This document shows, one piece after another, positions 1 to 64,000 of a stretch of DNA of 64,000 bases. The stretch is from the NCBI GenBank assembly GCA_023262855.1, contig JALQYQ010000017.1, positions 37,485-101,484 of the forward strand, written 5' to 3'. The stretch is from Crocinitomicaceae bacterium (GTDB taxonomy: Bacteria; Bacteroidota; Bacteroidia; Flavobacteriales_D; Crocinitomicaceae). The first letter of the stretch is position 1. Every line of letters starts with the position of its first letter. The notes under the pieces were generated by a model, which was not told the origin of the DNA, did not search any database, and saw only the letters and a list, made by a program, of their open reading frames with translations. Both the position numbers and the translations under genes were made by a program.

Positions 1-645
1 TCTGAAAACACGTTCCAACGCTCCATGGTCAGCACCTGGAACAACTGTATACTTTAGGTTTTCACCGCCGTTGCATGCTTTAATCGCCTTCACCACTTTT
101 TCAGATTCTGAGATCGGAACAGCACGATCAGCATTTCCATGTTGTATCCACAAAGGAACTTGTGCCAAATTACAACCATCTTTTACATTTCCACCACCGC
201 AAAGCGCAACGGCTGCTGTAACAATTTCTGGATAAGCACCCGCAAAATGTAAGGTTCCGTAACCTCCCAAACTCATTCCTGCAACATACACACGGTTTGT
301 ATCCGTTTTGTACTGTTTTTGAACATACTGCAACACATGTAAAATCTTTTCAGGCTCCCATGATTTACCTGCTGGAACTTGTGGAGCAATCACAATCGCT
401 GGAATTGAACGTCCTTTATCGATTTCATGAATAACCCCATATTTGCGCACCAAAGCTAAATCCGAACCCGATAAACTTTTACCGTGTAAGAAAATTAATA
501 CCGGTGGATTATTTTGTAAAATACTATCCGCTGGAAGCGATAACCAAAAGTTATAATCTGATTTTCCCTTTTCCTCTGTCAATTGCCCAAAAGCTCCTGA
601 AATCAATGAAACAAAGAAAAGAATAAGAAATGTCGTTTTTTTCAT
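1..645 (-). CDS. secreted alpha/beta hydrolase / esterase (PHB depolymerase or prolyl-oligopeptidase-like), truncated by window edge
   Basis: Reverse-strand reading from ATG at 645: MKKTTFLILFFVSLISGAFGQ signal peptide, ...VLIFLHGKSLSG..., GMSLGGYGTLHFA (GxSxG), ...VPLWIQHGNADRAVP...; ORF runs off window start. Confidence 0.8.
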   Translation of the reverse strand, partial: MKKTTFLILFFVSLISGAFGQLTEEKGKSDYNFWLSLPADSILQNNPPVLIFLHGKSLSGSDLALVRKYGVIHEIDKGRSIPAIVIAPQVPAGKSWEPEKILHVLQYVQKQYKTDTNRVYVAGMSLGGYGTLHFAGAYPEIVTAAVALCGGGNVKDGCNLAQVPLWIQHGNADRAVPISESEKVVKAIKACNGGENLKYTVVPGADHGALERVFR

Positions 646-814
646 AGGACGGCAAAGATAGTGATAATGAGAGGAATGAAATGTTAAAAAACGTCAACAC
701 GTTGTTTTGAACATGGAGCATAGAACATGGAACATAGATTATGAAGGATAGAGTAAAAAAAAGATAAAGTCCTTTAGCGAAGCGGTCTAGAAGTCTTGAA
801 TTCTTTTGTCCTAA

Positions 815-1123
815 TCACCCAAACCAAACATCCTGAATCATCTCAAACCCCGCCTTTTCGTTGATGCGATGAATAATCACCTGTTTTCCATACGACAATT
901 CATCGCGCATAACAGAAGAATCCATCGTGAGGTATAAGACCTTATTTTTGATTTTAATTTCTTTCGTTCGATTTGCCACTGCAATTCCCATCATTTCCGG
1001 CCAGGCATCGATTATATCAAGTTCCTTCATTTTTCCATCCAAGCGATAGGCGCGCAATAACTTGTCAATTACCTCACTCAATGGCGCTTCATTAGAAGTA
1101 CGTTTTAATTCATCTTTGTTCAT
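815..1123 (-). CDS. DUF721 / DciA-like protein
   Basis: 102 aa; ...LLRAYRLDGKMKELDIIDAWPEMMGIAVANRTKEIKIKNKVLYLTMDSSVMRDELSYGKQVIIHRINE; immediately downstream of recF. Confidence 0.8.
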   Translation of the reverse strand: MNKDELKRTSNEAPLSEVIDKLLRAYRLDGKMKELDIIDAWPEMMGIAVANRTKEIKIKNKVLYLTMDSSVMRDELSYGKQVIIHRINEKAGFEMIQDVWFG

Positions 1124-2247
1124 ACTTCTTGTATTATTTGTGAAGGTAATTCAACGACAATTCCTTGATCAACAGAAAACAATTTGCTTTCAAATTCGCC
1201 CGTTTGAAAAATGGCACGAATACGATCTTCATCTGTATCGGTTACCAATACTTGTCCAAAATAATGATTCGAAACCAAAGCCAATAACTTAGCGACACGG
1301 GTTTGATCCAATTTATCAAAAATATCATCCAATAAAAGTACAGGATGCACATTCAAATGCTTTTTCAACCAATCGTACTGTGCCAAGCGCAAAGCAATGA
1401 TAAACGATTTCTGCTGTCCTTGTGAACCAAACTTTTTAATCGGATGACCTTTTATCGTAAACAACAAATCATCTTTGTGTGTACCTGCATTCGAATAATG
1501 CGTTATCGCGTCTTTTTTCTCGTATTGAATCAACAAGTCCTCAAACGATTGATCATTCAGTTGAGAACGATAATCCAAATGAACTTCTTCACTTTCCAAG
1601 CCAATGTAATGATAGCGTTCTTGAAAAACAGGAATAAATTCCTCTAAAAACGCTTTACGTTTCTCATGAATCGCCGTTCCAGTTTTAATCAATTGCTCAT
1701 TCCATACTTCGATGGACTCACGATCAAACAAACCATGATCGTACATATTGCGCAACAAAGCATTTCGTTGATCCAAAATCTTTGCGTAGCGCTGAATATT
1801 GTCCAAATACTGACGATCGAACTGAGATATAATGCCATCCATCCATTTTCTGCGCAATTCACTTCCCTCAGAAATTAAATCACGATCATAAGGGGAAATC
1901 ATTACAGCGGGAAATTGACCTATGTGATCGGCTAATTTTTCGTATTCTTTCTTATTGCGTTTGAACACTTTTTTCGCACCACTTTTTACGGCACAATGAA
2001 TCGCAATATCTTGATCGTCCTTGCTCCATGTTCCTTGAATGGCAAAAAACGCTTGATCGAAGCGAATATTCTGACGATCCATTACATTCATGTACGACTT
2101 GCAAAGACTCAAATAATGAACTGCATCCAAGATGTTTGTCTTCCCGGAACCATTCTTCCCAACAAAACAATTGACATTCGAAGACAAGGCTATTTCAGCT
2201 TCTTCGTAATTCTTAAAATTGATGAGATGGATGGATTTTAAATGCAT
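1120..2247 (-). CDS. recF: DNA replication/repair protein RecF
   Basis: LKSIHLINFKNYEEAEI, Walker A GKNGSGKTNILDAVHYLS, VLLLDDIFDKLDQTRV. ATG at 2247 preferred over the GTG at 2253 because a -7 element overlaps the latter. Confidence 0.95.
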   Translation of the reverse strand: MHLKSIHLINFKNYEEAEIALSSNVNCFVGKNGSGKTNILDAVHYLSLCKSYMNVMDRQNIRFDQAFFAIQGTWSKDDQDIAIHCAVKSGAKKVFKRNKKEYEKLADHIGQFPAVMISPYDRDLISEGSELRRKWMDGIISQFDRQYLDNIQRYAKILDQRNALLRNMYDHGLFDRESIEVWNEQLIKTGTAIHEKRKAFLEEFIPVFQERYHYIGLESEEVHLDYRSQLNDQSFEDLLIQYEKKDAITHYSNAGTHKDDLLFTIKGHPIKKFGSQGQQKSFIIALRLAQYDWLKKHLNVHPVLLLDDIFDKLDQTRVAKLLALVSNHYFGQVLVTDTDEDRIRAIFQTGEFESKLFSVDQGIVVELPSQIIQEV

Positions 2248-2252
2248 TGACA

Positions 2253-2260
2253 CAAATTTA
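2253..2260 (-). promoter_or_regulatory. Bacteroidetes -7 element TAAATTTG (CAAATTTA on +) upstream of recF
   Basis: Exact TAnnTTTG match; its G lies 6 nt before the A of the recF ATG (2247). Confidence 0.5.
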
Positions 2261-2361
2261 AACCAATTTTTGCTCGCTCCGAATTTTTAGTGATTTTGTT
2301 TTAAATTGTCTTTAAGCACAATCTTGTTGAAAACTTCGCTTTTGTTAATCAAAAAAAAAAC

Positions 2362-2369
2362 TATTTTTG
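2362..2369 (+). promoter_or_regulatory. Bacteroidetes -7 element TATTTTTG upstream of the TPR gene
   Basis: Exact TAnnTTTG, 20 nt before ATG 2390; TTG triplets ~20 nt further upstream. Confidence 0.55.
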
Positions 2370-2389
2370 CAGGGCTAAATTTGCAGATA

Positions 2390-3034
2390 ATGTTAGAAAA
2401 TTTTTCAGTACAAGAAATTAAAAGACACTTAGAGTCAAACAAGAATATGCGTTTCGTCACTTACGGAGTGGGTGGTTTACTTGTTTTAGTAATCGGATAT
2501 TTCGCATACATTCAATTCATGTGGAAGCCTGACAATGAGAAATCGAAAGATGCTTATTGGATTGGTTTGAACTACGCAAGTCAAGATTCAACTGACTTAG
2601 CAATTGATGCGTTGAAACCAGTTGTTAAAAAATACGATGGTAAAATTGGTGGTGAAAACGCGCAATTTATCTTAGGAAGACAATACATGTCAAAAGGTGA
2701 ATTCAAAAAAGCATTGACTGAATTAGAAGGTGTTGACGTTGAAGATACGTATGTTTCTGCGATGGCAATTGGACTTCAAGGAGATTGCTACAGTGAAATG
2801 AAAGATTTCAAAACAGCGACTGAGAAATACTTAGAAGCAGCTGGATTGAATGAAAACGAAATGACAACTCCAATGTATTTGTTCAAAGCTGGATTAACAG
2901 CTGAGAAAACAAGTGATTTCGATACAGCAGTTGATTGTTACAAAAAAATTCAAGACGATTATCCTCAATTTGGTTCTCAAAAATCAATTGAAAAATACAT
3001 CGCTCGATCTTCAAGCAAAACAACAAAAAAATAA
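2390..3034 (+). CDS. membrane-anchored tetratricopeptide repeat protein
   Basis: MLENFSVQEIKRHLESNKNMRFVTYGVGGLLVLVIGYFAYIQFMW then TPR-like helices; start moved to ATG 2390 from the ORF-track 2306. Confidence 0.8.
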   Translation: MLENFSVQEIKRHLESNKNMRFVTYGVGGLLVLVIGYFAYIQFMWKPDNEKSKDAYWIGLNYASQDSTDLAIDALKPVVKKYDGKIGGENAQFILGRQYMSKGEFKKALTELEGVDVEDTYVSAMAIGLQGDCYSEMKDFKTATEKYLEAAGLNENEMTTPMYLFKAGLTAEKTSDFDTAVDCYKKIQDDYPQFGSQKSIEKYIARSSSKTTKK

Positions 3035-3553
3035 ATGGCTACTGCATTACGCAATCTGTCAGAATACGATAAGGACTTTGTTCCAAACGGTGCCGATTTT
3101 AAAGTCGGCATTGTTGTTTCTGAATGGAACGATTCAATTACCTTGAATCTGTTAAAAGGTGCTAAAGAAGCATTGTTAGACAATGGTGTAAAAGAAGAAA
3201 ACATTTTGGTGCGTTTTGTTCCAGGTGCTTTCGAACTTCCATTGGGAGCTCAATACATGTGTGAATTTACAGATGTAGATGGCGTTGTTGCCATTGGCGT
3301 TGTCATTCAAGGTGAAACAAAACATTTTGACTTTGTATGCGACGGTGCAACACAAGGAATCAAAGACATCAATCTAAAATACAATACGCCAGTTGCCTTC
3401 TGTTTATTGACAGACAACAACATACAGCAATCGATAGACCGTTCAGGTGGCAAACATGGTAATAAAGGGATTGAATGCGCCATTGCTTGCATGAAAATGA
3501 TTGATTTAAAACGTCAATTTAAGTCAGTCGGAAAAATTGGCTATTCTAAATAA
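3035..3553 (+). CDS. ribH: 6,7-dimethyl-8-ribityllumazine synthase
   Basis: FKVGIVVSEWNDSITLNLLKGAKEALLDNGV...VRFVPGAFELPLGAQ...GVVIQGETKHFDFVCDGATQGI. Confidence 0.96.
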   Translation: MATALRNLSEYDKDFVPNGADFKVGIVVSEWNDSITLNLLKGAKEALLDNGVKEENILVRFVPGAFELPLGAQYMCEFTDVDGVVAIGVVIQGETKHFDFVCDGATQGIKDINLKYNTPVAFCLLTDNNIQQSIDRSGGKHGNKGIECAIACMKMIDLKRQFKSVGKIGYSK

Positions 3554-3590
3554 TGCAAAAGAAAAAAATAATCTAATTTTCTGATCAATT

Positions 3591-3635
3591 GAATCATGAA
3601 TCATAAATCATGAATCATAAATTATAAATTCCTAA
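3591..3635. repeat. degenerate short tandem repeat (ATCATGAATCATAAATCATGAATCATAAATTATAAATT)
   Basis: Visible iteration of ATCATGA/ATCATAA words, just 3' of ribH. Confidence 0.8.
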
Positions 3636-3645
3636 AGTCTAAAAA

Positions 3646-5031
3646 ATGACATTAATAAAATCAATCTCTGGAATCCGCGGAACGATTGGCGGAAAAGTAG
3701 ATCAAGGATTGACACCAATTGATGCAGTTAAATTCGCTGCAGCTTATGGTACTTGGTTGAAAAACAGAAATGCGGGAAGCAAAATCAAAGTCGTAATTGG
3801 GCGTGATGCGCGTATCTCTGGGCAAATGATTTCTGACTTGGTTATTTCAACCTTGGTTGGCTTAGGAATTGATGTTGTAAACTTAGGATTATCGACTACA
3901 CCAACAGTTGAAGTGGCTGTTCCAATGGAAAATGCGCACGGTGGAATCATTCTAACCGCAAGTCACAATCCAAAACAATGGAATGCATTAAAATTATTGA
4001 ACGAAAAAGGTGAATTCATTTCTGGTGCTGACGGTGAAGCTGTTTTAGCGATTGCTGAAGCTGAAAGTTTTGAATTTGCAGAAGTGGATGATTTAGGAAA
4101 AGTTAGTCAAGATGATTCCTATTTACAAAAACACATTGATGCAATTTTAGCCTTGCCATTGGTGGATAAAAAAGCAATTGAAGCAGCTAATTTCTCAGTG
4201 GTTGTTGATGCTGTTAACTCTACCGGTGGAATATTTGTTCCAGCGCTTTTAGAAGCCTTGGGAGTTAAAAACACCACGAAACTTTATTGTGATCCAACCG
4301 GACATTTTCCTCACAATCCAGAACCATTGCCAGAACATTTAACTGATCTGGCGGCTAAAATTAAGGAAGTTGGAGCTGATGTCGGTATTACTGTAGATCC
4401 AGATGTTGACCGTTTAGCGCTTGTTTGCGAGGATGGTTCGATGTTCGGTGAAGAATATACCCTGGTTGCAGTTGCTGATTATGTGTTAACGCATACGCCA
4501 GGCGCAACTGTATCAAACTTATCTTCTACACGTGCTTTGCGTGATATTACAGAAGACCGTGGTTTATTGTACAGTGCAGCGGCAGTTGGTGAAGTCAACG
4601 TAGTGACAAAAATGAAAGAAACGAATGCTGTAATCGGTGGTGAAGGAAATGGTGGTGTCATCTATCCTGAATTGCATTACGGACGTGATTCATTGGTTGG
4701 AATTGCTTTGTTTTTGAGTCATTTGGCGCACAAAAAAATGAAAGTTTCAGAATTGCGTGATAGCTATCCGAAATACACGATTTCGAAAAATAAAATTGAA
4801 TTAACGCCAGACATCGATGTAGATCAATTGTTGATGCACATGACAATCAACTATGCACACGAAGAAGTTGATACAACGGATGGTGTTAAAATTTACATCG
4901 GAAAAGAATGGGTTCACTTGCGTAAAAGTAATACTGAGCCAATCATTCGAATTTATTCTGAAAGCCAAAATGAGCAAATGGCCAATGATCTTGCCGAACG
5001 CATCATTCTTGAAATAAAAGCATTGATTTAA
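3646..5031 (+). CDS. glmM: phosphoglucosamine mutase
   Basis: SISGIRGTIGGK, active-site loop ILTASHNPKQWNALK, DPDVDRLALV, GGEGNGGVI; 461 aa. Confidence 0.9.
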   Translation: MTLIKSISGIRGTIGGKVDQGLTPIDAVKFAAAYGTWLKNRNAGSKIKVVIGRDARISGQMISDLVISTLVGLGIDVVNLGLSTTPTVEVAVPMENAHGGIILTASHNPKQWNALKLLNEKGEFISGADGEAVLAIAEAESFEFAEVDDLGKVSQDDSYLQKHIDAILALPLVDKKAIEAANFSVVVDAVNSTGGIFVPALLEALGVKNTTKLYCDPTGHFPHNPEPLPEHLTDLAAKIKEVGADVGITVDPDVDRLALVCEDGSMFGEEYTLVAVADYVLTHTPGATVSNLSSTRALRDITEDRGLLYSAAAVGEVNVVTKMKETNAVIGGEGNGGVIYPELHYGRDSLVGIALFLSHLAHKKMKVSELRDSYPKYTISKNKIELTPDIDVDQLLMHMTINYAHEEVDTTDGVKIYIGKEWVHLRKSNTEPIIRIYSESQNEQMANDLAERIILEIKALI

Positions 5032-5052
5032 TTCAATCTAATCATATAAATG

Positions 5053-5080
5053 AAAGCTCCGTTAGACGGGGCTTTTTTTT
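5053..5080 (+). terminator. intrinsic terminator after glmM
   Basis: AAAGCTCCGT-TAG-ACGGGGCTTTTTTTT hairpin plus T-run. Confidence 0.85.
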
Positions 5081-5717
5081 ATGGAATCTGAACTTGTTCT
5101 CCCAGAAAAGTCGGCTCAACATTCAATTTCACTTCAAAGTATGCTTTGACACAGGCAAAAAACTCACGAAACTTCGTTTTAATTCCATACATTTTTCGCA
5201 CATCAGTAGCATCAAATCCATAAGCTTCCAACCCAAAACGTCGCGCAATGTAAACCGCTCGTTGATTGTGAAAGTGTTGTGAAATGACAACAAATTGTTT
5301 TTGACCAAAAATCTTCCAAGCTCGAAGCACAGAATCATAGGTATCAAACCCTGCGTAATCTAAAAAAATATGTTCGGTAGGAATTCCACGGGAAATCAAT
5401 TCTTGTTTCATATCTTCAGGTTCGTTGTAATCCTTACTCCCATTATCACCACTGATGAGAACATTTTTTATTTTCCCAGATTCATACAGCTTCACGCAAG
5501 CATCAATTCGATGAAAGAAATACGCGTTTTCAGAACCTCCTCTTAAATTACGACTCGTTCCAAGCAATAACCCAGTTTTCACTTCAGGCATTTTTTCAAC
5601 ATCCGAAAAAAGAAAGGCCTTGCTTTCATAATAGACAGAAAAATTTGACCAACACGCAATAAACACACCTAAAAAAAATGTATAAATCATTACTTTCTTC
5701 CATCTGATTTTCTGCAT
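5079..5717 (-). CDS. ElyC/SanA/YdcF family (DUF218) protein
   Basis: TGLLLGTSRNLRGGSENAYFFHRIDACVKLYESGKIKNVLISGDNGSKDYNEPEDMKQELISRGIPTEHIFLDYAGFDTYDSVLRA. Confidence 0.85.
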   Translation of the reverse strand: MQKIRWKKVMIYTFFLGVFIACWSNFSVYYESKAFLFSDVEKMPEVKTGLLLGTSRNLRGGSENAYFFHRIDACVKLYESGKIKNVLISGDNGSKDYNEPEDMKQELISRGIPTEHIFLDYAGFDTYDSVLRAWKIFGQKQFVVISQHFHNQRAVYIARRFGLEAYGFDATDVRKMYGIKTKFREFFACVKAYFEVKLNVEPTFLGEQVQIP

Positions 5718-5758
5718 GTTATATTTTTTTATCGTGAAATGTTAAAATTTATTTGAAC

Positions 5759-5766
5759 CAAATTTA
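5759..5766 (-). promoter_or_regulatory. -7 element TAAATTTG (CAAATTTA on +) for the DUF218 gene
   Basis: Exact TAnnTTTG ~42 nt upstream of ATG 5717. Confidence 0.4.
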
Positions 5767-5837
5767 TCGCATTCTGTACCGCCACTCTGAAATGACACTC
5801 GCGAAGTTAACAACGAATTAAATTAAAACGTAAAAAT

Positions 5838-7520
5838 ATGAAAAAGGTCATCGGTATTGTACTTGTTATGCTGGCAGCATTTTCGCTCCAAGCCAACGAC
5901 AAAGAAATTGTAAAACCTACTTTAACGGAAGTAACGGTTTATGCTCAAGGAGCTCAGCTTTTCCAGAAAGCAAATTATACAATTAAACCAGGAATCACAG
6001 AAGTCATCATTGAAGGCGTTAGTCCTTACATCGATGCAAATAGTCTTCAAGTAAAAGCAACAGGTGCGGCAGTAATAATTGATTCGAAATACTCCCTTTT
6101 CTACCCAACACCTGAAGAAGTTAGTTTAGAAGGATTGCCACTAAAAATTCGTAAAGACATTCAATTGTTGGAAGATTCATTAAAAATGTTGGGTTACGAT
6201 ATTCAAGACATCCAAGATGAAATAGATGTGTTAACAGCTACAAAAAACATTTTAGCAAACAACGGAGCAATTCGTGGACAAGGAAAAGTCAATGATTCCA
6301 TCAATTTATTGAAACAAGCAGTGGATTATTACACCGTTAAAATGACTGAAATCAATAAAAAACTGTTGACACTAAACAAACGCAAAGCAGAGAAATACGA
6401 GAAAAAACGTGCGATGGAAGATCGCTTATTGAAATTGAGACAGCACCAATCCAGCACAGGCGCCGACGTTAAAGATCAAGGTCCAATTCACCGCGTTGTC
6501 ATTACATTTTCAGCTAAAGAGTTGGTTACAGGTAAAATCACCGTTTCCTATCTTGTTTCGGAAGCTGGCTGGGTTCCAATGTACGATTTGCGCAGCGATG
6601 GTTTGACTTCGAAAATCAATTTAACGTACAAAGCTCAAGTTTTCCAAAACTCAGGTTTAGACTGGGACAATGTGAAATTGAACATTTCGACAAACAATCC
6701 TTATCAAAATAAAACGAAACCGGAATTACATCCTTGGTACATTGATTACTATGCATACCGCAACGATTATTACAAAGATCAAAATGCGCCGTCAGTAATG
6801 GAGAAAAAAATGGAAGCCGCTGGTTATGCATACACCAATTCAATTTCTACAAAGGGATTAGCAGAAGTTAACGCAGAAACCTCTGCCATGTTTGTGAGCA
6901 CAGTTCGCCAATTGACTTCTGCAGAATTTAAAATTGATTTACCGTATTCAATTAAATCTGATAATGAACAACACATGGTCTTAATCAAAGTTGTTGACAT
7001 GGATGCAAACTACAAATATTACACGGTTCCAAAATTGGATAACTCAGTTTATTTGGTGGCTCAATTGTCAAAATTGGATGAATTAGGATTGGTTCCAGCA
7101 CAAGCAAACATTTTCTTCGATGGAAGTTATGTTGGTGAAACATACATTGATCCAACAACAATGGACGATACCTTGAACCTAAGTTTAGGCAGAGATCCAA
7201 ACATCGTTGTGAAACGTACCTTATTAAAGAAAGACTGTAAAGAGCGAATTGTAGGCGATAAAAAAGAGAAAACAATGTCCTATTCAATTGAAGTGAAAAA
7301 CTTGAAAGCGACGCCAATTGATATCATTGTTCAAGATCAAATTCCAATCACTACAAACAGTGAGATTTTAATTGAACCAGGAGATTTAGGTAAAGGAAAT
7401 CGAGAGGAAACAACTGGAATCGTTGAGTGGACTTATTCACTTAAACCGAAAGAAAGTAAACTGATCAATTTCAGTTACAAGGTAACCCATAAAAAAGAAA
7501 TTAATTTACCACAATATTAA
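5838..7520 (+). CDS. DUF4139 domain-containing (MuiA-like) secreted protein
   Basis: Signal peptide; ...TEVTVYAQGAQLFQKANYTIKPGITEVIIEGVSPYIDANSLQVKATG... and C-terminal beta-rich domain as in the mucoidy-inhibitor MuiA family. Confidence 0.85.
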   Translation: MKKVIGIVLVMLAAFSLQANDKEIVKPTLTEVTVYAQGAQLFQKANYTIKPGITEVIIEGVSPYIDANSLQVKATGAAVIIDSKYSLFYPTPEEVSLEGLPLKIRKDIQLLEDSLKMLGYDIQDIQDEIDVLTATKNILANNGAIRGQGKVNDSINLLKQAVDYYTVKMTEINKKLLTLNKRKAEKYEKKRAMEDRLLKLRQHQSSTGADVKDQGPIHRVVITFSAKELVTGKITVSYLVSEAGWVPMYDLRSDGLTSKINLTYKAQVFQNSGLDWDNVKLNISTNNPYQNKTKPELHPWYIDYYAYRNDYYKDQNAPSVMEKKMEAAGYAYTNSISTKGLAEVNAETSAMFVSTVRQLTSAEFKIDLPYSIKSDNEQHMVLIKVVDMDANYKYYTVPKLDNSVYLVAQLSKLDELGLVPAQANIFFDGSYVGETYIDPTTMDDTLNLSLGRDPNIVVKRTLLKKDCKERIVGDKKEKTMSYSIEVKNLKATPIDIIVQDQIPITTNSEILIEPGDLGKGNREETTGIVEWTYSLKPKESKLINFSYKVTHKKEINLPQY

Positions 7521-7539
7521 TATCTGCTACCAGCAAATG

Positions 7540-7568
7540 AAGGGGAACTCGAAAGGGTTCCCTTTTTT
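7540..7568 (+). terminator. intrinsic terminator
   Basis: AGGGGAAC...GGGTTCCCTTTTTT hairpin plus T-run. Confidence 0.75.
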
Positions 7569-7585
7569 GGTTTAAATAATAAAAG

Positions 7586-7593
7586 TATATTTG
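7586..7593 (+). promoter_or_regulatory. -7 element TATATTTG immediately before ATG 7599
   Basis: Exact TAnnTTTG; TTG at 7567-7569 at roughly -33 spacing. Confidence 0.5.
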
Positions 7594-7598
7594 TTAGA

Positions 7599-9110
7599 AT
7601 GATTGCAGCACTTAAAAAATGGTTGTCGGAAAATAAATTAGCAAGTTTTACCTTGCTGTTGTTCGGACTCATTTATTGCAGTATTTCACTTATTAATCAT
7701 TACAATTTTCGAACTGCCGCGCTGGATTTAGGAATGTTCAATCATGCCTTGTATTCCTTTTCGCATGGCAGAATGAATCATTTCACCTTGGATTTAGAAG
7801 CTTTTGGACCGAATTATTTTGCCGACCACTTCTCGCCCATCACTTTATTGTACGTACCATTTTACTACATTTTTGGATCTTGGACCTTATTAATAATCCA
7901 AATTGCTTCCATACTTTTTGGCGCTTGGGGAAGCTATAAAGTCGCACAACACAAGCTTCAATTCGCGAAAAAACCAGTTTATATTTTAGTCTTCTTTTTA
8001 GCACAATGGGCAATCATTTCGGCATTGTCGTTTGATTTTCATAACAATGTAGTTGCTGCAATGCTTGTTCCTTGGTTGTATTATTACTACCTCAAACAAG
8101 AAAAGGGAAAAGTAATTTTGTTTTTTGTTCTTATGCTAATTTGCAAGGAAAACATTGCACTTTGGTTGGTCTTTATTCTAATTGGTTTTATGCTTGAAAA
8201 TGGAATCAAATCCTTTTTTAAACAGTTCACTACCTTTCTGAAATTTGAAATCCCACTACTCCTTTTAGCTGCCATCTATTTCTACGTGATTGTCGGAAAA
8301 GTAATGCCTGCTCTTGCTGATGGCCACGCTGTTAATCAAATTGCACGTTTTGGACATCTTGGTGATTCAATCGGAGAAATCATCAAATTCGTTTTCACGC
8401 ATCCATTTGATACAATTAGGATGTTCTTTGAAAGCACGATGGATGATCCAATTTCCTTTGGAATCAAAAAAGAATTACACTTGGTGATTTTATTTTCAGG
8501 TGGAATTGCACTATTGTTACGTCCCGCTTATTTCATAATGTTGATTCCAATTTATGCGCAAAAATTATTAGCAGCTGATTTTGGATTTTGGGGAATTAGT
8601 GGTCAATATTCTATTGAATACACGCCAATATTAACACTCGCTTTCATTGATTTATTGAAAGTCATGCGCAAATGGAAATCCAAAAGTGCTTTTATATATC
8701 TCTCGGTTATTCTTGTGATTGGAACAAATTTAGTTACACTTCGAACGCGTAAAACACCGTGGTACGATCGAACTACTTCAGATTTCACGAGTAAAATTCA
8801 TTATTCATCTGATGGTTTAAACGTTTCTTATTTACGCCAAGAATTAGCAAAAATTCCAAGTGACATTCCCCTTTCCGTGATGTCTTGCTTGGCTCCGCAT
8901 TTAGCAAATCGGGATAAAATTTATCATTTTCCGGTGATTAAAGATGCTGAAATGATCGTAGTTCTGAGAGACAAACGCTCATTCTACCCGCTTAGCAAGG
9001 AAGATTTTGAAAAGAAAATCAAGGAACTTATTGACTCAAAAGAATACAAACTGGTAAAAGATGAATATCTCTTACTGATTTTGAAAAAAGTTAAACATTC
9101 AGCCAAATAA
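7599..9110 (+). CDS. DUF2079 family polytopic membrane protein
   Basis: Multiple TM segments; NHYNFRTAALDLGMFNHALYSFSHGRMNHFTLDL...FADHFSPITLLYVPFYYIFGS. Confidence 0.85.
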   Translation: MIAALKKWLSENKLASFTLLLFGLIYCSISLINHYNFRTAALDLGMFNHALYSFSHGRMNHFTLDLEAFGPNYFADHFSPITLLYVPFYYIFGSWTLLIIQIASILFGAWGSYKVAQHKLQFAKKPVYILVFFLAQWAIISALSFDFHNNVVAAMLVPWLYYYYLKQEKGKVILFFVLMLICKENIALWLVFILIGFMLENGIKSFFKQFTTFLKFEIPLLLLAAIYFYVIVGKVMPALADGHAVNQIARFGHLGDSIGEIIKFVFTHPFDTIRMFFESTMDDPISFGIKKELHLVILFSGGIALLLRPAYFIMLIPIYAQKLLAADFGFWGISGQYSIEYTPILTLAFIDLLKVMRKWKSKSAFIYLSVILVIGTNLVTLRTRKTPWYDRTTSDFTSKIHYSSDGLNVSYLRQELAKIPSDIPLSVMSCLAPHLANRDKIYHFPVIKDAEMIVVLRDKRSFYPLSKEDFEKKIKELIDSKEYKLVKDEYLLLILKKVKHSAK

Positions 9111-9135
9111 ATCGTTTATAGTTCAAACAAACACA

Positions 9136-10374
9136 ATGAAAAAATTCGAAATTCCAGAATTCTATCGTTCGCCGATTATCAGTCAAGTAAAGGCAAAACG
9201 AAAACTTGAAGATCCGCGCAAAAAGGATTTCACTCCAAGTCTATTGGATTTTGGAACTGTTCGTTTTTACATTGCACGCCATTTTGGTTTTTGTTACGGC
9301 GTAGAAAATGCCATCGAAATTGCTTACCAAGCCATTGCAGAAAATCCAGACAAACGTATTTTTCTATTGAGTCAAATGATCCACAATCCTGCTGTGAATG
9401 CTGATTTATTGAGTCATGGAATTCAATTTATTCAAGACACAAAAGGAAATCAATTAATTCCATGGAATGATTTGCATGCAGATGATATTGTTATAATTCC
9501 AGCCTTTGGTACGACCTTAGAAATTGAATCAATTCTATCGGATATAGGAGTGAATGTTTCCAAATACAATACAACGTGTCCATTCGTAGAAAAAGTTTGG
9601 AATCGTTCAGAAAAACTAGGTTCCGACGAGCATACGATTATCATTCACGGTAAACACAATCATGAAGAAACACGTGCAACCTTCTCCCATAGCCAAGAAA
9701 ATGCTCCAGCCTTAATACTTAAAAATTTGGAAGAAGCAAAGTTGTTGGGAGAATTAATTCTGGGACAACGATCAACTAGTGACTTCTATGAATTATTTGA
9801 CGGCAAATATTCACAAGGTTTTGAACCAGAAAAGCACTTAACTAAAATTGGTGTTGTGAATCAAACAACAATGTTGGCCACCGAAACACAGGAAATTACA
9901 GATTATTTGCGTGAGGTTATGATTCAAAAATACGGTGAAGAAACGATCAAAGAACACATTGCTGATACGCGTGACACCTTATGTTATGCAACGAACGACA
10001 ATCAATCCGCAACCTACGGTTTACTTGAAAAAGAAGCTGATTTCGCTTTGGTAGTTGGTGGATACAACAGTTCAAATACCACGCATCTGGTTGAATTATT
10101 AGAAGAAAAGTTCACTACTTATTTTATAAAAGACAAAGAAGAACTTGCAGACGCACAAACCATTCATTCGTTCAACATTCACACGCATGAATTAGAAACC
10201 TTGGCGTTCAAATTGCAAGAACTTGAACAGCCGACAATTATCATTACTTCAGGAGCATCTTGTCCAGATTCAATTGTCGATGCTGTAATCCAACGTATTC
10301 TTGAATTGAAGCAAGTAACACTGCCTATTCAAACTGCGATTGACCAATTTCTTTCAGTAAAATCTGAAAATTGA
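9136..10374 (+). CDS. ispH: 4-hydroxy-3-methylbut-2-enyl diphosphate reductase
   Basis: IARHFGFCYGVENAIEIAYQ, NTTCPFVEKVWNR, ADTRDTLCYATNDNQ, TSGASCPDSIVDAVIQRI; long IspH form. Confidence 0.93.
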   Translation: MKKFEIPEFYRSPIISQVKAKRKLEDPRKKDFTPSLLDFGTVRFYIARHFGFCYGVENAIEIAYQAIAENPDKRIFLLSQMIHNPAVNADLLSHGIQFIQDTKGNQLIPWNDLHADDIVIIPAFGTTLEIESILSDIGVNVSKYNTTCPFVEKVWNRSEKLGSDEHTIIIHGKHNHEETRATFSHSQENAPALILKNLEEAKLLGELILGQRSTSDFYELFDGKYSQGFEPEKHLTKIGVVNQTTMLATETQEITDYLREVMIQKYGEETIKEHIADTRDTLCYATNDNQSATYGLLEKEADFALVVGGYNSSNTTHLVELLEEKFTTYFIKDKEELADAQTIHSFNIHTHELETLAFKLQELEQPTIIITSGASCPDSIVDAVIQRILELKQVTLPIQTAIDQFLSVKSEN

Positions 10375-10425
10375 TCGATTTTACATTGTCTTTCTTTATT
10401 TTTAAAGCAAAATAAGCAGCACACT

Positions 10426-12123
10426 ATGGAACGATTTATCAATATTTTGATAATCGACGATAACGAAAGAAATCAAAAAGGCCTGAAAGAAATTCTGACG
10501 GGTGGAGGAAATAATGTGCTCATTGCAGAATCGATTCACGATGCCTTGCCGATTTTACAGCAAAAAGACATTGGAATTTTATTGATCAACATTGATAATC
10601 CGTATTCTGGAGGACTTGAAATTTTGCAAACGCTCAAGGACGGTTCACAAGGAAAAAGCAGTTATAAAATTGTTGTGACTGCCGATTCAGCTTCAGGTGC
10701 GCGAATGGTAAAAGGACTGAATGAAGGTGCTGTCGATTACATCACGACTCCTTTCAACCCAAATCTCATTCGAGCCAAAATTGAAGTTTTCAAATCACTT
10801 TATTACAAAGATCAACGCATCAATCAACTCCTGAACAATATTTTTCCTGCTACTGTACTTGAAGACTTGAATGCGAACAATAAATTTTCACCAAGAAGGT
10901 TTGATAATGGTATTGTACTTTTTACCGATTTCGTAGACTTCTCCATGAAAGCAAGAGATATCAATCCAATTCGTTTGCTAAAAAAATTGGAATACTATTT
11001 TACCAAGTTTGATGAAATTATCGATCGCTACAAACTTGAGAAAATCAAAACCATTGGAGATGCTTATATGGCCTTGGCTGGTGTTACAGAAAACCATCCT
11101 GAACCTGCAATTCGAGCATGTTTAGCGGCATTGGAAATTCGTGATTTCATGCAAACAGAAAAAGATATCGCACGAGCGATGAATCGCGATTTCTGGGAAG
11201 TTCGCGTTGGAATTCACAAAGGTCCGCTCGTTGCAGGAATTATTGGAACAAGTAAAATTAGTTTTGACGTTTGGGGAGATTCCGTAAACATAGCCGCACG
11301 CGCGGAATCAGGGTCCAAGCCTGGTTACATTTCCATTACAAAAAACATTGCTGAGGATGTTGCTGAATACATGAACCTTGAACACCGTGGTCCTGTTTCG
11401 ATTCACAAACGTGGTGGAAACATTGAAATGTTCTATTTAGAGAATTTGAAATTAGAACACTGTTTATACGGCGAAGGGAAATTAGCTTCAACTGAACTTC
11501 GACTCAAATGTGGTTTATCTTCGATTGATTTTCTTCACATGCGCATGGACATTGTGAATCGCTTAAAAGCCTTATTGCCGGACGAAGTTGTTTACCACGA
11601 CATTGCTCATACCATCAACGTAGAAAAGGCTGCCTATCGTTTTGCCAAATTAGAAGGACTCGACGAGGAAGCAATTTTATTGTTACGGACAGCAGTATTG
11701 TACCACGATGCTGGTTTTATGGTTGAATACCACAACAATGAACCGTATGGGATTAAAATGGCTCAATCTTCTCTACCAAAATTCGGATATTCCGATGCAC
11801 AAATAGAGACAATCACTTCGATTATTGCTTCAACGGCTTCACATTCGAAACCAAGCAATTTATTGGAGAAAATAATGTGTGATGCCGACCACGATTATTT
11901 GGGAAGAGCAGATTATTTCAACGTAGCAAAAAAATTACGCAAAGAATTAGAAAATTACAATCATGTGATGTCCGACATCGAGTGGATTGAATTTCAATTG
12001 CATTATTTGGAAAATATCCATCGCTTTTACACTGTTACAGCAAAGAACATTCGCCTTCAAGCAAAAAAATCACGCATAGAAGAATTAAAAATACAACTCA
12101 AAGAACTTAAAGCGCAGTCATGA
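10426..12123 (+). CDS. receiver-like domain / class III adenylate cyclase / HD domain protein
   Basis: N-terminal REC fold (NILIIDDNERN...VVTADSA), cyclase motifs VLFTDFVDFS, EKIKTIGDAYMALAG, SFDVWGDSVNIAARAES, and C-terminal HD motifs VVYHDIAHT...VLYHDAGF...CDADHDYLG. Confidence 0.9.
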   Translation: MERFINILIIDDNERNQKGLKEILTGGGNNVLIAESIHDALPILQQKDIGILLINIDNPYSGGLEILQTLKDGSQGKSSYKIVVTADSASGARMVKGLNEGAVDYITTPFNPNLIRAKIEVFKSLYYKDQRINQLLNNIFPATVLEDLNANNKFSPRRFDNGIVLFTDFVDFSMKARDINPIRLLKKLEYYFTKFDEIIDRYKLEKIKTIGDAYMALAGVTENHPEPAIRACLAALEIRDFMQTEKDIARAMNRDFWEVRVGIHKGPLVAGIIGTSKISFDVWGDSVNIAARAESGSKPGYISITKNIAEDVAEYMNLEHRGPVSIHKRGGNIEMFYLENLKLEHCLYGEGKLASTELRLKCGLSSIDFLHMRMDIVNRLKALLPDEVVYHDIAHTINVEKAAYRFAKLEGLDEEAILLLRTAVLYHDAGFMVEYHNNEPYGIKMAQSSLPKFGYSDAQIETITSIIASTASHSKPSNLLEKIMCDADHDYLGRADYFNVAKKLRKELENYNHVMSDIEWIEFQLHYLENIHRFYTVTAKNIRLQAKKSRIEELKIQLKELKAQS

Positions 12124-12668
12124 AAATTTATACAAAGAAAGGAGACAATGGAACCACTGGATTAATTGGTGGAACGCGAATTATAAAAAGCTCTTTACGC
12201 ATTGAAGCGTACGGAACAATTGATGAACTGAATTCATACATCGGCTTAGTGCGCGACCAAGACATTCATGAATCCTACAAAAAACAATTAATTGAAATCC
12301 AAGACCGCTTGTTCACCATCGGTTCTAGTCTTGCTGCAGATCCAGAAAAATCAACGATGAAGATTCCTGATTTGCATTCATCAGACATCGAATTGCTCGA
12401 AAAATGGATGGATGAAATGGAAGAAGTATTGCCTGAGATGAAAAATTTTGTACTTCCAGGAGGACATCAAACTGTTTCTTTTTGTCATGTAGCTCGTTGT
12501 GTTTGTCGCCGTGGTGAACGCATCATTGTAGATTTGAATCAGCACGAGTTTGTAGCTGAACTTGTCATTTCATATATCAATCGATTAAGTGATTACTTAT
12601 TTGTTCTAAGTAGAAAAATCACACTTGACTTAGGGGCAGTTGAACAACCTTGGCAACCGAGAATGTAA
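12120..12668 (+). CDS. ATP:cob(I)alamin adenosyltransferase (PduO type)
   Basis: MKIYTKKGDNGTTGLIGGTRIIKSSLRIEAYGTIDELNSYIGLVRD...FVLPGG...CRRGER; ATGA overlap with the upstream gene. Confidence 0.93.
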   Translation: MKIYTKKGDNGTTGLIGGTRIIKSSLRIEAYGTIDELNSYIGLVRDQDIHESYKKQLIEIQDRLFTIGSSLAADPEKSTMKIPDLHSSDIELLEKWMDEMEEVLPEMKNFVLPGGHQTVSFCHVARCVCRRGERIIVDLNQHEFVAELVISYINRLSDYLFVLSRKITLDLGAVEQPWQPRM

Positions 12669-12739
12669 AATTGAACAAATTGTTAATAAAAGAATTTCAA
12701 TCTTTTAGGCTGCAAATTTGGAAAGTTTGAAAATAAAAT

Positions 12740-12747
12740 TACTTTTG
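12740..12747 (+). promoter_or_regulatory. -7 element TACTTTTG upstream of the DUF2795 gene
   Basis: Exact TAnnTTTG with TTG triplets ~20 nt upstream. Confidence 0.55.
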
Positions 12748-12776
12748 CGCAAAATTAACCATTAAAAAGAGGAAAG

Positions 12777-12998
12777 ATGTACTGGACTTTAGAATTGGCA
12801 TCCTATCTGGAAGACGCTCCGTGGCCTGCGGCTAAGGATGAATTAATTGATTTCGCAATTAGAACTGGAGCTCCTCTTGAAGTAGTAGAGAATTTACAAG
12901 ATTTGGAGGACGAAGGTGATATTTACGAAAGTATCGAAGAAATTTGGCCAGATTACCCTTCTCGTGAAGATTTTCTGTTCAACGAGGACGAATATTAA
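12777..12998 (+). CDS. DUF2795 domain-containing small acidic protein
   Basis: MYWTLELASYLEDAPWPAAKDELIDFAIRTGAPLEVVENLQDLEDEGDIYESIEEIWPDYP; purine-rich RBS AAAAAGAGGAAAG. Confidence 0.85.
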   Translation: MYWTLELASYLEDAPWPAAKDELIDFAIRTGAPLEVVENLQDLEDEGDIYESIEEIWPDYPSREDFLFNEDEY

Positions 12999-13006
12999 AA
13001 CAATAG

Positions 13007-13039
13007 ATCCCATCACGAAAGTCGATGGGATTTTTTTTG
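13007..13039 (+). terminator. intrinsic terminator
   Basis: ATCCCATC-acgaaagtc-GATGGGATTTTTTTT. Confidence 0.85.
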
Positions 13040-13063
13040 TCCTAATTTTTGTATTTTTCAACT

Positions 13064-13657
13064 ATGAATTTTTTAGGACATCTCTATTTCTCATACAACA
13101 ATCTTGAACTCATGTATGCCAACCTCTTTGGCGACCATGTTAAAGGAAGTGATTATTCACATTTCCCTGAAATTGTTCAAACTGGAATTACCCTTCACCG
13201 TTCAATTGACAATTACATCGATCACCACCCCAAAGTTGTTGAATTAATGCACAAACTCTATCCTGAACTACCAAAAGTTACAGGAATCGCCATTGACCTT
13301 TTTTTCGATCATTTGTTAGCCATTCATTGGAAAAAGTACCATTCAGATGAATATTTTGAATTCTTAGAAACCTTTTATTCCTATTCCCCTCAAAATTGGG
13401 ATTCTTTTTCTCCCCATTTTCAGACATTAATCACCACAATGAAAGAACGAAAATGGATGAATTATTACCCACAATTCGAAGGACTCGTAAAAGCAACCCA
13501 AGGAGTTGGTTCACGAATTTCATTTCCCAACAAATTACCTATGGCATCTAGTGTATTTCTAGGCCATAGGGATGAAATTGAAACCTGTTTTCAACTTTTC
13601 ATGAAAGATGCCATAGAGTATTTCAATCATAAATACATTGAGTTAAATAACAAATAA
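13064..13657 (+). CDS. acyl carrier protein phosphodiesterase (AcpH/DUF479-like)
   Basis: MNFLGHLYFSYNNLELMYANLFGDHVKGSDYSHFPEIVQTGITLHRSIDNYIDHHP...IAIDLFFDHLLAIHW; ATG MNFLGH start used. Confidence 0.8.
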   Translation: MNFLGHLYFSYNNLELMYANLFGDHVKGSDYSHFPEIVQTGITLHRSIDNYIDHHPKVVELMHKLYPELPKVTGIAIDLFFDHLLAIHWKKYHSDEYFEFLETFYSYSPQNWDSFSPHFQTLITTMKERKWMNYYPQFEGLVKATQGVGSRISFPNKLPMASSVFLGHRDEIETCFQLFMKDAIEYFNHKYIELNNK

Positions 13658-13802
13658 CTGAAGTCCTTTCTTCCTTTTTGAAATCATTTATTGATTCGTC
13701 AACGAACTTATCCAATCCTTAATTGTTCAAGTAAGAAAAATGATTTGCACTACTTAGGTCGTTCTTGATTTTTTTAGTCTTATCTTGCGAGAATTACTTC
13801 AG

Positions 13803-14594
13803 ATGTTAAATTATACCACAAAAGTAAAAAACGATAATGCTGAATGGGTTACTTTCATTCACGGAGCTGGAGGAAGTAGTTCTATCTGGTATAAGCAAAT
13901 TCGCGAATTCTCAAAACACTTTAATGTTTTGTTAATTGACCTTCGTGGACACGGCAAATCAAAAAACCCAATTCAGGAAACAATTAAAAAATACACATTT
14001 GAAAGAATTGGAAATGAAGTTGTTGAAGTATTGCATCATTTAAAGATTACATCAACACATTTTATTGGAATTTCGCTTGGCACAATCATTATTCGAGATA
14101 TTTCCGAACGCTTTCAACACCTTAGTAAAAGCATGATTCTCGGAGGCGCTGTAATGAAACTCAATTTCCGGGGTCAAATTTTGATGCGTCTGGGAGCCAC
14201 GTTTAAATCGGTGATTCCCTACTTAGTTTTGTACCGTTTTTTTGCATTCGTAATTATGCCGAAAAGATCTCATCGTGAGTCGCGCAATTTATTTATTAAT
14301 GAAGCAAAAAAATTGTATCAAAAAGAGTTCAAACGTTGGTTTACACTTATTGCTCAAATAAATCCACTTCTTTCTTTTTTCAGAATTAAAGATTGCGGTA
14401 TTCCAACACTTTATGTTATGGGGTCAGAAGACCATATGTTTCTTCCATCAATCAGTAAACTAGTAAAAAATCATTCATCTTCCGAACTACATATCATACC
14501 AAATTGTGGCCATGTAGTTAACGTTGAACAAGCTGAATTATTCAATGAAAAAGTCATACATTTCATCAAAGCTCTAAGGCTGTCGACACATTGA
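13803..14594 (+). CDS. alpha/beta hydrolase
   Basis: VTFIHGAGGSSSIWYKQIREFSKHFNVLLIDLRGHGKS, nucleophile elbow GISLGT, MGSEDHMF, PNCGHVVNVEQ; ATG start chosen over TTG 13785. Confidence 0.85.
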   Translation: MLNYTTKVKNDNAEWVTFIHGAGGSSSIWYKQIREFSKHFNVLLIDLRGHGKSKNPIQETIKKYTFERIGNEVVEVLHHLKITSTHFIGISLGTIIIRDISERFQHLSKSMILGGAVMKLNFRGQILMRLGATFKSVIPYLVLYRFFAFVIMPKRSHRESRNLFINEAKKLYQKEFKRWFTLIAQINPLLSFFRIKDCGIPTLYVMGSEDHMFLPSISKLVKNHSSSELHIIPNCGHVVNVEQAELFNEKVIHFIKALRLSTH

Positions 14595-14703
14595 TTTCGC
14601 ATCAATTCTTTTGATTCAATTTGCCAAAGTTCCTTAAAACTAAATACTCTTTTACTGAAGCAAACAATTTTTGTTGTAATTTGCGCTCCTATTGTTCAAG
14701 TGA

Positions 14704-16143
14704 ATGCTTAGAAAATTTAGTTTTTATATTCCCGCACTTTGGTGCTTTCTACTACTTGTAACACTTACAAATTGTTCAAGTGATACTGAAAAAGTAGAGG
14801 TATTTGAACACCCATCAGTCGATATCGATTTACCTGAAATCATTAAACGAGGAAAACTAACAGTTCTAGCAGAAAACAGTTCAACTTCCTTTTTCATCTA
14901 TCGTGGCAGAAAAATGGGCTTTGAATATGAAATATTGAAGGAATTCGCGCGAGAAATTGGAGTGACTTTAGAAGTTAAAATTGTTAGCAACCTAGACAAT
15001 TTAACTGAAATGCTAAACAACGGTGAAGGTGATATCATCGCTTGTAATTATACTGTAACGCGGGAACGAAATAAATCAATCGACTTTTCAATACCGTTTC
15101 TAAGAACACCGCAAGTTTTAATTCAACGGAAACCAGAAGGGTGGGAAAAAATGTCAGCTACTCAAATCGAGAACTTTATGTTGCGTGACCCTTCAAAATT
15201 AGCGAAACGTGAAGTACATGTCTGGAAAAACTCGAGCTATTTTCAGCGCCTAAGTAGTTTGCAAGACGAAATTGGTGATACAATTTTTATAAAAGAAGAA
15301 GATGGATTGTTGAGCTCTGAAGAAATGATTGAAATGGTTTCAGAAGGTTTGATTGACTATACAGTTACAGAAGAGAATATTGCGCGTGTAAATCAACGCT
15401 TCTTTGATAACATAGACTGTAAAACAGCTTTATCGGTAAAACAAAAAATTGCTTTTGGACTGCGCAAATCAAGTCCTTTGCTGAATGCTCGTCTAGATAA
15501 ATGGCTCAGTCAGTTCATGGTCAAAAAGACATTCAAGCACATCAAAGAAAAGTATTTTGATTTCAAAAATATGCCAGTAAATGCAAGCGATTTTGTTGCA
15601 GCCGTGAAAGATGGACAACTTTCAGCATTTGATGCAATCTTTAAACGAGCGGCCTTAAAATACAATTTCGATTGGCGTCTCTTAGCGGCAATTGCTTATC
15701 ACGAATCAAAATTTAATCCTTACGTTCGTGGATTTGGTGGAGCTTATGGTATGATGCAATTTATGCCGCACGTTGGACCAAAATTCGGTGTTTATCCTGG
15801 CTCTTCTCCTGAAGTTCAAATTATGGGAGGAATGAAAAAAATAAGTAAAGACTTTAACTCTTGGAGCGAAATTCCAGATGTTAGCCAACGCCAAAAATTC
15901 ACGTTAGCAACCTATAACGCCGGAAGAGGACACATTGAAGATGCACAGCGTTTGGCGAAAAAACATGGATTGAATCCATTGGTTTGGGATGAGAATGTTG
16001 AGAAAATGATGCTCAACCTTTCAAAAGGTCAATATTACCGTGATCCAGTTGTGAAAAATGGAGCTTTAAGAGGAACACGTACTTACAATTATGTACGTAC
16101 GATCTACGCACGATTCGAAGAATGGAAATCTGTCTATAAATAA
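14704..16143 (+). CDS. lytic transglycosylase MltF-like lipoprotein (SBP_bac_3 + SLT)
   Basis: Lipobox LLLVTLTNCSS; substrate-binding fold; SLT domain AAIAYHESKFNPYVRGFGGAYGMMQFMP. Confidence 0.9.
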   Translation: MLRKFSFYIPALWCFLLLVTLTNCSSDTEKVEVFEHPSVDIDLPEIIKRGKLTVLAENSSTSFFIYRGRKMGFEYEILKEFAREIGVTLEVKIVSNLDNLTEMLNNGEGDIIACNYTVTRERNKSIDFSIPFLRTPQVLIQRKPEGWEKMSATQIENFMLRDPSKLAKREVHVWKNSSYFQRLSSLQDEIGDTIFIKEEDGLLSSEEMIEMVSEGLIDYTVTEENIARVNQRFFDNIDCKTALSVKQKIAFGLRKSSPLLNARLDKWLSQFMVKKTFKHIKEKYFDFKNMPVNASDFVAAVKDGQLSAFDAIFKRAALKYNFDWRLLAAIAYHESKFNPYVRGFGGAYGMMQFMPHVGPKFGVYPGSSPEVQIMGGMKKISKDFNSWSEIPDVSQRQKFTLATYNAGRGHIEDAQRLAKKHGLNPLVWDENVEKMMLNLSKGQYYRDPVVKNGALRGTRTYNYVRTIYARFEEWKSVYK

Positions 16144-16202
16144 GATTCTATTTTCAGCTTAGAATTCTAGTTCTCTGTAATTCTTCATCTCACTGAAAAG
16201 CT

Positions 16203-16210
16203 TATTTTTG
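16203..16210 (+). promoter_or_regulatory. -7 element TATTTTTG upstream of miaA
   Basis: Exact TAnnTTTG 14 nt before the ATC codon that opens the MiaA homology. Confidence 0.5.
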
Positions 16211-16223
16211 CAAGAAAAAAAGC

Positions 16224-17126
16224 ATCAAACGTTTAATTGTCATAGAAGGTCCAACTGCAAGTGGTAAAACAGCTCTAAGCATTGCCCTTGCCAAGCATTT
16301 CTCAACCGTAATACTTTCAGCAGATTCGAGACAGTTTTACAAAGAAATTGCCATTGGAACTGCAAAACCAAGTTTAGACGAACAAGAGGGCATTCCACAT
16401 TATTTCATCGATTCCCATTCAATTGAAGAAGAATTCACCGCTGCACAGTTTGAAAAAGCAGCTAATGAAGTGTTGGAAAAGGAATTTTTAAATCACGATC
16501 AACTAGTTTTAGTTGGTGGTTCAGGCATGTTCATCGATGCTTTGTGTTATGGATTGGACGAAATTCCAGCGGATAAAGCACTTCGAGAAGCCTTAACTGT
16601 TGAACTAGAAGAAAAAGGATTAACTGCTTTACTGAATGAGTTGAAAGCAAAGGATCCAGAATTTTACGAACAAGTGGATCAAAAAAATCCCGTTCGAGTG
16701 CTTCGCGCAATTGAAGTAATTCGATTAACTGGTAAAACGTTCACCGAAATGCGAAAAGCCACTCGGAAGCAACACCCATTCGAAATTGTTCGTTTCATCA
16801 TTGATCATGAGCGCGAAAAACTCTATCAACGAATCAATTTACGGGTCGATTTAATGATGGAAAATGGCTTGTTGGAAGAGGTAAAATCCGTCTATTCAAA
16901 AAAGCACTTAAATTCCTTACGAACCGTTGGTTACAGTGAATTATTTGATTTCTTGGATAATAAAATCAATTTAACTGAAGCCGTTGAATTAATCAAACAG
17001 AATTCACGTCGTTACGCAAAAAGACAATTAACTTGGTTTAGAAAACATACTGAAGCGCATTTAATTCCGTTTGACACAACAGATCAGATGCTTTTAAAAG
17101 TTCTAAATCAGCTTGATAACAACTAA
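16224..17126 (+). CDS. miaA: tRNA dimethylallyltransferase with apparent non-canonical start (ATC at 16224 or ATT at 16236)
   Basis: In-frame upstream of the ORF-track start (16470): IKRLIVIEGPTASGKTALSIALAKHFSTVILSADSRQFYKEIAIGTAKPSLDEQEGIPHYFIDS, containing the MiaA P-loop. In-frame stop TGA at 16194-16196 and no ATG/GTG/TTG between. Confidence 0.85.
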   Translation: MKRLIVIEGPTASGKTALSIALAKHFSTVILSADSRQFYKEIAIGTAKPSLDEQEGIPHYFIDSHSIEEEFTAAQFEKAANEVLEKEFLNHDQLVLVGGSGMFIDALCYGLDEIPADKALREALTVELEEKGLTALLNELKAKDPEFYEQVDQKNPVRVLRAIEVIRLTGKTFTEMRKATRKQHPFEIVRFIIDHEREKLYQRINLRVDLMMENGLLEEVKSVYSKKHLNSLRTVGYSELFDFLDNKINLTEAVELIKQNSRRYAKRQLTWFRKHTEAHLIPFDTTDQMLLKVLNQLDNN

Positions 17127-17194
17127 TTACTTGTTTCAACTTCTTTTGGAACGATTCTTGAAAATAACCCAGTGAAAAAACAAATTTGACCGTT

Positions 17195-17836
17195 ATGAAA
17201 ATTGTTCTCGACCACATCATGCCTGTTCCTTTGGCATCCATTCAGCACAGCGCTGATAGTATTTGGGGAAATTTTATCGAACTCAATCATGGCGAAAAAA
17301 CGCTCTTGAACGCTTCAAGTGGAAAAGGAAAATCAACATTTACATTAACAACAATTGGACTTCGAAACGATTACGAAGGAAAAATCACGTACAATGGAGA
17401 AGACATTCGCACCTTTTCTCCACTCGATTGGGCAAAAATCCGTCAAGAAAAAATAGCAGTGGTTTTTCAAGATTTACAATTGTTTCCGAATTTAACGGTA
17501 GCAGAGAATTTAATGCTCAAAAACAGTTTGCATCCTGTTTACTCTGAAAAAGAGTTGATTCAATTGCTTGAACGTTTGGAAATCGACAATAAATGGTCGC
17601 AACAATGTGGATTATTATCCATGGGACAGCAACAACGAGTGGCGATTATTCGCGCACTTTGTCAACCATTCGAATTGATTCTCTTAGATGAACCATTTTC
17701 ACATTTGGATGAAGAAAACACGCAACGATGTATTCAAATGATTAACGAACGGTGTGATGAATTAAAAGCTGGTTTCGTGCTCACTTCGTTAGGAGATACG
17801 CATCAATTTAATTACGATAAAGAACTTAAACTGTAA
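17195..17836 (+). CDS. ABC transporter ATP-binding protein (LolD/MacB-like)
   Basis: Walker A ASSGKGKSTF, VVFQDLQLFPNLTVAENL, signature LLSMGQQQRVAIIRAL, Walker B LILLDEPFSHLD. Confidence 0.88.
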   Translation: MKIVLDHIMPVPLASIQHSADSIWGNFIELNHGEKTLLNASSGKGKSTFTLTTIGLRNDYEGKITYNGEDIRTFSPLDWAKIRQEKIAVVFQDLQLFPNLTVAENLMLKNSLHPVYSEKELIQLLERLEIDNKWSQQCGLLSMGQQQRVAIIRALCQPFELILLDEPFSHLDEENTQRCIQMINERCDELKAGFVLTSLGDTHQFNYDKELKL

Positions 17837-17840
17837 GGCC

Positions 17841-19016
17841 ATGTTAAATAAATTGCTCTTTAAAAATCAAGACATTAAGCAATTGATTATTGCAGTCATT
17901 GGTGCATTTTTAGGAATTACCTTTTTAATTACTTCGATTCATTACTTAATTAAGGTAAACGAATTTGGTAAAGGTTCAGAAATACTTGGTCCAAACACGG
18001 TTATCGTTCAAAAAAAGGTTTCGAATTCAACGTCTTTAAACATGACAAAAACGGATTTTTCGGAAAACGAAATCAAAAAATACAAGGCAATGCCGTTTAT
18101 TTTGGATGTCAAACCTGTCATTAGCAACAACTTTGATGTTTCATTCGAAACCGCAGACCCGATGGTTCCGCGATTCAGAACGGATGTTTTTATTCAAACC
18201 GTTGATCCTAAATTCTTAGATGTTAAATCAAAAAAATGGCATTGGAAAAAAGGGGACAAATTTGTGCCAATCATTATGCCTCGTGAATTCTTGGTCATGT
18301 TAAATACCTTTATGAGTGCGCAGGACATTCCTCAAATTTCAGATGAATTGGCAAAAGACATCAACTTTAAATTTACCTTGAAAAAAGATGATGGAAAAGA
18401 ATGGGTCGATGCTCGCATTATTGGTTTCACGAATGAAGTATCGTCAATTCTTGTCCCAGAAAGTTTCATGGAATATGGAAATTTGAATTTTACAACGGGC
18501 AAGGAGAAGAAGATTACCCAAATCATGATCGAAGGAAAAGAGAGTGAATTTGGTCTTGTTGAAGATATGTTGAATGAATATGGTCTGGAGACAAAAGCAT
18601 CACAAATGATTGTTGGACGTTTGAAAAGTGTTGTTGGAACCTTGTTTTTAGTTGTACTTGGCATTTCCATCATTGCCGTATTTGTTTCTGGATTAGTATT
18701 GATTCAATACATGCAATTGTTGATGTCGCGCAATGCCTATGAAGTTAGAACATTATTACGCATCGGTTTTCCACCTGCTGATATCATAAAATGTTTCTTC
18801 AACTACTTCGTTAAAATATTTGGAATTGTGGCGCTTTTGGGATTAGGAACCTTCTTTATTTTCAAATTATTTTTAGATGCCATGTTCGAATCTGGAGGAT
18901 TGTACATTGACACGCAACTGTCTGTTACAGCAATAATTGCTTTAGTTGTAAGCTATGTACTCTTTGGAGTTGCGAGCTATCGAACAGCAAAAAAAGGAAT
19001 TTTTAGACAATACTAA
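17841..19016 (+). CDS. ABC transporter permease (FtsX-like)
   Basis: N-terminal TM, large extracytoplasmic domain, three C-terminal TMs; adjacent to cognate ATPase. Confidence 0.8.
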   Translation: MLNKLLFKNQDIKQLIIAVIGAFLGITFLITSIHYLIKVNEFGKGSEILGPNTVIVQKKVSNSTSLNMTKTDFSENEIKKYKAMPFILDVKPVISNNFDVSFETADPMVPRFRTDVFIQTVDPKFLDVKSKKWHWKKGDKFVPIIMPREFLVMLNTFMSAQDIPQISDELAKDINFKFTLKKDDGKEWVDARIIGFTNEVSSILVPESFMEYGNLNFTTGKEKKITQIMIEGKESEFGLVEDMLNEYGLETKASQMIVGRLKSVVGTLFLVVLGISIIAVFVSGLVLIQYMQLLMSRNAYEVRTLLRIGFPPADIIKCFFNYFVKIFGIVALLGLGTFFIFKLFLDAMFESGGLYIDTQLSVTAIIALVVSYVLFGVASYRTAKKGIFRQY

Positions 19017-19050
19017 TTGGTTAAAGAAATGTTAATTCTGAAGACTTTTT

Positions 19051-19058
19051 TAAATTTG
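19051..19058 (+). promoter_or_regulatory. -7 element TAAATTTG
   Basis: Exact TAnnTTTG, 45 nt upstream of ATG 19104. Confidence 0.45.
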
Positions 19059-19103
19059 AAGCGTCTTTGGAATAACTTCATATCACTTAAAGAAAGATAA
19101 ATT

Positions 19104-20627
19104 ATGAAATCAATCTTCATTTTAACATTTGCATTGATCACGACATTCAGTTTTGGACAAAAATTGAAATTCAAAGTCGCGAACCAAAAAGATACAACGG
19201 TATTTTTAGTAAAGTACTTTGGCCAAAAATTATATTATGCTGATACAGCAGAAATGAAAGGCGGATACGTTGAATTCGATGGTAAAAAACAACAACCAGG
19301 AATTTTAGGTGTATTGTTCCCTGGACAAAAATTCTTTGAATTTGTTTACAACAACGAAGAAGTACAAATTGAAACTGCAGCTCCAGACTTTGTTGGAGCA
19401 ATGAAAATCAAAAAATCAGAAGAAAATAAAGTTTTCCTTGAGTACATCAAATTTATTGGTCCTAAAAAGACAGAAACGAACTCAATTATTGAGCAACGTT
19501 CAAAATTAAAATCAGACGATCCGAAATACAAGGAATTGACTGCTAAAATTGATGCGTTGAACAAAGAAGTAATTGATTATCAAAACAATTTAATGGCAGC
19601 GAACAAAAATTTACTTGTTTCAAAAGTTGTCAAAATGTCAATGGACATTGATATTCCTGAGCCACCAGTTGATGCAAACGGAAAAGTTATTGATTCAAAC
19701 TTCCGTTTCAACTATTTCAGAGCGCATTATTGGGACAATATTGATTTAACAGATGATCGTTTGGTGAATACACCAATTTTCCACAACAAATTGGAATATT
19801 ACTTTGGAAAAAACATGATGGTACAGCACTGGGACACAATCTTGTATCATTCATATAAATTCTGTGATGCATTGAATCCAAAATCAAAAACATTTGAATA
19901 TTGTGTTTCTTGGATTACTTCAACTTATGGAAAAAGTAAAATCATGGGAATGGACAAAGTCTACATCATGATGGCAGATCGTTATTATTGTTCAAAAAAT
20001 GCTGAAGGAAAGTCACCTGCATTTTGGATGACAGAAGAAAAATTGAAAGAATTGTGTGAGAAAATTCCAGTACAACGTAACTTGGTAATGGGTGTTCAAC
20101 CTCCAAACATTATTTTACGCGACACAACTGATACGAAATGGATTGGTTTCAAAGATTTAAAGTCTGAGTACACAATTCTATATTTCTGGGATCCAGAGTG
20201 TGGACATTGTAAAAAAACGACACCAAAATTACAAACCTTGTATGATCAAAAATTCAAAGATCGCAACATTGAAATCTTTGCGGTTGGAAAAGCAACAGGG
20301 GAAGATTTTGAAAAATGGAAAAAATTCATTCGTGACAATAAATTAACGTTTATCAATGTTGGTGTAACGGATCCATTGTTCAAAGCTGCTATGGAAGATG
20401 CTCGACAATTTGTTCCAAAATACACAACGCTTGAATCGTTGAATTATCAAACAACCTATGACATCTTCTCTACTCCACGTGTATTCGTGTTGGATAAAGA
20501 CAAAAAAATTATTGCGAAGAGCATTTCAATCTCTCAATTAGAGGATTTGATGGATCGTTTACAAGGAAAAGAAAACCTTCCTAAACTGTTCCCACCTGAT
20601 CCAGAAGAGGATGAACAAATGCACTAA
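19104..20627 (+). CDS. secreted thioredoxin-like (TlpA-type, DUF5106-like) protein
   Basis: Signal peptide MKSIFILTFALITTFSFGQ; ILYFWDPECGHCKKTTPKLQTLYDQ (CGHC). Confidence 0.85.
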   Translation: MKSIFILTFALITTFSFGQKLKFKVANQKDTTVFLVKYFGQKLYYADTAEMKGGYVEFDGKKQQPGILGVLFPGQKFFEFVYNNEEVQIETAAPDFVGAMKIKKSEENKVFLEYIKFIGPKKTETNSIIEQRSKLKSDDPKYKELTAKIDALNKEVIDYQNNLMAANKNLLVSKVVKMSMDIDIPEPPVDANGKVIDSNFRFNYFRAHYWDNIDLTDDRLVNTPIFHNKLEYYFGKNMMVQHWDTILYHSYKFCDALNPKSKTFEYCVSWITSTYGKSKIMGMDKVYIMMADRYYCSKNAEGKSPAFWMTEEKLKELCEKIPVQRNLVMGVQPPNIILRDTTDTKWIGFKDLKSEYTILYFWDPECGHCKKTTPKLQTLYDQKFKDRNIEIFAVGKATGEDFEKWKKFIRDNKLTFINVGVTDPLFKAAMEDARQFVPKYTTLESLNYQTTYDIFSTPRVFVLDKDKKIIAKSISISQLEDLMDRLQGKENLPKLFPPDPEEDEQMH

Positions 20628-20638
20628 AACGTTTTACT

Positions 20639-20667
20639 AAAAGGCTGCCGCGAGGTGGCCTTTTTTA
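20639..20667 (+). terminator. intrinsic terminator
   Basis: AAAAGGCtgCCgcgaGGtgGCCTTTTTT. Confidence 0.8.
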
Positions 20668-20715
20668 TTCACAATTGGTTAATATTTATTTCTATTTTCT
20701 TGCATCTTTCTTTCG

Positions 20716-20723
20716 TATTTTTG
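20716..20723 (+). promoter_or_regulatory. -7 element TATTTTTG
   Basis: Exact TAnnTTTG 9-18 nt before ATG 20732/20741. Confidence 0.55.
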
Positions 20724-20731
20724 CCACGTAA

Positions 20732-23374
20732 ATGAACAGTATGAAGAAAATATTATTCGCTTTAGCGTTCCCTTTGATTGGGTTTTCGCAAGTTTCAATA
20801 ACTGCAACGGGCAGTTACACCCAAAATTTTGATGGTTTAGCAAACACAGGTACAAACATTGCATGGACGGACAATACAACAATTGCCAATTGGTATTGTC
20901 AAAAATCAACCGCAGGTGCCGTTGTTTATGATGCTGGAACTGGATCATCCACAGCAGGTAAAGTTTATAGTTTTGGATCGACAGGTGCTACAGAAAGAGC
21001 CCTAGGAACATTAGGTTCAGCTGGTTTTGGAAATGGTGCACACGGTGTTCAACTTCAAAACAACTCTGGTTCAATTGTAAACAATTTTGTGGTTTCCTAT
21101 ACCATGGAACAGTGGCGAGATGGTGGAAATACGACTCCAGCTGCTCAACAAATCAGAGTTTATTACAAAATTAGTAGTACGCTTATAACAGCCTTAAATC
21201 CAGGTGCGAATACAGGATGGACAGAAATAACTGCTTTAATGACGGCAAGTCCGATTTTCACGATTACTGCTGGCGCTCTAGATGGAAATTTACCTGCAAA
21301 TAAAGTAACTCTGACAAATATTAGTGCATCGGGAATCACGTTAAACAATGGAGAATACCTTATGATTAAATGGGAAGATCCGAATCACACAGGGAATGAC
21401 CATGGATTATCAATCGACGATGTAACAATTTCATGGGCTACTAGCTGTGCAACAACTAGCACAATCTCTCCTATTGCATGCGGTACTTACACAGTTCCTA
21501 GTGGACACGAAACATATACAACTTCAGGAACTTATACCGATACGATTCCAAATGCTGCTTTGTGCGACAGTATCATTACAATCAATCTAACAATTACAGC
21601 AGGAACAATTACTTATTATGCTGATACTGATAATGATGGACTTGGAGACCCTTCAAACACAACAACAGGTTGTACTCTGCCTGTTGGTTACGTAACAAAC
21701 TCAAATGATTGTAACGATAACAGCAGTGCCATCGGTCTTCCAACAACTGTTTATTATTTAGATGCAGATAACGACACTTACGGATCTGCGACAAACACAA
21801 TTACCGCTTGTTCATTGCCTGTTGGTTATGTAACAAATAGTTTAGATTGCAATGACAACAACAATACTATTTATCCTGGAGCTGCAGAAATTTTAGACAA
21901 TGGAATTGACGAAGATTGTTCTGGTTCTGACGCTTCTGCTGCCGGAGTGCAAATTGGGTTATATGAATTTACAGGAACGAATTTATGTCCAGTACTTGCT
22001 GATACGGTGACAACTCAACCTGCAAACGCAACATTCTCAACCTACACAACAGTTGGAACAACATGTTCTCCTACAAGTAATGTATTCAGTAATAGCGGAT
22101 GGAATATTACATCGATTATTGATCCAGCTGAATACAACCAATTTGGGGTAATTACTGATGATTGTTATACGCTTGATATCAATAAGATTATTTTCACACA
22201 CAAAAACAGTGCTACAGGTGGAACGCCAACATGGACTTTGCGTTCAAGTTTGGATGGATTCACAGCTGATTTAGGTACAGGAACGTCAAGTTCAACCGAC
22301 AAAACAGATACAATTGTGTTAGGAAGTGCTTTTGACGCCGTAACTGATGTTCAATTTAGATTCTACATCACAAACATCGGTCAGACGGGTTCAACTTGGA
22401 GAAATGACAATGTGCGTGTAATTGCGAATTTCGGTTCATTAACTCCTCAAACGTTTTATGCAGATTTAGATGGCGATACTTATGGTGATGCATCTTCTTC
22501 TATTTCAGCATGTACGCCTCCTGCAAATTATGTTTTGGACAATACAGATTGTGATGATACAGATGGATTAGTAAATCCAACAACAGTGTGGTTCCAAGAT
22601 GCTGATGGCGATTTAAGTGGTAACACAAATGTGACATTAACACAATGTACGCAACCCGTTGGTTATGTTTTAAATCCAGGTGATTGTGATGACAACAATA
22701 GCGCTGTGATTTCTCCTTCAACTTATTATGTTGATGCTGATAACGATGGTCACGGTTCAATGACTGGACTAGGATTAGTTTCTTGTACAAATCCAGGTCC
22801 TGGATATGCAACTGTAGCAGACGATTGTGATGACAATGAAGCAACGGTTTATCCGGGAGCGCCTGAATTGTGTGATGGATTGGATAATGATTGCATCAAT
22901 GGAATTGATGACGGATTGACATTTACAGCATATTATGTTGACGCGGATAACGACAATTTTGGTTTTGGTAACTCAACATTGTATTGTCAAAACCCAGGAG
23001 CAGGATATGCTCTAGTAGATGGCGATTGTGATGACTCAAATTCGAATGTTTACCCAGGGGCAACTGAAATTTTGGACAATGGAGTTGATGAAAACTGTGA
23101 CTTCACAGACAACTATGCTGCTTTGAACGAGTTGGCTACTTTCCAATTTATGATTGTTCCGAATCCATCAAATGGTGTAATTACTGTTGAAACATCACAG
23201 TTGATTTCTGGAACAATTGAATGCACCGATTTGAATGGTCGTGTACTTTCTACAACAGCATTCAATTCAATTTCGACATCACTTGATTTAAGCAATTTGT
23301 CTGATGGAAATTACATTCTAAAAATTACAACTGAAATTGGAATTCGTCAACAACGTATTTTGATTAAAAAGTAA
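20732..23374 (+). CDS. secreted MopE-like metal-binding repeat protein with T9SS type A sorting domain
   Basis: Six copies of the pattern YY.DAD.D..G.....C..P.GY......DC.D.......P (PF11617-like); C-terminus MIVPNPSNGVITVETSQ...LDLSNLSDGNYILKITTEIGIRQQRILIKK. Confidence 0.9.
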   Translation: MNSMKKILFALAFPLIGFSQVSITATGSYTQNFDGLANTGTNIAWTDNTTIANWYCQKSTAGAVVYDAGTGSSTAGKVYSFGSTGATERALGTLGSAGFGNGAHGVQLQNNSGSIVNNFVVSYTMEQWRDGGNTTPAAQQIRVYYKISSTLITALNPGANTGWTEITALMTASPIFTITAGALDGNLPANKVTLTNISASGITLNNGEYLMIKWEDPNHTGNDHGLSIDDVTISWATSCATTSTISPIACGTYTVPSGHETYTTSGTYTDTIPNAALCDSIITINLTITAGTITYYADTDNDGLGDPSNTTTGCTLPVGYVTNSNDCNDNSSAIGLPTTVYYLDADNDTYGSATNTITACSLPVGYVTNSLDCNDNNNTIYPGAAEILDNGIDEDCSGSDASAAGVQIGLYEFTGTNLCPVLADTVTTQPANATFSTYTTVGTTCSPTSNVFSNSGWNITSIIDPAEYNQFGVITDDCYTLDINKIIFTHKNSATGGTPTWTLRSSLDGFTADLGTGTSSSTDKTDTIVLGSAFDAVTDVQFRFYITNIGQTGSTWRNDNVRVIANFGSLTPQTFYADLDGDTYGDASSSISACTPPANYVLDNTDCDDTDGLVNPTTVWFQDADGDLSGNTNVTLTQCTQPVGYVLNPGDCDDNNSAVISPSTYYVDADNDGHGSMTGLGLVSCTNPGPGYATVADDCDDNEATVYPGAPELCDGLDNDCINGIDDGLTFTAYYVDADNDNFGFGNSTLYCQNPGAGYALVDGDCDDSNSNVYPGATEILDNGVDENCDFTDNYAALNELATFQFMIVPNPSNGVITVETSQLISGTIECTDLNGRVLSTTAFNSISTSLDLSNLSDGNYILKITTEIGIRQQRILIKK

Positions 23375-23396
23375 TTCACTTTACATAGATATTGAT

Positions 23397-23425
23397 AGGC
23401 TATCCATTTGGGTAGCCTTTCTTCA
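23397..23425 (+). terminator. intrinsic terminator
   Basis: AGGCTATCC-atttg-GGTAGCCTTTCTTC. Confidence 0.7.
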
Positions 23426-23476
23426 TTTTAAACAACACATTTAAACAATATTTGATGCCCATCTGCATTATAAATC

Positions 23477-23484
23477 TATTTTTG
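23477..23484 (+). promoter_or_regulatory. -7 element TATTTTTG
   Basis: Exact TAnnTTTG 16 nt before ATG 23500. Confidence 0.55.
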
Positions 23485-23499
23485 TATAAATACTTTTTT

Positions 23500-26493
23500 A
23501 TGAAGCATCTTACACTAAGCATTTTATCTGTCCTAATTACAGGATTTACTTTTGGTCAATCGTATTGGCAACAAGAAGTGAATTATACAATTCAAGTAAA
23601 ATTAGACGACAAAAACCACACGATTTCTGGGTTTGATGAATTTGAATACGTAAACAATTCACCTGATAATCTAGATCGCATTTACATTCATTTATGGCCG
23701 AATGCCTACAGAAATGGAAAAACAGCTTTGGGTAAACAACAATATTCGAATGGTGAAACAGCCTTGCGTTTTGGACCAAAAGAAGATTTAGGCAGCATTG
23801 ATTCCTTGGATTTCAAATTGAATGGTCAAACCGTAAAATGGGAATATGATCCAATCAACATTGATATTGCAGTTATTCTACTTCCAACACCTTTGTTACC
23901 GGGACAACGTGTTTCTGTTTCGACACCATTTAAAGTAAAAATTCCTTCTGGTTCAATTTCTCGTTTGGGTCACATTGGACAATCGTATCAAATTACACAA
24001 TGGTATCCAAAACCAGCAGTTTATGACAAAAATGGATGGAACCCTATTCCCTATTTAAATCAAGGAGAATTTTATTCTGAATATGGATCGTTTGATGTTT
24101 CAATCACACTTCCTAAAAACTACGTTGTAGCTGCAACGGGTGATTTACAGACACAATCAGAAATTGATTTCTTAAACGCAAAAGCAACTGAAACACAAAA
24201 ACGTTTTGGTGAATTCTTAGAACAAAAACAAGGAAAAGCTGGAAAAACTCCCTTCCCTGAATCATCTTCTGAATTTAAAACAATTCGTTATACCCAAAGT
24301 AAAGTGCACGATTTTGCATGGTTTGCAGATAAACGTTATGGTGTTTTAAGAGGTGAAATCACCCTTCCTCACAGCAAACGAAAAGTTACCTCTTGGGCAA
24401 TGTTCGTTCCTCAAAATGCTGCTGTTTGGACAGATGCAATCGAATATATCAATGATGGAACTTATTATTATTCATTATGGAATGGTGATTATCCCTACAA
24501 CAATGTTACCGCTGTTGATGGAACAATCAGCGCTGGTGGTGGAATGGAATATCCAAACGTTACTGTGATCGGTAACACGAGCAACAAAGAAGAATTGGAA
24601 GTAGTTATTGTTCATGAGGTTGGTCATAACTGGTTTTATGGAATCTTAGGTTCAAACGAACGCGTGCATGGTTGGATGGATGAAGGGATGAATACGTTGA
24701 ATGAAGTACGTTATGTGCAAACAAAATATCCAGACAATACGCGTCTTTCGGACATGGTCTTAAATGGTTCTTTCCATTTTGAAGATTTAGATCATCACGA
24801 TTTGTCGGATATTGCCTATCGAATGACAGCAGTTATTGGAGAAGATCAGCCAATAGAAACACATTCTGCAGAATTTTCATCGATGAATTATGGAACGATT
24901 ATGTACATGAAAACAGGGTTGGTTTTCTATTATTTGAAAGATTATTTAGGAGAGAAATTGTTTGATGATTGCATGCATGCCTATTTCGAAGAATGGAAAT
25001 TTAAACATCCTCAACCGGAAGACATGAAGGCGACTTTGGAACGCGTTTCGAAAAAAGATTTGAGTTGGTTGTTTCATGATTTAATTCAAACTACGAACCA
25101 TGTTGATTACAAACTTTCTTCAGTTAAAACTTCCGAAAATGGTACAGCTGTAAAAGTGAAAAACAAAGGTCAAGTTGACGGGCCAATTGAAATCAATGTT
25201 TATAAAAACGATCAATTAGTCGAAACGCATTGGATTGAACCAGGGCAGAAGAAATCACGTGCAGATCTAACAACAAAAGATGTTGATCGCGTTGAAATCG
25301 ATGCGTCGAACGACATTCCAGAAATGTATCGTCAAAACAACACGTGGATGGCCAACAAAACATTCAAAAAATTGGAACCAATTCACATGGAATTCTTGAG
25401 CGGATACAATGAAAAAGACAAATCAGAATTGTATTGGACACCAATTATTGCTGGGAATGCTTACGATCAGTTCATGATTGGTGCAGCATTTCACAACATG
25501 GGAATTTCACCAAATCGTTTCCAATATTTCATTGCACCAATGTATTCGTTTGGTCGTCAAATGGTATCTGGAATCGGTGAATTTTCCTACACCTGCTTGC
25601 CAAAAACAGGATTGAAAGTATCACGCTTCGGTTTGTCTGTGAAGTCTTTTAAAAACGATTCATCCTATGCACGTAAACAGGAAGGAGCTTATTTGGCGCT
25701 TGCTCCGTATTGGTTTGCAAAAATTGGAAATCGAACAAATTCACCTATTTCACAATCGTTCTTGTTACAAGGAATTGTTAAAGCAGACATTTTATCAAAT
25801 ACTAGTACAGATTATGTTGGTGGTTTTGCAAAGTATAACTTCAGTGTTAATCGCCCTGATCATAAATTATCTGTGAATCTAAGAACAGATGCGATATTCT
25901 CATCTGAAACTGAAATGGCTCGTGTTACTGCGGATGCAACTTACCGTTTCCGCTATTTGAAAAACACAATGAAACGTTGGGTAGAAGTGCGTGGATTTAT
26001 CGGAAATACGTATCATTACAAAAACTCACTTGGTAATAAAGAATACCGCATGGGAATGTCATTAAGTGGAACTGATGGCCAGCAAGATTTGTTCTTTGAA
26101 GATTATTATTTCGGAAGAGGATTAGTTGATGGAATGTGGTCACAACAGCGCGATGAAAACATGGGTGGATTCAAAAGCACAGCTTATTTTGGAACAACAA
26201 CACATTGGATGGCAACAAGTAATGTTTACTTCCAATTACCAATTCCGAAGTTGGGCATTTTTGGTTTGTTTGCCGATTTAGGAGCTTTCCACAATGGAAC
26301 TTCAGTAACTTCTGCAATTAATACAGGAGTTGGAATGCGCTTAGGAAAAGTCTTTGGATTATACTTCCCTATCTGGATGAGTAAAGAGTTAAACGATTCA
26401 TATGGCAATTCAAGCTATGCTGAAAAAATTCGCTTTACCTTGAAAATGAATATTGTAAACAAAGGAATTAAGTTAAGTTCCTTGATGAACTAA
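23500..26493 (+). CDS. M1 family metallopeptidase (aminopeptidase)
   Basis: MKHLTLSILSVLITGFTFGQ signal; zinc motif VIVHEVGHNWFYGILGSNERVHGWMDEGMN (HEVGH + E); GGMEYPN exopeptidase motif. Confidence 0.92.
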   Translation: MKHLTLSILSVLITGFTFGQSYWQQEVNYTIQVKLDDKNHTISGFDEFEYVNNSPDNLDRIYIHLWPNAYRNGKTALGKQQYSNGETALRFGPKEDLGSIDSLDFKLNGQTVKWEYDPINIDIAVILLPTPLLPGQRVSVSTPFKVKIPSGSISRLGHIGQSYQITQWYPKPAVYDKNGWNPIPYLNQGEFYSEYGSFDVSITLPKNYVVAATGDLQTQSEIDFLNAKATETQKRFGEFLEQKQGKAGKTPFPESSSEFKTIRYTQSKVHDFAWFADKRYGVLRGEITLPHSKRKVTSWAMFVPQNAAVWTDAIEYINDGTYYYSLWNGDYPYNNVTAVDGTISAGGGMEYPNVTVIGNTSNKEELEVVIVHEVGHNWFYGILGSNERVHGWMDEGMNTLNEVRYVQTKYPDNTRLSDMVLNGSFHFEDLDHHDLSDIAYRMTAVIGEDQPIETHSAEFSSMNYGTIMYMKTGLVFYYLKDYLGEKLFDDCMHAYFEEWKFKHPQPEDMKATLERVSKKDLSWLFHDLIQTTNHVDYKLSSVKTSENGTAVKVKNKGQVDGPIEINVYKNDQLVETHWIEPGQKKSRADLTTKDVDRVEIDASNDIPEMYRQNNTWMANKTFKKLEPIHMEFLSGYNEKDKSELYWTPIIAGNAYDQFMIGAAFHNMGISPNRFQYFIAPMYSFGRQMVSGIGEFSYTCLPKTGLKVSRFGLSVKSFKNDSSYARKQEGAYLALAPYWFAKIGNRTNSPISQSFLLQGIVKADILSNTSTDYVGGFAKYNFSVNRPDHKLSVNLRTDAIFSSETEMARVTADATYRFRYLKNTMKRWVEVRGFIGNTYHYKNSLGNKEYRMGMSLSGTDGQQDLFFEDYYFGRGLVDGMWSQQRDENMGGFKSTAYFGTTTHWMATSNVYFQLPIPKLGIFGLFADLGAFHNGTSVTSAINTGVGMRLGKVFGLYFPIWMSKELNDSYGNSSYAEKIRFTLKMNIVNKGIKLSSLMN

Positions 26494-26511
26494 ACTTCCA
26501 TTCAATGATTT

Positions 26512-26543
26512 AAAGCCATTCGTCAATGCGGATGGCTTTTTTT
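26512..26543 (+). terminator. intrinsic terminator
   Basis: AAAGCCAT...ATGGCTTTTTTTG. Confidence 0.8.
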
Positions 26544-26598
26544 GTCCTTGATGTACCAAAACAACTTGCAGGTCGTTTAGCAAGTATAAACTGCGAAT

Positions 26599-27294
26599 AT
26601 GAGAAAACTGATTCCACTAATTTCCATTGCGGGGATTTTACTGCTTCCAAGTTGTTATTGTTCCAAAGCAATTCCACTTTCGGCGGGGAGTCATCCTAAA
26701 TTTCTTCAATCATTGAACTCAAGTTATGTCTATGAATTGTGCTGTGGCAGTGGAGGAAGAACCGGAAATGAAATCTCGGCCTATTACGGTTTTCCATCCT
26801 ATCAATTAACTGATTTGACTAAACATTATGAAGCAACTGGTTTAACAAATGTCAACGGTTCAACCATCGGACAATTCGGTTTACGGTTCAATCATTCCGT
26901 TGCACCCCCGTTTATACGATTAAAAATAATTCGTCTCGGAATTGATTATTCTCATACCAAAAACTCATTGCGCTTTGACGAAACCTCAACAACTCAAAGT
27001 GAATTGAATTTCATTTCCAATCGCTTGATGTTCAACACGTCTATTTATACTTTTGTTACGCTTAAAGGTTTAGCAGGATATTTACAATTGCAAGGAGGTG
27101 CAAATTTCTTTCAAAAAGAGTATGACGGTCCTTCAACTGAATTCAGTTTCACAGACAAGTACTCACCTGTTTATTTCGATTATCAATTGGCTTACGGATT
27201 ACAGTATTTTCTAGTAAATCGACTTTCTTTGTTTGCTGAGGCTGGGTATGGATCAGGAGTTTATTTAAAAACTGGAATTGCTTTTCGATTTTAA
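26599..27294 (+). CDS. hypothetical lipoprotein / outer-membrane beta-barrel-like protein
   Basis: LLLPSCYCSK possible lipobox; alternating beta-strand-like C-terminus ending ...GVYLKTGIAFRF. Confidence 0.6.
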   Translation: MRKLIPLISIAGILLLPSCYCSKAIPLSAGSHPKFLQSLNSSYVYELCCGSGGRTGNEISAYYGFPSYQLTDLTKHYEATGLTNVNGSTIGQFGLRFNHSVAPPFIRLKIIRLGIDYSHTKNSLRFDETSTTQSELNFISNRLMFNTSIYTFVTLKGLAGYLQLQGGANFFQKEYDGPSTEFSFTDKYSPVYFDYQLAYGLQYFLVNRLSLFAEAGYGSGVYLKTGIAFRF

Positions 27295-27346
27295 TAGCCT
27301 TCCAATATTTAACAAATATTAAACACGCTTTTCTTCAATCGTTACT

Positions 27347-27354
27347 TATCTTTG
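27347..27354 (+). promoter_or_regulatory. -7 element TATCTTTG
   Basis: Exact TAnnTTTG, implying a ~75-80 nt 5' UTR for the 27436 gene. Confidence 0.45.
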
Positions 27355-27435
27355 TAACGGAATTGGTGACCACTCTATGTAAACGCGCCATTCTAATCAT
27401 GCTAAAACTGCAACTAATTTATTTAACCAAATAAA

Positions 27436-28452
27436 ATGGCAGTTTTAAAAACAAACTTATTTTTTCTATGTGCTATCCTCATCGGATTGAACGTGAGTGC
27501 ACAAACCATTAACAATGGTAATTTCAGTAATGGATCCACTGGTTGGGGATGCAACCCAGAAGCTTACAATCCAGAATCAACTTACGGTGGGACAAGCAAT
27601 ACAAACATTGTTGCAGAAGTAGATGCAGAAGCAGGACTTTGTCAAACAGTTTCAGGATTTACAGTTGGATCGTATTATTCAATTTCATTTAAAGCATCAC
27701 GCCGAACAACATGCGGACCTACGCTACAATCAGTTAAATTGAAAATTAACAATAATGCTTTAACTGCCAATATTAGTCGCAATGGTGGTGGATTTAACTG
27801 GGGAATGGAAACCTTTTACTTTGTTGCAACATCAACAAACCATACAATTACGTTTACAAGTAACACAACTGGAACATGTAATTTGGTGTTTGACAACATC
27901 AGTTTAAACGTTGTAAGTGCTTTACCAATTGAATTGGTTGACTTTTCTGCTAATTTGAAAAATGAACGAACAGTTGATTTAACTTGGCAAACAGCATCGG
28001 AAAAGGACAATGATTTTTTCACGATTGAACGTTCAACTGATGGGAAAAACTGGGCTGCAATTCAAGAAATAGATGGTGCTGGAAATTCAACGAATTTGTT
28101 GAATTATGCAACAACTGATTTACTTTCAGAAAAAGGACTTTATTATTACCGCTTGAAACAAACAGATTTTGATGGCGCGTATACTTATTCCGATATCAAA
28201 GCAGTTTCTATCAATAATTCCACATCTGAAATAACTGTATTTCCAAATCCAACGAACGGAAGTTTCACATTAATTCCTGCTTCTAAGGATTCTGCACCTG
28301 CACTTTATACCAATGTTGGAACTGAAGTTCAATCAAGTAATTATTCTATTGCTTCAACGGAAGACGGATTTATTTATGATATCAGTAGTTTGGCGAATGG
28401 TATTTACTTCGTTCGAACAGGTAATCAAACCACAAAAATTATAAAGCACTAA
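27436..28452 (+). CDS. secreted protein with T9SS type A sorting domain
   Basis: Signal peptide; CBM-like INNGNFSNGSTGWGCNPEAYNPESTYGGTSNTNIVAEVDAEAGLCQTV; C-terminus EITVFPNPTNGSFTL...ISSLANGIYFVRTGNQTTKIIKH. Confidence 0.88.
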   Translation: MAVLKTNLFFLCAILIGLNVSAQTINNGNFSNGSTGWGCNPEAYNPESTYGGTSNTNIVAEVDAEAGLCQTVSGFTVGSYYSISFKASRRTTCGPTLQSVKLKINNNALTANISRNGGGFNWGMETFYFVATSTNHTITFTSNTTGTCNLVFDNISLNVVSALPIELVDFSANLKNERTVDLTWQTASEKDNDFFTIERSTDGKNWAAIQEIDGAGNSTNLLNYATTDLLSEKGLYYYRLKQTDFDGAYTYSDIKAVSINNSTSEITVFPNPTNGSFTLIPASKDSAPALYTNVGTEVQSSNYSIASTEDGFIYDISSLANGIYFVRTGNQTTKIIKH

Positions 28453-28472
28453 GCTTTTTCGTTTTATCCTTT

Positions 28473-28523
28473 AACCTCATTGTTAATTGTTGAAAATTCG
28501 ACGTTAGCAATGAGGTTTTTTTA
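28473..28523 (+). terminator. intrinsic terminator
   Basis: AACCTCATTG...CAATGAGGTTTTTTT. Confidence 0.8.
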
Positions 28524-28606
28524 TGTAATTTAAGCTTCAAATCAAACCAATTGAATACTGAGTTGTACACTGTGTTTTTTTGGTTCACGTTTCAATAAAA
28601 CAATCT

Positions 28607-31600
28607 ATGAAATCTATTCATTTTTTAAAGTTTCCATTTCTTTTATTCTTCGGTTTATTATTAATGTCGCACGCATGTGACAAGAAAAAAGGTGGTGAAG
28701 AATTCCAATGGGTGGATGAAGTTGTTGTGAACACTGATGATGAACTCATCAAGATGAATTTCACAGGAGATTACAAAGATCAATGGAAAAAGGTAGATTC
28801 CTTGGAACAAAAAGGCTTGTATAAATCTGCTTTAGATGAAGTAAACAGCATTTTTGAAAAAGCAAAAACAGTTGAAAACTCTCCTGAAATTGTAAAGTCT
28901 GTTCTGTACAAACTTAAATTGAGTGATTATTTACGTGAAGAAAACACAGCAATGTCAATCATAGAAGTTGATAGTTTGGCTGCAATTTCGAACTTCCCAA
29001 CCAAACAAATCCTCTACTCTATTTCTGCCGAAGCATACACACGCTATTACAATCAAAACCGTTGGAAATTTTTCAACCGCACTGAGGCAACAGGAATTGT
29101 ATTGAACGACATTCGTACCTGGGATTTAACAACCATCAATCGAAAAATCAGAGAAAATTATGAATTGTCATTGACGGAAGTGAATCGTTTGCAAAAAAGT
29201 GCTTTGAGCGATTACAAAGCGATGTTGAATTATTACGGTGAATCTGTTTTACAACGTCCTACCTTATACGATTTTCTTGCGCATCGTGCCTTGAATTTCT
29301 ACCAAAACACTGAGCTTTCGTTGCCTTCAAGTGAAAAACCATTTGTCATAAACGACAATCGCTATTTTGAAGAAAGCAATACATTCATGGAAGCATCCAA
29401 TCCAACAAAGGATTCTATTTCTTTTTCGAATGATTGGAAAGCACTTCAATTGTTGCGCGAATTAACTGCTTTTCACTTGCGTGACAAATCACATGATGCC
29501 ATGTTCGATTTAGAGTTAATTCGTTTGGACTTCGTTTACTCAACATCAGTGAATGAAACAAAAGATGCGGCTTATGAAATGGCGTTGAAACGGTTGATTC
29601 AAACACATTCAACAACTGCTCTTAGTACAGAAGCACAATTTAAATTAGCGAGTTTATATGCTTCCAAAGGAAATGATTATTCACTTGAAACACCTGAAAA
29701 TCGTTGGAAAAAGAAAGAAGCGCATGAAATTTGTCAACAAGCAATTGCAGCATTTCCGAAGTCGTATGGCGCGGGATTGTGCAAGAATTTGATGGAAACA
29801 ATCGAATTCAAGGATGCAGATTTCACAACTGAAAAAGCCTATTCTTCGAAAGTGAGCAAACGTTGCCTTGTATCCTACAAAAATGTAAATAAACTCTATT
29901 TCCGATTAGTTAAAACAGAAGCTTCATTTAATCAAGCTTACAATTCAAATCGTCAAGAGGAATTGAAACGTTTGTTGCAATTACCAACTGAATACGCGTG
30001 GACATCCGAATTGTATCAAACTGAAGATTTTCAAAAACATCAGACAGAAATTATTTTACCCAACGTTGGACTTGGACACTATTCCTTGATTGCATCGACC
30101 AAAGCAAATTTCGAGTTGGATACAAATTCAATTTCTTACAACACTTTTTACGTAAGCGATTTGGCTTTCATGTACAATTCAAGTTCGACGGAATCTACCA
30201 ATTCAATATACGTAACAGATCGTGAATCAGGAACACCTATTAAAGGCGCAACAGTTGAAGTGTTTACGCAAAAATACGATTACAACTCAAGTAACTATAA
30301 ATACACGAAAGAACAAACACTGAAGACCAATGACAAAGGTTTGGCTGAATTAAAAAACTCAGCAAACTATTCGTATCGCATGTTTAAAATCAGCAAAGGA
30401 ACTGATGTTTATTTCGAAAATCAGAATATGTACTTCTACCGCGAATCGGAAAATGAAAAACCTTACACAACAACAAATTTCTTTACTGATCGTCAAATTT
30501 ATCGTCCTGGACAAACCGTCTATTTCAAAGGTATTCGCATTCAGCACAAAGGAAAGGAACACAAAATTGAAGTCGGAAAAACATCGGAAGTCGTATTCCG
30601 TGATGCGAACTACGAAGATGTGAAAGAAGTGAAATTGACCACAAATGCCTATGGAACATTCTCAGGTTCGTTCGTGATTCCAGAAACAGGCATGACAGGA
30701 CAAATGAGCATTCAAGACGAATATGGTGAAGTTTATTTCTCAGTAGAAGAATACAAACGACCGAAGTTTGAAGTAGAAATGTTGCCTTTAACAGGTGTTT
30801 ACAAATTGAATTCAAGCATCAAGGTTGAAGGAAAAGCGAACACCTTTTCAGGAGTTGCCTTGGATGGAGCAAAAGTGAATTACCGCATCACACGCTCAGC
30901 TTCTGTTCCGTATTGGATGTATTACTATTATAACGTGAACTACGACAATTCGACCAAAGAAATTAAAACAGGAACAGTCACCACTGATGCTGATGGAAAG
31001 TTTGTGATTGACTTTGTGGCTGAAAAAGATCCAACAATCGACTCCAAGTTTTTACCGTATTACAATTACACGGTTTCAGTGGATGTTGTGGATATTACAG
31101 GCGAAACGCATTCAGCATCGAATTACATTTCTGTGGGCGAAACTGCTTTGCAATTGGGAATCAATACGAGTGCAGAAATTGAAGTACATGCTGTAAATAA
31201 ATTTGAAATTAGTGCAAACAATTTGAATGGAGAGCCCGTAAATGCAGCTGGAACGATTAAAGTTCATCGTTTGGAGGACAAAAAACAACTTTATCATGCG
31301 AGTGCTTGGGAGCGACCAGATGTGGAAGGAATTAGCGAAGAGGAATTCAGAAAATTATTTCCATACGATGCCTTTAAGAAAGAGGAATTGACGAAAAAAG
31401 GTGCAATTGAAACAACCGTTTTAGATCGTTCTTGGAATACAAAAACAGCGAAAACCATTGATTTTGTTGGAATGAATTCATGGCTACCAGGAGAATACAT
31501 GATAGAAATTGCGGCAAAAGATTCTTTTGGAGTTGATGTAAAAGAAATTCGTTATTTCTCACTTTTCGATAAAACGAGTAAAAAAGCATCCAAGCGTGAA

Positions 31601-34600
31601 ATCTTCGACGTAAAGATTGTAAGACAACATTGCGAACCGGGCGAAACAGCTGAATTCATGGTTTCTTCGGCAGATTCAAACATGACAATTCTGTATGAAG
31701 TAGCTCAAGATGGTAAAATCATCAAGCGTGAATTTCTTCATCTTTCGAATGCTCAACAATTGATTTCCATTCCAATTCTCGAAAGTCATCGTGGAAATTT
31801 AGATGTCTATTTCACCAGTTTCAAACGTGGTCGTTCGTATGCCGATCGCTCAACGATTTACGTTCCTTTCACTAACAAGGAATTGTCATTTGAATTTGAA
31901 ACCTTCCGCGACAAGCTATTACCGGGACAAAAAGAAGAATGGAAAATTAAAATCAAAGGTCCAAAAGGTGAAAAAGTTGCCGCCGAACTTTTAGCGGCAA
32001 TGTACGATGGATCGTTGGATGAATTTGCTCAAAACTATTATTATTTAAGTGTTTTCAATGCGAATTATTCAAATCGTTATTGGTCGAGTTATTCGTTTGG
32101 AACAGCTCAATCGATGGAATGTTCAAATCTAATTATGAATAGATGTTGTTTTCATGTAAGAAAATATGATGACATGAACTGGTGGGGATTCAATCCTGAT
32201 TATTATTACTACGGTGGAGTTATTACTGGTGCAACGTATTCTTTTAGCAACGCTTCTACAGTTCAGTACGCACCTATTCGTATGGAAGATGGATATGCAG
32301 TTGCTGAGAATAAAGTTACATCAGGCCTTGCATCTAACGGTATTAGAGGACACGACACAAAAAATGTTGAGATCTTAAAAGATAGCGAAAAAGAATACGA
32401 TAAAAATGATGGTCGCTTAAAACCCTTGGAGGAACAGTCGCAAAGTGGAGAAGGTGGTAATCTTGGAGCCGTAAAAGCGCGCACCAACTTGAATGAAACA
32501 GCTTTCTTCTTACCGCAATTATCTACCAATGAAAAAGGTGAGGTAATTGTGAAATTTACACTCCCAGAATCTTTAACAACGTGGAAATTCATCGGTTTAG
32601 CGCACACGAAAGACTTAAAAACAGGCTCGTTTGAAAAAGAAGTAATTGCGCAAAAGGAATTAATGATTACACCGAATGCCCCGCGTTTCTTACGTGAAGG
32701 TGATAAAGTAAAATTCACAGCGAAAGTATCAAGTTTGGCGGGGAAAGATTTAAAAGGTAAAGCAACCTTGCTCCTATTCGATGCTCAAACAAACCAGCCA
32801 ATTGATGCCGCATTCAAGTTAGCAAATGCAGAACGTTCGTTTGAATTGAAAACAGGACAAAGCAATGTTTTGACGTGGGAATTAAACGTTCCAGTTGGAA
32901 TTAGTGCGATCAATTATCGTGTTGTTGCGAAAGCTGAAAGTCATACCGATGCTGAAGAAAACACATTGCCCATCTTATCAAATCGCATATTGGTAACAGA
33001 ATCATTACCGCTTCCCTCAAAAGGAATTGGAACGAAAACATTTACCTTTAAAAAATTGGTAGAAAGTGGTTCTTCATCAAGTTTAGATCATCATTCATTG
33101 ACTTTGGAATACACGTCGAATCCAGCTTGGTATGCAATTCAAGCAATGCCATACATGATGGAATATCCGTATGAATGTGCAGAACAAACGTTTACGCGCC
33201 TTTATTCCAATGCCTTGGCAACAACCATTATGAATTCGAGTCCGAAAATCAAACAAGTGATTGACAGTTGGAAGAATTCCACGCCAGATGCTTTCCTTTC
33301 GAGCTTAGAGAAAAACCAAGAATTAAAAGCGTTGATACTGAAAGAAACTCCTTGGTTATTGGAAGCTAAGGATGAAAGTACGCGCAAGAAACAAATTGCC
33401 TTGTTGTTTGACTTAGCGAAAATGGACAAAGAATTGGACCGCGCTATTGCTAAACTGGAAAAAATGCAGGTTTCAAATGGCGCTTGGCCTTGGTTCCCAG
33501 GAATGCCTGAAAATCGTTACATCACACAACACATCATCACAGGAATGGGACATTTGGATCATTTGAACGTGAAAGATGTACGTGAAAATGAAAAAGTGTG
33601 GGAAATGGTTACTAAAGGTGTAAACTATTTGGATCGAGAAATTCTGGATGATTACACGTACATCGTTGAGCACGACAGTAATTTCACAAAACACAAACAC
33701 ATCAACGAAGACCACATTCAGTATTTGTATGCGCGCAGTTTCTTCAAAGATTTACCGATTGATGCTGCAACGAAAAAAGCCTTCGATTACTTCCAACAAC
33801 AAGCGACGAAGTATTGGACAGATTTCTCGATTTATTCAGAAGGAATGATTGCCTTGGAGACGAAACGTTTTTCAAATGAACCTATTGCAAACGACATCAT
33901 GAAGTCTATTAAAGAACGTGCTATTAACAACGAAGAAATGGGCATGTATTGGAAAGACAACGTTGCAGGTTATTATTGGTATCAAGCGCCAATCGAAACA
34001 CAAGCTTTATTGATTGAAGCATTTGATGAAGTTACGAATGATCAAATTGCGGTTGAAGAAATGAAAGTTTGGTTGTTAAAACAAAAGCAAACGACAGATT
34101 GGAAAACGACCAAAGCAACTGCTGAAGCGTGTTATGCTTTATTATTGAGAGGAACGGAAATTTTGACGAATACTGAACAAGTTCAAATCAAAGTGAATGG
34201 AAAAGCGATCGATCCAAAAGCAATGGGTTCAAGCGTTGAAGCAGGAACTGGATATTTCAAAACTTCTTGGCCAGCGGAACAGATTAAACCAGAAATGGGG
34301 AATATTGAAATCACACGCACAACCGAAGGAGTCAGTTGGGGAGCGATGTATTGGCAGTATTTCGAGGACATTGATAAAATTACATCAGCGGAAACACCCT
34401 TGAAATTGCAAAAACAAGTATTCAAAGTTGAGAATTCAACTGCAGGACAAACAATGGCGTTAATTACCGATCAAACACAACTGAAAGCAGGTGACAAAGT
34501 GCGCGTTCGCATCGAATTACGCAGCGACCGCAACATGGAATACGTGCATATGAAAGACATGCGTGCGGCAGGTTTGGAACCGATGAATGTCTTTACGCAG

Positions 34601-34819
34601 TACAAATGGCAAGATGGATTGGGTTATTACGAAAGTACGGTCGATGCCGCAACGAATTTCTTCTTCGATTACTTACCAAAAGGAACGTACGTTTTCGAAT
34701 ACGATTTAGTGGTGAACTTAGCGGGCGATTTCTCGAATGGCATTACGACGATTCAATGTATGTATGCACCAGAGTTTACGAGTCATTCGGAGGGAATTAG
34801 GTTGAGGATTGATGAGTGA
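28607..34819 (+). CDS. alpha-2-macroglobulin family lipoprotein
   Basis: Lipobox LLLMSHACDKKKGG; MG domains with FTDRQIYRPGQTVYFKGI; NLNETAFFLPQLSTNEKGEVIVKFTLPESLTTWKF; thioester-like YPYECAEQTFTRLYSNALA; start moved to ATG 28607. Confidence 0.93.
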   Translation: MKSIHFLKFPFLLFFGLLLMSHACDKKKGGEEFQWVDEVVVNTDDELIKMNFTGDYKDQWKKVDSLEQKGLYKSALDEVNSIFEKAKTVENSPEIVKSVLYKLKLSDYLREENTAMSIIEVDSLAAISNFPTKQILYSISAEAYTRYYNQNRWKFFNRTEATGIVLNDIRTWDLTTINRKIRENYELSLTEVNRLQKSALSDYKAMLNYYGESVLQRPTLYDFLAHRALNFYQNTELSLPSSEKPFVINDNRYFEESNTFMEASNPTKDSISFSNDWKALQLLRELTAFHLRDKSHDAMFDLELIRLDFVYSTSVNETKDAAYEMALKRLIQTHSTTALSTEAQFKLASLYASKGNDYSLETPENRWKKKEAHEICQQAIAAFPKSYGAGLCKNLMETIEFKDADFTTEKAYSSKVSKRCLVSYKNVNKLYFRLVKTEASFNQAYNSNRQEELKRLLQLPTEYAWTSELYQTEDFQKHQTEIILPNVGLGHYSLIASTKANFELDTNSISYNTFYVSDLAFMYNSSSTESTNSIYVTDRESGTPIKGATVEVFTQKYDYNSSNYKYTKEQTLKTNDKGLAELKNSANYSYRMFKISKGTDVYFENQNMYFYRESENEKPYTTTNFFTDRQIYRPGQTVYFKGIRIQHKGKEHKIEVGKTSEVVFRDANYEDVKEVKLTTNAYGTFSGSFVIPETGMTGQMSIQDEYGEVYFSVEEYKRPKFEVEMLPLTGVYKLNSSIKVEGKANTFSGVALDGAKVNYRITRSASVPYWMYYYYNVNYDNSTKEIKTGTVTTDADGKFVIDFVAEKDPTIDSKFLPYYNYTVSVDVVDITGETHSASNYISVGETALQLGINTSAEIEVHAVNKFEISANNLNGEPVNAAGTIKVHRLEDKKQLYHASAWERPDVEGISEEEFRKLFPYDAFKKEELTKKGAIETTVLDRSWNTKTAKTIDFVGMNSWLPGEYMIEIAAKDSFGVDVKEIRYFSLFDKTSKKASKREIFDVKIVRQHCEPGETAEFMVSSADSNMTILYEVAQDGKIIKREFLHLSNAQQLISIPILESHRGNLDVYFTSFKRGRSYADRSTIYVPFTNKELSFEFETFRDKLLPGQKEEWKIKIKGPKGEKVAAELLAAMYDGSLDEFAQNYYYLSVFNANYSNRYWSSYSFGTAQSMECSNLIMNRCCFHVRKYDDMNWWGFNPDYYYYGGVITGATYSFSNASTVQYAPIRMEDGYAVAENKVTSGLASNGIRGHDTKNVEILKDSEKEYDKNDGRLKPLEEQSQSGEGGNLGAVKARTNLNETAFFLPQLSTNEKGEVIVKFTLPESLTTWKFIGLAHTKDLKTGSFEKEVIAQKELMITPNAPRFLREGDKVKFTAKVSSLAGKDLKGKATLLLFDAQTNQPIDAAFKLANAERSFELKTGQSNVLTWELNVPVGISAINYRVVAKAESHTDAEENTLPILSNRILVTESLPLPSKGIGTKTFTFKKLVESGSSSSLDHHSLTLEYTSNPAWYAIQAMPYMMEYPYECAEQTFTRLYSNALATTIMNSSPKIKQVIDSWKNSTPDAFLSSLEKNQELKALILKETPWLLEAKDESTRKKQIALLFDLAKMDKELDRAIAKLEKMQVSNGAWPWFPGMPENRYITQHIITGMGHLDHLNVKDVRENEKVWEMVTKGVNYLDREILDDYTYIVEHDSNFTKHKHINEDHIQYLYARSFFKDLPIDAATKKAFDYFQQQATKYWTDFSIYSEGMIALETKRFSNEPIANDIMKSIKERAINNEEMGMYWKDNVAGYYWYQAPIETQALLIEAFDEVTNDQIAVEEMKVWLLKQKQTTDWKTTKATAEACYALLLRGTEILTNTEQVQIKVNGKAIDPKAMGSSVEAGTGYFKTSWPAEQIKPEMGNIEITRTTEGVSWGAMYWQYFEDIDKITSAETPLKLQKQVFKVENSTAGQTMALITDQTQLKAGDKVRVRIELRSDRNMEYVHMKDMRAAGLEPMNVFTQYKWQDGLGYYESTVDAATNFFFDYLPKGTYVFEYDLVVNLAGDFSNGITTIQCMYAPEFTSHSEGIRLRIDE

Positions 34820-34885
34820 TGAACATTTGAACCATTTGAACTCTTTAACATTTTGAACGATGAGTGATGAGTGATGATTGTTGGG
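34808..34885. repeat. degenerate word repeats (GATGAGTGATGA / AACATTTGAACC) entering the A2M stop region
   Basis: gattgatgagtgatgaacatttgaaccatttgaactctttaacattttgaacgatgagtgatgagtgatgattg. Confidence 0.75.
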
Positions 34886-34936
34886 CGTTAAAACTAATGT
34901 AAATTGATAAACTCAATGTCTCCTATTAACTAGTAA

Positions 34937-35085
34937 AATCGGGAGTTTTAAGTAAGATTGTTAACTTGCAAAGTTGCTAACTTGTAATGTTGCAAAGTTG
35001 TTATGTTGCAAAGTTGTTTTGTTGCGAAATAACAATGTTGCTAAGGATTCGTAATATTGCGAAGTTGCTAATTAGTTAATTTCCA
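34937..35085. repeat. TTGCAAAGTTG-word repeat block, copy A
   Basis: Shares exact 24-mers GGGAGTTTTAAGTAAGATTGTTAA and AAATAACAATGTTGCTAAGGATTC and 23-mer TTGCAAAGTTGTTATGTTGCAAA with copy C at 35846-35972. Confidence 0.9.
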
Positions 35086-35188
35086 AAATCTAAAAAACGT
35101 AAATTGCACCATATTTCAACTTCAAACAAACCAATTTGAAAATTCATCCGTTCTAAATTGTAAAGACAACTGAAACCATATACACAAA

Positions 35189-35728
35189 ATGACCAAAAGC
35201 AATCAAACATATTCTCAATCAAGCAAATTAGTTCTACTTTACTTGCTTGTGCTCATTTCCACTAAATCTTTTTCTCAAGAATTGAATATCGGATTGCAAG
35301 GTGGTTACTGCGGCGGTAATCAAGGAGTAAACTATTCGACTGTAGGAGGAACCATTGAATTTCGACCTAAACAAGCAGTCTTTTCAGTAAATACAGATCC
35401 TTTTCTTGTGTTCGATTCAGCATCAAAAACTACTTTGTTTACCGAGTCAGCTTTTCTTAAATTGATTATAGGCGAAAATAAATTGCGAATTTCACCTGCT
35501 TTTGGTGGCTTCGTCCGTTCGAATAAAAATGCAGGTTGGTTGATTGGCTTGCATGCGGATTATATGGTTAATCAGACATTCATGGTTTTTGCCAAAGGAG
35601 AAATCTACGCCGATTATTACAAAACAACTACGTATTCACATTTTGGAGCTAGTGAAACATCCAAAACTATGGCGCTAAGTGTACCTGTGAGCATCGGAAT
35701 TAAATACAATCTTTTTCATAAAAAATAG
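35189..35728 (+). CDS. hypothetical secreted/outer-membrane protein
   Basis: Signal-like N-terminus LVLLYLLVLISTKSFSQELNIGLQGGYCGG; beta-rich. Confidence 0.6.
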   Translation: MTKSNQTYSQSSKLVLLYLLVLISTKSFSQELNIGLQGGYCGGNQGVNYSTVGGTIEFRPKQAVFSVNTDPFLVFDSASKTTLFTESAFLKLIIGENKLRISPAFGGFVRSNKNAGWLIGLHADYMVNQTFMVFAKGEIYADYYKTTTYSHFGASETSKTMALSVPVSIGIKYNLFHKK

Positions 35729-35762
35729 GTTAAATTCTCACCGCTGAAAGGAGAGGGTATAA

Positions 35763-35810
35763 AATTGTCAAGTTACTAATTATTCTTCGTTCGTAATATT
35801 GCGAAGTTCC
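35763..35810. repeat. TTGCGAAGTT-word repeat, partial copy B
   Basis: attgtcaagttactaattattcttcgttcgtaatattgcgaagttcc resembles part of copy A. Confidence 0.7.
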
Positions 35811-35845
35811 AGGATTGAAAACACTAAACACCTTCCCTATCCCTC

Positions 35846-35972
35846 TAAAATAGGGAGTTTTAAGTAAGATTGTTAATTTGCTAATTTGCAAAGTTGTTAT
35901 GTTGCAAAATAACAATGTTGCTAAGGATTCATTATTCGTAATGTTGCGAAGTTGCTAATTCGCGAATTTCCT
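35846..35972. repeat. TTGCAAAGTTG-word repeat block, copy C
   Basis: Direct repeat of copy A on the other side of the 35189-35728 gene. Confidence 0.9.
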
Positions 35973-36024
35973 TGATAAAAATGAACTAAACACCTTACCT
36001 ATCCCACTAAAATCAATAGTTGTA

Positions 36025-36172
36025 AATGAATTCATTTACTCATTTATTCGTTTATCAATTCATTCCTCCATTCCCTCATTCCTATTTTAATCCTTAAATT
36101 GTTCCTTTAATTAATTGCTACATTAAACAATTGCTACATTAGACAATTCCTTCATTTCTATTCCCCTTCATT
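36025..36172. repeat. degenerate CATT-/AATTGCTACATTA-word repeats
   Basis: catttactcatttattcgtttatcaattcattcctccattccctcattcc ... aattgctacattaaacaattgctacattagacaattccttcatt. Confidence 0.7.
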
Positions 36173-36195
36173 AAAAAAAACACTAATTTTAATTC

Positions 36196-36588
36196 ATGCA
36201 CGCAGACATCCAAACATACAATTCAACACAAAGCCCCGAGGACGAAGTCATTTGTTCGAACTTGGCCACAATCATCGATATAGGTTTACCGCAAGCAGAA
36301 TCAAAGATTTGGCACGGACATCCAGTTTGGTTCTTGGAAGGAAATCCGATTGTGGGTTACAGTAAACAGAAACCGGGAATTCGATTGATGTTTTGGAGTG
36401 GAGCAGATTTCGATGAAGCGGAATTGAACGTGCGCGGTGCAAAATTCAAAGATGCATCGAAGTTTTATAATTCGGAAACAGAACTAAACGAAGAAGAAAT
36501 CGCGCGTTGGTTAGTAAAATCGGAAGCCATTCAGTGGGATTACAAAAACATTGTGAAACGAAAAGGCGTCTTGGAGCGCTTGAAATAA
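36196..36588 (+). CDS. DUF1801 domain-containing protein
   Basis: ESKIWHGHPVWFLEGNPIVGYSKQKPGIRLMFWSGADFDEAEL. Confidence 0.8.
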   Translation: MHADIQTYNSTQSPEDEVICSNLATIIDIGLPQAESKIWHGHPVWFLEGNPIVGYSKQKPGIRLMFWSGADFDEAELNVRGAKFKDASKFYNSETELNEEEIARWLVKSEAIQWDYKNIVKRKGVLERLK

Positions 36589-36593
36589 GTCGA

Positions 36594-36959
36594 ATGATGA
36601 ATACAACTGACAAACACAACGAGCGCATCGCTACCATGACCTTTGCATCCGTCTATCCGCTTTACGTGACGAAAATCGAAAAAAAAGGTCGAACTGTGGA
36701 CGAATTAATCCAAGTGATCGAATGGTTATGTGGATTTGATGCCACTGCGATTCAACAACTCATCGACGAAAAAGTGAACTTTCAGCAATTCTTCGAACGA
36801 GCGCAACTGAACCCAAATGCGCACCTCATCACTGGAATGATCTGCGGTTACCGCATCGAAGAAATTGAAAACACTTTAACGCGACAAGTGCGCTATCTTG
36901 ATAAACTCGTGGACGAACTCGCGAAAGGGCGTAAAATGGAGAAAGTGTTGAGAAGCTAG
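36594..36959 (+). CDS. DUF2200 domain-containing protein
   Basis: NERIATMTFASVYPLYVTKIEKKGRTVDELIQVIEWLCGFD...NPNAHLITGMICGYRIEEIENTLTRQVRYLDKLVDELAKGRKMEKVLR; start ATG 36594/36597. Confidence 0.88.
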   Translation: MMNTTDKHNERIATMTFASVYPLYVTKIEKKGRTVDELIQVIEWLCGFDATAIQQLIDEKVNFQQFFERAQLNPNAHLITGMICGYRIEEIENTLTRQVRYLDKLVDELAKGRKMEKVLRS

Positions 36960-37212
36960 GGTTCAAAGGATTTTTTTCAACGCCGAGGAGCTGAGAAAAT
37001 GAGCACGCTGAGTAGCATTTCGCTTTTCTGTGAATCATTTAGTAATCCTTTTGCACCTTGTGGTAAATTCCTCCGCATCTTTGCATGTACATTTAACATT
37101 TCTTAGCAAACCTTCCCCCAAATCCCAACAATAAACGCACCTTCTTCAAGTTAAAGCTCTGCTACAAGTATTGTACTTCATAAGCAACTTAATTCATTAA
37201 AAAAACTGAAGA

Positions 37213-37878
37213 ATGATTCAAGAATTGAAAAACCAAGGACGTTTACACATTTCCATCCTATTAATCGTAATGTCACTTTTCTGTTTTGGAATATCCATTA
37301 CACGCTATTTCCTTACCTATACAAACGTGTTTCTATTTCTAAACTGGAACCTATTCTTGGCCTTTATCCCATGGTTATTAAGCACGTTTCTTATTTTAAA
37401 AGGCGTGAATAGAAAATTATCATTGTTCGTTTTAATTGTGACTTGGCTATTGTTCTTTCCGAATTCACCGTACATCTTAACAGATCTTTTTCACCTAAGA
37501 ATGAACAGCTCCGCTCCTATTTGGTTCGATCTAGTGGTCATTCTGTCGTTCGCTTGGACAGGATTAATGTTCGGTTTTGTGAGTCTTATGGACATCAGCA
37601 CATTATTAAAAAAGTACTTCAGTAATCGAACAATTTCTATCATCATTGTCTTCTTTCTTTTTATTTCAAGTTTCGGTATTTACTTAGGTCGATACTTGCG
37701 CTGGAACAGCTGGGATATTTTGCGTAATCCTTTTGGTTTGTTCAATGACATCGCTGATCGTTTTGTGAATCCATTTTCACATCCACGAACTTGGGGAATG
37801 ACACTTTTAATGGGTGTGCTGTTAAACATGATCTTTTTCTCCATCAAACTTCTCACTACCAAAAAACAATCCTCCTAA
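37213..37878 (+). CDS. DUF1361 domain-containing membrane protein
   Basis: NWNLFLAFIPWLLSTFLI...LLFFPNSPYILTDLFHLR...FGIYLGRYLRWNSWDILRNP. Confidence 0.87.
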   Translation: MIQELKNQGRLHISILLIVMSLFCFGISITRYFLTYTNVFLFLNWNLFLAFIPWLLSTFLILKGVNRKLSLFVLIVTWLLFFPNSPYILTDLFHLRMNSSAPIWFDLVVILSFAWTGLMFGFVSLMDISTLLKKYFSNRTISIIIVFFLFISSFGIYLGRYLRWNSWDILRNPFGLFNDIADRFVNPFSHPRTWGMTLLMGVLLNMIFFSIKLLTTKKQSS

Positions 37879-37915
37879 TTTTAACGGAAGAATAAAAGAA
37901 TTTAGTCCTTTCATA

Positions 37916-37970
37916 AACCTCTGCGCCTCTAAGGTTAAAAATTTACCACTGAGGCACAGAGCATTTAACC
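37916..37970. repeat. inverted-repeat element CTCTGCGCCTC / GAGGCACAGAG
   Basis: 11-bp arms with 1 mismatch (37919-37929 and 37951-37961) around a near-palindromic AGGTTAAAAATTTACC core. Confidence 0.7.
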
Positions 37971-38059
37971 TTTTGAATAGATTGTTCGTTCTTAATTGTT
38001 TTTATGATTTAATAAAACAAATTTCATAAATTAGTATTCGCAATCAATTTAGAACCTTA

Positions 38060-38971
38060 ATGAAACAATTAACCTGTATCTGTTTTTTTCTGATTTTCTT
38101 AAATAGTAACGGACAAACAACTGTCATTCCAGATGTGAATTTCGAACAGGCATTAATTGATCTTGGTTTAGACTCTGGGCTACCGAATGGTTACGTTTCG
38201 ACGAGTGCTATAGATACTGTCACGAGGTTATTCGTCCCGCATAAAAACATAAATGATTTAACAGGAATTCAAGCGTTTACTTCTCTAATTAAGTTAGAAT
38301 GTTATAATAATCCTTTGGGAGAAATTGATTTGTCGAACAATGGTAATTTAGAATTTGTTAATTGCACATCTAATAATCTTTCCAATCTAAATCTTAACCA
38401 ACTTCAAAATTTGACAACATTATATTGCGGAAATAATGAACTTTCAAATCTAGATGTATCCCAAAATTTGAATTTAACTGCACTATACTGCCATGGTAAT
38501 ATTCTAAGCAGCATCGATGTCTCGAACAACGTAAATTTATTTTTATTGTGGTGTTATGGAAATCAATTAATGTATTTAGATTTAAGTCATAATCCGAATT
38601 TAGCCGATCTAAACTGTTCGAATAATCAATTGGTATGTATCAATATTAACAACGGAAATAATCAACTTTTGTACAATGATCCAGAATTATTTATAACTGT
38701 AGTTTCTGCATTTAACAATCCCAATTTAACTTGTGTTCAAGTGGATGACCCTGCTGCATTCTCTACTTATGTTAATTATGTAGATGCTTCAATTCTTAGC
38801 ACAGACTGTGGCGCCATGTGTACAGCTTCTTTAAATGAAGAAATCCAACAGAAAAAAGTGTTAATTGGTGTTTACAATTTACTTGGACAAAAAACTGAAG
38901 AGTTGTCAAATGAATTGTTAATTTACAAATACAGTGATGGAACAAACGAAAAAATCTTTAAATTGAAATAA
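38060..38971 (+). CDS. secreted leucine-rich-repeat-like protein with short C-terminal sorting-like tail
   Basis: LRR pattern L..LDLS.N.NL..L.C..N.L; tail VYNLLGQKTEELSNELLIYKYSDGTNEKIFKLK. Confidence 0.8.
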   Translation: MKQLTCICFFLIFLNSNGQTTVIPDVNFEQALIDLGLDSGLPNGYVSTSAIDTVTRLFVPHKNINDLTGIQAFTSLIKLECYNNPLGEIDLSNNGNLEFVNCTSNNLSNLNLNQLQNLTTLYCGNNELSNLDVSQNLNLTALYCHGNILSSIDVSNNVNLFLLWCYGNQLMYLDLSHNPNLADLNCSNNQLVCININNGNNQLLYNDPELFITVVSAFNNPNLTCVQVDDPAAFSTYVNYVDASILSTDCGAMCTASLNEEIQQKKVLIGVYNLLGQKTEELSNELLIYKYSDGTNEKIFKLK

Positions 38972-39117
38972 ATCTTCACTTTCAATTCGCGCAACTATTG
39001 AAGAACTTCGTGTCTTCTACCATGCATTACAATTTGTGAACTTTTTGCAACATGTATTTCAAGATCAAACCCTAAAAACCCTTCCAACCTCTTTGCTAAG
39101 CGAAACGTCTCATCACT

Positions 39118-39930
39118 ATGAAAAAAATACTCGCGATTCTCTTTTTAGGCCAGTTTCAATTGTTCGGACAAATTACAATTTTTGATTTCTGCTTCGATCA
39201 ACCAACCAATTGCTCCTATTACCAAATGTCTGACCCTGAACCAACATTAACAATTAATCCTAACAGCACTTGGCAAATTGGAGCACCACAAAAATCAACT
39301 TTCACAACCGCTTGGAGCTCCAACAAGGTACTCATTACAGATTCAATCAACGCTTATCCGATAAGTGATACCGCAATTTTCACCATTCAAACAAACAGTT
39401 TACAATCATCCGCCTCAATTGATTGGTTCAATTTCAACTTATCATTTCATTACAGCGTTGATTCAGAGACCTTAACTGACTTTGGATTGATTGAATTTTC
39501 ACCGGATAATGGGCTTACGTGGATTGATTTGATCAATGATCCATTCTATTCTTCCTATTTAGATTGGACACATAATGAGAATCCAGGTGAATCACCAACT
39601 TTAACAGGTCTTTCAAGTGGATGGCAAGAAGCAAGTGTAAATATGCGTCAACTCGGACTTTTTCTTTCTATCCCTCCAGGAACGCAAATCATCTGGCGAT
39701 TTAGTTTTATCAGCGATGCGATTCAAACGAATCGCGATGGACTCATGTTTGACAATATTTACGTGGAAATCACTCCGCCAATTGGACTTTCTGAGGAAGC
39801 CTTAACACATTCTAAGCAACTCCTAAAGGTTTTTGATTTGTTGGGACGTGAAACCGAAAAAGCTACAAATACAATCTTGCTTTATCAATACAGCGATGGT
39901 TCAACGGAAAAAATATTCATCAACGAGTAA
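39118..39930 (+). CDS. secreted protein with short C-terminal sorting-like tail
   Basis: Signal peptide MKKILAILFLGQFQLFGQ; tail VFDLLGRETEKATNTILLYQYSDGSTEKIFINE. Confidence 0.75.
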   Translation: MKKILAILFLGQFQLFGQITIFDFCFDQPTNCSYYQMSDPEPTLTINPNSTWQIGAPQKSTFTTAWSSNKVLITDSINAYPISDTAIFTIQTNSLQSSASIDWFNFNLSFHYSVDSETLTDFGLIEFSPDNGLTWIDLINDPFYSSYLDWTHNENPGESPTLTGLSSGWQEASVNMRQLGLFLSIPPGTQIIWRFSFISDAIQTNRDGLMFDNIYVEITPPIGLSEEALTHSKQLLKVFDLLGRETEKATNTILLYQYSDGSTEKIFINE

Positions 39931-39944
39931 ACAATTCTTAAACA

Positions 39945-40364
39945 ATGAAAAATCTCCTCCTCCTTTCTCTCCTCTTCTTCTCCTTTCAAGCAAAGGCAGA
40001 TACGATACCTTTTTGTCACATCTATTACAACAATGTAAAAATCATAGAAACTAATTTCTTTGATCCAAATGAACTGGTTTTAAAGATTGACAGCATCCAA
40101 GTAAGTGATTCAATTACGATTCGATATTTCCGCGATATGCCATGTTTCGATTGTCCAACCAAATTAACAATTGAGAACGAAAAACACGGCATCCTCTTCA
40201 CTACAACTGGTAACGGAACTTCTTCACCACTCACCTTTTCCGTTCAAGAACTTGTCCGCATACAAAAACAAGGTTACAATCAAAGCTTTGAAGTCTTTTT
40301 CTCCGATGAACTAACCACGAGCCGCACCATGAAACAATTGATCGTGCGTATCCAATTGGAATAG
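39945..40364 (+). CDS. hypothetical secreted protein
   Basis: Signal peptide MKNLLLLSLLFFSFQAKA; 139 aa. Confidence 0.6.
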   Translation: MKNLLLLSLLFFSFQAKADTIPFCHIYYNNVKIIETNFFDPNELVLKIDSIQVSDSITIRYFRDMPCFDCPTKLTIENEKHGILFTTTGNGTSSPLTFSVQELVRIQKQGYNQSFEVFFSDELTTSRTMKQLIVRIQLE

Positions 40365-40586
40365 CACCCATCATTCAATACAAATCAATTGATTCCTAGA
40401 AATAAAAACACCTTCACAGAAATAGCTTGCTCGAAGTCGCCCAATTTACCTACAGAAAATAATACTTGTACAGATCGGGATTGTGACTTTGACTTTATTA
40501 TTAGCATCAAAACGGAGTAAATTTTCCTTTTCTATTTCGTGCTTCTAGATTTTTTTAAATAATCGGAATGATGCTTGCATCCTCGA

Positions 40587-40772
40587 GAAGCTTTTTCACA
40601 GCGTTAGCACATGAAATTTGCGCAATTGCGGCTCCTGCCTCGACGTATGTCGTGCAGAAAAGAGCAAACGCATGAAGCAAAATTGCAGTGCGATGCGAAG
40701 CAAACGCCTTGGGAAAGCTTCAAAAGCGCCCTTTTTGTTACTTTTTGGGCGCTAGCAAAAAGTAACATAAAA
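40587..40772. repeat. structured element with nested hairpins (REP-like), between convergent gene 3' ends
   Basis: GAAGCTTT (40587-40594) / AAAGCTTC (40714-40721); palindrome CGCAATTGCG (40621-40630); GTTACTTTTTG (40737-40747) / CAAAAAGTAAC (40756-40766); overlapping AGCGCCC (40725-40731) / GGGCGCT (40747-40753). Confidence 0.75.
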
Positions 40773-41894
40773 TCATTTGCTTTCCCTAATCTGCGTAAAC
40801 CCAATCGAAAGAGTGCGTTCATAATTTCGTAACACTTTCACCTCTTTCGCATCAATCAAACACAAAGAAACACCTTGTTTTCCAGCGCGCGCGGTACGTC
40901 CACTGCGATGCGTATAATATTCATCGGATTCTGGTAATTGGTAGTGAACAACATAGGTTAAGCCTTCTACGTCAATTCCACGAGCTGCCAAATCCGTTGC
41001 CACCAAGATCTGTAAACTTTCATTTTTAAATGCACGCATCACTTTGTCGCGTTCTTTTTGCTGTAAATCACCATGAATTGCATCAGCAGCAATGTTCTTC
41101 GCAATTAATTGTTTCGCTAATTTCTGCGCTGTTGCTTTGGTTCTGCAAAAGATCACACCACGATTTTTATGCTCCGATTTCAAGAATTGTTGCAAAATGT
41201 AGAACTTGTCCTTCTCGTCGCAAATAATGTATTTGTGCGTGATTTTGTTATTCACCACATTCTTTGGATTCACAACAATACGGTGCGCCTCCGAAGAAAG
41301 GTGTTTATTGATAATGTCTTTAATTCCAGCGGGAATTGTAGCTGAGAACAACCACTTATTTTTAACGCTGTGCAAGAAAGACAAAATTTCATCCAATTCC
41401 TTTTTGAATCCCATGCTCAACATTTCATCCGCTTCGTCTAACACGATGGTTTTAACCTTGCGCAGATCAACCGCTTTGCGTTGCACCAAATCAATCAAAC
41501 GTCCTGGAGTAGCAACAACAATGTGCGTTGGTCGCTGAAGTCGTGAAATTTGAACATCTATGTTCTCTCCCCCGTATACCGACTCAACAAATACGCGCTC
41601 CGAAAACTTCGTGAATTTGAATAATTGTTTCGCTACTTGCTGACCCAATTCACGTGTTGGACATAAAATCAAGGCCTGAACACTTGCATCATTCGTATCC
41701 ACTTGCTCGAGAATCGGTAAACCATACGCGGCCGTTTTTCCAGTTCCAGTTTGTGCTTGCGCTACAATGTCTGTTTCTTCCTCCAATAAAATCGGAAGTA
41801 CCTTCAACTGTATATCTGTTGGCTGAAGAATATTCAACTCTTTCAATCCTTTGACTAAATCCAGTCGCACGCCTAACTCTTCGAAACTTTTCAC
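40773..41894 (-). CDS. DEAD/DEAH-box RNA helicase
   Basis: Q motif ILQPTDIQ, AQTGTGKTAAYGLP, PTRELGQQ, DEADEMLSMGF, FSATIP, HRSGRTARAG; GTG start with upstream -7 element. Confidence 0.93.
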   Translation of the reverse strand: MKSFEELGVRLDLVKGLKELNILQPTDIQLKVLPILLEEETDIVAQAQTGTGKTAAYGLPILEQVDTNDASVQALILCPTRELGQQVAKQLFKFTKFSERVFVESVYGGENIDVQISRLQRPTHIVVATPGRLIDLVQRKAVDLRKVKTIVLDEADEMLSMGFKKELDEILSFLHSVKNKWLFSATIPAGIKDIINKHLSSEAHRIVVNPKNVVNNKITHKYIICDEKDKFYILQQFLKSEHKNRGVIFCRTKATAQKLAKQLIAKNIAADAIHGDLQQKERDKVMRAFKNESLQILVATDLAARGIDVEGLTYVVHYQLPESDEYYTHRSGRTARAGKQGVSLCLIDAKEVKVLRNYERTLSIGFTQIRESK

Positions 41895-41916
41895 CTTGAT
41901 TTGATTTTATTGAGTA

Positions 41917-41924
41917 CAAAATTA
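41917..41924 (-). promoter_or_regulatory. -7 element TAATTTTG (CAAAATTA on +) for the helicase gene
   Basis: Exact TAnnTTTG 23 nt upstream of GTG 41894. Confidence 0.5.
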
Positions 41925-41933
41925 GTCATTTAA

Positions 41934-42012
41934 ATTCGTGATTTCCTGCCTGTCGGCAGACAGGGTGATTCGTGATTCCTAATTATGAATTATAAATCCT
42001 AAATCACAAATC
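41934..42012. repeat. GTGATTCGTGATT-word repeat block with embedded palindrome CCTGTC-ggca-GACAGG
   Basis: attcgtgatttcctgcctgtcggcagacagggtgattcgtgattcctaattatgaattataaatcctaaatcacaaatcc. Confidence 0.8.
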
Positions 42013-42014
42013 CG

Positions 42015-43901
42015 TTAGGCAAATTCCGAAAGCTCCAACCAACGATCGGTCACCGTATCCAATTTCGACACGACCTCCGATAAACGATTTCCAGCTGACA
42101 TGATTTCTTCATTCGAGATCGATGGATCTGAAAGTTTCGCTGTAAGCGTTTCTTTCTCCTCTTCCAAAGATTCCATGTCTTTTTCCAATTGCTTGAATTC
42201 CTCTTTTTCCTTGAATGACAATTTTTTCTTCTCAGCAGGTTTTTCAGACGAATCAGAAAGTTGTGTCACTTTTACTTTTTCAGCTGGAACGCCATCTTTC
42301 GCCTCTTGCTTTTCCTTTTTGTAATCAGCAGCAGTTTGTTTGCGGTATTCAGTGTAATTTCCAATGATGTCTTTAATCGCACCATTTCCTTCAAACACAA
42401 ATAAATGATCGACCATTTTATCCATGAAATAACGGTCATGCGAAACAACGATTAAACAACCTTCAAACGTGCGTAAGTAATCTTCCAAGACCGACATTAC
42501 GAAGATGTCTAAATCATTTGTTGGCTCATCGAGAATCAAGAAATTTGGATTTGACATTAAAACAGTCATCAATTTCAAACGACGTTTTTCTCCTCCACTC
42601 AATTTGTGAACGAAGTTGTAATGCATGTTGCGATCGAACAAGAATTTCTCCAAGAACTGCGCAGCCGATAATTGACGGCCTTTTTCCAAGGGAATAAATT
42701 CAGCGATATCGCGAATTACATCAATTACTTTTTTGTCTTCATCCACTTTGATCAATTCCTGAGAATAGTAACCAAAAACAACCGTTTCTCCTGTTACCAC
42801 TTTTCCGCGATCAACTTCTTCTTTTCCTTGAATCAAATTCAAGAAAGTAGATTTCCCAGTTCCATTGTTTCCAACAATTCCCAAGCGTTCCTTGCGCTGA
42901 AAATTGTAAGTAAATCCATCCAAGATCACTTTCTCGCCAAAGGATTTTCCGACCTTGTGCAATTCCAAAATCTTCGAACCAAGGCGTTCCATTTTTACTG
43001 GAATATCAATTTCGTCTTCATCAATGCGCTGACTTGCAACTTTCTTGATGTCTTGGAACGAATCAACACGCGCTTTTTGTTTTGTACCACGTGCCTTTGG
43101 TTGACGACGGATCCAATCCAATTCTTTCTTAAAGGTATTTCGCGCTTTATCGATCGTAGAAGCCAATTGTTCTTGACGTTCAGCTTTCTTTTCCAAGTAA
43201 TACGAGAAATTACCTTTGTATTTATAGATCGTTTTATCTTCTAATTCATAAATCGTGTCACACACAACTTCTAAGAAATAGCGGTCGTGCGTCACCATTA
43301 AAATCGTTGATTTCGACTTCGAAAGGTATTCTTCCAACCATTCAATCATGTCTAAATCCAAGTGATTCGTAGGCTCATCCAAGATCAAGAAATCTGCTTC
43401 AGCCACCAATACTTGAGCCAATGCAACACGTTTTTTTTGTCCACCGGAAAGACTTCCAATCAACAAATCAGTATTGTCTAATTTTAGAACCGAAAGAATT
43501 TGATTCACTTTCACTTCCATGTCCCACGCGTTCAACTCTGTCAATTCATCGTAACACGCATGAATCGCTTCTTCGTTTCCTTCGCGTAGTGCTTGGTTGT
43601 ATTTTTTTACAATTTGAAGTTCGGGTAAATCGTGCGAAAACACTGCTTCAAGAATTGTATGTGTATCGTCTAAGTTTTCACTTTGCTGCATGAACGCAAC
43701 ACGAATATCGTTTCTGTACACCACTCGCCCACTGTCGTATGGTTCCAATTCCATTAAACAACGCAGCAAGGTAGTTTTACCATTACCGTTTTTTGCAACA
43801 ATGGCAACTTTTTGACCTAAGTCAATCCCAAAAGTTAAATCAGAAAAAATAACGCGATCACCAAACGACTTGGTGAGATTTTCAACAGAAAGATAATTCA
43901 T
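42015..43901 (-). CDS. ABC-F family ATP-binding cassette protein (Uup/EttA-like)
   Basis: Two NBDs: VAKNGNGKTTLLR...SLSGGQKKRVALAQVL...LDEPTNHLD; VGNNGTGKSTFLN...KLSGGEKRRLKLMTVL...LDEPTNDLD; C-terminal coiled coil. Confidence 0.93.
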   Translation of the reverse strand: MNYLSVENLTKSFGDRVIFSDLTFGIDLGQKVAIVAKNGNGKTTLLRCLMELEPYDSGRVVYRNDIRVAFMQQSENLDDTHTILEAVFSHDLPELQIVKKYNQALREGNEEAIHACYDELTELNAWDMEVKVNQILSVLKLDNTDLLIGSLSGGQKKRVALAQVLVAEADFLILDEPTNHLDLDMIEWLEEYLSKSKSTILMVTHDRYFLEVVCDTIYELEDKTIYKYKGNFSYYLEKKAERQEQLASTIDKARNTFKKELDWIRRQPKARGTKQKARVDSFQDIKKVASQRIDEDEIDIPVKMERLGSKILELHKVGKSFGEKVILDGFTYNFQRKERLGIVGNNGTGKSTFLNLIQGKEEVDRGKVVTGETVVFGYYSQELIKVDEDKKVIDVIRDIAEFIPLEKGRQLSAAQFLEKFLFDRNMHYNFVHKLSGGEKRRLKLMTVLMSNPNFLILDEPTNDLDIFVMSVLEDYLRTFEGCLIVVSHDRYFMDKMVDHLFVFEGNGAIKDIIGNYTEYRKQTAADYKKEKQEAKDGVPAEKVKVTQLSDSSEKPAEKKKLSFKEKEEFKQLEKDMESLEEEKETLTAKLSDPSISNEEIMSAGNRLSEVVSKLDTVTDRWLELSEFA

Positions 43902-43904
43902 GAA

Positions 43905-44369
43905 TTAACGAAGGCGATTAAGTGAGTCGATTAATTTTTTATCCTTACGAATTCCAAAATAACCTAAAACGATAAACGGAAATGCCGCTAAAAATAAGTA
44001 AAGTCCAATTGCCGGTGTTAAACGTGTTGTTTCACAAGCAGTGCAAGAAGCCGTTTCTCCAGCAGACATTGTTATGATCCAAGCTGCAGTTGACAAATTC
44101 AAAATCAAGGCAATCCAAGTCAACATCAATTGGCGTTTTCTATTTTTAAACGAAACGATGGAAACCAATAACGAAAGCGCAATAACAATTATAAGGATAA
44201 AATATCCTTTCGTTTGAACTTCTGGTTTTACTAAGTTTTCATTTCCAAAAGCGGTTACTTGGTAATTCACTTCATTCAAAGAATAGGTAAAGAATGGTAA
44301 ACCTAAAAAAGGTAAACAAACAAGAATCAATGCGATTCCTAAAAATAAAGTCTGTTTGCGTTGCCACAT
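43905..44369 (-). CDS. DUF4293 family membrane protein
   Basis: MWQRKQTLFLGIALILVCLPFL..., four TMs, typical of the Bacteroidetes DUF4293 family. Confidence 0.8.
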   Translation of the reverse strand: MWQRKQTLFLGIALILVCLPFLGLPFFTYSLNEVNYQVTAFGNENLVKPEVQTKGYFILIIVIALSLLVSIVSFKNRKRQLMLTWIALILNLSTAAWIITMSAGETASCTACETTRLTPAIGLYLFLAAFPFIVLGYFGIRKDKKLIDSLNRLR

Positions 44370-44531
44370 AATCGATAAATTTTTCCACGAAATTACGCAT
44401 TTTAAACTGTTTATTGGCTTAGAACTACCGAATAAATGTTCATACCGACTATTCAGTCAATTCTGAGTTATTTCTTTCTCTCGTGTGGAAATTGAACCTA
44501 ACTTGCATCCAAGTGTAAGAAACTCAACTTA

Positions 44532-45449
44532 ATGCGAATTACTATGAAAAATGTAACCATTGAAAATGCTTGTTCTGAGAAATGGAACGAGATGGCGCCA
44601 ACCGATAAAGGTGCGTATTGTCAAGTCTGCGCAACGAATGTGGTTGACTTCACGAATAAATCAAGTTTAGAAATCAAGCAATTGTTATTGGCGAATAGTG
44701 GTAATTCTGTGTGTGGCCGCATTAAAACGCAACAATTGGAACAGTTGAATACCGAATTTGAATTGTGGAATGCAAGTTCAAAACAAACGATTCAACGCGC
44801 GATGTTCTTTTCATTGCTTGTTGTTTTTGGTCTTACATTGTTTAGTTGTGAAACAGAAAAAGAAAAACAAGCCATTCAAGCTTTACAAGCATCCGTATCA
44901 ACAGTTTTAGCTTCAAACACAGCTGATGCGCAACCGCAAATCGAACTTGTGCAGAAAGTCGAAACGATTGAACTTCCGGATTTGATTACTGAGGAAATAA
45001 CTTCAAATTGCAAGTGTGACTATCAGGTGAATCCACCAGAACCAATTAAAGAAGTAATACTTGAAGAATTTCCTGTTGAAGAGCGTATTCATGTTACAAT
45101 GGGTGCAATGGCCTATACAACAAGATTCATTGATTACTTGGAAGAAACAAGTCCAGTTATGGAATACGATGAAAACGGAATCGCACTACCAACAGAATTA
45201 ACAAGTAAAGCTTATCCAAATCCAACAGCTGATTTCACAACCTTGGAATTGGGCTTGCCGGAAAAAGAACGCGCTGAAATAGCCGTTTATTCGATGAATG
45301 GTCAACACCTTCAAACGGTATATGATGGAAAAATTGAACGAGGAACAAGTACTTACTCAATTGATTTAAGCGCTTACGAACCGGGCATGTATTTGATCAC
45401 GATTCGTTCGAAAAAGTTTAATGAGACGGTGAGGGTTTCTAAAATGTAA
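44532..45449 (+). CDS. protein with N-terminal Cys-rich cytoplasmic-type domain, one TM/lipobox-like segment and C-terminal T9SS-like domain
   Basis: MKNVTIENACSEKWNEMAPTDKGAYCQVCATNVVDFTNKSSLEIKQLLLANSGNSVCGRI; FFSLLVVFGLTLFSCETEK; SKAYPNPTADFTTLELGLPEKERAEIAVYSMNGQHLQTVYDG...LSAYEPGMYLITIRSKKFNETVRVSKM. Confidence 0.8.
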   Translation: MRITMKNVTIENACSEKWNEMAPTDKGAYCQVCATNVVDFTNKSSLEIKQLLLANSGNSVCGRIKTQQLEQLNTEFELWNASSKQTIQRAMFFSLLVVFGLTLFSCETEKEKQAIQALQASVSTVLASNTADAQPQIELVQKVETIELPDLITEEITSNCKCDYQVNPPEPIKEVILEEFPVEERIHVTMGAMAYTTRFIDYLEETSPVMEYDENGIALPTELTSKAYPNPTADFTTLELGLPEKERAEIAVYSMNGQHLQTVYDGKIERGTSTYSIDLSAYEPGMYLITIRSKKFNETVRVSKM

Positions 45450-45464
45450 TCCGCCACGGCGGAT
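45449..45464. repeat. palindrome ATCCGCC-AC-GGCGGAT overlapping a stop codon
   Basis: Perfect 7-bp arms; GC-rich in AT-rich surroundings. Confidence 0.8.
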
Positions 45465-45582
45465 AGAATCTTGATGTTAGATATAGAATTTAGAAGGATT
45501 TCCGTGCACACGTTCTAGATTCTATCATCTAGCTCTAGCTCTAATTCTAAATTCTAACTCTATCTTCTAGCTCTATACTCCA
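45465..45582. repeat. degenerate TCTAGCTCTA/ATAGAAT word repeats running into the aroC 3' end
   Basis: ttctagattctatcatctagctctagctctaattctaaattctaactctatcttctagctctatactcc. Confidence 0.8.
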
Positions 45583-46621
45583 AATAAAAATCTAGTAAAG
45601 TCAACGCTGCCATTGCTTCTACAATTGGAACAGCGCGTGGAACAACGCAGGCATCGTGACGTCCTTTACCTTCCAATTCTACTTTTTCACCCGCTTGGTT
45701 GATGGAAATTTGCGCTTGCATGAGTGTTGCAACAGGTTTGAACGCAACTCTGAATTCGATTGGCATTCCGTTGGAAATTCCTCCTTGAATGCCACCACTG
45801 TGATTCGTTTGTGTGCTCCCATCTTCGTTGAAGAGATCATTGTGTTGTGAACCACGCATTTCAACCGATGAAAAACCACTTCCAAATTCAACGCCTTTAA
45901 CAGCATTGATCGATAACATTGCTTTTCCAAGATCCGCATGCAGTTTATCGAAAACAGGCTCTCCAAGTCCAACCGGAACATTGACAATCATGCAACGAAC
46001 GCATCCGCCAATTGTATCGCCATCCTTGCGAACTTCACGTATCAATTCTTCCATACGTTCAGCAGTTTTCGCATCTGGACAACGCACAGGATTGGATTCA
46101 ATCGCATCGTGCATGAAGAACGAGGTATCCCTTAAACGTACAGAACCAACTTGATCAACATAGGTTGAAAATTCGATTCCTAAGCTTTCTAAATAGTGTT
46201 TTGCGATTGCACCTGCAACAACGCGTGAAGCAGTTTCGCGTGCACTCGATCTTCCTCCTCCACGGTAATCGCGTGTCCCGTATTTCTTCTCATACGTGTA
46301 ATCAGCGTGTGAAGGACGAAACACATCTTTCAAGTGATCGTAATCCGCACTTTTTTGCGCTTCGTTTGGAATGCTAAATGCGATTGGCGCACCTGTTGTC
46401 TTTCCTTCAAAAATGCCAGATAAAAATTGAACAGTGTCGCTTTCCTTGCGTTGCGTAACAATTGCCGATTGTCCTGGCTTTCTACGATCCAATTCGTATT
46501 GAACCTTTTCTAGATCGATTGGAAAATTCGCTGGAAATCCATCAATAATTCCACCAATGGCCACACCGTGTGATTCACCAAAAGTCGTTAAACGCACTAA
46601 TTTTCCGAAAGAAGAACTCAT
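45560..46621 (-). CDS. aroC: chorismate synthase
   Basis: [81 protein letters not shown]. Confidence 0.96.
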
Positions 46622-46625
46622 ACAA

Positions 46626-46633
46626 CAAATATA
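46626..46633 (-). promoter_or_regulatory. -7 element TATATTTG (CAAATATA on +) immediately before the aroC ATG
   Basis: Exact TAnnTTTG; G lies 5 nt before the A of ATG 46621. Confidence 0.5.
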
Positions 46634-46693
46634 AGCTAGAAATTTGATTTCAGTGAAAAAGGCACGATTTAATGAATGAATTTGCAGCGTTCG

Positions 46694-47026
46694 TTATACG
46701 CGAGATACAATTCCATTGATCAATTGAATTCCACCAAACAAGATAGCTCCCCAGAAAATATATCCAACATCGGCAAGGGTTAGAACAGTTCCTCCAATAC
46801 ACCAAAGCGAACCGAAAATAATGTCTTTCGTAGCTTTTTTCTTTTTAGCTTGCTGAACGAGATCAAGTGCAGAATTGGTAATTTCAGCTGCGACACCTTC
46901 CTCGGCTCCCAGTTGAATTAATCCACGTTTTACTTGGCTTGGTAATTTTTCTTCTTTGACAATCATGCGAATTGCTTCCTCATGATAGTAGTCGATTTCA
47001 TTTTGAATAAGCGGTTTCTTCTCCAT
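46694..47026 (-). CDS. small membrane protein, hypothetical
   Basis: 110 aa; soluble N-terminus, two C-terminal TMs IIFGSLWCIGGTVLTLADVGYIFWGAILFGGIQLING. Confidence 0.65.
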   Translation of the reverse strand: MEKKPLIQNEIDYYHEEAIRMIVKEEKLPSQVKRGLIQLGAEEGVAAEITNSALDLVQQAKKKKATKDIIFGSLWCIGGTVLTLADVGYIFWGAILFGGIQLINGIVSRV

Positions 47027-47185
47027 AGTTAAGTTACATAGTCGTCACTTCGTCGAAGAAATAAGGAGAGAAACACGACGAGTTGAAATTTGGTTCGCAC
47101 CGAGTCAAAGATACTTCTTTGCTAAAATTTCAGCTTTATTTTAACATTTCTAAATTTAGGTTATTCTTGGAATTCTAAGCGCTTG

Positions 47186-47262
47186 AATTTGTGATTCGTG
47201 ATTTGTGATTCGTGATTCGTGATTCGTGATTTATAATTTGTGATTAAGATTAAGATTAAACT
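47186..47262. repeat. GTGATTCGTGATT-word repeat block
   Basis: tttgtgattcgtgatttgtgattcgtgattcgtgattcgtgatttataatttgtgattaagattaagattaaa. Confidence 0.9.
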
Positions 47263-47271
47263 ATTGATACA

Positions 47272-47658
47272 TTAACGCACTTTTTTAAAATGAATTTCTT
47301 TGCCTTTGCGTTCACTTAAAATCATCTTGGTTTCGGTTATTTTAACAATTTGCATTTCCTCTTCAGAATCACTTCGTTCTTGAATGAATAAAGTCATTGA
47401 TTCTTCATCAACATCCCACTTGCCGATAAATCGTGCATTTTCAACATCACCTCCGCGAACTGAAAACATGCGTCCATCGGATTCAAATAGAATATACTCT
47501 TGACGTTTATTTATTTTGTTTTTCGATTTGCCAGGTGCTTTGGTCAGGACCCATTTCCCAACGATTTTTTCACGCACAGTTGGCGCAGTTAAACTCATGA
47601 TAAAGAAAGAAAACAAAAAGACAAGACTTAGTTGAGCGATTTTCATTGATGATTTCAT
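47272..47658 (-). CDS. hypothetical secreted lipocalin-like protein
   Basis: Signal-like N-terminus; EKIVGKWVLTKAPGKSKNKINKRQEYILFESDGRMFSVRGGDVENARFIGKWDVDEESMTLFI. Confidence 0.7.
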   Translation of the reverse strand: MKSSMKIAQLSLVFLFSFFIMSLTAPTVREKIVGKWVLTKAPGKSKNKINKRQEYILFESDGRMFSVRGGDVENARFIGKWDVDEESMTLFIQERSDSEEEMQIVKITETKMILSERKGKEIHFKKVR

Positions 47659-47677
47659 GGTAAGCGATTTTATTTTC

Positions 47678-47685
47678 CAAATATA
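47678..47685 (-). promoter_or_regulatory. -7 element TATATTTG (CAAATATA on +)
   Basis: Exact TAnnTTTG 20 nt upstream of ATG 47658. Confidence 0.5.
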
Positions 47686-47805
47686 ATGGTTTCATATCAA
47701 ACATTTAATAGTTGAGAAAGTCTTCAAAAATTCTATGCTCTATAATCAATGCTCGATGCTCTCTTTTTTCTTGTCTACTTTTAACTAGTTACTTATATTT
47801 AAAGA

Positions 47806-48405
47806 ATGATTGAGCAACAAGCAGAAGAATTTTGGCAATGGTTTGTGAAAAACGAAGCACTAATTCAAGGATGTATTACGAATCCTGAAAGTGAATCGCG
47901 CGAGTATGTCATTGAGCATTTGAACAATTATATTTTAGCGTTTGGTCCGCTGAAATGGGATTTAGGCTTGAACGATGCCGACGAATGGTTCTTTGTAATT
48001 TCACCCAATTGCGATGAACAATTGTTAGAAATAACAAGTGAATTGATTGAGCTTGCTCCTACTTTTCTGAATTGGCAATTTCACGACAGCGTGCCCGCAA
48101 AAGATTGGAACCGTCAATTTTCGGTTTACGACCACGAAATGGAAGTTTTAACTGTTGACGCTTCTGCTTGGCACTACATTGCGTTTACCGCTGGAGAAAA
48201 GGTGGAAGTTATTCTTGAAGCGCCAAATCTCAATTTCACAAATGAAGAGACTACCGCAATTATTGGTAACTTGTTTTTGTTAAATGAAATTGGGGAACGC
48301 TTATTGATTGAGCGCATCGCCAAGTATAGTTTGGTGAGTGAACTGGATGATGAAGATCAGGAATATAAATATCCGATTGGGGATTTGAGGGAACACGTGC
48401 AATGA
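47806..48405 (+). CDS. hypothetical protein
   Basis: 199 aa, no signal peptide; EEFWQWFVKNEALIQGCITNPESESREYVIEHLNNYILAFGPLKWDLGL. Confidence 0.65.
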   Translation: MIEQQAEEFWQWFVKNEALIQGCITNPESESREYVIEHLNNYILAFGPLKWDLGLNDADEWFFVISPNCDEQLLEITSELIELAPTFLNWQFHDSVPAKDWNRQFSVYDHEMEVLTVDASAWHYIAFTAGEKVEVILEAPNLNFTNEETTAIIGNLFLLNEIGERLLIERIAKYSLVSELDDEDQEYKYPIGDLREHVQ

Positions 48406-48461
48406 TTTGTGATTTGTGATTACCTGCGGTGCTGCCTTCGGCGGTTGTGATTCGTGATTAA
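48403..48461. repeat. GTGATTTGTGATT-word repeat with GC-rich insert CCTGCGGTGCTGCCTTCGGCGGT
   Basis: tgatttgtgatttgtgattacctgcggtgctgccttcggcggttgtgattcgtgatta, starting at the upstream stop codon. Confidence 0.8.
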
Positions 48462-48476
48462 AAAAAAAATTAGAAG

Positions 48477-49040
48477 ATGAGATTACTGCTTACAATATGT
48501 TTAATGGGATTTGGAGCAATTGCTTTTGGACAAGCGACTTCTTCGAATGACGATATGAAAAATTGGCTCATGCAGAATTTCAATTTGCAAGTTCCCGACA
48601 CGATGGTTTTTGAAACACCGATTGACTCTAAGAATTTTCAGCAAGAGCTACCTTCTGTTGTGCGTGAAGAGTTGAAAAAAGATGAATGGCAAGGTGAATT
48701 TAAGGTTGTCGAAATTGAATCGGTTGAAGATGGGCTAACAATCATTTTAGACGATGAATATTCCTTTCGAATGATTCTAATGGAGAACTTTTTTCTCATT
48801 TCCATGCATGGAATTATTGGAGATTACAAACAGACGATATTGTATGATTTTGAAACAAAGGATATGTACACTTTAGCCAGTTATTATGCCTTGCGACCAA
48901 TTGGAAGAAACGAAATTTCTGTTTCCGTTGATTATTACGATAGCCGTGATTTCGAAGACCCAGATTACGAAGGCCATATTTTTGAACGCGGCATCGTTGA
49001 CTTAAAAACGGGCATTTACACCTTATTGGAAAAAGAGTAA
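48477..49040 (+). CDS. hypothetical secreted protein
   Basis: Signal peptide MRLLLTICLMGFGAIAFGQ. Confidence 0.65.
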   Translation: MRLLLTICLMGFGAIAFGQATSSNDDMKNWLMQNFNLQVPDTMVFETPIDSKNFQQELPSVVREELKKDEWQGEFKVVEIESVEDGLTIILDDEYSFRMILMENFFLISMHGIIGDYKQTILYDFETKDMYTLASYYALRPIGRNEISVSVDYYDSRDFEDPDYEGHIFERGIVDLKTGIYTLLEKE

Positions 49041-49078
49041 CACAATAACATGCGTATTTTCTCAGGCAATTAATTCGA

Positions 49079-49462
49079 TTACGGGTTTAAAAAACGCTTC
49101 GGTTTGGTACAAACATCGCATTCAAAACCCAAATGCTTTCCAACGTTTACGGCCTTCTTTCTTTTTTTGAAATAGACGTACGCTAAATCCAAGGGAATTC
49201 GAACCTCGTTACCAAGAGGATCAACTCCCACAACAAAGACTTCAAAATACTCACCACCAGACGTTGCCTCAAAGCCAATTTCAACTACTTGAATGATTTG
49301 CGCATCGTGATTATCACAACAACCACAAAACAACAACAACGTTTCTTGTGTACGCAAAAATTCTGCTGCCTTGCGTGCTTGAGCTTCAGTAATCCATGCC
49401 AATTGATCTGCTTGTGCAAAACCAACAATAAAGAGGAAAATGCTTAGAATTAAAGATTTCAT
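49079..49462 (-). CDS. hypothetical secreted protein
   Basis: Signal peptide MKSLILSIFLFIVGFAQA; LLLFCGCCDNHDAQIIQVVEIGFE. Confidence 0.65.
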   Translation of the reverse strand: MKSLILSIFLFIVGFAQADQLAWITEAQARKAAEFLRTQETLLLFCGCCDNHDAQIIQVVEIGFEATSGGEYFEVFVVGVDPLGNEVRIPLDLAYVYFKKRKKAVNVGKHLGFECDVCTKPKRFLNP

Positions 49463-49469
49463 AGTGGTA

Positions 49470-49510
49470 TAAAATAAAAATGGTGCAAGAGAAACTCCTA
49501 CACCATTTTA
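49470..49510 (-). terminator. intrinsic terminator for the phosphohexomutase gene
   Basis: AAAATGGTG (49477-49485) / CACCATTTT (49501-49509), T-run on the minus strand. Confidence 0.75.
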
Positions 49511-49513
49511 TAA

Positions 49514-50923
49514 TTAGTTACAAATCGTATCTTCTGTTGCTTTGAGAATCACACGAACTTCTTCAAGTGTTGGTGCCTCAGCGTATGTTCTTAAAACTGG
49601 TTCTGTTCCCGATGGACGAATCATCACCCAACGTTCGTCATCAAAGAAGTACTTGAATCCATCGATTGTTTTTACTTCGCGCACATTGTATGGTCCAAAA
49701 GCTTTGTAATTATCGGCTTTGCAATTGGCAATGATGCGTTGTTTCAATTCTTCCGTAATGTGTAAATCGTTGCGCTCAAATTTGAACGGTCCAACAATGT
49801 CGTATACTTCAGCAATTAATTCATCCAAGGTTTTTCCAGATTTCGCCATGAATTCCCAGATGATTAATCCCATCCAAATACCATCGCGTTCTGGAATATG
49901 TCCTTTTACAGCAATTCCACCTGATTCTTCACCGCCCAACAACACATCGTCTTCCACCATGATTGTAGCGATTTCTTTGAAGCCAATTTTTGTCGTTTGA
50001 ACTTCTAAACCGTAATGTTGACACAATTTTTCAATGCGTGGCGAAACAGAGAACGCAATCACAACTTTACCTGTCATTTGTTTGTATTTCACCAAATAGT
50101 GAATCAACAATAAGATAATGTGATGCGAATCAACAAATTCACCTTTTCCGTTGTACAAACCAATACGATCAGCATCACCATCTGTCGCTAAAGCACAATA
50201 CACATTTCCTTGCGCTTTGATTGTTTGCTCAAGTTCTTGTAAATTCTTTGCAATTGGTTCTGGCGCTTGACCATAAAACGATGGATTGTGTTCACAATGC
50301 AACAACTGTGTGTTTGGTAAAATGCGTTTAATCACATTTTGTCCTGCTCCGTACATTGCGTCGTACATCAAATTCATTCCTGAATTAGCAATCGCATCCA
50401 AGTCGAAATTAGCTTTAACATGATCAACATAACGAGTTTCGATATCCACAATCTCCAATTGTCCAGCTGCAATCGCTCCATCCAATGAAACAGAAGTGTA
50501 ATCGAGCGGACAAGTATCTGGAATAATGTCTTCTACTTCTTGCACATGCTCTGGTGATAAAGGTCCACCGAAATAGGCTTTTAATTTAAATCCATTGTAA
50601 CTTGGTGGATTATGACTTGCTGTGATAATTACACCAATCTGGCAATTGAATTGATTTGCAGCCAATGAAATCATAGGCGTTGAAACGAATCCTTTTGCCA
50701 TGCGCACATGGATTCCTTCACTTAAGAAAACTTTGGTAGCAACTTCTACAAACAATTCCCCAGCGAAACGACAATCGTGACCAATCACAATCGTTGGTAC
50801 GTCATAATTTGCTTTTAACCATTTTGCAGTAGCGTACGAAACACGCGCAACATTTTCAGTTGTAAATTCTTCGGCGATTATGGCTCTCCAGCCATCCGTT
50901 CCAAACTTAATTTTATTAGCCAA
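49514..50923 (-). CDS. phosphoglucomutase/phosphomannomutase family protein
   Basis: KFGTDGWRAIIAEEFT, IITASHNPPSYNGFK, ATDGDADRIGLY, GGEESGGIAVKGHIPERDG, RPSGTEPVLRTY. Confidence 0.92.
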   Translation of the reverse strand: MANKIKFGTDGWRAIIAEEFTTENVARVSYATAKWLKANYDVPTIVIGHDCRFAGELFVEVATKVFLSEGIHVRMAKGFVSTPMISLAANQFNCQIGVIITASHNPPSYNGFKLKAYFGGPLSPEHVQEVEDIIPDTCPLDYTSVSLDGAIAAGQLEIVDIETRYVDHVKANFDLDAIANSGMNLMYDAMYGAGQNVIKRILPNTQLLHCEHNPSFYGQAPEPIAKNLQELEQTIKAQGNVYCALATDGDADRIGLYNGKGEFVDSHHIILLLIHYLVKYKQMTGKVVIAFSVSPRIEKLCQHYGLEVQTTKIGFKEIATIMVEDDVLLGGEESGGIAVKGHIPERDGIWMGLIIWEFMAKSGKTLDELIAEVYDIVGPFKFERNDLHITEELKQRIIANCKADNYKAFGPYNVREVKTIDGFKYFFDDERWVMIRPSGTEPVLRTYAEAPTLEEVRVILKATEDTICN

Positions 50924-50944
50924 TTTTTATCAATTTAAGAGTGA

Positions 50945-50952
50945 CAAATATA
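50945..50952 (-). promoter_or_regulatory. -7 element TATATTTG (CAAATATA on +)
   Basis: Exact TAnnTTTG 22 nt upstream of ATG 50923. Confidence 0.5.
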
Positions 50953-51006
50953 CATAAAGTGGTATTTCAAACCATGAAAGCAGGAAGAAGAATCTATTAA
51001 TTTTTG

Positions 51007-52422
51007 TTATTTATCGAACTGAATCGTGTAAGTAAGTCCTTCAGGAGATCCAGAAAGCGTTAAACTCGCATCCAATTGCTCACAAAAAATACTCAAAAGC
51101 GAATTCTTTTGGTTGCGAATTGGTTCTTTTGTCAAGGCTTCAGGTCGATTGTCTTTGCAGACAATTCTAAATGCTTTGTCGCAATCTGTTAGCCAAAACT
51201 CAATTCTACCTTCATTTTCAAAAGGAACTTTAAACGTTTCAGATGCAATTTCGTTGAGAATCAGTCCAAGTGGAATCGCTTTGTCGTGGTTCAAGCCATT
51301 GTTTCGCAAATTAAACTTCAATTCAACTTGAACATCGTAGCTTTTGAATGGATATTGTTGTTTAAACGTCGAAATTAAGCGCGCAACAAAGTGTTCCATG
51401 TTGATGAGCGTCAAATTGGTCTCTGAGTACATCAAATCATGAATTTGGGCCAGGGTATTTACACGATCTAAACTACGTTGGAACACCTGCTGAAACTCGC
51501 GGTCTTTGATATCAAACATTTGCAATTTGAACAAGCTCGACATGAGTTGCAAATTATTTTTTACACGTGTTTGCACTTCAGAAAGCAAGGTGTCTTTTTC
51601 TGCTAAGGAAGCTCTCAATTTATCCTCTACTGCTTTTCGTTTGAAAAACACAGGAACATCATAACTTCCGTGGGCTTCCACTTTTTGATCTTTCAAATAT
51701 TCATTGATGCGATGTGTTGGCGCCATGATGAACGAACAGCAATCATCTCCTTTCGCAGCACACGTAATTTCTACTGCAGTCAGTGGAATTTCAAAACTTT
51801 CCTCACACCAACCTGCCGAATAACCGGCATTCATAACACAAACAGGTTTATTGGACTTACGTCCAGCTTTGATCCATGATTGAGCCTCAAAGGAATTATG
51901 GTGATGGTATTTCAATAGAAAATCATCGTCTGGTGAAGGATTGCTATCCGAAAGAATTTCCACATTTGCCCAACCTGTGAAAGCAAAATGAACGGGTCCC
52001 GCTGATAGTTTTTGTATTGGTTCATACAAGCCCATTTCTTCATGGAACGACTTTGCATCTTTTTTACCAAGTACTTGACCGATGTCGTACAAAAAGTTAT
52101 TTCCGATACGAACAGCTTTCTCTTCGGGGTAATTACTGTATAATTCTTTTAAAATATCTAAGAACTCGTATGAAAGTGATGCGCTACGAATCAGCACATA
52201 GCGTTGACCATGAATCACAATTTCGCCGCTTTCAGCTGAGTTATAAATTTCCGTAAAATATTCTGCTACTTTTTGTTCGGCCTCTTCAAAAATCACTTTG
52301 AACTCTTCGGGCACAATAACCGTGTTGCGACTGATCGATAAATCAATCTGTGCTTTCAACCGCTTATTTTCCTGTTGCAGTTCTTTTACTTGAGACCTAA
52401 GGAGAGCAAGTTCTTCATTCAT
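51007..52422 (-). CDS. V4R-domain protein with degenerate HisKA_2/HATPase (pseudo-histidine kinase)
   Basis: V4R signature MNAGYSAGWCEESFEIPLTAVEITCAAKGDDCCSFIMAPTHRI; C-terminus LLSEVQTRVKNNLQLMSSLFKLQ...DRVNTLAQIHDLMYSE...IPLGLILNEIASETFKVPFENEGRIEF. Confidence 0.88.
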   Translation of the reverse strand: MNEELALLRSQVKELQQENKRLKAQIDLSISRNTVIVPEEFKVIFEEAEQKVAEYFTEIYNSAESGEIVIHGQRYVLIRSASLSYEFLDILKELYSNYPEEKAVRIGNNFLYDIGQVLGKKDAKSFHEEMGLYEPIQKLSAGPVHFAFTGWANVEILSDSNPSPDDDFLLKYHHHNSFEAQSWIKAGRKSNKPVCVMNAGYSAGWCEESFEIPLTAVEITCAAKGDDCCSFIMAPTHRINEYLKDQKVEAHGSYDVPVFFKRKAVEDKLRASLAEKDTLLSEVQTRVKNNLQLMSSLFKLQMFDIKDREFQQVFQRSLDRVNTLAQIHDLMYSETNLTLINMEHFVARLISTFKQQYPFKSYDVQVELKFNLRNNGLNHDKAIPLGLILNEIASETFKVPFENEGRIEFWLTDCDKAFRIVCKDNRPEALTKEPIRNQKNSLLSIFCEQLDASLTLSGSPEGLTYTIQFDK

Positions 52423-52483
52423 TTTCTAGTGGTACTTGACTTTAAAAATACGAAAGATTTTTACTTAAACGATTTTATGAAAT

Positions 52484-52516
52484 AAAAAAAGCCGTTGAGA
52501 AAAATCCCAACGGCTT
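52484..52516 (-). terminator. intrinsic terminator for rocD
   Basis: AAGCCGTTG...CAACGGCTT with T-run on the minus strand. Confidence 0.85.
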
Positions 52517-52534
52517 ATATGCTAGTTCAATTGT

Positions 52535-53815
52535 TTATTTTTTAAACGCGCGGATTGTTTTTTCAATGATCGCCACACATTCCATCAATTGCTCTTCGTT
52601 CATCACCAATGGCGGTGCAAATCGAATAATGTTTCCATGTGTTGGTTTAGCCAATAAGCCATTTTCTTTCAATTGAACACATAAATCCCAAGCTGTTGAA
52701 CTATCAGGCGTATCGTTTACGATAATTGCATTCAACAAACCTTTTCCACGCACTTTTACCACTAAATCAGTAGAATCAATGATGCGTTGCATTTCGTTTC
52801 TAAAGATTTGTCCTAATTTGCGGGCATTCAAAGCCAATTGTTCATCCGTCACAACATTCAAGGCAGCAACAGCAACTTTCGCCGCAATCGGATTTCCACC
52901 AAAGGTAGAACCGTGCTGACCAGGTTTAATCACCATCATGATTTCATCGTTCGCCAAAACAGCAGAAACTGGGTAAACACCACCAGAAAGTGCTTTTCCT
53001 AAAATCAAAATATCGGGTTGTGCATAGCTCACTTGCTTCTCACATTTATTTTCACATGTGCAATTTCCACAAACAGCCAATAAACTGCCTGTTCGCGCAA
53101 TACCCGTTTGCACTTCATCCGCAATAAACAAGGCGTTGTATTTCGTACAAAGTGCTCGCGCATCTTGCAAGAAATTTGCATCTGGAACATAAACTCCTGC
53201 TTCACCTTGAATTGGTTCAACAAGGAATCCTGCTACATTTTCAGTTTGCAAGGCTTTTTCCAAGGCCTCAATGTCGTTGTAAGGAATGCGAATAAATCCT
53301 GGTGTAAAAGGTCCGAAGTTTTTGTTCGCATCTGGATCATTTGAAAACGAAATGATAGTTGTTGTGCGTCCGTGGAAATTTCCATCACACACAATGATTT
53401 TCGCATCGTTTTCGTTGATTCCCTTTTTCTCGTATGCCCATTTACGGCACAACTTAATCGCTGTTTCAACCGCTTCGGCACCCGTATTCATTGGCAATAC
53501 TTTATCAAAACCAAAATACTCAGTTACAAACTTTTCGTAAACACCCAAGGTATCGTTGAAAAATGCGCGTGATGTAAGTGTTAATGTTTGTGCTTGCTCG
53601 ATCATTGCACCAATAATTGCAGGGTGACAATGTCCTTGGTTCACTGCTGAATAGGCTGATAAGAAATCATAGTAACGTTTTCCTTCAACATCCCAAACGT
53701 AAACTCCTTCGCCTTTTGCTAAAACGACTGGAAGCGGGTGATAATTGTGCGCTCCATATTTGTCTTCCAATTGCATTAATTGTTCAGATGACAATGCTGC
53801 TGTTGTTGCATTCAT
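52535..53815 (-). CDS. rocD: ornithine--oxo-acid transaminase
   Basis: [110 protein letters not shown]. Confidence 0.94.
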
Positions 53816-53874
53816 ACTTTTAAATTTGAATCGTGAGTGTCACTCATCACGGAGAGCAACCATCCTTTCCTCAT
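53812..53874 (-). promoter_or_regulatory. putative leader-peptide uORF overlapping the rocD start codon
   Basis: Minus strand ATGAGGAAAGGATGGTTG...AAAGTATGA encodes [20 protein letters not shown]; its TGA overlaps the rocD ATG (ATGA). Confidence 0.35.
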
Positions 53875-53900
53875 TCACGACGGAGAGAAATCATCCATGG

Positions 53901-53908
53901 CAAAGATA
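53901..53908 (-). promoter_or_regulatory. -7 element TATCTTTG (CAAAGATA on +) upstream of the rocD leader
   Basis: Exact TAnnTTTG, implying an ~80 nt 5' UTR. Confidence 0.45.
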
Positions 53909-54228
53909 AAGAAGAATTAATAACCTGAGATCGACTTTTTTTTAAACTTCAAATTTCTTATTAAAATCATTGTGAAAATTAAAAAAATTAAGGTGTTTAC
54001 TTATGATATTTTGAAACCGAAATAAAAACTCAAAAAAGAAAAAGTAACTCTAAGAATTCCGCTTCTAAATAGCATTTTATTCCTAAAATATTTTTAATGT
54101 AGCCCGCTACAACTTCAAATATTTCACTCGAAACTACTTATTCACAAGCGTTTTGAAGATAAAAAAACAGTCTTACTCAGGATAATAATTTACAATTGAA
54201 AAGTGAAAATTCGCTTTGGAGTTAATTT

Positions 54229-54963
54229 CTATTCCATAAAAACAATTACTTGTTTCTTTTTTGAAGACAATTCTGGAACGCTGATGCGTTTTATGTTGTG
54301 CGTTTTTTTACTTGGTATTAAGAAGACATCCCATAAGTCTTCAACTTTTTCATTCTTCCCTTGTGAAATAAAATAACCGATCGCTTGTTCTGTTCGCGGT
54401 TTCACAACTACTTTTTCAGAGACTTCCGAACCTTTCTGTTTGATCACTAACACTTCCAGTTTTCTGGAACTCGCATTTTTCACAAAAACATAAACAGTAT
54501 CACTTTTCTGCTCAACAACTGCTTTTTTGGGTTCAGGAAAGTCATAAATCGGCGGGTTATAAATGATGAGTTGTTTATCCCATGAATTATCTTCTTCGTG
54601 ATTAAAAGTTCCGTCTTCATTGAAAAAACTCGTCGCGTCGTAATGTTGAATTCCACCATCGGGCTGAAAAGTTTTACGTGCCGTTCGAATTGCGCCATTT
54701 TCGTAATATGCCACATCCAAGGAAGCACCTCCGTGCAAATAACCATGATTGGCTTTCAAAACTTCGTTGCCATTCACATCGTATGCACGAAATTCAAAGT
54801 AGCGATCGTGTTCAACAGTTTCGAAATCAATGCTTGAAACTTTGCCGTTTTTATGGAAACAAACCGTGGAATCTCCTCCTTTGCCCTTCAGTTTTTTACA
54901 CGAAAGTTGTGCGTTTAATCCGCATGAAACAAGTAAGATAAGTGTGAGCAAAAGCGTTTTCAT
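54229..54963 (-). CDS. hypothetical secreted protein (MORN/toxin-antitoxin-YwqK-like N-terminal repeats)
   Basis: Signal peptide; DSTVCFHKNGKVSSIDFETVEHDRYFEFRAYDVNGNEV...DVAYYENGAIRTARKTF. Confidence 0.65.
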   Translation of the reverse strand: MKTLLLTLILLVSCGLNAQLSCKKLKGKGGDSTVCFHKNGKVSSIDFETVEHDRYFEFRAYDVNGNEVLKANHGYLHGGASLDVAYYENGAIRTARKTFQPDGGIQHYDATSFFNEDGTFNHEEDNSWDKQLIIYNPPIYDFPEPKKAVVEQKSDTVYVFVKNASSRKLEVLVIKQKGSEVSEKVVVKPRTEQAIGYFISQGKNEKVEDLWDVFLIPSKKTHNIKRISVPELSSKKKQVIVFME

Positions 54964-54999
54964 CGTATTTTTTTTTCACTGACTTAGCAAGAAGAATGC

Positions 55000-56154
55000 C
55001 TAAAACCAAAATCCTAAACCAACGATGAATTCCATGCGTTGATTTTGATAGTTGTTATTGAAGTAGAAAATCTTCTCGTTAGCAGTTGTATGCAATACAC
55101 GCGATTCAATTCTGAAATAACTATTTGGAATTGGTTTGAATTCAAATCCAAGTGTTCCACCTACTAAATCTATTCCGACCAACTGATGATCTGAATTAAT
55201 TACCGGACCTGTTAATAGTTCGTTCGGGTCTTCAAAAACCTCTGCTCGTCCGTAAAGTGCCCATTTAGGAGTCATACGATATTTTGCTGCCAAAAGCGCG
55301 CTAAACATAAAAGCAGTTTTTGCTGGATCTGTCAATACTGAATTAGCTTGAATTCCAACGTTGCTTTCTAAACCAAGAATCCAATGACTCGATTTATAGG
55401 TCAAGCACAAATTATTGTACAAACGTTGATGTTTTACCTTCATTGTATCTGGCGATTCATCACAATAGATAGAAGAGAAAGTTGCCGTAATTTTATTCGT
55501 AGGAACATACGCGATTGAAAAACCTACAGCTTTATTTTTGTTCGTTTCTAAGAATTGATTAAACGAATTAAAGGCATTCAGCTGAATTGCTAATTTCTTG
55601 GATTGCTGCCACGTTAACTTTAAACCACTTAAAAAATACGGCTCAAAATAGGTTGTTGTAGCCAAACTCATGGTCATGTTTTCTCTTGGCTGAATGGATT
55701 CCAATCCAATGTGCGTTCTAAAAAAGCCAGCATCCAGCCACAGTTTTTTCACGACACGAAAACCAGCATTTGCCTCTTGAATAAAATTCAAATGGTTCGA
55801 CCAAGAAGCTTGCGGACAATCACCACCAAACAAAGTTACCGTACCACGAAACTGTGAGGACTCGTACTTCGCCGAAAGCTGCAACATGTTGATTCCAACT
55901 TGATTGTTGCGCGGAGCAATTGTAGGAAACTTAGAAAAACCACTTACACTTGATGAATCTGAGTAAAAACTGTAATAGGTATCTACGTATCCTGAAAGCG
56001 TAACTTTCCCAGAAGTATCATATTCAACGTCATAAGGATTGATTTTCGTTCCTGAAAACGTCATATCCGTCGTGTCGTGCTTATGCCATTTGATCAGCTG
56101 CGCTTTACTGCTAAACGCAACAAACAACAGCAGAACAAACAATGCATTTTTCAT
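55000..56154 (-). CDS. outer-membrane beta-barrel (putative porin-like, OmpL47/BBP2-type) protein
   Basis: Signal peptide MKNALFVLLLFVAFSSKAQ; SGYVDTYYSFYSD...; alternating strands to C-terminal ...RMEFIVGLGFWF. Confidence 0.8.
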   Translation of the reverse strand: MKNALFVLLLFVAFSSKAQLIKWHKHDTTDMTFSGTKINPYDVEYDTSGKVTLSGYVDTYYSFYSDSSSVSGFSKFPTIAPRNNQVGINMLQLSAKYESSQFRGTVTLFGGDCPQASWSNHLNFIQEANAGFRVVKKLWLDAGFFRTHIGLESIQPRENMTMSLATTTYFEPYFLSGLKLTWQQSKKLAIQLNAFNSFNQFLETNKNKAVGFSIAYVPTNKITATFSSIYCDESPDTMKVKHQRLYNNLCLTYKSSHWILGLESNVGIQANSVLTDPAKTAFMFSALLAAKYRMTPKWALYGRAEVFEDPNELLTGPVINSDHQLVGIDLVGGTLGFEFKPIPNSYFRIESRVLHTTANEKIFYFNNNYQNQRMEFIVGLGFWF

Positions 56155-56168
56155 CTTCTAGAACAGGA

Positions 56169-58880
56169 TTAAAACAAGGTAATTTGTCCATCCTCATCCT
56201 CTTCGTCTTCCGGTTTTTTCGTCAAATCCCATTCGATGGTTGTAGCATCATCTCCATCTTCCCCATCTTCGTGACCAACAACGCCATCAATATCCTCATC
56301 ACCTTCTGCTCCTTCAATTTGAACGTCTTCTGGCCATGGTTCTGCTCCTTCTATTTCATGCGTCAAGACAATTTCTTTGACTTTTAATTTCGTCAATTGA
56401 TTTCCTTGCGCTTTCATTCCTTTTACATCAATGAAATCAGCAATGTTCACCTCGTTATCAGGAAGGTTTTTCGTTTCCTTCAACAATTTGTTGTAAACAA
56501 TACGCACGTTTGGACGATACGCCGTTGACACAACATCCATGTACGAACCTTCGCTTTCACTAATGAAGGATACTTTTTTATCACTTGTTACTTCACACAA
56601 GAAGCGTTTTACAAAATGAAGATCTTTCTCTGCATCGTAATAAACCGTCGAAATTGGTCTGTCTGGATGCCATTTCTCAATGTGAATCATGTCTTCATCA
56701 AAGTGATTCGACAAATCAAAACTGCTCAAACGGTAATCACCCGATTTATACAACGTAAGAATGCGATCTTCACCTTTGAAGGAACCAAGGAATTTACCAC
56801 GGCCTTCATCATTCAAACGTCCCACAACGGTATCAAACCAAATTTTGCGTGCTGCCAAGGTTGAGCCACCGACTTCTTTTTGCGTAATTTTTTGAATAAT
56901 TTCTTTTGTCACGCGATTACCACCAGACTGACGACCTTTGATCAACAAATCTCCCATATCTACATCGAAGCGTAAACGTTTCAAATGTGGTCTTGGTCTC
57001 AATAATACAGTTACAACTTCACGCTCTCCGTTCGGGTGCACAGAGAAATAAAGCATTTTCGAGCCTTTTGTTCCGCGGGTTAAATCATATTCTGTATCGC
57101 GTGTGATTGAATTCACATAAAAACGTTTCATCATCGCAGCACCACCAACTCCATCTTGGTAAATCAAGTGATAAATTGTACGTTTATCGCCTTTTTTCCA
57201 TACATCAGCATGCACGATTCCTTTGCCCACGAATTTTTTATCTGCGACCTTAGTCACCATCATTTTACCTGTGGCAAAGAAAATGATAATGTCGTCAATT
57301 TCAGAACAATCGTTTACTGGTTCATTTTTCTTTAATCCGTAACCAATAAATCCTTCTTCATAATCAACATACAATTTACGATTGGCGATAATCACTTTTG
57401 TAGCGCTGATTGTATCAAATACTTTGATTTCAGTTTTACGCTCTTTCCCTTCGCCGAATCGTTTTTTAAGGTCTTTGTAATAATCGATTGCGTATTCAAC
57501 AAGATTGGCTAGTTTTTCTTTTACAGCAGCCATTTCCTCTTCAATTTTCAACAGAAGATCATCTGCTTTTGTTGAATCGAAACGTGTAATACGAATCATC
57601 GGAATTTGCGTCAGTTTTTGTAAATCCTCATCCGTTATTTCACGAATAAGTTTTTTCTTAAACTTCTCAAATCGTTTATATAAATATTCGTACAAAGATT
57701 CACGATCGCTGTAATGCTTAAAATCGATGTACATTTCTTCTTGGATGAAGATTTTCTCCAAGGTAGAAAAATGCCATTGACGCTCTAGTTCATCCAAGCG
57801 AATTTCCAATTCCAATTTCAACAAGCGAACAGTATTGTCCGTATTTACTTTTAGAATTTCGCTTACTCCCATAAATCGTGGAGTATCTTTATCAATGATC
57901 GATGAATTCGGAGAAATCGATACTTCACAATCAGTGAAAGCATACAAGGCATCTAGGGTTTTATCAGGAGAAACACCTGGCGCTAAATGGATGATAACTT
58001 CCACTTCAGCGGCTGTGTTGTCTTCGATTTTCTTTACTTTAATTTTCCCTTTCTCGTTGGCTTTGATAATTGATTCAATCAATGAACCGGTTGTAGTTCC
58101 GAACGGAATCTCCGTAATCACCAAAGTTTTATTGTCGAGCTTTTTAATTTTTGCACGAACACGTACCTTTCCACCACGTAAACCATCGTTGTAATTCGAA
58201 AAGTCAGCCATACCTCCTTGCAAGAAATCAGGGAAAATTTCCACTTTCTTCCCACGCAAATGGTTGATGGATTGATCGATTAATTCAATGAAGTTATGCG
58301 GCAAAAACTTACAAGCCAAACCTACTGCAATCCCCTCTGCTCCTTGTGCTAAAAGCAATGGGAATTTCACTGGAAGTTGCTCTGGTTCTTTGTTCCGACC
58401 ATCGTAACTTGAAAGCCAAGCAGTTGTTTTTGGATTAAATACCACATGTGAAGCAAATTTTGACAATCGTGCCTCAATGTATCGAGGAGCTGCTGCGCCA
58501 TCACCTGTTAATGTATTTCCCCAGTTTCCTTGGCAATCAATCAATAATTCTTTTTGTCCCAATTGAACCAAAGCATCACCAATCGAAGCATCACCGTGCG
58601 GGTGATATTTCATGGTATTACCGATGATGTTCGCAACTTTATTGTAACGACCATCATCCATTTCTTTCATGGAGTGTAAAATTCGACGTTGCACAGGTTT
58701 CAAACCATCGTACAAAGAAGGAACAGCGCGTTCAAGGATTACATAACTTGCATAATCCAAGAACCAGCTTTCATACAAGCCATTAACCGGAACGATTTTA
58801 TCATCTACCGATTTATTTTCAAAAGGACTTTTTTCTTCGCCTTCGTTCAAATTCTGGTCTTCAATTTCGTCTTCTGCCAT
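56169..58880 (-). CDS. parC: DNA topoisomerase IV subunit A
   Basis: SYVILERAVPSLYDGLKPVQRRILHSM, KYHPHGDASIGDALV, catalytic Tyr context APRYIEARLS. Confidence 0.93.
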   Translation of the reverse strand: MAEDEIEDQNLNEGEEKSPFENKSVDDKIVPVNGLYESWFLDYASYVILERAVPSLYDGLKPVQRRILHSMKEMDDGRYNKVANIIGNTMKYHPHGDASIGDALVQLGQKELLIDCQGNWGNTLTGDGAAAPRYIEARLSKFASHVVFNPKTTAWLSSYDGRNKEPEQLPVKFPLLLAQGAEGIAVGLACKFLPHNFIELIDQSINHLRGKKVEIFPDFLQGGMADFSNYNDGLRGGKVRVRAKIKKLDNKTLVITEIPFGTTTGSLIESIIKANEKGKIKVKKIEDNTAAEVEVIIHLAPGVSPDKTLDALYAFTDCEVSISPNSSIIDKDTPRFMGVSEILKVNTDNTVRLLKLELEIRLDELERQWHFSTLEKIFIQEEMYIDFKHYSDRESLYEYLYKRFEKFKKKLIREITDEDLQKLTQIPMIRITRFDSTKADDLLLKIEEEMAAVKEKLANLVEYAIDYYKDLKKRFGEGKERKTEIKVFDTISATKVIIANRKLYVDYEEGFIGYGLKKNEPVNDCSEIDDIIIFFATGKMMVTKVADKKFVGKGIVHADVWKKGDKRTIYHLIYQDGVGGAAMMKRFYVNSITRDTEYDLTRGTKGSKMLYFSVHPNGEREVVTVLLRPRPHLKRLRFDVDMGDLLIKGRQSGGNRVTKEIIQKITQKEVGGSTLAARKIWFDTVVGRLNDEGRGKFLGSFKGEDRILTLYKSGDYRLSSFDLSNHFDEDMIHIEKWHPDRPISTVYYDAEKDLHFVKRFLCEVTSDKKVSFISESEGSYMDVVSTAYRPNVRIVYNKLLKETKNLPDNEVNIADFIDVKGMKAQGNQLTKLKVKEIVLTHEIEGAEPWPEDVQIEGAEGDEDIDGVVGHEDGEDGDDATTIEWDLTKKPEDEEDEDGQITLF

Positions 58881-58881
58881 C

Positions 58882-60771
58882 TTATGAAGCTATTTCCATG
58901 TTATCATTTGCCTCTTTCTCCTCTTCCAGCTCTACGGCCAAATCTTTCTCAACGCGCAAATTTTCAATAATAAAATCTTGACGTTCTGGTGTATTTTTAC
59001 CCATGAAATACGACAATATCGAATCGATTGAAGCATCTTTTGAAAGTAAAACTGGCTCTAAGCGGATATCGCGTCCAATGAAGTGTTTAAACTCGTCTGG
59101 GGAAATCTCTCCCAAACCTTTGAATCGTGTTATTTCAGGATTTTTTCCTAATTCTTCAATCGCAGATCGACGTTCATCTTCCGAGTAACAATAAATTGTT
59201 TTCTTTTTATTTCGAACACGGAAAAGTGGTGTTTGCAAAACATACACGTGATTTCGTTTTACTAAATCTGGGAAGAATTGCAGGAAGAAGGTCAACAACA
59301 ACATACGAATGTGCATACCATCTACATCGGCATCGGTTGCAATTACGATGTTATTGAAACGCAAATTATCCATGTCTTCTTCGATGTCTAAGGCTGCTTG
59401 AAGCAAGTTAAACTCTTCATTTTCGTAAACGATTTTCTTTGTCAAACCATAACAATTCAACGGCTTACCGCGCAAAGAGAAAACTGCTTGCGTATTTACA
59501 TCTCTTGACTTCGTGATTGACCCACTCGCTGAATCTCCCTCGGTAATAAACAAGGTTGTTTCTTCACGGCGTTCATCCTTCAAATCAGTTAGATGCAAAC
59601 GACAATCACGCAATTTCTTGTTGTGTAAATTCGCTTTTTTAGCACGATCACGCGCAATTTTACGAATTCCAGATAATTCTTTACGCTCACGTTCCGACTG
59701 TTTGATTTTTCGTTCAATCAACTCAGCCACATCCGGATTGCGATGCAAGTAATTATCCAATTTATCTTTCAAGAAATCATTTACGAAAGCACGCATTGAT
59801 TTCCCACCTGGTTCAATTTCTTGAGACCCTAATTTTGTTTTTGTTTGTGACTCAAATACAGGTTCAATCACCTTCACTGCAATCGCCGCAACGATGGATT
59901 GACGAATATCTGATGCCTCATAGTTTTTGTTGTAGAAATCGCGAATTACTTTGGCAACTGATTCACGGAACGCACTTTGATGTGTCCCACCTTGAGTTGT
60001 ATGCTGCCCATTCACGAAAGAATAGTAATCTTCACCATACGTTTTTCCATGTGTGAAAGCTACTTCGATATCTTCGTCTTCAAGGTGAATAATTGGATAC
60101 AAGGGATCGCCATCCATGTTGTTTTCCAACAAATCTTTCAAACCATCTTTTGACTGGAACTTTTCACCATTAAAATACATCGCTAAACCACGATTCAAGT
60201 AACAATAGTTCCACATCATCTTCTCTAAATACGCTGTTTTAAAAGCATATTTTTTGAATATTGTATCATCTGGGATAAACTCAACATATGTTCCGTTTTG
60301 CTCATCCGTTTTTATAACTTTCGCATCTTCTACCAATTCTCCACGAACAAATGACGCTTGTTTCTTTTCACCATCGCGAACTGAATACACCATGAAATGC
60401 GAAGAAAGTGCGTTCACTGCTTTGGTACCAACACCATTCAATCCAACAGATTTCTTGAAAGCTTTAGAATCGTATTTACCACCCGTGTTAATTTGAGAAA
60501 CACAGTCAATCACTTTTCCTAATGGAATTCCACGACCATAATCACGCACCGTTACTTTTCCGTCCTTCACTTTGATATCGACACGTTTCCCATTTCCCAT
60601 GACAAACTCATCAATACAATTATCCACTACTTCTTTTACAAGAATGTAGATTCCATCATCCGCTGCGGCACCATCGCCGAGTTTCCCGATGTACATTCCC
60701 GGACGCAAGCGAATATGCTCTTTCCAGTCGAGGGAACGTATATTATCTTCCGTATATTGATTTTCAGCCAT
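58882..60771 (-). CDS. parE: DNA topoisomerase IV subunit B
   Basis: [94 protein letters not shown]. Confidence 0.95.
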
Positions 60772-60796
60772 TTACTAGACATTATTGCGTAACTAA

Positions 60797-60804
60797 CAAA
60801 TTTA
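60797..60804 (-). promoter_or_regulatory. -7 element TAAATTTG (CAAATTTA on +) for parE-parC
   Basis: Exact TAnnTTTG 26 nt upstream of ATG 60771. Confidence 0.5.
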
Positions 60805-60930
60805 AGCAGAGAAACCCCATGTTTAACAGTAAGTTATCATGACTTTTGAACGTTTTAGTGTTAACTTCAACGAAGGAAATCAAGAGTAGAAAGTAGCAGA
60901 ATTTGCGAATTGAAAATAGAGGTGATTTAT

Positions 60931-61974
60931 CTAGCCGAATATTTTTCTTTTACCTAAACGAATAAAAGGCATTTCGAAAAAGCGATAAATAAACAAGGCT
61001 ACCAAAACACTTCCAAGAATCGTTGAAATCATTAATCCATAAGGATTTGTTAAATGACAATAATCATGCAAAAACTGCATTAACAATTGATGTAACAAAT
61101 AAACACCATAGGTTGCTATTCCAAATTGTTGAAGTGGATAAACGATCCATTTTGGCGGCTGATAGCTCAGTAGAAAAAATCCTAAAACAAGCAAAATACT
61201 TGCAAAACTAAAAACAAATCGATTAAAACCTTTTACAATATAGACTTGATTTCCTTCCACTGGATACAGCATAAAAATGAGTGTTGCAAGAATAATTGCA
61301 CTAAAACACCAAACGTTTGAAAGTTTTACATTTCGAAATTCATAATAGAGAAAAATACCAAATCCGAATAGGAAGAAATTATTGAAAGGCGCTACATAAT
61401 TGTACCAATTTGCTCCTAAAACAGTCACATCTCTTAAAACCAAGAAAGCGTAACGCAAACCAAAAAACAACAAATAAGCCATAATTAAGCGACCCAACCA
61501 TTTGTTGTATGAATAAGCAATTATGATAAATGGTGTGAAAACATAAAAGTACATTTCGACACCAACAGACCAACCACCTGGAATGATCGTCGTTTTATTC
61601 TCATCAAAACCAAAAAGAAAAAACAAATTATCGAACCATACCGACATTGATTCCATCCGATGATTCAACAACATGACAACAAAAAACGCCAACCAAAACA
61701 GTGGAAAAATGCGCATTATTCGTCGAAAGTAGAAGTATCCAACATCTTTAATCGTTTTGAAATAGGAATGATAGACCAATGCCATACTTAATCCAGACAA
61801 AACAAAGAAGATAGATACACCGTAAATTCCCATTCTGCCAACAAACGAACCTGAATCTAAGGCGTGAAAATTAAACACATACGTGTGATAAATCATAATT
61901 GACAAGGCTGTTAATCCTCTTAGCCAATCAAGTGATTCATTTCGATTTATTGTTGGGTTAAGTTGTGTACTCAA
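60931..61974 (-). CDS. acyltransferase family 3 membrane protein
   Basis: NRNESLDWLRGLTALSIMIYHTYVF...FFVLSGLSMALVY...IFPLFWLAFF; ~10 TMs. Confidence 0.9.
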   Translation of the reverse strand: MSTQLNPTINRNESLDWLRGLTALSIMIYHTYVFNFHALDSGSFVGRMGIYGVSIFFVLSGLSMALVYHSYFKTIKDVGYFYFRRIMRIFPLFWLAFFVVMLLNHRMESMSVWFDNLFFLFGFDENKTTIIPGGWSVGVEMYFYVFTPFIIIAYSYNKWLGRLIMAYLLFFGLRYAFLVLRDVTVLGANWYNYVAPFNNFFLFGFGIFLYYEFRNVKLSNVWCFSAIILATLIFMLYPVEGNQVYIVKGFNRFVFSFASILLVLGFFLLSYQPPKWIVYPLQQFGIATYGVYLLHQLLMQFLHDYCHLTNPYGLMISTILGSVLVALFIYRFFEMPFIRLGKRKIFG

Positions 61975-61976
61975 TG

Positions 61977-62891
61977 TTATGCAATTTTATAGGTTTCACC
62001 GTCTTCAACGACAATCGTATTATGAAAAACAGTACAAGCTTCTGATAGATGAACATCTGTGTTTTCATAACGCGCACTAAAATGTCCAATCAATAATTTT
62101 TTAACGTGTGCTTTCGCAGCAATTCTAGCCGCTTGTTCAGCTGTAGAATGAAACGTTGCTTTGGCACGCTCACTGTCTTTTTGTGTAAATGTAGCTTCGT
62201 GGTACAAGACTGTCACATCTTGAATATGCGGAACAATGGTTTCCCAATAACAGGTATCAGAGCAATACGCATAGGAAAGACTCGGTTTTGGCGGATAAGT
62301 GTAATCTTCAAATTCAAACACATTTCCTAATTCATCAACAACATTCTCTCCTTTTTTTAAGCGAGGAAAATGCTCAATTTTCAATCCTGAACCTTTTATC
62401 GCCTCTGAAATTAACTGACGTTCCTTTTGTTTTTCTTTGATAACAAAACCATTCGTTGGAATGCGATGTTTCAATGGAAAGGTGTGAATTTCAATCATTC
62501 GATCTTCGAACAGCAACTTCACTTCTTTCCCATTCAAATGCACAAACCTTAGGTCGAAATCGAGGCGAGCACCACCTACTTCCAATTGACTTCGAACAAT
62601 GCCTTCCAATTCTTCAGGGCCATAAATGGTCAATCCTTTATCGCGCCCCATCAAATGCATGGTACTCAACAAACCAACTAAACCAAAGAAATGGTCGCCG
62701 TGTAAATGAGAAATTAAAATATGATTAATGCGTTGAAATTTAACGCCTAGTTTACGAATTTGCATTTGCGTTCCTTCACCACAATCGATTAAAATGTGAC
62801 GATCATTGCAAATTACATATTGAGAAGTTGGATTTCTTCGAGAGGTCGGAACAGCGGCCCCACTTCCTAAGATGGTTACTTCAAAACTCAC
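61977..62891 (-). CDS. rnz: ribonuclease Z
   Basis: FEVTILGSGAAVPTSRRNPTSQ, LIDCGEGTQMQIRK, ILISHLHGDHFFGLVGLLST, LLIGHFSARY. Confidence 0.95.
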   Translation of the reverse strand: MSFEVTILGSGAAVPTSRRNPTSQYVICNDRHILIDCGEGTQMQIRKLGVKFQRINHILISHLHGDHFFGLVGLLSTMHLMGRDKGLTIYGPEELEGIVRSQLEVGGARLDFDLRFVHLNGKEVKLLFEDRMIEIHTFPLKHRIPTNGFVIKEKQKERQLISEAIKGSGLKIEHFPRLKKGENVVDELGNVFEFEDYTYPPKPSLSYAYCSDTCYWETIVPHIQDVTVLYHEATFTQKDSERAKATFHSTAEQAARIAAKAHVKKLLIGHFSARYENTDVHLSEACTVFHNTIVVEDGETYKIA

Positions 62892-63229
62892 TGATGGATA
62901 ACTTCAATCGCTTGTGCTTCGTTTTCTGTGATTGAAAGCACTTTGTCCAATTGAGCAATTTGAATCAATTTAGAAACATTGTCTTGGAGTCCACACAACA
63001 CAAAACGCCCATTCGTATCTTTACACAAACGGTTCGCCGTCAAAATAGAACTTAAACCAGAAGAGTCACAATATTTCGTTGCACTTAAATCAATCACAAT
63101 ATTGTTTACGCCGTTTTTATTCAAAAGCACCAATTCTGCTTTTAATTCAGAAGCATTTGAAGCATCTAGTTTTTCGACATTTGTCTTTACAACTGCTTCA
63201 TTCTTATTTTGCGTCGTTAGGAAGTTCAT
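62888..63229 (-). CDS. STAS-domain anti-sigma factor antagonist
   Basis: LVLLNKNGVNNIVIDLSATKYCDSSGLSSILTANRLC (DSSG phospho-Ser motif); ATG 63229 chosen because the -7 element lies at 63245-63252. Confidence 0.88.
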   Translation of the reverse strand: MNFLTTQNKNEAVVKTNVEKLDASNASELKAELVLLNKNGVNNIVIDLSATKYCDSSGLSSILTANRLCKDTNGRFVLCGLQDNVSKLIQIAQLDKVLSITENEAQAIEVIHQ

Positions 63230-63244
63230 GTTGTTGTGTTTGTT

Positions 63245-63252
63245 CAAATGTA
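63245..63252 (-). promoter_or_regulatory. -7 element TACATTTG (CAAATGTA on +) for STAS-rnz
   Basis: Exact TAnnTTTG 16 nt upstream of ATG 63229. Confidence 0.5.
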
Positions 63253-63310
63253 ACATTTTTTTTTAATGAAACAGTTCGTTTAAAAACTTGTTTCGTTCTT
63301 TCCTTTGCTC

Positions 63311-64000
63311 TTATTGACGTTCGATTTTAGACGCCAACAAGTAAATTACAGCCATTCGAACTGCAACGCCATTTTCCACTTGTTGAAGAATGATGGATTG
63401 TTTTGAATCAGCCACATCGCTTGTAATTTCTACACCACGGTTGATTGGACCTGGATGCATCACGATGATTTCTTTTGGTAATGAGTCCAAAATTTCTTTT
63501 GTCAAACCAAATTGCATAGAATACTCGCGCAACGAAGGGAAATACTTGATATCTTGACGCTCCAATTGAATGCGCAACATGTTTGCAACATCACACCATT
63601 CAAGGGCTGCACGAAGATTATGTTCAACTTTCACTCCTAATTCATGAATGTACTTCGGAATCAAGGTTGTTGGTCCACAAACCATCACTTCAGCGCCTAA
63701 TTTTTGCAAGCAATAAATATTTGAAAGTGCTACACGCGAATGTAGAATGTCTCCAACAATCACTACTTTTTTTCCTTCCACAGAACCTAAACGTTCACGA
63801 ATAGAAAATGCATCTAACAAAGCTTGCGTTGGGTGTTCATGCGTTCCATCACCGGCATTTACCACTTTAGCACCAATACGCTCAGAAAGGAATTTTGCTG
63901 CTCCTGGATTTGGGTGGCGCATTACCACCATATCCACTTTCATGGATAGAATATTATTGACAGTATCAAGCAAGGTCTCGCCTTTTGAAACCGAAGAACC
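63311..64000 (-). CDS. pyrB: aspartate carbamoyltransferase catalytic subunit, truncated by window edge
   Basis: Reading in from the edge: GSSVSKGETLLDTVNNILSMKVDMVVMRHPNPGAAKFLSERIGAKVVNAGDGTHEHPTQALLDAFSIRE...HPGPINRGVEI. Confidence 0.95.
   Translation of the reverse strand, partial: GSSVSKGETLLDTVNNILSMKVDMVVMRHPNPGAAKFLSERIGAKVVNAGDGTHEHPTQALLDAFSIRERLGSVEGKKVVIVGDILHSRVALSNIYCLQKLGAEVMVCGPTTLIPKYIHELGVKVEHNLRAALEWCDVANMLRIQLERQDIKYFPSLREYSMQFGLTKEILDSLPKEIIVMHPGPINRGVEITSDVADSKQSIILQQVENGVAVRMAVIYLLASKIERQ

Follow-up and report, generated by a model that had tools for sequence, protein, structure and literature searches.

Heptamer Arrays in the Window

Within the 64,000-nucleotide stretch of Crocinitomicaceae DNA analyzed here (the window), the region at 47186-47262, close to a lipocalin-like gene, is one of four sites, together with 41934-42012, 48403-48461 and 3591-3635, at which an initial annotation had described a family of slightly varied words; the repeated-word sequence is seen at all four (Table 1). 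At each of them the underlying unit is a tandem heptamer, RTRATTY, present on either strand, and its copies are non-identical as described, with variants such as GTGATTC, GTGATTT, ATGATTC and GTAATTC. The sequence at 3591-3635, previously regarded as a related vocabulary, is indeed the same unit on the other strand (AATCATR). The period, which had been taken to vary, is by contrast fixed at 7 bp; the arrays look irregular and drifting because one heptamer occurs in transition variants (R/Y) and because embedded GC-rich hairpins and reversed arms interrupt them. Further vocabulary of like style, made of degenerate TCTAAC/TTCTAGC words, is found at 45513-45580 of the window, at the 3' end of a minus-strand gene (45560-46621).

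Table 1. Repeat and hairpin features of the window.
Feature	Position	Strand	Context
Array of another heptamer word, GAACATR/GAGCATA	704-745	-	
AATCATR heptamer array (RTRATTY when read on the - strand)	3592-3629	-	38 bp 3' of ribH (DMRL synthase), 20 bp ahead of a phosphomannomutase-like gene
Left remnant of RTRATTY words	41935-41944	+	Before palindrome C
Palindrome C, CCTGCCTGTCGGCAGACAGG, 20 bp	41945-41964	+	Exactly between two words; missing at the orthologous place in G002
GTGATTCGTGATT words	41965-41977	+	After palindrome C; = C13:79449-79461
Inverted arm of related heptamers (AATTATGAATTATAAATCCTAAATCACAAATCC)	41980-42011	-	
Heptamer array (ATTYGTG)n, ~8 units of RTRATTY	47187-47245	+	3' of lipocalin-like gene 47272-47658 (-)
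GATTAA x3	47242-47259		Directly after the 47187-47245 array
RTRATTY words	48402-48422	+	First word contains the TGA stop of gene 47806-48405
Hairpin B, CCTGCGGTGCTGCCTTCGGCGGTT, 24 bp	48423-48446	+	Flanked by words on both sides
GTGATTCGTGATT words	48447-48459	+	3' of hairpin B

Size and Spread of the Family

In the whole genome (3.28 Mb in 73 contigs), GTGATTYGTGATT has 84 exact matches (52 and 32 on the two strands), clustered at about 40 places, and the reversed control of the same string has none on either strand in the same search. Across 553 kb of this genome, in stretches picked around word hits so that word frequencies are ascertained, period 7 accounts for 36 arrays (34 intergenic), compared with 0-4 arrays for each of the periods 3-6 and 8-12. 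The same predominance is seen in the related genomes G002 (30 period-7 arrays versus 0-5 for each of the periods 4-6 and 8-12) and G021 (13 versus 0-1 for each of the same periods), the stretches in both cases having been picked by orthology to the array sites of the first genome. Among 25 congeners, matches to GTGATTYGTGATT number 65 in G002, 16 in G021, 7 in G005 and 0-4 in the remaining ones. Other heptamer words, such as GAACATR/GAGCATA, CTCGRYT, TAGTCAC and GATGAGT, are arrayed in these genomes in like style, as are 8-bp words, for example TTTGAACC and ATTTGAAT. Octamer (8/16-bp) arrays of TTGYWATG, ATTTGAAT and AAATCTTC stand alongside heptamers at 34957-35072 and 36103-36157 of the window and at two places of another locus (L047:7978-8018 and L047:12455-12513).

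Two contigs stop within long (AATTATG)n arrays (L056:9123-9295 at the end of C41 and L064:9930-10079 at the end of C62); arrays thus probably break the assembly, and the family would therefore be undercounted. The composite GTGATTAAGTAATA(G/A)AATTATG, with a long (AATTATG)n array after it, is common to the first of these loci and an unlinked one (L046:4496-4741), possibly as a copied array. Heterogeneous four-word strings shared by unlinked loci number 11 versus 5.3 in shuffles (p 0.018), an excess that local clumping of words could cause. When the array flanks were compared after masking, the only sequence in common was that of the hairpins and, at two loci, of a short composite, and a larger mobile unit around the arrays was rejected on these grounds.

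As regards bacteria at large, the three-unit string GTGATTYGTGATTYGTGATT is present in many phyla (scan of 85,000 species) and in 37 viral contigs in a scan run without a control word. Across 396 evenly sampled Bacteroidota genomes, however, just 4 others have the word, versus 8 with the reversed control; a universal, pan-bacterial homologous word is thus not supported, and the heptamer is therefore a lineage-specific choice.

Placement Relative to Genes

With gene calls taken as long ORFs from a simple script rather than from a trained gene finder, 42 sites have two flanking genes called, 34 of them in co-directional, 6 in convergent and 2 in divergent gaps, the last being depleted relative to the approximately 9 expected from intergenic length. 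That the arrays lie just 3' of genes, as first noticed at the four sites, holds when positions are tabulated, and the placement is non-random: 28 of the 34 co-directional sites have the upstream stop closer by than the start of the downstream gene (p=2e-4), the median distances being 13 bp past the stop and 70 bp before the start (n=34). The strand of the word relative to the genes is close to 1:1 (18 with, 16 against, over the same sites); the 3' bias is thus genuine and independent of strand. It extends to period-7 arrays of any word, with 27/38 in this genome and 18/24 in G002.

Where two oppositely oriented arms are no more than about 140 bp apart, the order GATT...AATC prevails over the reverse (31 versus 6) in this genus and in unrelated phyla, a count that covers this genome, G002 and loci L071-L150, the loci from other phyla having been selected for the word. 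This order is also seen at Xanthomonadaceae and Gemmatimonadaceae loci, with ~45-57 nt between the arms.

Turnover between Related Species

Orthologous gaps were located in G002 and G021 by flanking proteins and blastn; the flanking gene ends have a mean nucleotide identity of ~86% for G002 and 76% for G021. Of the 29 orthologous G002 gaps (<600 bp), 27 contain an array of period 7 or two or more words, whereas array occupancy over all gaps is only 15-20%; by period 7 alone the count is 26/29, versus 0.6 in base-shuffled gaps. In G021, 12 of 18 orthologous gaps hold some array or word pair; in the G021 ortholog of one array gap (L061:1907), a ~60-bp direct repeat (GGTGCAATTCGACC...AAACATGCCATAAATTAG) is found at L231:4200-4410 instead of a heptamer array.

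Although the arrays are kept, their content is not. The expansion and contraction of copies between relatives, envisaged from the outset, is evident between species: only 4 of the 29 G002 gaps have as many units as their counterparts, against 25 that differ, and lengths differ in 7-bp steps, as at site 11, where the two genomes are separated by exactly two inserted units. The word itself may be exchanged, from AATCATG to a TAGTCAC-type word at site 5 and from AAATCAC to CTAATCA at site 17, and words are likewise replaced at the orthologous positions of sites 6 and 37. Orthologous arrays resemble each other in word order no more than shuffled ones do (1/31 versus 0.8). At the locus of 47186-47262, G002 has an array with another unit count, plus hairpin A (described below), which the window lacks at this place.

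Hairpins inside the Arrays

Hairpin A (CCTGCCTGTCGTAGCCTCCAGCGCAGACAGG, 31 bp, folding at -11 kcal/mol) has 13 copies in this genome and 6 in G002; none was found in 77 other relatives searched. All copies examined adjoin or sit inside a word array, made of RTRATTY in 13 cases, GAACATR/GAGCATA in 3 and GAGNCGA-type words in 3, and the orientation of the hairpin relative to the word is constant within each word class. It mostly sits exactly between two words: upon its removal in silico, 11 of 19 joined flanks match period 7 at 70% or more of the junction positions, versus 3% for random intergenic sequence, in a count that scores one C73 copy twice and leaves its neighbor unscored. Hairpin B has 5 genomic copies (with at most 3 mismatches), all between GTGATT words, and palindrome C, a related 20-bp element, lies exactly between 7-bp words in the window and between 8-bp words elsewhere. 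At least one of the octamer arrays hosts hairpin C (L047:7978 / L042). At orthologous gaps, one species has hairpin A, hairpin C or a D-type hairpin (TCCGCCGCGGCGGA) that the other lacks; these hairpins therefore behave as small palindromes, presumably mobile or precisely excised, that use the arrays as sites.

In terms of known elements, hairpin A resembles REP sequences as a short multi-copy intergenic palindrome within their size range of 20-40 bp, present or absent between relatives. A tag, GTAG or CGTC, further marks one end of REP palindromes (PMC3733652); hairpin A has no such tag at its end, GTAG being found inside the loop, and, unlike REP/RAYT systems, has no cognate RAYT gene flanked by its own palindrome. 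No Y1 transposase (PF01797) was found in this genome, which is 94.7% complete. G002 has a single RAYT-like gene, encoding a Y1 transposase of 154 aa (C48:11658-12002, within L275, G002:C48:9000-12275), which has inverted pairs of CAACCCTGAAGGGGTTGAA on either side and is thus probably, together with these pairs, a REP/RAYT unit of this genus. A CAACCCTGAAGGGGTTGAA palindrome also occurs in the first genome near hairpin A (L194). A RAYT origin of hairpin A was rejected: the G002 Y1 gene lies ~1.1 kb from one copy but is flanked by a different palindrome. The association of hairpins with arrays is the new part of these observations and the one most worth following.

Comparison with Known Heptamer Repeats

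The STRR sequences of heterocystous cyanobacteria are dispersed, degenerate heptanucleotide tandem repeats. The arrays described here belong to this known kind, namely intergenic heptanucleotide repeats of the STRR/long-SSR type, with a degenerate tandem 7-bp unit and many dispersed, mostly intergenic copies; they resemble the cyanobacterial STRR in type and differ from it in word and phylum. The closest parallels are the GGGAATC heptamers of Xanthomonas, which are intergenic, near the end of the upstream ORF, and share 83% of their positions with differing lengths (Rehm et al. 2015, PMC4692102), and the GGGGA(C/T)T heptamers of Nostoc (PMC4692102). With both, the arrays share a variant 7-bp unit in dozens of dispersed intergenic arrays, proximity to the end of the upstream ORF, scarcity between divergent genes, paired inverted arrays, and positions, though not lengths, common to relatives; convergent array pairs are described in Xanthomonas (Rehm et al. 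2015, PMC4692102). They differ in that the unit GTGATTY has no runs of three or more G, so that no G-quadruplex is expected, and in the presence of a second class of element, the hairpin insertions, within the arrays.

The TAACTGA repeats of Beggiatoaceae, cyanobacteria and five Bacteroidetes are likewise intergenic direct repeats of a heptamer, with mixed heptamers at one locus, a patchy taxonomic spread that includes Bacteroidetes, and 7-nt indels between strains (MacGregor 2015, PMC4679880). In BOGUAY, however, TAACTGA stands just upstream of start codons and in forward orientation, whereas the arrays described here follow stops (28/34) in either orientation (strand ~1:1).

Origin and Maintenance of the Arrays

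The arrays are probably dispersed heptanucleotide repeats maintained by slippage in intergenic DNA, with a neutral 3' bias and hairpin insertions. Arrays would grow and shrink by whole 7-bp units, with replication slippage as the most likely cause, and the units would drift mainly by transitions (302:53, a ratio that is inflated, as the seed pattern itself permits transitions, and is of qualitative use only), so that a locus keeps its array while the copy number, and sometimes the word, change quickly. The bias towards gene 3' ends is best explained by purifying selection elsewhere and not by a 3'-end function: arrays would be found just past stops because constraint on the DNA is weakest there, selection presumably protecting coding DNA as well as promoters and ribosome-binding sites. 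Short GC-rich hairpins would insert precisely between words, the arrays thus serving as insertion sites for a small and apparently mobile palindrome. Slippage is a good account of local turnover and a poor account of the presence of a single word at about 40 unlinked loci of a genome most of whose congeners have it rarely; nor does neutral slippage predict the prevailing GATT...AATC order of the arms.

The initial annotation had proposed an active class of functional 3'-end elements, a role that could be that of terminators, mRNA-stabilizing stem-loops or 3'-processing sites and that the evidence makes very unlikely. Stop proximity and the retention of array positions in the relative would suit such a role, but the strand relative to the gene is indifferent, and the strong fold of some sites with inverted arms or hairpins, such as 41934-42012 (two hairpins, z -4.94), is not shared by the array at 47186-47262, which on either strand is less stably folded than its shuffled versions (z +1.13 and +1.78). 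With Rfam 15 covariance models, no match at E<=1 was obtained within 41600-49200, and an RNA function of the 47186-47262 array was rejected on the strength of these two results. No intrinsic terminator (GC-rich stem and U-tract) is found at 47186-47262, and the hairpin at 48430-48443, although flagged as a terminator, is followed by GTTGTGATTC, which is not a clear U-tract. Separate terminators of the rho-independent type adjoin several arrays, sites 17 and 36 being cases in which the terminator, unlike the array, is conserved in G002; moreover, hairpins present in one relative are missing at the same gap in the other. Binding sites for a sequence-specific protein, on DNA or RNA, with selection keeping the word coherent across loci, are a similarly improbable reading, of the sort suggested for the TAACTGA repeats in Beggiatoaceae. 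Such selection might account for the dominance of one word family in G000 and G002 and for positions retained between species, but hardly for the replacement of words at orthologous positions (sites 5, 6, 17 and 37), for the many other words that make like arrays in one genome, or for a distribution with neither promoter or start-codon bias nor strand preference.

It is also rather unlikely, if somewhat less so, that the arrays were dispersed by active copying, transposition-like or templated, that acts on the words and of which the hairpins are part. The presence of one word at ~40 loci, expanded in two sister species, points in this direction, as do the constant company of hairpin A with arrays of three different words, in fixed orientation and mostly exactly between words, and the composite of GTGATTAAGTAATA and (AATTATG)n common to two loci; array flanks, however, have no common sequence besides the hairpins, the sharing of word strings is only marginally above shuffles, and neither a Y1 transposase in this genome nor any other enzyme or RNA template could be named as the agent. 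A speculative combination, given somewhat more weight though still doubtful, would make arrays and hairpins one system, in which a putative enzyme recognizes arrays of 7- or 8-bp period largely regardless of the word, places a hairpin of 20-31 bp precisely at the boundary of two units and in fixed orientation, and may also copy words to new loci, resulting in concerted, genome-specific vocabularies.

Slippage-maintained arrays remain the preferred reading, one that offers a neutral explanation of the striking 3'-end bias. The class of gene-end heptamer repeats is extended to this genus of Flavobacteriales, in which a pair of close relatives allows the evolution of arrays, hairpins and terminators to be compared site by site. 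If the link between hairpins and arrays holds, how a single heptamer spreads to many places in one bacterial genome would become a testable question.
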